A DNA stretch of 21,901 nt from Deltaproteobacteria bacterium (GTDB lineage: Bacteria; Myxococcota_A; JAADFL01), in assembly GCA_013152945.1 (NCBI GenBank), contig JAADFL010000109.1:1-21901 (forward strand), written 5' to 3'. Every line of letters starts with the position of its first letter. Position 1 is the first letter of the stretch. Below, one piece after another: positions 1 to 21,901 of this stretch. A model generated the notes under the pieces. It was not told the DNA's origin. It did not search any database and worked only from the letters and a program-made list of their open reading frames with translations. The translations under genes and the position numbers were made by a program.

Positions 1-5
1 AACTG

Positions 6-19
6 CCTTGAACAAGGAG
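6..19 (+). promoter_or_regulatory. Ribosome-binding site inside a 12-bp palindrome
   Basis: AAGGAG at 14-19 lies 8 bases before the ATG at 28 and fixes that start. The bases at 6-17 read CCTTGAACAAGG, a perfect palindrome with a 2-base centre that covers the first half of the Shine-Dalgarno. As an RNA hairpin the loop would be too tight to be stable, so a DNA operator or chance are the alternatives. The promoter of this gene lies outside the window. Confidence 0.6.
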
Positions 20-27
20 TAATACCA

Positions 28-2967
28 ATGAGTGAGCTGGTGAAAAATAATGAAACCTTTCGCTCTTCTTCAAGATTTTACCTATTCCTCGTCACATGGG
101 GGACGCTTTTACTTGCGAGCCCTTCTTGGGCCGATGACTACTACGTATATTCCGAGTGGAACCCTGGAATAGGCTACACCACCGGAATCAACGGCTTTGT
201 AGACGTCCAGGGAAGGCTGGGAGCGGCATGTGAAGAATATCTCATTCTCACAGGAGGACCCAGTTATACGGGGGCTCACACGGCATACATCTACAGGGTT
301 ACCACAGCCGGCGACCCGGAGCTGCATCCCGACAACCCGGACCATCCGGGGCCCATTGCAAAACGCAATTTCGAACTCGTCAGTTCCCACAAGATGACCG
401 AGTATCCCCTCGGTTCCAACTATTATGCCGGGCACGAGAACGATTTTTTCGTGGATGATACGGGCATATATTACGGCGCGTCCAGGGCAGGGATATACAG
501 TTGGGATTTCCAGTGGAATCCAAAAGGATGGGTGGTTTCCGTGTCTCCGAACGTAACCCAGTCCCTGGCCAGGACGAGGCAGGGCACCTGGATGGTGGGA
601 GACTCGGGGCGTGGAATATATGCATGGAATGGTAACACGTGGGTTTACTTGTTCACGTACCCGGACCTTGGAGGAGATCACCAAGACGGGATAGAGGTAA
701 TCGGCAATTCACTTTTCGCCTCCGACATGACATCGGATGTCATCATCGAGTACAGGTTGGATGCATCCGGGAAACCCATAGATCCCCCTGACAAGCCCTA
801 CAAGCGTTTCAACTATTCCGCGGGACCACCCGTGGAGGGCATGGGATTCGGACCGAACAACCATATTTGGATATCCGGCTGGAGTTCCAAGACTATATAC
901 GAGCTGGGCGGTGGAGAACTGCAGAAATCCATCAACCCGGAAAAATGCAATAACATAGATGACGACTGTGACGGCGAAATAGACGAAAATCTCACCAGAG
1001 ATTGCGCAACGGCATGCGGCAAGGGAACTGAAAAATGCGTTGCAGGCCAGTGGGTGGATTGCGATGCCCCGCCCGTGGAAGACGAGATCTGCGACAACAT
1101 AGACAATAATTGTGACGGCACCGTGGACGAAGGATGCGAGTGTGTTCCCGGAGCGACAAAAGAATGCGGATCCGACGAGGGTGAATGCTCTACGGGATTA
1201 CAGGTATGCGACGACCATGGCCAATGGAGCGAATGTACGGGCGCAGTAGGCCCTTCCGACGAATTATGTGACGGCAAGGACAACAACTGTAACGGAGAAA
1301 CAGATGAGGGCTGCGACTGCAAAGAAGGAGAAACCCGGCCTTGCGGCATCGATGTAGGTGCGTGCAGACCCGGAGTCCAGGTCTGTGATATCACCGGCAA
1401 CTTCGGTGAATGTCTCGGCGCCGTGAGCCCGTCTCCCGAGGTCTGCGATTGCGTGGACAATGATTGCAACGGGGAAACAGACGATGGTTTCGATATATGT
1501 GGAGCAAACAGCCCCTGCATCGGGTGCAGGTGTGCAGAGCCATGTGCCATGGGCGAATGCCCTACGGGCCTTGTTTGCGAAGATGGCTATTGTGTTCCGC
1601 CCTCGTGCGAAAAAGATTCTGATTGCAAAAAAGGACAGGCATGCAAGTTCGGAAGGTGCTTCCTCGATTGTAAGGACGTCGAATGCCAGGCGGGTTACAA
1701 ATGTGTCCTTGGAGAATGTGTAACCGAGGACTGTTCGGTTACGGGATGTGAAAAAGACAAGAGCTGTGTCGATGGAAAATGCCTGCCCAACCCATGCGCC
1801 ACGGTACAATGCAATGCCGGCGAATTCTGTAGGGACGGCAAGTGCCTCCAAAATTGCGCCGACAAGACATGCCCTGACGGCCAAAGATGCAGGGATGGAA
1901 AATGTGAAGACGATCCATGTGCCAAGTGTGACCCGGACACCGAAGTCTGTCGCATGGACCAGTGTGTTTCTATTGATGACGATCCTTGCAAGGACGTTAA
2001 GTGCGGCATAGGCACGGAATGTCAAAAAGGAACGTGTGTGCAAGAACCATGCACACGGACTTCTTGTCCTGACGGCGAGGTATGTGATCACGGCCAATGT
2101 GTTTACGGCGACCTTGACGGGGACGGCATAAACGATGACAAAGATCCCGACATCGACGGTGACGGCATACCAAATGACCAGGATACTGATTCACAAGGTA
2201 AGGACTTATCCAGGGATCACGACAATGACGGTATTGATGACCCGTACGACTCTGACGATGACAACGACGGTATACCGGACGGCCTTGACAAGGGACAATC
2301 AGGTGAAGACCTGTCCAGGGATCACGACAACGATGGGATTTCCGACAAGGACGACCCGGACGACGACAACGACGGCATCGATGACCAGGACGACAAGGGC
2401 CCATCAGGCGAAGACCTGTCCGAGGATCACGACAACGATGGTAAGGCCGATATGTACGACCCGGACGACGACAATGACGGCATACCCGACAAGGCCGACA
2501 AGACCGATGACGGCAAAGACGCATCCTTCGACCATGATAATGACGGGATACCCGATAAAGACGATCCGGATGACGATAACGACGGTATCGATGACAGCAA
2601 GGACAAGGACAAATCCGGCGCGGATTTGAGCGAGGATCACGATAATGACGGGATACCCGACATGGACGACCCGGACGACGACAATGACGGCATACCCGAT
2701 GAACACGATGTGGACGCCCAGGGTAATGATGCGTCCTTCGATCACGACAATGACGGTATTTCCGACAAGGACGATCCGGATGACGACAACGACGGCATTG
2801 TCGATACAAAGGATTCCGATCCGTATGATCCCAATATAGGCAAGCCTCACAAGTCTTCCGGGTGCCAGGGAGCGGGATCGGCGGATACCGGACTTCTTGC
2901 AGCTCTGATGCTCCTGCTATTGCTCCCCAAGCCGCTCGGAAAAAGTAAAGAACGAAAAAGTGCATGA
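28..2967 (+). CDS. Secreted MopE / thrombospondin type-3 repeat surface protein
   Basis: 979-residue exported protein of unknown specific function, probably a surface adhesin or calcium/metal-binding protein. Residues 1-35 form a signal peptide (hydrophobic 18-31, likely cleavage after SPSWA). Residues about 36-300 are aromatic- and glycine-rich with recurring WxxG and DG turns, suggesting a beta-propeller; this is an inference. Four MopE-type putative metal-binding motifs (C-D-x-x-D-N-D/N-C-D/N-G-x-x-D-E) start near residues 307, 355, 414 and 473. A Cys-rich stretch of short CxxGxC modules follows to about 694, then seven acidic 35-residue thrombospondin type-3 repeats (695-939) typical of calcium binding. 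The C-terminus has SSGC, a hydrophobic leucine run and a basic end, resembling a MYXO-CTERM sorting tail. The ribosome-binding site is AAGGAG. The next gene, another MopE protein, starts 211 bases downstream on the same strand. The family assignment is firm, the function is not. Confidence 0.93.
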   Translation: MSELVKNNETFRSSSRFYLFLVTWGTLLLASPSWADDYYVYSEWNPGIGYTTGINGFVDVQGRLGAACEEYLILTGGPSYTGAHTAYIYRVTTAGDPELHPDNPDHPGPIAKRNFELVSSHKMTEYPLGSNYYAGHENDFFVDDTGIYYGASRAGIYSWDFQWNPKGWVVSVSPNVTQSLARTRQGTWMVGDSGRGIYAWNGNTWVYLFTYPDLGGDHQDGIEVIGNSLFASDMTSDVIIEYRLDASGKPIDPPDKPYKRFNYSAGPPVEGMGFGPNNHIWISGWSSKTIYELGGGELQKSINPEKCNNIDDDCDGEIDENLTRDCATACGKGTEKCVAGQWVDCDAPPVEDEICDNIDNNCDGTVDEGCECVPGATKECGSDEGECSTGLQVCDDHGQWSECTGAVGPSDELCDGKDNNCNGETDEGCDCKEGETRPCGIDVGACRPGVQVCDITGNFGECLGAVSPSPEVCDCVDNDCNGETDDGFDICGANSPCIGCRCAEPCAMGECPTGLVCEDGYCVPPSCEKDSDCKKGQACKFGRCFLDCKDVECQAGYKCVLGECVTEDCSVTGCEKDKSCVDGKCLPNPCATVQCNAGEFCRDGKCLQNCADKTCPDGQRCRDGKCEDDPCAKCDPDTEVCRMDQCVSIDDDPCKDVKCGIGTECQKGTCVQEPCTRTSCPDGEVCDHGQCVYGDLDGDGINDDKDPDIDGDGIPNDQDTDSQGKDLSRDHDNDGIDDPYDSDDDNDGIPDGLDKGQSGEDLSRDHDNDGISDKDDPDDDNDGIDDQDDKGPSGEDLSEDHDNDGKADMYDPDDDNDGIPDKADKTDDGKDASFDHDNDGIPDKDDPDDDNDGIDDSKDKDKSGADLSEDHDNDGIPDMDDPDDDNDGIPDEHDVDAQGNDASFDHDNDGISDKDDPDDDNDGIVDTKDSDPYDPNIGKPHKSSGCQGAGSADTGLLAALMLLLLLPKPLGKSKERKSA
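2110..2844 (+). repeat. Seven tandem 105-bp (35-codon) TSP3 repeats
   Basis: Units begin at 2110, 2215, 2320, 2425, 2530, 2635 and 2740, exactly 105 bases apart with no indel. Each encodes a 35-residue unit of the form DxDxDGIxDxxDPDDDNDGI followed by a linker with a conserved glycine. Units 2-7 open with DHDNDG. The first unit is the most divergent (DLDGDG) and the last runs into the linker before the C-terminal tail. The aspartate spacing is that of thrombospondin type-3 calcium-binding repeats. The copies differ by many codon choices, so the array is not a very recent amplification. Confidence 0.92.
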
Positions 2968-3085
2968 ACAAGATGGTTATCGAATCCCGATGAGAACAGC
3001 CGGAAGGAATTTGGCATACATAGGTTTTCCCGCCCTTTTCACTTTTGATTGCCCGGCTTTTTGCGAAATCGTCATTTTTCGTTTG

Positions 3086-3141
3086 CCCGGTTGTCCTGTA
3101 AAATAAACCGGGTTGAAAAAATATGCCGATGTCATTAGCCT
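3086..3141 (+). promoter_or_regulatory. Hairpin and weak promoter candidate upstream of the large lipoprotein gene
   Basis: The 211-base gap 2968-3178 holds no gene. CCCGGTT (3086-3092) and AACCGGG (3106-3112) form a perfect 7-bp inverted repeat with a 13-base loop and no T-tract. It is followed directly by TTGAAA (3113-3118), 17 bases, then TAGCCT (3136-3141), a weak sigma-70-like match. TTGCCCGG also occurs twice (3049-3056 and 3083-3090). No convincing terminator for the upstream gene was seen, so read-through is possible. Confidence 0.3.
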
Positions 3142-3178
3142 GTTTTGCTTTTGTTGACCCGATCTTGGAGGAGCAAAC

Positions 3179-6100
3179 ATGAATTCGTCTTGGAAACCAA
3201 TTATCAGGTTTTTTTATCTCGTTGCCCTGGGGCTGTTGGTTTCAACATGCGGAGATACGCAAAAGAGCACTTCCAACAATAATACCATATGCTCTACAGA
3301 CAAGGACTGCGGCCCTGGAATGCATTGTGACGGCGGATTTTGTGCACCGGACAAGTCAGGGTGTAAAAACGACTTGGATTGCGATCCCTGGGAGGTATGC
3401 AACAGCGGCAAGTGCGTACTTCGAACCAATGAGCCGGATGCCAATGCTGATATGGAGCCGGAGCAATCCCGGGATGCCGATGCATCTGAAAACCACGGAG
3501 AAAACGAGGCACACCTCCCGCAAATCGATGTACAGCCTTCGAAAATCGAATTCGGAGCAACACGTATTGGAGTAATGGTAGAACGCCAGGTCTTTATCCA
3601 AAACCGGGGTAATGCCGACCTCCTGGTCCAGAGCATCCAGATCGAACAAGGTCAAAGCAATGTGTTCAACGTAAAATGGACAGGAAACCTGCCGTTGACC
3701 GTTGAGCCGGACAAGCCGATCAAGCTGGTCGTGTCCTATGTTCAAGATGATGCGAATCCTGATTTCGGACTGTTGCTCATCGGCAGCAACGACCCGGACC
3801 CGGAAGATGCCATTGTCAAGATTCCCATGTATTCCCAGTACAAGGGATCCAGCGACCTGGTGATTACCGGAACGCCGGCATCCATGGAAGATGACGTCAA
3901 CGAGGTGCCATTTGGAAGCCTTCCCGTTCACTCCACCGGGACAATCGAAATCTATCTAAAGAACGGCGGCGTTGGCGGTTCCATCCTTACCGTCGACGAG
4001 GTACGCCTAAGCCCGGCTTCCAGCGCTTTTACCCTGAAGGCCGATCCGAAGCCGCCCACATCGATGCTGGTTTTCGATTCTGAGTGCGCTCCCGGAAACA
4101 TGGCCGATGCCGAGGCCGATGCTGAAACAGAAACCGATGGAGAACCGGCGGATGAATGTGCCACGAAATTCGGAGCCACATACTCTTGTGTCAACGGACT
4201 GTGCATGGATGACAGCGGACTGGTACCCGACCTTGTCAAAATCCAGATAACTTTTTCTCCAAGTTCCGCCGGTGATTTCTTTACATATCTTTTGATTGGA
4301 AACAACAGTGACACAGACGGCGGCCAGACCGTGATGCTTCCCGTACACGGCAAGGGTGTAATAGGTGAGCTCGTGGCCGAACCGGATCCTCTTGATTTTG
4401 GGCTCAACTACACCGGGAAGAGCTATAAAAAGAACATCACCCTTTCCAACAAGGGTGGGGACGATTTGACCATTAGTGAAATTTCTCTCGAGCATGGGGA
4501 CAAGGGCTTCGATTTCAAACCCGGCGGTCCTATTCCCGCATTGCTCGGTCCGGGAGATGAATTGATAATTGAGATCACATATTCACCCTCATCGACCGGC
4601 CTGGTTGAAGACAACCTCGTAATAAGAAGCAATGCGCCCACCAACCCTGAACAACGCATACGCCTGCTCGGTAACGCCATCAATCCGCCCACGATAATGG
4701 TCACGCCCAAAACCGTGAACTTTGGAAACGTCGAGGCAGGTCGAAGAATACAGCAGGAATTGACAGTGCAAAATGTCGGTGGAGATCTGCTCCGAATCAG
4801 CAATATCTCACTGCGGGACAAAGATACAGGCTTGAGCTTTACTCCAGGTTCAATCCCGTCATTGTCTCCCAGTGAATCCTCATCCCTGTACATAACGGTC
4901 GAGGCATCCTCCCCTGGAATAGTGGACGATGAACTCCGCCTCGAGACCAATGATCCGGATTCACCCGTCTTTACAATACCGGTGACAGCGACAATAGAAA
5001 AGCCGGTCTTGACCGTAACACCATGGCCCATATTGGATTTCGGGGAAATCTACTACTATGACGGCAGCACCACATCGACCATTACGATTGAGAATTCAGG
5101 TGTTGGCAATCTAACCGTCACCCGCCTTGACCTCGCCACCGGGAGCAGCACGGATTTCAGCCTGGGTACCATGAAACTGGACGGCGTACCGGTAACGGTG
5201 CCGGTGGTTCTTCAGCCATCCGGTCATGTCCTGTCTATTGATGCCAGTTACAAACCTGGTGAAATAGGTCCAGACAACGGAGCTGTCGAAATCGATACCG
5301 ATATTTTCGGGTACGAACAACAGTTCCTCTCACTTTCCGGCCAGGGCCGGGACTGCCTTCCGGGTTTCGCCGACCTGGACAAGGGAAAACCCGGTTGCGA
5401 ATACCCATGCCCGGTAAACCCGCCTGTGGCCGAAATATGCGACCACAAGGACAACAACTGCAACGGCCTCGTGGATGAGGGAATCAATACCGACAACGAT
5501 CCGGAAAACTGCGGTGACTGTGGAGTCATCTGCAAATATGACGAGGCCTATGCAATGTGCGTGTCGGGAAATTGCAAGATTGGCTCCTGCAAAGATGGTT
5601 TTGCCGACGTGGACAAGGATGATTCCAACGGCTGCGAATACCCATGCCCGGTAAATCCACCGGGCTTCGAGGAATGCAACGGCGTGGACGATGATTGCAA
5701 CGGCCTCGTGGATGAAGGCGTGACTCCGCCTGCAGACCCTTGCGAGGTTACCAACAATTTCGGCACATGCACGGGAACCTGGGTCTGTAAAGAGCAGGAT
5801 GGCAGCACAGACTGGCAATGTGTGGCAAAAACACCGGGAGCCGAGATCTGCGATCTCAAGGACAATGATTGCGATGGAGAAATAGACGAAGACTTCAAGG
5901 ACGACAGGGGCGAATACCTGGACGATGAAAACTGCGGTGCCTGCGGCGTAACCTGCATCGGTGCAATTCCGCATGCGACCGCTGCTTGCGTAGTAAATGG
6001 CGATTCCGAGCGGTGCGAGGTCAAGGAGTGCGACTCCGGGTATTACAAGAAAGGTCCGTTGACCTGCATTGCTGTTACAAGCGATCTTTGTTCACCTTGC

Positions 6101-9100
6101 ACCCAGGACTCGGATTGTCCGACTCCCGGCGATCTCTGCCTGGACCTTGATTCCGCCAAATTTTGCGGCAGGGATTGTAGTGACGGCAACCTTCACGGCA
6201 CACAGGCAGGGGAATGCCCTGCAGGATTCACCTGTAAGGACCTTGGTGAAGACAAGCACCAGTGTATTCCATTGTCAGGCTCCTGCACCTGTCTGGCGGA
6301 AAATGATCAAGACCAGAGGGCATGCATCCAGTCGAATGAGTACGGCACCTGCTATGGCCAACAAACCTGCCACCCCGACTCCGGCTGGAGTTCATGCACA
6401 GCCCTGATTCCCTCTGTTGAAAAATGCGACGGCGTGGACAATGACTGTGACAACTACATCGATGATCTTACGGGCAGGGGTGAATCGTGTCCCATCACAA
6501 ACAGCATTGGCACGTGCTATGGCAAACTTGATTGCACTGCTTCGAGCGAAGACCTGGTCTGTGTTGGACAAACCCCGGCAATCGAGACATGCAACTACCT
6601 GGACGACGATTGTGATGGAAGCATAGACGAGGACTTTCCGGATCTCTATTCAAGCTGCTCGGCCGGTACCGGGGCATGCCAGAGGTACGGTTTCATGCAA
6701 TGCAAGCCCGACGGGTCCGGAACGGAATGTAATGCAAAGGCAGGTCTTGCCGGGACAGAAGTATGCAACAATATAGACGATGATTGCGATGGTGAAATAG
6801 ACGAAGACCAGTGGCCGCAAAAAGGCCAGCCCTGCAGCTTGGGACAAGGCGTGTGTGCCAGGCTGGGGGTCTATATTTGCGATCCGTCGGATCCATCCGG
6901 TCCTGTAATCTGCAATGCCATACCCGGGACAGCCGGAACAGAGACATGCAACGGCCTTGATGATGACTGCGACGGCGACGTGGACGAAGATTTAACAATT
7001 CCCGACTGCCCGTTGCAAGACGGTGTCTGCCTGGGCTCAAAGAAAACCTGCGGCGGCCTGGATGGTTGGCTCGAGTGCGGCCCGTCAGAGTACGGGGCCG
7101 ACTACGAACCCGTGGAACAATCCTGCGATGGCTTGGACAACGATTGCGACGGCCAAACCGACGAGGGCCTGTCGCCGGAGCTGTGTGCATTGACACAAGG
7201 AGTTTGTGCAGGTTCGACCAAGCGCTGTGGCGGCGCCTCGGGTTGGCTGGATTGCGATGCAAGCGACTATGGCAGCAATTATGAAACAGTGGAAACGACA
7301 TGTGATTACCTCGACAACGATTGTGACGGCATAATAGACGAAACCTGGCAAACAGGCGGTGTTTACAATCGTGATGACGCTTGCGGAAATTGCTACAATG
7401 ACTGCACTTCAATCTATGACAAGCCGAATGCATACGGCACATGTGATACATCAGGATCCTCACCCTCGTGTACCATGGTATGCTGCAAGGCGGGTGATGG
7501 ATCCAGGCCTTCATGTGACGGCATTTACGACTACTTCGACCTCAACGGAGTGCCGGATGATGGTTGCGAGTTCAGGCTGGACCCGAACGCAATTTATGTA
7601 TCCGCAAATGACGTAGACGCCGATGACGCCGCCGGCTGCGGCAGAGGACCGGCCCAGACAGGGGGTACGAACAGGCCTTGCCTTAGCATCGGGACCGGGC
7701 TTGCCGAAGCGGCCTCATCAGGAAGGTCCGCAGTGCTTGTTGCAGGTGGAGCTTACTACGAATCCATCACCCTGGTTGATGGCACGAGTCTGTACGGCGG
7801 TTATAACCCGGTCACATGGGGCCGGGACATCGCTGCAAATCTAACTTCGATATTCGGTGACTCGGCCGCATCGAACAAGAAAACTGTTACAGCGGAGAAC
7901 ATCACATCCTCCAATACAGTCCTGGATGGTTTCGTAATATATGGTGAGAACGCCACGCAGCCCGGTGGCAATAGTTATGCTATTTGGATAAAAGACTCGA
8001 ATTCCAATCTGAAGATAAACAACAACAAGGTATGGGCGGGTGACGGCGCCAAGGGAATCGATGGATCGGCCGGTACCAACGGCTCGAATGGTGGAAATGG
8101 AAACCCGGGCATCGACGCATACGAGCCATCTGCAGGATACAACTGCTACGAGAGTTGCACCGGCAATGGCGCCGAGAGCCCGGGAGGCAACGGTGGAACG
8201 AATACATGCACGGACAAGGGCGCCGTCAACGGTGGAGATGGCGGATTGGCCGACTGTCCTGATTACGACGAGGATACGAATGAATGCTCCGCTTGCCCGG
8301 ACAATTCAGATCAAACCCTTACAACGACCGGACTGCCGGGAAGTAACGGCGGAGGAGATGGAGGACAGGGAGGTTGCGACGGCTTGATGGACTATTCATG
8401 TACAAGTGCATGTTCGTGCATTATGCCTGATCCCGCGGTTTGCAGCCAGGGACTGACAGCTAGTACAGGTGCTAATGGCGCCAATGGAACCAATGGAGCA
8501 GGAGGCACAGGCTGCCCTGACCAGACCGGATCAGTTGTTTCAGGGGAATGGATCGGTGGTTCCGGAACAAATGGATCAGACGGTTCCTCCGGCCTGGGCG
8601 GCGGAGGAGGAGGCGCTGGTGGTGGAGTGGAGACATATGACAGCACTTGGTGTTCAAATGACGGCGGCAGCGACATAGGAGGGAGCGGAGGCGGAGGCGG
8701 CGCTGGTGGATGCAGGGGAACCGGCGGGTCTGCCGGAGCAGCAGGAGGCGGCTCCTTTGCCCTGTTCGTGGTTTTTTCGAGCGACCCTTTAGGAAATATT
8801 CCGCAAATATCAGGTAACACGATGCACCGAACCAACGGCGGCAACGGGGGGGACGGAGGCCCGGGAGGAACGGGGGGCAGTGGAGGCCATGGCGGTAATG
8901 GCGGCGCAGGAGGGATCAACGGTACCAGTGTATGGTGCGCTGCTGCAGGGGCAAAGGGAGGCGAAGGCGGTGACGGTGGTCACGGCGGCGGTGGCGGAGG
9001 CGGATGCGGCGGAGTGTCTTTTGGAATATTCTCATCCGGGCAAGGCGCCACCGACATCAGCGCCTGGAAGACACAAAATTCCTTCCAATCAGATGGCGTA

Positions 9101-9193
9101 TCAGGCTCCGGCGGACATGGAGGGGGTAGTGGAGCAGGAGGATTTTCAGGCACCGACGGCATTGACGGCGCCGAGGGAGACACGAATTTCTAA
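3179..9193 (+). CDS. Giant multi-domain lipoprotein: ASH, MopE, beta-helix-like and Gly-rich regions
   Basis: 2004 residues. Residues 1-24 form a lipoprotein signal with near-canonical lipobox VSTC (Cys24; Thr at -1 is unusual). Residues 38-81 are a Cys-rich module, followed by an acidic linker. About 116-718 carry five choice-of-anchor D (ASH/HYDIN-like) beta-sandwich domains, each with an FG motif and an N-x-G-G/N-x-G-x-x-x-L-x-V turn. The second contains an inserted acidic/Cys segment near residues 302-347. Nine MopE-type metal-binding motifs occur between about 754 and 1390. About 1472-1620 resemble a DUF1565/parallel beta-helix N-terminus (IYVSAND, LYGGY, LDGFVI). Residues 1621-2004 are rich in GGNGG/GGSGG. 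The start follows GGAGGAG at 3167-3173. It is presumably anchored in the outer membrane and may act in adhesion or metal binding; both are inferred. It lies in tandem with a related MopE protein and 43 bases before the rpsO promoter. Confidence 0.92.
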   Translation: MNSSWKPIIRFFYLVALGLLVSTCGDTQKSTSNNNTICSTDKDCGPGMHCDGGFCAPDKSGCKNDLDCDPWEVCNSGKCVLRTNEPDANADMEPEQSRDADASENHGENEAHLPQIDVQPSKIEFGATRIGVMVERQVFIQNRGNADLLVQSIQIEQGQSNVFNVKWTGNLPLTVEPDKPIKLVVSYVQDDANPDFGLLLIGSNDPDPEDAIVKIPMYSQYKGSSDLVITGTPASMEDDVNEVPFGSLPVHSTGTIEIYLKNGGVGGSILTVDEVRLSPASSAFTLKADPKPPTSMLVFDSECAPGNMADAEADAETETDGEPADECATKFGATYSCVNGLCMDDSGLVPDLVKIQITFSPSSAGDFFTYLLIGNNSDTDGGQTVMLPVHGKGVIGELVAEPDPLDFGLNYTGKSYKKNITLSNKGGDDLTISEISLEHGDKGFDFKPGGPIPALLGPGDELIIEITYSPSSTGLVEDNLVIRSNAPTNPEQRIRLLGNAINPPTIMVTPKTVNFGNVEAGRRIQQELTVQNVGGDLLRISNISLRDKDTGLSFTPGSIPSLSPSESSSLYITVEASSPGIVDDELRLETNDPDSPVFTIPVTATIEKPVLTVTPWPILDFGEIYYYDGSTTSTITIENSGVGNLTVTRLDLATGSSTDFSLGTMKLDGVPVTVPVVLQPSGHVLSIDASYKPGEIGPDNGAVEIDTDIFGYEQQFLSLSGQGRDCLPGFADLDKGKPGCEYPCPVNPPVAEICDHKDNNCNGLVDEGINTDNDPENCGDCGVICKYDEAYAMCVSGNCKIGSCKDGFADVDKDDSNGCEYPCPVNPPGFEECNGVDDDCNGLVDEGVTPPADPCEVTNNFGTCTGTWVCKEQDGSTDWQCVAKTPGAEICDLKDNDCDGEIDEDFKDDRGEYLDDENCGACGVTCIGAIPHATAACVVNGDSERCEVKECDSGYYKKGPLTCIAVTSDLCSPCTQDSDCPTPGDLCLDLDSAKFCGRDCSDGNLHGTQAGECPAGFTCKDLGEDKHQCIPLSGSCTCLAENDQDQRACIQSNEYGTCYGQQTCHPDSGWSSCTALIPSVEKCDGVDNDCDNYIDDLTGRGESCPITNSIGTCYGKLDCTASSEDLVCVGQTPAIETCNYLDDDCDGSIDEDFPDLYSSCSAGTGACQRYGFMQCKPDGSGTECNAKAGLAGTEVCNNIDDDCDGEIDEDQWPQKGQPCSLGQGVCARLGVYICDPSDPSGPVICNAIPGTAGTETCNGLDDDCDGDVDEDLTIPDCPLQDGVCLGSKKTCGGLDGWLECGPSEYGADYEPVEQSCDGLDNDCDGQTDEGLSPELCALTQGVCAGSTKRCGGASGWLDCDASDYGSNYETVETTCDYLDNDCDGIIDETWQTGGVYNRDDACGNCYNDCTSIYDKPNAYGTCDTSGSSPSCTMVCCKAGDGSRPSCDGIYDYFDLNGVPDDGCEFRLDPNAIYVSANDVDADDAAGCGRGPAQTGGTNRPCLSIGTGLAEAASSGRSAVLVAGGAYYESITLVDGTSLYGGYNPVTWGRDIAANLTSIFGDSAASNKKTVTAENITSSNTVLDGFVIYGENATQPGGNSYAIWIKDSNSNLKINNNKVWAGDGAKGIDGSAGTNGSNGGNGNPGIDAYEPSAGYNCYESCTGNGAESPGGNGGTNTCTDKGAVNGGDGGLADCPDYDEDTNECSACPDNSDQTLTTTGLPGSNGGGDGGQGGCDGLMDYSCTSACSCIMPDPAVCSQGLTASTGANGANGTNGAGGTGCPDQTGSVVSGEWIGGSGTNGSDGSSGLGGGGGGAGGGVETYDSTWCSNDGGSDIGGSGGGGGAGGCRGTGGSAGAAGGGSFALFVVFSSDPLGNIPQISGNTMHRTNGGNGGDGGPGGTGGSGGHGGNGGAGGINGTSVWCAAAGAKGGEGGDGGHGGGGGGGCGGVSFGIFSSGQGATDISAWKTQNSFQSDGVSGSGGHGGGSGAGGFSGTDGIDGAEGDTNF
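5438..7350 (+). repeat. Array of nine MopE-type putative metal-binding motifs
   Basis: Within the giant lipoprotein, nine copies of C-(D/N)-x-x-D-(D/N)-(D/N)-C-(D/N)-x-x-x-D-(D/E) recur at irregular 40-110 residue spacing, the first near residue 754 and the last near 1375. The intervening segments carry CxxGxC-like modules with a conserved Trp or Tyr before a Cys. The motif matches the Pfam putative metal-binding family named after Methylococcus MopE. Whether these copies bind copper or calcium cannot be read from the sequence. Confidence 0.85.
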
Positions 9194-9236
9194 AGCTGTT
9201 GCCGTTGAGAATTATTATTGGGGACGAAGGTATTCT

Positions 9237-9265
9237 TTGACAACAGCCGCGAACCAGAGTATAAG
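9237..9265 (+). promoter_or_regulatory. Near-consensus sigma-70 promoter for rpsO
   Basis: TTGACA at 9237-9242, a 17-base spacer, then TATAAG at 9260-9265. Expected transcription start is near 9272, giving a leader of about 47 bases. The promoter begins 43 bases after the stop of the upstream lipoprotein gene, so the rpsO operon has its own strong initiation site. Confidence 0.85.
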
Positions 9266-9277
9266 CAATTCCCTACC

Positions 9278-9328
9278 CTGCAGGCCGGGCGCGCTTGCAG
9301 TGGACATGGAGGTGTGAAATGGCGCTCG
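9278..9328 (+). promoter_or_regulatory. Candidate S15 autoregulatory leader (hairpin plus pseudoknot)
   Basis: CTGCAGGC (9278-9285) pairs with GCTTGCAG (9293-9300) as an 8-bp stem with one G-U pair next to a G-C pair. All seven loop bases, CGGGCGC (9286-9292), are complementary to GCGCTCG (9322-9328), codons 2-4 of rpsO, with one G-U pair. The Shine-Dalgarno (9308-9312) and ATG (9319) lie in the connecting loop. This resembles the Escherichia coli rpsO pseudoknot in which S15 traps the 30S subunit. With no unpaired bases between the two stems, one or two pairs probably open in the real fold. Confidence 0.5.
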
Positions 9329-9588
9329 AAACACAGGCGAAAAAAGAAATTATCGAAAAGTTCAAGACCCACGAAAAGGACACCGGCTCCCCCGAGGTCC
9401 AGATTGCTCTGCTCACAGAGAGAATCAAGTACCTGACCGAGCACTTCAAGGTACACAAAAAGGACCATCATTCCAGGCGGGGCCTGCTGAAAATGGTAGG
9501 ACTTAGGAGAAGGCTCCTGGATTACCTTAAACGAAAGAACGTGGAACGTTACAGGAAGATCATCAAAGAACTCGGCATAAGGAAATAA
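9319..9588 (+). CDS. rpsO: 30S ribosomal protein S15
   Basis: 89 residues, the usual S15 length. S15 binds 16S rRNA helices 20-22 early in platform assembly of the 30S subunit. Recognisable are the N-terminal MALETQ...KKEIIEKF helix, the conserved [13 protein letters not shown] motif (about residues 21-33), the H[10 protein letters not shown] segment (about 45-55), and the basic C-terminal [10 protein letters not shown]. The ATG at 9319 was chosen because GGAGG sits 6 bases upstream and it gives the standard N-terminus; an upstream in-frame ATG at 9295 would add eight non-conserved residues and lies within the leader hairpin. First gene of rpsO-pnp-dut, with a near-consensus promoter and a leader structure that suggests feedback control by S15. 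Confidence 0.98.
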
Positions 9589-9598
9589 CAGGGCGCAA

Positions 9599-9628
9599 AA
9601 TTGATGCGGCAAAAGGGCCGCGTCGATT
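9599..9628 (+). other. 12-bp RNA hairpin between rpsO and pnp
   Basis: The arm 9599-9610 pairs along its whole length with 9617-9628 around a 6-base loop, including two G-U pairs. No T-tract follows, so it is not a typical terminator. In enterobacteria the rpsO-pnp gap carries a hairpin cut by RNase III for PNPase autoregulation, and this stem occupies the same place. The processing role is inferred from position only. Confidence 0.5.
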
Positions 9629-9692
9629 GTAGTGCCATGACAGGGCTGATAACCGGTTTGCAAAAGCCTGATGCGGCTTAGTCTTTCAGCAG

Positions 9693-9717
9693 TGCTCTCG
9701 AATTAATATCGAGGGTA
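9693..9717 (+). other. Second rpsO-pnp intergenic hairpin
   Basis: CTCTCGA (9695-9701) and TCGAGGG (9709-9715) pair with one T-G wobble around an AT-only 7-base loop, and two further pairs extend the stem outward (G-U, then T-A). It ends 65 bases before the pnp ATG. No T-tract follows. It may be part of the pnp leader or a processing signal. Confidence 0.4.
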
Positions 9718-9782
9718 GCGTTGTGAGACTAGACCGCCTACTGCATTTTGGTTGAGCCCATTTGTTACAAGGAGATTTTACA

Positions 9783-11906
9783 ATGGACGTGCATTCGGAA
9801 AAAGTTGAAATCGGCGGCCGGACCTTTTCCATCGAGACAGGAGGTGTGGCAAAACAGGCGGACGGTTCCGTATTGGTGCGGTACGGTGATACAATGGTGC
9901 TCGTAACCGCTGTATCACTCGACGAAGCAAGAGAAGGGGTGGATTTTTTCCCGCTTACAGTGGACTACAGGGAAAGAACCGCTGCAGCAGGCAAAATACC
10001 CGGCGGCTTTTTCAAACGCGAAGGAGCGCCCAGGGAATCCGAGACGCTTGCCTGCCGCCTCATAGACAGGCCAATCAGGCCCCTGTTTCCAAAGGGATAT
10101 AGCTTCGAGACACAAATTGTCAATCTTGTAATGTCGGCCGACAAGGAGAACGATCCGGCAGTACTCGCAATAACGGGCGCCAGCGCAGCCCTGATGGTTT
10201 CGGATATTCCGTTCAACGGCCCCATTGCGGGATTAAGGGTCGGCAGGTTGAACGAAGAATTCGTCATAAATCCGCCCAACACCATGAAGGACGAACTGGA
10301 ACTCGACGTGGTTGTTGCAGTAAAGGAAGGCACGATCGTAATGGTCGAAGGCGAGGCAAAGGGCGTTTCCGAAGACGTAATGATAGAGGCTCTTTTGTTT
10401 GCCCAGGAGCAAGCCGCGCCCTTGCTGGAAATGCAAAAGAAACTTCAAAAAGAGGCCGGCAAGGAGAAAAGGGAGTTCATTGAGCCCGAGACGGACGAGG
10501 AACTCGTTTCCCTTGTAAGTGATACCATAGCCGACCGGCTCGACGAAGCGCTTTCAGTCCAAGGCAAGCTGGACAGGTACAAGGCTACAAAAGAAGTACT
10601 GAAACAAGTTATCCAGGAGTTGGTGAAAAAAAATCCGGATGTATTCGAGGAAAGGCAAAAGGAAATTTCGGACGCTTTCGACTTGGTGAAGAAACGCCTG
10701 ATAAGGAAAAAAACCATAGAAACTTCGATTCGCCTGGACGGCAGAAAGCTGGACGAGATAAGGCCGATTACGTGCAAGGTCGGATTCCTGCCAAGAACCC
10801 ACGGCTCCGCTCTCTTCACAAGAGGCGAAACACAGGCATGCGTATCATGCACACTCGGAACAGACAGGGACGAACAAAGGATAGATGATCTTACCGGAGA
10901 ATGGTTCAAGAGGTTCATACTCCACTATAATTTCCCTCCCTTCTCTGTCGGTGAAGCAAAATTCATAAGAGGTCCAGGAAGGCGCGAGATCGGCCACGGA
11001 GCCTTGGCAGAGCGCGCAATCAAATCTCAGGTTCCAGGTGAAGATGAATTTCCATACACCATAAGGATAGTAAGCGACATACTCGAATCCAATGGTTCAT
11101 CGTCCATGGCCACGGTATGCGGAGGAACAATGGCCTTGATGGACGCAGGAGTTCCCATAACCGAGCCCGTGTCCGGTATCGCCATGGGATTAATCAAGGA
11201 AGGAGACAAAGTCGCCATTCTATCGGACATCCTCGGCGATGAAGATCACTTGGGAGACATGGATTTCAAGGTCTGTGGCACGAAGAAAGGCATTACCGCC
11301 ATGCAGATGGATGTCAAGATTGCAGGAATCGACAAGGAAATACTCAAGAAAGCGCTCGAGCAAGCAAGACAGGGCCGGGACTTCATTCTCGGGAAAATGC
11401 TCGAAACAATAGCGGAACCTCGTTCGGAACTTTCTACATATGCACCAAGAATAACCACCATTTCAGTCAAACCTGAAAGAATAAAAGACGTAATCGGCCC
11501 CGGAGGCAAGAACATCCGCGAGATCACCTCCTCGACCGGTTGTGAAATCGACATAGATGACAGCGGCAAGATCAACATCGCATCTGCAGACCGGGATGCC
11601 TCCCAAAAGGCCATCGACATGATCAGGGGCCTGACCCGCGAGGCGGAAGTCGGCGAACTCTATAATGGAACGGTTCGCAAGATAACCGACTTCGGCGCAT
11701 TCGTGGAGATCCTGCCGGGAAAGGACGGCTTGTTGCACATCTCGCAAATAGCCGACAAAAGGATCGAAAAGGTTACTGATATACTACACGAAGGAGACGA
11801 AGTGCTGGTCAAGGTAATCGAAATTCAACGGGACGGCAAGATCCGCCTCTCCCGCAAAGAAGCCCTTGCAGACAAGGCTCGTGAAGAAGCCGGCAAAGGA
11901 AAGTAA
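9783..11906 (+). CDS. pnp: Polyribonucleotide nucleotidyltransferase (PNPase)
   Basis: 707 residues, full length for the family. PNPase is a trimeric 3'-5' phosphorolytic exoribonuclease that degrades RNA to nucleoside diphosphates, often in the degradosome. Domains in order: RNase PH 1 (about 1-140, with [20 protein letters not shown] and [11 protein letters not shown]), an all-helical linker (about 150-235), RNase PH 2 (about 310-540, with GRREIGHG and the catalytic aspartate region [14 protein letters not shown] near 484-494), a KH domain with GPGGKN near 571, and an S1 domain from about 624 ([20 protein letters not shown]). The ATG at 9783 follows AAGGAGA; an in-frame TTG at 9762 is upstream of that ribosome-binding site and was rejected. 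It lies 194 bases after rpsO with two hairpins between, and 9 bases before dut. Confidence 0.98.
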
Positions 11907-11915
11907 CCGGATGTT

Positions 11916-12374
11916 ATGGACACCACTCTAAAAGTACGGGTCAAGTATATCAGGCCCGAACAAGACAAGGACATCCCATTACCGAAAAGAATGAGCCCGA
12001 AAGCGGCTGGAATCGATTTATTCGCTGCAATTGCCGGACCGGTCGAATTGCCTCCATTGTCCATTGCTAAAATACCAACAGGCATTGCCCTGGAACTACC
12101 GGAAGGCCACGAAGGCCAGGTCAGGCCCAGGTCGGGCCTGGCTGCAAAATACGGCATCACTCTCTTGAACAGCCCGGGCACAATCGACCAGGATTATAGA
12201 GGTGAAATCCAGGTGATCCTCATTAACCTGGGGGAAAAACCTTTCACTGTGAAAAGAGGAATGCGCGTAGCTCAACTCGTTGTTGCACCGGTTACTCTTT
12301 GTGAAGTTATCGAGGCAAAGGAATTGGAAGATACATCCAGGGCTGGAGGCGGGTTCGGATCTACCGGCCTTTAG
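11916..12374 (+). CDS. dut: Deoxyuridine 5'-triphosphate nucleotidohydrolase (dUTPase)
   Basis: 152 residues. It hydrolyses dUTP to dUMP and pyrophosphate, limiting uracil incorporation into DNA and supplying dUMP for thymidylate synthesis; the family is a cytoplasmic trimer. All five motifs are visible: AGIDLFA (31-37), RPRSGLA (70-76), GTIDQDYRGEI (88-98), GMRVAQLV (115-122) and the C-terminal RAGGGFGSTG (142-151). The last has Ala where the family more often has Gly or Thr. It starts 9 bases after the pnp stop without a strong Shine-Dalgarno, so translational coupling with pnp is likely. Adjacency to pnp is a recurring arrangement in deltaproteobacteria-like genomes. Confidence 0.97.
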   Translation: MDTTLKVRVKYIRPEQDKDIPLPKRMSPKAAGIDLFAAIAGPVELPPLSIAKIPTGIALELPEGHEGQVRPRSGLAAKYGITLLNSPGTIDQDYRGEIQVILINLGEKPFTVKRGMRVAQLVVAPVTLCEVIEAKELEDTSRAGGGFGSTGL

Positions 12375-12393
12375 ACCGCCAAATACCATTACC

Positions 12394-12422
12394 TTGCACT
12401 AATAAACGCTCCCTGATATCTT
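12394..12422 (+). promoter_or_regulatory. Weak promoter candidate before the HisKA-like gene
   Basis: TTGCAC (12394-12399), 17 bases, then TATCTT (12417-12422). The match is moderate at -10 and poor in the second half of the -35. Initiation would fall near 12429, after the upstream ATG at 12426 but before the ribosome-binding site at 12432, consistent with the chosen start. The gene could instead be read from the pnp-dut transcript. Confidence 0.3.
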
Positions 12423-12446
12423 GAAATGGTCGGGGAGGTTCTTATC

Positions 12447-12695
12447 ATGTCAATGATAAAAGAATATATTGTGACAGAAGAAGAGATCAGGGAAATGCGC
12501 AGATTCATCCATGACGTGCGTTCCCCCTTGATAACCATCAGGGGTTTTGCAGAAATACTAAAAATGCGCCTGGATGGCAGGGCGGACAATAACGAACTCG
12601 GTTTCCTGGACAAGATTATCAATAACGTGGACAAGATGGCCGAAAGGCTGGACCACTTGTACGAAAAAGTCATCGATCTCGGTCAGAATGATTAG
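12447..12695 (+). CDS. Stand-alone HisKA (DHp)-like mini-protein
   Basis: 82 residues with no signal peptide or membrane segment. Residues 20-38 read FIHDVRSPLITIRGFAEIL, a good match to the histidine-kinase H-box (H-E/D-x-R-x-P-L-x-x-I-x-G-x-x-E-x-L), with His22 as the candidate phospho-acceptor. A second amphipathic helix spans about 48-78. This is one DHp hairpin, able in principle to make a four-helix dimer. The catalytic HATPase domain (N, G1, F and G2 boxes) is absent, and the next gene begins 29 bases after the stop on the other strand. The start at 12447 has GGGGAGG 8 bases upstream; ATG 12426 lies before it. It could be a phosphotransfer intermediate, a modulator that dimerises with a kinase, or a fixed relic. 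It follows dut by 72 bases. Confidence 0.75.
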   Translation: MSMIKEYIVTEEEIREMRRFIHDVRSPLITIRGFAEILKMRLDGRADNNELGFLDKIINNVDKMAERLDHLYEKVIDLGQND

Positions 12696-12708
12696 ATTAC
12701 CAGGCAAT

Positions 12709-12745
12709 AGAGGCTTTAAAATCATTAATAATCCATAAGGCCTCT
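12709..12745 (+). other. Inverted repeat between convergent genes
   Basis: AGAGGC (12709-12714) and GCCTCT (12740-12745) form a 6-bp stem around an AT-rich 25-base loop. It sits between the HisKA-like gene and the convergent hydrolase gene and overlaps the last hydrolase codons. It might act as a weak bidirectional terminator, but the loop is long and no T-tract follows. Confidence 0.25.
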
Positions 12746-13840
12746 CGTATCACACCACTTCGGGGTGAAATCGATCTTCGGCATCCATTTTATTCCCAAG
12801 CTGCAAAGCCCCTTGTATGCCTCTGCTGCTGCTATGCAATGACCGAGCACATTCGGATGGATGGGATCATCAGGACTTTGTCGTAGCCGCATCGGGCCGA
12901 CCGGGGTAAAAAAAACCGACAGGTCAATATACTTGATCTTCTCTCTTTCCAAGGCGTTAGCCATCATGTTGTGTTTCCAGGACATCTCCCGGTTGCTGAC
13001 ACCCTGGTCTCCAAGTTCGGGAAACAATAAGGCCAATAACGGGATATGTGCCCTGCCGGCAATGTGCCTGATCTTTCGGAGGGCGGCCCAGTTCTCCTCT
13101 GCGTCCAGGTCGATCTTCTCCCCATCACCTTGTCCAAGAGCTGCGACGCCGATATCGACAGCCCTGAACAGGTAGCTATTCTTCAACAGCCGCCTGTAGG
13201 TCTCCATGTCCAGGCTTTTGAAAACCTTCGGAAAGACCCGTGCATACCATTCCAGTACGAACTGGCCTTTTTCCCTCCTCATCTCCTGCATTGAAGCCAT
13301 GTCATTGAGACAAATGCCGATAACCAGTGCATCCGGATGGTAAGTAATCCCTTTTTGTTCGAGAAAGGCTGCGTACTGGACAAGGTTATAACCGACGACA
13401 CCGGCGTTCCAAGCCTCCACATGCGCACCTGCATCAACGCTCAAGACCCTTTCCAGAACAAGCGGCCAGGTCTGGAGCAGGGGTACATAGCTTCTCGAAG
13501 ACCCTCCCATTGTAATGCTGTCGCCCATACATAAGATTCTTTTCCACCCCGGTTCCTTGTCGACCTTGCGATTAAGGTCTCTTAAACCAAGACCGTTCAA
13601 GGACAGGTCCCAAAGCGATGCATAAGGCACGAACTCGTATCCCAAGGGACCATCGACTTTTCTGGTCAGGGCATAGTTGGGATTGTCTGCAGGAAAGCGC
13701 GCTATCACACCCGGCACTTCGGCCAGGAAAATGCGACTTGCCGCTTCTGCAAGGGCCAATCCTGCAATGGCGCCGATCAGAACCGTGACGGGTTTGAACC
13801 ACCAACGATCATGCCTGGATTTTTCTTTTAGTGGATTCAT
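12725..13840 (-). CDS. Membrane-anchored SGNH/GDSL-family hydrolase
   Basis: 371 residues. A basic N-terminus followed by one hydrophobic segment (about 17-34) predicts an inner-membrane anchor or uncleaved signal with the enzyme in the periplasm. SGNH blocks are visible: GDSIT with nucleophile Ser near 108, a conserved Gly in AWNAGVVGYN near 147, GICLND with Asn near 179, and the Asp/His pair in DDPIHPN near 324-327. Such enzymes are esterases or acyltransferases acting on lipids or O-acetylated glycans; the substrate is not evident here. No strong Shine-Dalgarno precedes the ATG. The gene is last in a minus-strand series after an ABC exporter and a TPR/HEAT lipoprotein, but a 128-base gap with palindromes separates it from the lipoprotein gene, so it may have its own promoter. 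Confidence 0.88.
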   Translation of the reverse strand: MNPLKEKSRHDRWWFKPVTVLIGAIAGLALAEAASRIFLAEVPGVIARFPADNPNYALTRKVDGPLGYEFVPYASLWDLSLNGLGLRDLNRKVDKEPGWKRILCMGDSITMGGSSRSYVPLLQTWPLVLERVLSVDAGAHVEAWNAGVVGYNLVQYAAFLEQKGITYHPDALVIGICLNDMASMQEMRREKGQFVLEWYARVFPKVFKSLDMETYRRLLKNSYLFRAVDIGVAALGQGDGEKIDLDAEENWAALRKIRHIAGRAHIPLLALLFPELGDQGVSNREMSWKHNMMANALEREKIKYIDLSVFFTPVGPMRLRQSPDDPIHPNVLGHCIAAAEAYKGLCSLGIKWMPKIDFTPKWCDTRGLMDY

Positions 13841-13896
13841 TCGTCATTCGCGATTGCTTTGTAATAAACCGAAACAGACTTCATTGAACGGCGCAC

Positions 13897-13946
13897 TGGG
13901 GATGTTTTTACAGGTCCCCATCAAAACCATATGAACCACGGTTCAT
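13897..13946 (-). promoter_or_regulatory. Palindromes in the hydrolase upstream region
   Basis: The 128-base gap 13841-13968 contains a perfect 16-base inverted repeat, ATGAACC (13931-13937), AC, GGTTCAT (13940-13946), and a TGGGGA/TCCCCA inverted repeat (13897-13902 and 13915-13920). On the minus strand the first lies 22 bases after the lipoprotein stop and is followed by TTTT, so it could be a weak terminator. It could also be an operator for the downstream hydrolase. No clear -35/-10 pair was found here. Confidence 0.4.
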
Positions 13947-13968
13947 TCTCCAACTTTTTATCAAAATG

Positions 13969-15291
13969 TTATTCGTCATCATTCGTCTTGATGGAAGACT
14001 CTACCTGTATGATTGCCGCCCCAGCCAACCTCTTGACCGCCTCTTCGGGATCTTCCTTTTCCACTGTCTTGAGTAACCCGATCGACTTTTCGCCCAGCAG
14101 CCTTGCCGTGGCATATACAGCCTCACCCCGAACCAGCCAGCTTTGTTTATCAGTCAACAGTTCTTTTACAGTCTGCACAAGCCCGTTCCCCGCCCTGTTC
14201 TTCAGGAATGATACCGCTCTGACAGCCGCGGCCCTGACCAGGGGTTCCTTGTCGTGCAGAAGCTTTAAAAGGTTCCCGGTTGCCCTATCCATGTCATAGT
14301 CCAGGGGATTCAGCCTGGGCGCGAACACAGCAGGCAATTTCTCATTGGCGACCAAGTGACCATACAATTTGATGAGGTGCAGGCGCTCGGCCAAATCACT
14401 TGAAAACAACTGGTCCTCCAGGTCTGAAAATACCGACTCTCTTTCGGCGACTCCCTTGTAATTGGTAATCACAGTCTTGCTGTCTACATCCCAGGGCTGT
14501 CCCCTTTTACCCATGAGACCGGCCCTGAAAGCCAAGATCCTTGAATAATGGGGGGCATAAGCAGCAAATGCAACGGCAACCGCACCTTGGTTCAAGTCTA
14601 CTTTCCTGGATACCGTCTCTTTGGCCTTCAATCCCTTCAAGCTCCTGAAAGTAACCTGTGGGGCACCGTATTCATCATACCGGTCGGCCTTTCTCGAAAC
14701 CAGGATGGTCAAATCCACGGCCGGATCGACGCCGCCTATCGGATCGAATGCAACATCATTACTCGAAAGATTGGTGATGGAAACCTCGGCCATTACCGGA
14801 TCGTCGTAACTATATCTATTGTCCAGTATCTTCAATTCCACTTTTAAGAGAGAAAGCCATTTCGGCGGACTATTCTTCGGCACTATCGTCTTACCGGGGA
14901 AAAGACCATGCCGGGCCATTTGCAGATTCGCAGTGAGTTCGGGATCGCCGGGGCGCGAAGCAAGAGCCTGCTTCAATGCCTCTATAGAGCCCTCCCTGTT
15001 GCCTGCCGAAGCCCTGGCTTCGGCCAGTGCCACGTAAACATCCGTATACCCGGGTTCCAGCTTCAACGCAGCCATGGCCAATGCAGCGCTGCTCTCCAAT
15101 GCCTCCGGATTAGACCTGGAGCGATAGAGTTCCGCCCTGGCCCTCCTGTATAATTCACGAGCAGCTACATGAACAGGATCTTCCTTTTGCTGTAATTGTG
15201 ACTCTCCCTTCCTGGCCGCGGCACAGCCCCCGATAAGCATTCCCGCCAGGAACATCGAAAGCAAGGTGCCTGCCTTGAAAGACTTCTGCAT
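13969..15291 (-). CDS. Lipoprotein with TPR and HEAT-like repeats
   Basis: 440 residues, specific function unknown. Residues 1-23 form a lipoprotein signal with lipobox LIGGC (Cys23) and Ala after it, so outer-membrane sorting is plausible. Residues about 40-130 contain helical TPR-like repeats (AALKLEPGYTDVYVALAEA, ALASRPGDPELTANL). About 145-255 look like a beta-sandwich domain (VMAEVSITNLSSNDVAFDP). About 295-430 are helical HEAT-like repeats (LLHDKEPLVRAAAVRAVSFL, LVRGEAVYATARLL). The ATG at 15291 was chosen because AAGGAGG (minus strand, 15305-15299) sits 7 bases upstream, inside the last codons of the ABC exporter, so the two are translationally coupled; a TTG at 15297 overlaps the exporter stop. 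It probably assists or scaffolds an envelope process served by the exporter. Confidence 0.85.
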   Translation of the reverse strand: MQKSFKAGTLLSMFLAGMLIGGCAAARKGESQLQQKEDPVHVAARELYRRARAELYRSRSNPEALESSAALAMAALKLEPGYTDVYVALAEARASAGNREGSIEALKQALASRPGDPELTANLQMARHGLFPGKTIVPKNSPPKWLSLLKVELKILDNRYSYDDPVMAEVSITNLSSNDVAFDPIGGVDPAVDLTILVSRKADRYDEYGAPQVTFRSLKGLKAKETVSRKVDLNQGAVAVAFAAYAPHYSRILAFRAGLMGKRGQPWDVDSKTVITNYKGVAERESVFSDLEDQLFSSDLAERLHLIKLYGHLVANEKLPAVFAPRLNPLDYDMDRATGNLLKLLHDKEPLVRAAAVRAVSFLKNRAGNGLVQTVKELLTDKQSWLVRGEAVYATARLLGEKSIGLLKTVEKEDPEEAVKRLAGAAIIQVESSIKTNDDE

Positions 15292-15293
15292 AA

Positions 15294-17120
15294 TCAATCC
15301 TCCTTGAAGAATTGGGCCTTGTAGAGTTTGGAATACTCTCCTTCCAAACGCAACAACTCGTTGTGGGTTCCACTCTCCTCGATTCTGCCCTTGTTGAGCA
15401 CGAGTATCTTGTCGGCATTCCTGACAGTGGAAAGCCTATGTGCGATTACAAAGGCTGTCCTGTCCTTTACCGCCTCGAGTACCGCCCTTTGGACACAGCG
15501 TTCGGCCTCGGAATCCAATGCACTTGTCGCCTCGTCCAATATCAATATCGGGGGATCTACCAACAAGGCCCGTGCAATGGTCAACCGCTGCCTTTCGCCG
15601 CCGGACAACATTAAACCGCCTTCGCCTATGAATGTGTCCAGGCCTTGGGGCAAGTTATCGACGAACTCCCGCGCACTTGCCCTCTCCAGGGCGTTCCATA
15701 TTTCGTCATCCTTTGCATCCGGTTTTCCGTATGTCACGTTCACCCTTACGGTATCATGAAACAACACTGTGTGCTGCGTAACCAATCCTATGTTTCGCCG
15801 TAAACTCGATAAGGTCAAATCCCTTACATCCACGCTGTCTACCATGACCCTACCACCCGTTACATCATAGAACCTCGGGATGAGATCCACTATCGTAGTT
15901 TTCCCGGCCCCGCTTCGACCGACAATGGCCACGACCTCGCCTCTTTTTACCGAAAGGTTGACACCGTTGAGCACGGGCTCTCTGCCGGGGTAGGCAAACT
16001 CGACGTTTTCGAAAACAACCTTATCATTGAAACGTGTGAGATGGCGGGCGGACGGGGAATCTTTTACATCGGGCTCCATGTCCATGAGGGTGAATATCCT
16101 TTCCGCTCCGGCCCAGCCCTCCGCCATCTGGTGGTTCACCCTGCCCAAACCCTTAACCGGTTGATACAACATGAAAACCGCTGCAAAAAAAGAAATGAAA
16201 CGTTCCGGTAAAAGATCACCACTTGATACCCTGGCCCCGGCATACCATATCACTGCGGCCAGACCGGCCACTCCAAGGAATTCCATGACCGGTGATTGCA
16301 ACGCCCTCACTGCGAAAGATCGCCGCATAACCGCGTAAAGCCGTTGATTTATCGTCTCGAACCTCGCCTTCTCGCGTTCTTCCTGGCCGAATCCCTGTAC
16401 CACCCTGATACCCGATACCAGCTCGTGGAGCCGGTCCGCCACGAATGCAAGTTCCTCCTGGCTCATCGTCGCCACCTTTTTCAAGAGTCGTCCGAAGCCG
16501 ACGATAGGCCAAATCGCTATCGGAAAAACCAGGAAGGCTGCTGAAGCCAGTTTCCAATCAATGTAGAATGCAAGTCCGACGAGCGTTATCACCTGCAGCG
16601 AATCCCGAAGCACTGTGGCAACCGCCGTGGTCACGGCGCCCTCCACGCTTCTAACATCATTGGTCAATCGCGAGATCAAGGTTCCCGGGGCCGAAGTGTG
16701 ATAGAAAGACAGGGACAACCCGGTCATGTGATCATGGAGATCCTTTCTCAAGTCCTTTATGATTTTCTGGCCGGTTATCCCCATCAGGAAAAACTGCCCG
16801 AAATATGCGGCTCCCTTTATCAACCCTACGACTATCAAAAACACGGGAAGCAGAAGCGCGAAGCGTTGCCTGCCGATATCGGTGGTAAGATCCAGATGTA
16901 TCGGTAGTAACCGCAGGAATTCCTCTCCGCCGGTGCGTCCTCCCTGGAATACGTACTTTAGAAGTGGACCTACCAGGTATGCATATAGACCGGTAGCGCC
17001 AGCCAGGACCACCATGCATGCGATTGCTGCAATAAATCCCGCGGAATGAGGCTTCAGATAAGCAATCAGCCTCATGTATGCATGCCTGCCCGAATCATTC
17101 CTGGTTCCATGATCGTTCAT
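15294..17120 (-). CDS. MsbA-type ABC exporter (fused membrane and ATPase domains)
   Basis: 608 residues, a homodimeric half-transporter. Six membrane helices are expected in the first about 330 residues (visible near 28-50, 88-114, 163-187, 190-212, 280-297 and 303-322). The ATPase domain follows: Walker A GRSGAGKTT (401-409), Q-loop Gln449, signature LSGGERQR (505-512), Walker B ILILDE (525-530) and switch His561. The SFYHTSAPGTLISRLTNDV segment (138-156) is typical of the MsbA/lipid A flippase-like group, but multidrug or lipid-linked substrates cannot be excluded, so no symbol is given. ATG 17120 lacks a clear Shine-Dalgarno; an in-frame ATG at 17075 (residue 16) is an alternative start. 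It heads the minus-strand envelope cluster and is divergent from ilvE. Confidence 0.95.
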   Translation of the reverse strand: MNDHGTRNDSGRHAYMRLIAYLKPHSAGFIAAIACMVVLAGATGLYAYLVGPLLKYVFQGGRTGGEEFLRLLPIHLDLTTDIGRQRFALLLPVFLIVVGLIKGAAYFGQFFLMGITGQKIIKDLRKDLHDHMTGLSLSFYHTSAPGTLISRLTNDVRSVEGAVTTAVATVLRDSLQVITLVGLAFYIDWKLASAAFLVFPIAIWPIVGFGRLLKKVATMSQEELAFVADRLHELVSGIRVVQGFGQEEREKARFETINQRLYAVMRRSFAVRALQSPVMEFLGVAGLAAVIWYAGARVSSGDLLPERFISFFAAVFMLYQPVKGLGRVNHQMAEGWAGAERIFTLMDMEPDVKDSPSARHLTRFNDKVVFENVEFAYPGREPVLNGVNLSVKRGEVVAIVGRSGAGKTTIVDLIPRFYDVTGGRVMVDSVDVRDLTLSSLRRNIGLVTQHTVLFHDTVRVNVTYGKPDAKDDEIWNALERASAREFVDNLPQGLDTFIGEGGLMLSGGERQRLTIARALLVDPPILILDEATSALDSEAERCVQRAVLEAVKDRTAFVIAHRLSTVRNADKILVLNKGRIEESGTHNELLRLEGEYSKLYKAQFFKED

Positions 17121-17134
17121 CGAATCGTCAACTT

Positions 17135-17201
17135 ATCATATGATGATTAAACTGGAACATGTAATTTTTCAGTTGCCTGCATACCCGCATGGCGATACAA
17201 A
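17135..17201 (+). promoter_or_regulatory. Divergent exporter/ilvE intergenic region with promoter candidate
   Basis: For ilvE, TTGCCT (17173-17178), 17 bases, then TACAAA (17196-17201) is a plausible plus-strand promoter, starting transcription near 17208. A 10-bp palindrome, ATCATATGAT (17135-17144), includes a possible minus-strand -10 element TATGAT (17140-17135) with a poor -35 TTACAT 18 bases upstream for the exporter. The assignments are weak. Confidence 0.35.
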
Positions 17202-17242
17202 ATCAAAGTTCAGCGATTGGTTTGATAAACAAGGAGGAGAGG

Positions 17243-18310
17243 ATGGTTATAAAAATAACAAGGACTGAAAAGCCTAAAGAAATTCCCAAAGACGATCTTG
17301 CGCTTGGCTTCGGCAAGGTTTTTTCCGATCACATGTTCCTAATGGACTATGAATCCCTGTCCTGGTCGAATCCAAGAATCATTCCATATGGCCCCATCTC
17401 CATGGATCCGGCGAGCATGTGCCTGCATTACGGCCAGGAAATTTTCGAAGGTCTCAAAGCCTATCATGGCAAAGACGACGGAATTTACCTCTTCAGGCCG
17501 CGAAAGAATATCGAGAGAATGAACCGTTCGGCCAAGAGACTCATGATGCCCGAGCTTGACCCGGACATGGTCATAGACGCCCTGAAGGAATTAGTGCTCC
17601 TTGATAAAGACTGGATTCCAACCACTGAAGGCTGCTCCCTTTACATTAGGCCTACCATGATCGCTATGGATCCTTTCCTTGGAGTCAGGCCTTCGAACAC
17701 GTACCTGTTCTTCATCATAACCGGTCCGGTTGCGGCATACTATGCCGAAGGGTTCAATCCCGTGAGCATCTATACGGCGGACAAGTACGTAAGAGCCGTC
17801 AGGGGTGGTGTAGGCGATGCAAAGACAGCCGGCAACTATGCAGCCAGCCTGGCTGCACAGATGGATGCAAAAAAGCAAGGATACAGCCAGGTTCTATGGC
17901 TCGATGCAATCGAGCGGCGCTACGTCGAGGAAGTCGGCACAATGAACATCATGTTCAAAATCGCCGGTGAGGTTATTACCGCACCTTTGAAAGGCAGTAT
18001 TCTGCCCGGCATAACCAGAGACTCGGTCATAACCTTATTGAAAAGCTGGAATGTTCCTGTTTCGGAGAGGCCATTGTCAATAGATGAGATAATGGAGGCT
18101 TCGGACAAGGGAACACTTGAAGAAGTGTTCGGAACCGGCACTGCTGCAATTATTTCGCCTGTAAAAGAAATTGCATACAAAGACAAGAAGATCCAGGTAG
18201 GCGATGGCAAGACAGGCCCACTGGCTCAAAAGATATATGACACCCTGCTTGCAATACAATACGGCAAGGGGGAAGATCCTTACGGCTGGTGCATGAGGAT
18301 AGACAAGTGA
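17243..18310 (+). CDS. ilvE: Branched-chain amino acid aminotransferase
   Basis: 355 residues. PLP-dependent fold-type IV transaminase that interconverts leucine, isoleucine or valine and their 2-oxo acids with 2-oxoglutarate/glutamate, the last step of branched-chain synthesis. Seen: LHYGQEIFEGLKAY (61-74), YIRPTMIAMD (134-143), the catalytic Lys194 in GGVGDAKTAGNYAASL, the PLP-contacting EVGTMN (230-235), and FGTGTAAIISPV (296-307). Length and motifs fit the long branched-chain form (eukaryotic-like/class II) rather than the shorter enterobacterial IlvE. The ATG at 17243 is preceded by AAGGAGG (17231-17237); an upstream in-frame start at 17189 lies ahead of this site and within the promoter candidate. 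Monocistronic and divergent from the exporter. Confidence 0.96.
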   Translation: MVIKITRTEKPKEIPKDDLALGFGKVFSDHMFLMDYESLSWSNPRIIPYGPISMDPASMCLHYGQEIFEGLKAYHGKDDGIYLFRPRKNIERMNRSAKRLMMPELDPDMVIDALKELVLLDKDWIPTTEGCSLYIRPTMIAMDPFLGVRPSNTYLFFIITGPVAAYYAEGFNPVSIYTADKYVRAVRGGVGDAKTAGNYAASLAAQMDAKKQGYSQVLWLDAIERRYVEEVGTMNIMFKIAGEVITAPLKGSILPGITRDSVITLLKSWNVPVSERPLSIDEIMEASDKGTLEEVFGTGTAAIISPVKEIAYKDKKIQVGDGKTGPLAQKIYDTLLAIQYGKGEDPYGWCMRIDK

Positions 18311-18341
18311 GCCCGGCTGTCCGATAACGAGATAATTAGAT

Positions 18342-18370
18342 AAAAAATGGGCCGACCTGGTGGCCGGCCC
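18342..18370 (-). terminator. Intrinsic terminator for the M42 peptidase / exported protein operon
   Basis: Read on the minus strand, GGGCCGGCC, loop ACCA, GGTCGGCCC make a 9-bp stem with one G-U pair, followed after one A by six T (complement of 18347-18342). This is a textbook Rho-independent terminator about 90 bases after the end of the exported-protein gene. Confidence 0.88.
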
Positions 18371-18378
18371 CGGCTCCC

Positions 18379-18402
18379 TCCCCTCCCTGTTTTCGGAGGG
18401 GA
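18379..18402 (+). terminator. Hairpin downstream of ilvE, possible terminator
   Basis: TCCCCTCC (18379-18386) and GGAGGGGA (18395-18402) form a perfect 8-bp stem with an 8-base loop CTGTTTTC. No T-tract follows on the plus strand. With the GC-rich stem at 18349-18370 it may stop ilvE transcription. Confidence 0.4.
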
Positions 18403-18449
18403 ACCCCGTTTGCATATCAATGATGGCATTTTATTCATTGCATGTATGT

Positions 18450-18469
18450 GACAGGTGTCACTACCTGTC
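18450..18469 (-). other. Hairpin overlapping the exported-protein stop codon
   Basis: GACAGGT (18450-18456) and ACCTGTC (18463-18469) form a perfect 7-bp stem with a 6-base loop; the TAG stop (18461-18463) falls in the loop and stem edge. An overlapping alternative inverted repeat, GTGACA/TGTCAC (18448-18461), competes with it. It may be a 3'-end stability element. Confidence 0.4.
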
Positions 18470-19174
18470 CCAATATTTCAACAAGGCCGATACACACAAC
18501 AGCGTAATACCTCTGCCTTCACTCTCATGCCTGTCAAAGGGATTGTCTGTAAATAGATGCACGAACCTAAGTTCGAACCCCAGGGCAAACCCCTTGTAAA
18601 AAAACACATCGGTTCCAACCATAGCATGGATAGCCAGGCCCGCCGATCCAAGACCCATCTTTTCCGCTTCCCGGCCGGGAAACTTCAACGCTCCCCCCCC
18701 CAGGCCCGCGCCGAAATAGGGTTGGATCCACTTGCCCTGGTAGATCAGGTAATCGATGCCCACACCGTACGCAGTCAACCTTATACTATCGTTCAGTAAT
18801 TTGCTTCGAAGCTTGGGTTCGATCCTGTACCCGTCCGGTTCTTCCACGCCAATCAACTTTGAATAAGGCTCCAGGGTCTTCAGACTATGATTGCTCGAAA
18901 AATAAAAGAAATACGGTGCAAAGCCGGCGCCGCCTTGCATGGTCGCCTGAAACCTGAAGCCGATGATCATACCTGGTGAAAGCTTGAGATAGGAATATCG
19001 GGGCATGAAGCCGGAGCCGAACTCCACGGAAATCGATGGTGATATACGGTGTAATTTTTCACTGCCCTTTTCAGTACACAGAACCGGGTGAGCCGACAAG
19101 CAGACAAATAAAAAAACGGTAATCACCGTGAAAAATAATGGCCCGAAGCCCGGCCAGGCATTACCTTTGCGCAT
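18461..19174 (-). CDS. Exported, probable outer-membrane beta-barrel protein
   Basis: 237 residues, not assigned to a named family. Residues about 11-28 form a hydrophobic signal segment after a basic start (MRKG), with a plausible cleavage around LSAHP/LCTEKG. The remainder alternates aromatic and small residues in beta-strand style (ISVEFGSGF, IIGFRFQATMQGGAGFAPYFFYF, PYFGAGLGGGALKF, FALGFELRFVHLF), as expected for a small barrel. The ATG at 19174 shares its A with the TGA of the peptidase gene (TGATG), so translation is coupled. A longer in-frame start at 19324 would lie inside the peptidase gene and precede the signal peptide by 50 residues, so it was rejected. It is followed by a hairpin over its stop and an intrinsic terminator. 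Confidence 0.75.
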   Translation of the reverse strand: MRKGNAWPGFGPLFFTVITVFLFVCLSAHPVLCTEKGSEKLHRISPSISVEFGSGFMPRYSYLKLSPGMIIGFRFQATMQGGAGFAPYFFYFSSNHSLKTLEPYSKLIGVEEPDGYRIEPKLRSKLLNDSIRLTAYGVGIDYLIYQGKWIQPYFGAGLGGGALKFPGREAEKMGLGSAGLAIHAMVGTDVFFYKGFALGFELRFVHLFTDNPFDRHESEGRGITLLCVSALLKYWDR

Positions 19175-20235
19175 CACTTGAGAGAGGGGATGTAACTCCC
19201 GGAAGATTCGTCCAAGATGAATGCCGCAACCAGATCGATGCAAGCCTTTACGTCTTTCTTGTGCACCATTTCCACAGTGCTGTGTATATACCTGCTTGGA
19301 ATCGAGATGGTTATCGCCGCACACCCGGTCTTGGCCCTCTGCATTGCTCCTGCATCGGTTCCACCCCTCGGGAGAATGTCCATCTGGAATGGTATTTTAT
19401 GTTTTACGGCCGTTGCCTTGAATTTTTCCACCAACAGGGGATTTGAAATCAACGACCCATTCAATATGCTTATGGCCGCACCCTTGCCGAACCTGGAAAT
19501 TTCCTCATGCTCACCCACGCCGGGCACGTCGCATGCAAGCGTTACATCAAGTGCTATTCCAATTTGCGGCTCTATGCCGAACGTCGCCGCCAAGGCCCCT
19601 CTCAAACCCACTTCTTCCTGGACCGTAGCCACCGTGTACAAATCCACTCTATGTGCCTTCCTGGAAGCAGCCACCTTGCGCAAGGCCTCGATCATAACGT
19701 ATACGCCGACCCGATCGTCCATTGCTCTTGAACACCAGCAATCACCTACTTCCCTGAAATCGCCGACCAGTGTTATGGGATCCCCGGGCGCAACCAGTTC
19801 TTTTGTCTTCTTTCCAGGCAGGCCGATATCTATATAGAGCTGTTCCAGCTTGACCGGTCTTCTCTTCTCTTCATCGGTCATTATGTGAACCGGCTTTGTA
19901 CCAATGACTCCATTCAAATCCTTCTTTCCATGTACCACCACTCTTTGCGCCACCAACGTCTTGGGATCGAATCCTCCGGCCGTTACAAACCTGATGAAGC
20001 CTTTCTTTTCATCCACGTGGCGCACATAAAATCCAATCTGGTCCATGTGTGCGGCAATCATCATACTTGGCCCCTTGGCCTTTCCCGGCTTCCTGTGCCC
20101 AATCAGGTTGCCCATTACGTCTACCTTGAGTTCGTCGACCAATGGTTTCATTTCCTGCGAGATGAGCTTCCGAATCATTTCTTCCCTGCCTGATACTCCA
20201 GGCGCTTCCACGAGTTTCTTCAACAGGTCGTTCAT
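19174..20235 (-). CDS. M42-family metalloaminopeptidase
   Basis: 353 residues. Family M42 enzymes (TET/FrvX/glutamyl aminopeptidase, sometimes mislabelled endoglucanase M) are cytosolic dinuclear-metal aminopeptidases forming large tetrahedral particles that finish peptide degradation. Conserved positions are visible: metal His63 in AAHMDQIG, bridging Asp173 in RAMDDRVG, catalytic Glu207 and ligand Glu208 in VQEEVGLRGA, Asp230 in IALDVT, and His318 in YIHSTVEM. The lid/PDZ-like domain occupies about 75-165. The ATG at 20235 follows GGAGG by 8 bases; an ATG at 20262 is upstream of that site and probably not translated. It is followed by an overlapping exported-protein gene. Substrate preference cannot be read here. 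Confidence 0.93.
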   Translation of the reverse strand: MNDLLKKLVEAPGVSGREEMIRKLISQEMKPLVDELKVDVMGNLIGHRKPGKAKGPSMMIAAHMDQIGFYVRHVDEKKGFIRFVTAGGFDPKTLVAQRVVVHGKKDLNGVIGTKPVHIMTDEEKRRPVKLEQLYIDIGLPGKKTKELVAPGDPITLVGDFREVGDCWCSRAMDDRVGVYVMIEALRKVAASRKAHRVDLYTVATVQEEVGLRGALAATFGIEPQIGIALDVTLACDVPGVGEHEEISRFGKGAAISILNGSLISNPLLVEKFKATAVKHKIPFQMDILPRGGTDAGAMQRAKTGCAAITISIPSRYIHSTVEMVHKKDVKACIDLVAAFILDESSGSYIPSLK

Positions 20236-20260
20236 TTTAAAAACCTCCGGCCCAGTGGGC

Positions 20261-20299
20261 ATTGTATGAGTCGACAGCGACTGTAGGACAATAACCTAC
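20261..20299 (-). promoter_or_regulatory. Promoter candidate with two inverted repeats before the M42 gene
   Basis: On the minus strand TTGTCC (20291-20286), a long 19-base spacer and TACAAT (20266-20261) form a possible promoter. Two inverted repeats overlap it: AGTCG/CGACT (20269-20282, 4-base loop) and GTAGG/CCTAC (20283-20299, 7-base loop). The rest of the 151-base gap to the epimerase gene holds a CAAGGC/GCCTTG inverted repeat (20319-20332) and an A/T run after the epimerase stop, but no clear terminator. Confidence 0.4.
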
Positions 20300-20386
20300 C
20301 ACCCGGGAATCAGTGGTGCAAGGCCTGCCTTGGCCGGGATCGAAACAGGGTCGGACAAAATAGAACTGTTGCCGAAAATATTTTTT

Positions 20387-21637
20387 TCAGACAGAAAACG
20401 CGGACTCGGGAATCCACCGGTGGTCCTTGTACCACTTGATTGTCTCGCTGTATCCTTTAGCAAACCTGGGGTGCTTGAATTTGTACCCGATCGATTTCAA
20501 CCTGGTATTGTCGTACGCATGGTCACCCAGGCCATATGAAAGAAATCCCTTGTCAAACCTTGGATTTAGCGCTCCGGCCAGGGAATTTTCGGTGCGTATC
20601 CTATCCCACTCGGACCGGAGAACCGTTGTCGCAATATCGAAGAATTTGACGGGAACACGTTCCAATGCCTTGGTTAAAAGTACAAGGCCGGTAGTGACGA
20701 CGGGCACCTCGAATGGAGAAAAACGCACACCGATCGGATTCGCGAGATTGTGGAAATACTCACCCATAGTCTGCCAATCGTCGTCGGCAACGTTGTACAC
20801 CGATTTTTCTCCACCGGCAGCATTTTTCTTGCCCAGCAGGAACACTATGGAACCCGCAACATCCTCTACGTGGACTGCATTGACAAGTGGCCCGCCATAC
20901 AGCCTGGGGAAGAAACCGAACCTCTTTTGTAATATGTAAGGTATGGTGCAAAACAGTGAAGCCGTATAAATCGCACCAGGGCCGTATATAACCGTCGGCC
21001 TGATAGTCGATACAGGCATGGACATACGGCGTCCAACCCTTATTACAGCCTGCTCGGCCAGTAGTTTACTGAAGGCATAGTCATTGGCGGGATTCTGGGC
21101 TGCATCTTCACGGGTCGGAACCTGAATTGACACACCGTACGTGTCTGCAGTGGAACAGTTCACGAACAATTCCACTCCTGCCGAAGCCGCTTCCTCTGCA
21201 AGGTTCACGGAACCATTCAAATTGATCCGGAGAAGCTCGTTCCTGGCAAGTGACAGGTTGAAGGCGGCGGCAATATGGGCGACCCTGTCTACACCTTTTA
21301 CCAACTTTTTGACCTGCTCCCTATTCGTCAAATCACCAAGGGCTATCTCTGCACCCAGGTCCTTGGCCCATGACAGGTCCGAACCGGGAAGGTCAGTGGC
21401 CCTGACAGCAAAGCCGTTTTCAAGGGCTTGTTCCACGACGTGTTTCCCGACAAAGCCGCCCGCTCCGGTAACCAATACCAACGGCCTGGACCTGGACGCC
21501 TTCCTGGAACTATTCGCCTTCTTTTTGCCTTTTGCACCGGACACTTGTTTACTTTTCCCGGCTGGAACTTTCCTTGAAGACGAATTTCGAGCAAGGGCCT
21601 TTCTCACTTTCTTTTTCCTCGTTGATTTTTCAGCCAT
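20387..21637 (-). CDS. NAD-dependent epimerase/dehydratase (extended SDR) with polybasic N-tail
   Basis: 416 residues. Residues 1-51 are a low-complexity tail with 20 Lys/Arg and one acidic residue. The extended short-chain dehydrogenase fold then begins with the NAD-binding TGAGGFVG (57-64), D(L)PGSD after strand 2, GDLTN, and the catalytic STADTYG serine region and Y-A-F-S-K (the family's YxxxK). The overall pattern is like 3-beta-hydroxysteroid dehydrogenase/nucleotide-sugar epimerase relatives; the substrate is unknown. The ATG at 21637 is supported by GGAGGA 9 bases upstream and a near-consensus promoter, and no in-frame Met exists near the Rossmann start, so the tail is truly encoded. 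The tail could bind nucleic acid, anionic lipid or polymer; this is inferred. Monocistronic. Confidence 0.9.
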   Translation of the reverse strand: MAEKSTRKKKVRKALARNSSSRKVPAGKSKQVSGAKGKKKANSSRKASRSRPLVLVTGAGGFVGKHVVEQALENGFAVRATDLPGSDLSWAKDLGAEIALGDLTNREQVKKLVKGVDRVAHIAAAFNLSLARNELLRINLNGSVNLAEEAASAGVELFVNCSTADTYGVSIQVPTREDAAQNPANDYAFSKLLAEQAVIRVGRRMSMPVSTIRPTVIYGPGAIYTASLFCTIPYILQKRFGFFPRLYGGPLVNAVHVEDVAGSIVFLLGKKNAAGGEKSVYNVADDDWQTMGEYFHNLANPIGVRFSPFEVPVVTTGLVLLTKALERVPVKFFDIATTVLRSEWDRIRTENSLAGALNPRFDKGFLSYGLGDHAYDNTRLKSIGYKFKHPRFAKGYSETIKWYKDHRWIPESAFSV

Positions 21638-21691
21638 ACCCAGAGTTCCTCCAAAAAATAGAGATCACATATTCATCGCCCGGCAGATTGC

Positions 21692-21720
21692 AATATATTG
21701 TTTATGACGCTGCGTGTCAA
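21692..21720 (-). promoter_or_regulatory. Near-consensus promoter for the epimerase gene
   Basis: On the minus strand TTGACA (21720-21715), 17 bases, then TATATT (21697-21692). Transcription would start near 21685, leaving a leader of about 48 bases before the ATG at 21637. Confidence 0.85.
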
Positions 21721-21743
21721 CAATACAAAGGCTGCTGTGGTAG

Positions 21744-21823
21744 CCGAATGAAAATGTCAGTAGGAAGGGGATTCGTCCCATTCGGATTCAGGCCATTCGC
21801 AACAATTCCAGGGGCGTTGCCCC
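21744..21823. promoter_or_regulatory. Structured spacer between two divergent promoters
   Basis: CCGAATG (21744-21750) and CATTCGG (21779-21785) form a perfect inverted repeat enclosing GGGA-TTCG-TCCC (21769-21778 region), a stem with a UUCG-type tetraloop. ATTCG/CGAAT recurs four times between 21745 and 21799. GGGGC-GTT-GCCCC follows at 21811-21823. The two divergent promoters flank this block, so it is a candidate operator region. No coding sequence was seen in 21638-21901. Confidence 0.4.
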
Positions 21824-21844
21824 ATAAGCGCTAAGTTATTTTTA

Positions 21845-21873
21845 TTGACAATTTAGAAATGGTATCATATAGT
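21845..21873 (+). promoter_or_regulatory. Near-consensus promoter for a gene beyond the window
   Basis: TTGACA (21845-21850), 17 bases, then TATAGT (21868-21873). A Shine-Dalgarno GGAGG follows at 21892-21896, so a plus-strand gene very probably starts within a few bases of the window's end. Its identity is not visible. Confidence 0.85.
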
Positions 21874-21901
21874 TTCATCAGATATTGCGATGGAGGTCAA
21901 A

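Follow-up and report, generated by a model that had tools for sequence, protein, structure and literature searches.

Background

The leader regions of rpsO, the gene encoding ribosomal protein S15, are a textbook case of unrelated RNAs that have evolved to answer one protein. The Escherichia coli operator is a pseudoknot: bases A-42 and A-40 are paired to the coding sequence (PMC3858243), loop 1 contains A-46, and the connecting loop has a reported minimum length of 9 nt (PMC8470358). Two contacts are essential to its recognition: with His42, Asp49 and Ser52, S15 reads a stem-1 U-G/C-G motif, and with Arg58 the loop-1 A-46 (PMC8470358). A second, E. coli-like case of control comes from a distant phylum, in which the rpsO 5′UTRs of Mycobacterium smegmatis and M. 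tuberculosis also contain a pseudoknot, judged to be possibly independent of that of E. coli and located upstream of the start codon (PMC8470358). The S15 leaders of Geobacillus and Thermus are three-way junctions and those of Rhizobium, Chlamydia, Flavobacteria and archaea adopt other folds; all lie 5′ of rpsO as proposed or proven S15 targets, and pairing of a hairpin loop to codons 2-4 has been described for none of them (PMC4137082, PMC4684408, PMC7247131). Tests of rpsO leaders have usually revealed feedback by S15 (PMC10931766), and RNAs responsive to S15 are common in sequence space and arise easily (PMC5100602).

Here we analyse an rpsO leader from a different phylum which, judging from its sequence, we lean towards reading as a candidate translational operator built on the E. 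coli plan, in which S15 would stabilise a pseudoknot and thereby block its own translation.

Genomic context and promoter of rpsO

The window, by which we mean the whole 21,901-nt stretch of DNA analysed, constitutes an entire contig (C109) of a 4.84-Mb genome assembled in 218 contigs, and the promoter, the leader elements and rpsO lie on its forward strand. rpsO (9319-9588) is a normal S15 gene encoding a protein of 89 amino acids (TIGR00952, 139.4 bits against a cut-off of 63.65) with pnp downstream, from 9783. The 125-nt gap 5′ of rpsO contains a predicted sigma70-type promoter at 9237-9265, comprising TTGACA (9237-9242), 17 nt and TATAAG (9260-9265). This promoter is near-consensus, matching at 11 of 12 bases, a result that none of 2,000 shuffled versions of the intergenic region equalled; a stock promoter scanner missed it because it demands a T at position 6 of the -10 element. 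A similar promoter is found close 5′ of many related rpsO genes. Transcription from the predicted promoter would probably start near 9272 (range 9268-9275), and the resulting 5′UTR of about 46 nt would therefore consist of five or six bases, the hairpin described below, a Shine-Dalgarno sequence and little else.

Two large secreted-looking proteins are encoded at 28-2967 and 3179-9193, with rpsO directly 3′ of the second. The first, of 979 amino acids, contains acidic repeats of the DxDxDG type, while the second, of 2004 amino acids, contains choice-of-anchor D domains (NF012200), repeated CDGxDNDCDGxxDE motifs and a Gly-rich end. A 7-bp inverted repeat (GCTGTTG/CAACAGC) occupies 9195-9201 and 9241-9247, its second arm overlapping the rpsO -35 hexamer. 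Two long hairpins are predicted in the rpsO-pnp gap at 9589-9782 (-84 kcal/mol, z -6.0), which matched no Rfam family. The gap is also strongly structured in relatives, with a median z of -3.7 among 53 members of the phylum and values down to -11 in Geobacteraceae, and it probably forms a stem in the pnp leader that, like its E. coli counterpart, is cleaved by RNase III.

A potential pseudoknot between the leader hairpin and the first codons

In the rpsO leader, CTGCAGGC (9278-9285) can pair with GCTTGCAG (9293-9300) to give a stem of 8 bp, S1, in which a single G.U pair (9283.9295) is stacked on G9284-C9294. Pair probabilities for the 5′ strand CUGCAGGC and the 3′ strand GCUUGCAG of S1 range from 0.7 to 1.0, and nested minimum-energy folds suggest a possible extension of the stem at 9276-9303 (C9276-G9303 and C9277-G9302, with U9301 bulged). 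The loop enclosed by S1, CGGGCGC (9286-9292), is complementary over 7 bp, including one G.U, to GCGCUCG (9322-9328), which occupies +4 to +10 of rpsO and extends from codon 2 to the first base of codon 4; pairing between the two would form a second stem, S2. The connecting loop of 21 nt (9301-9321) holds both the Shine-Dalgarno sequence GGAGGU (9308-9313) and the start codon (ATG at 9319). A first-pass annotation of this DNA had described these pairs and their coordinates and had placed the Shine-Dalgarno and start codon in the connecting loop; when checked base by base every pair was present and both elements lay where it had put them.

The loop at 9286-9292 has no linker on either side, so that all 15 pairs may not coexist. 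The same annotation had cautioned that the abutting stems might not form in full, which is right but mild: dropping C9286-G9328 leaves S2 with 6 bp and C9286 as a probably unpaired 1-nt loop 1, with the two stems able to stack end to end. The stacking energies sum to -28.6 kcal/mol (S1 -15.8, S2 -12.8). Treated as a nested fold, the whole leader is not unusually stable (z +0.86), and nested folds that omit S2 are about equally stable. With Dirks-Pierce style constants, a rough use that ranks two leaders and does not predict occupancy, the pseudoknot came to -19.0 kcal/mol against -21.9 for the best nested fold, a gap of 2.9 kcal/mol, whereas for E. coli these crude energies were -9.3 and -16.2, a gap of 6.9 kcal/mol; by that yardstick, formation of the pseudoknot would be at least as plausible here as in E. 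coli.

Comparison with shuffled sequences and with other leaders of the genome

We scored the pseudoknot potential under two definitions, one loose and one strict. The strict one followed E. coli and was fixed ahead of any background scoring; it required pairing within -3 to +14, a loop 1 of 0-2 nt and 0-1 nt separating the stems. The background comprised the leaders of 489 other genes, drawn from 60 contigs of this genome. The loose score of -28.6 was equalled by 0.5% of 4,000 dinucleotide shuffles. The strict score, in the E. coli register, was -31.0, a value that 4 of 10,000 shuffles attained; the 489 other leaders all fell short of it, the best scoring -19.6. The potential that had first been noticed by eye is thus real and non-random.

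The exceptional part is the combination of the hairpin with the match of its loop to the codons. S1 alone is matched in strength in 4 of the 489 leaders, and the loop-codon match alone is mildly unusual: for this loop, 7% of synonymous recodings and 3 of 128 other gene starts offer complementarity over 7 bp, and 19 of the 128 offer at least 6 bp. Such frequencies are what one would cite for a chance origin, that is a GC-rich hairpin with a loop that matches the Ala-Leu-Glu codons by coincidence, and that reading also gains from the absence of a conserved structure in any of the relatives sampled. The feature was, moreover, picked by eye from a 21.9-kb window, because of which the effective significance is somewhat weaker than 0.0004. 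Chance has nevertheless to account for the outcome of the joint strict test (0.0004, and 0 of 489 leaders) in the very gene known for such an architecture, and we regard it as distinctly unlikely.

The hairpin might alternatively be a DNA dyad serving as a transcription-factor operator at the transcript start, and CTGCARGC-N7-GCYTGCAG is indeed near-palindromic in DNA and located just 3′ of the promoter. Its sole imperfection, however, is the G.U pair, which is fine in RNA but a mismatch in DNA. The 4.84-Mb assembly contains no second perfect copy, which argues against a general transcription-factor site, and only one copy with 1 mismatch, against two hits for a reversed control. Such an operator would also leave the codon complementarity unexplained, and we consider it highly improbable.

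Comparison with the E. coli operator

Run through the same code as a positive control, rpsO of E. coli MG1655 yielded the stem CGCUGA/UCGGCG, the loop AUUAGAGA and the pairing of UUAGAGA with UCUCUAA at +4 to +10, in agreement with the published operator (PMC3858243, PMC8470358). Both leaders have an H-type topology in which the hairpin loop pairs with +4 to +10 of rpsO, both allow a 1-nt loop 1 with 0 nt between the stacked stems, and in both a G-U pair is the third from the junction while the Shine-Dalgarno and AUG lie inside the connecting loop. The defining arrangement of the E. coli pseudoknot, a hairpin loop paired with the first codons and a ribosome binding site within the connecting loop, is therefore present here as a potential, and among 174 rpsO leaders scanned, including that of E. 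coli, this leader scored highest. The mycobacterial knot lies upstream of the start codon (PMC8470358), in contrast to the one described here, which as in E. coli embraces the Shine-Dalgarno, the AUG and codons 2-4.

The two leaders differ in the length of S1 (8 bp here, 6 in E. coli) and of the connecting loop, whose 21 nt compare with 35 nt in E. coli and exceed the reported minimum. They differ too in loop 1, which is a C (C9286) or absent here but contains the required A-46 in E. coli, and in the G-U/G-C step, where the G-C is nearer the junction here and the G-U is nearer in E. coli. The host belongs to a different phylum from the bearers of the gammaproteobacterial operator (RF00114).

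Determinants of S15 recognition

The S15 protein retains T22, G23, Q28, H42, D49 and S52 as in E. coli, although the presence of H42, D49 and S52 carries little weight because these residues are nearly invariant across S15 proteins generally. The first-pass annotation had taken the G-U pair next to a G-C pair as support for an S15 site. This argument failed, since such a step, in one or other polarity, turns up in 54% of shuffled hairpins; the polarity in S1 is, moreover, opposite to that of E. coli, and the stem-1 U-G/C-G motif in the orientation found in E. coli and rRNA is absent. The 16S rRNA of this genome is assembled only at 903-1520, a stretch that lies outside the S15 binding site.

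Nor does the leader contain a loop-1 A to be read by Arg58: there is either no loop 1 or one consisting of C9286, and S15 shares with 148 of 173 relatives a Lys at position 58 (K58), where E. coli has Arg. Any second contact of S15 must therefore differ from that in E. coli. By analogy these departures need not be fatal to control by S15, as residue 58 is not Arg in mycobacteria either and M. smegmatis S15, with Leu58, is nonetheless controlled through a pseudoknot (PMC8470358), and as S15-responsive RNAs are frequent (PMC5100602).

The weakness of these S15-specific features (reversed motif, no loop-1 A, K58) would be expected if the hairpin or pseudoknot acted without S15 feedback, tuning ribosome loading or shielding the mRNA at its 5′ end against decay of the RNase E type. 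The stem starts only a few nt into the predicted transcript and has considerable strength of its own, its stacking energy of -15.8 kcal/mol having few equals in the genome (4 of 489), both of which suit such a role. What a role of this kind leaves unexplained is the loop-codon complementarity in the E. coli register (4 of 10,000 shuffles). It also sits uneasily with the feedback usually observed in tested rpsO leaders (PMC10931766) and with the ease with which S15-responsive RNAs arise (PMC5100602), and we think it unlikely, if a more serious contender than chance.

rpsO leaders of related genomes

We compared 172 rpsO leaders, including that of the window, taken from 57 genomes of the phylum, further members of the phylum and 80 named genomes. 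The genome is the sole member of its class among those compared: its nearest PNPase is 59% identical among 56 sampled relatives, and the nearest S15 proteins in the phylum are 80% identical. None of the 171 other rpsO leaders contained a recognisable conserved counterpart of the structure, and when 377 genomes of the phylum were searched at the DNA level for homologs of the leader, the matches were all short and scattered. Under the loose definition, pseudoknot scores across the 172 leaders showed no enrichment over shuffles; under the strict definition there was a slight excess, with 30 of 174 leaders against 21.7 expected, although these do not share the same structure. The absence of the element from distant rpsO leaders indicates that it is not phylum-wide and says nothing on sister species.

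The first-pass annotation had also proposed a covariance search against known S15 leader families. The S15 leader family RF00114 gave no match, neither at the gathering threshold nor at E values up to 10, while the E. coli control scored 117.6 bits, and nothing relevant emerged when the window and the leader were scanned against Rfam. We do not file the leader as a member of RF00114, because of this lack of a match and because two of the E. coli sequence determinants are missing or reversed.

Other leaders in the collection have features of their own. Those of one family (f9: L006, L009, L012, L017, L129, L156, L162, L164, L167, L168 and L192) have a strong promoter in common and retain, across six genera, a block close to RGGNCGNNGTGGAGG immediately 5′ of the ATG, which could be another S15 or ribosome-loading element. 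A candidate pseudoknot in these 11 leaders (CCGG...AAGUGG...CCGG-AUG-CCACUU) was rejected, as the changes were not compensatory. Two Desulfarculaceae-like leaders (L075 and L110) have a common GGGCC/GGCCC hairpin at about -41 to -24 of rpsO, and in L075 the hairpin loop GACCAC pairs over 6 bp with the start GUGGUU; this hairpin is possibly a separate rpsO start-site pseudoknot.

A candidate S15 operator and its proposed mechanism

If the rpsO leader is a translational operator on the E. coli plan, free S15 in excess of its 16S rRNA sites would bind and stabilise the leader pseudoknot. The stabilised knot would either keep the start codon from engaging the P site (entrapment) or prevent the ribosome from loading (competition). 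When S15 is scarce, the ribosome would melt the weaker pairing and translate rpsO.

The lack of a match to RF00114 and the 171 rpsO leaders without an equivalent favour convergence over homology, and an origin separate from that of the gammaproteobacterial operator is the most likely one. The earlier suggestion that this lineage has its own or a convergent version of the S15 operator is supported in part, as regards the plan, which is that of E. coli, and not as regards the S15-motif argument. In the open-access literature we found no knot embracing the Shine-Dalgarno, AUG and codons 2-4 outside gammaproteobacteria (PMC4137082, PMC4684408, PMC7247131, PMC8470358, PMC10931766). We also raise, more tentatively and as something we are not yet inclined to bet on, the fuller proposal that in a class-level lineage an rpsO entrapment pseudoknot evolved independently, in the register used by E. 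coli, and that S15 recognises it by way of an inverted G-U/G-C step with no adenine in loop 1. It would be the third S15 operator of the pseudoknot type and, outside gammaproteobacteria, the first in which codons 2-4 are sequestered. Were this true, evolution in a distant phylum would have returned to the E. coli solution, even to hiding the same codons, and the leader would provide a clean test of what is essential to entrapment, namely the topology, and what is dispensable, namely the loop-1 adenine, the polarity of the motif and Arg58.
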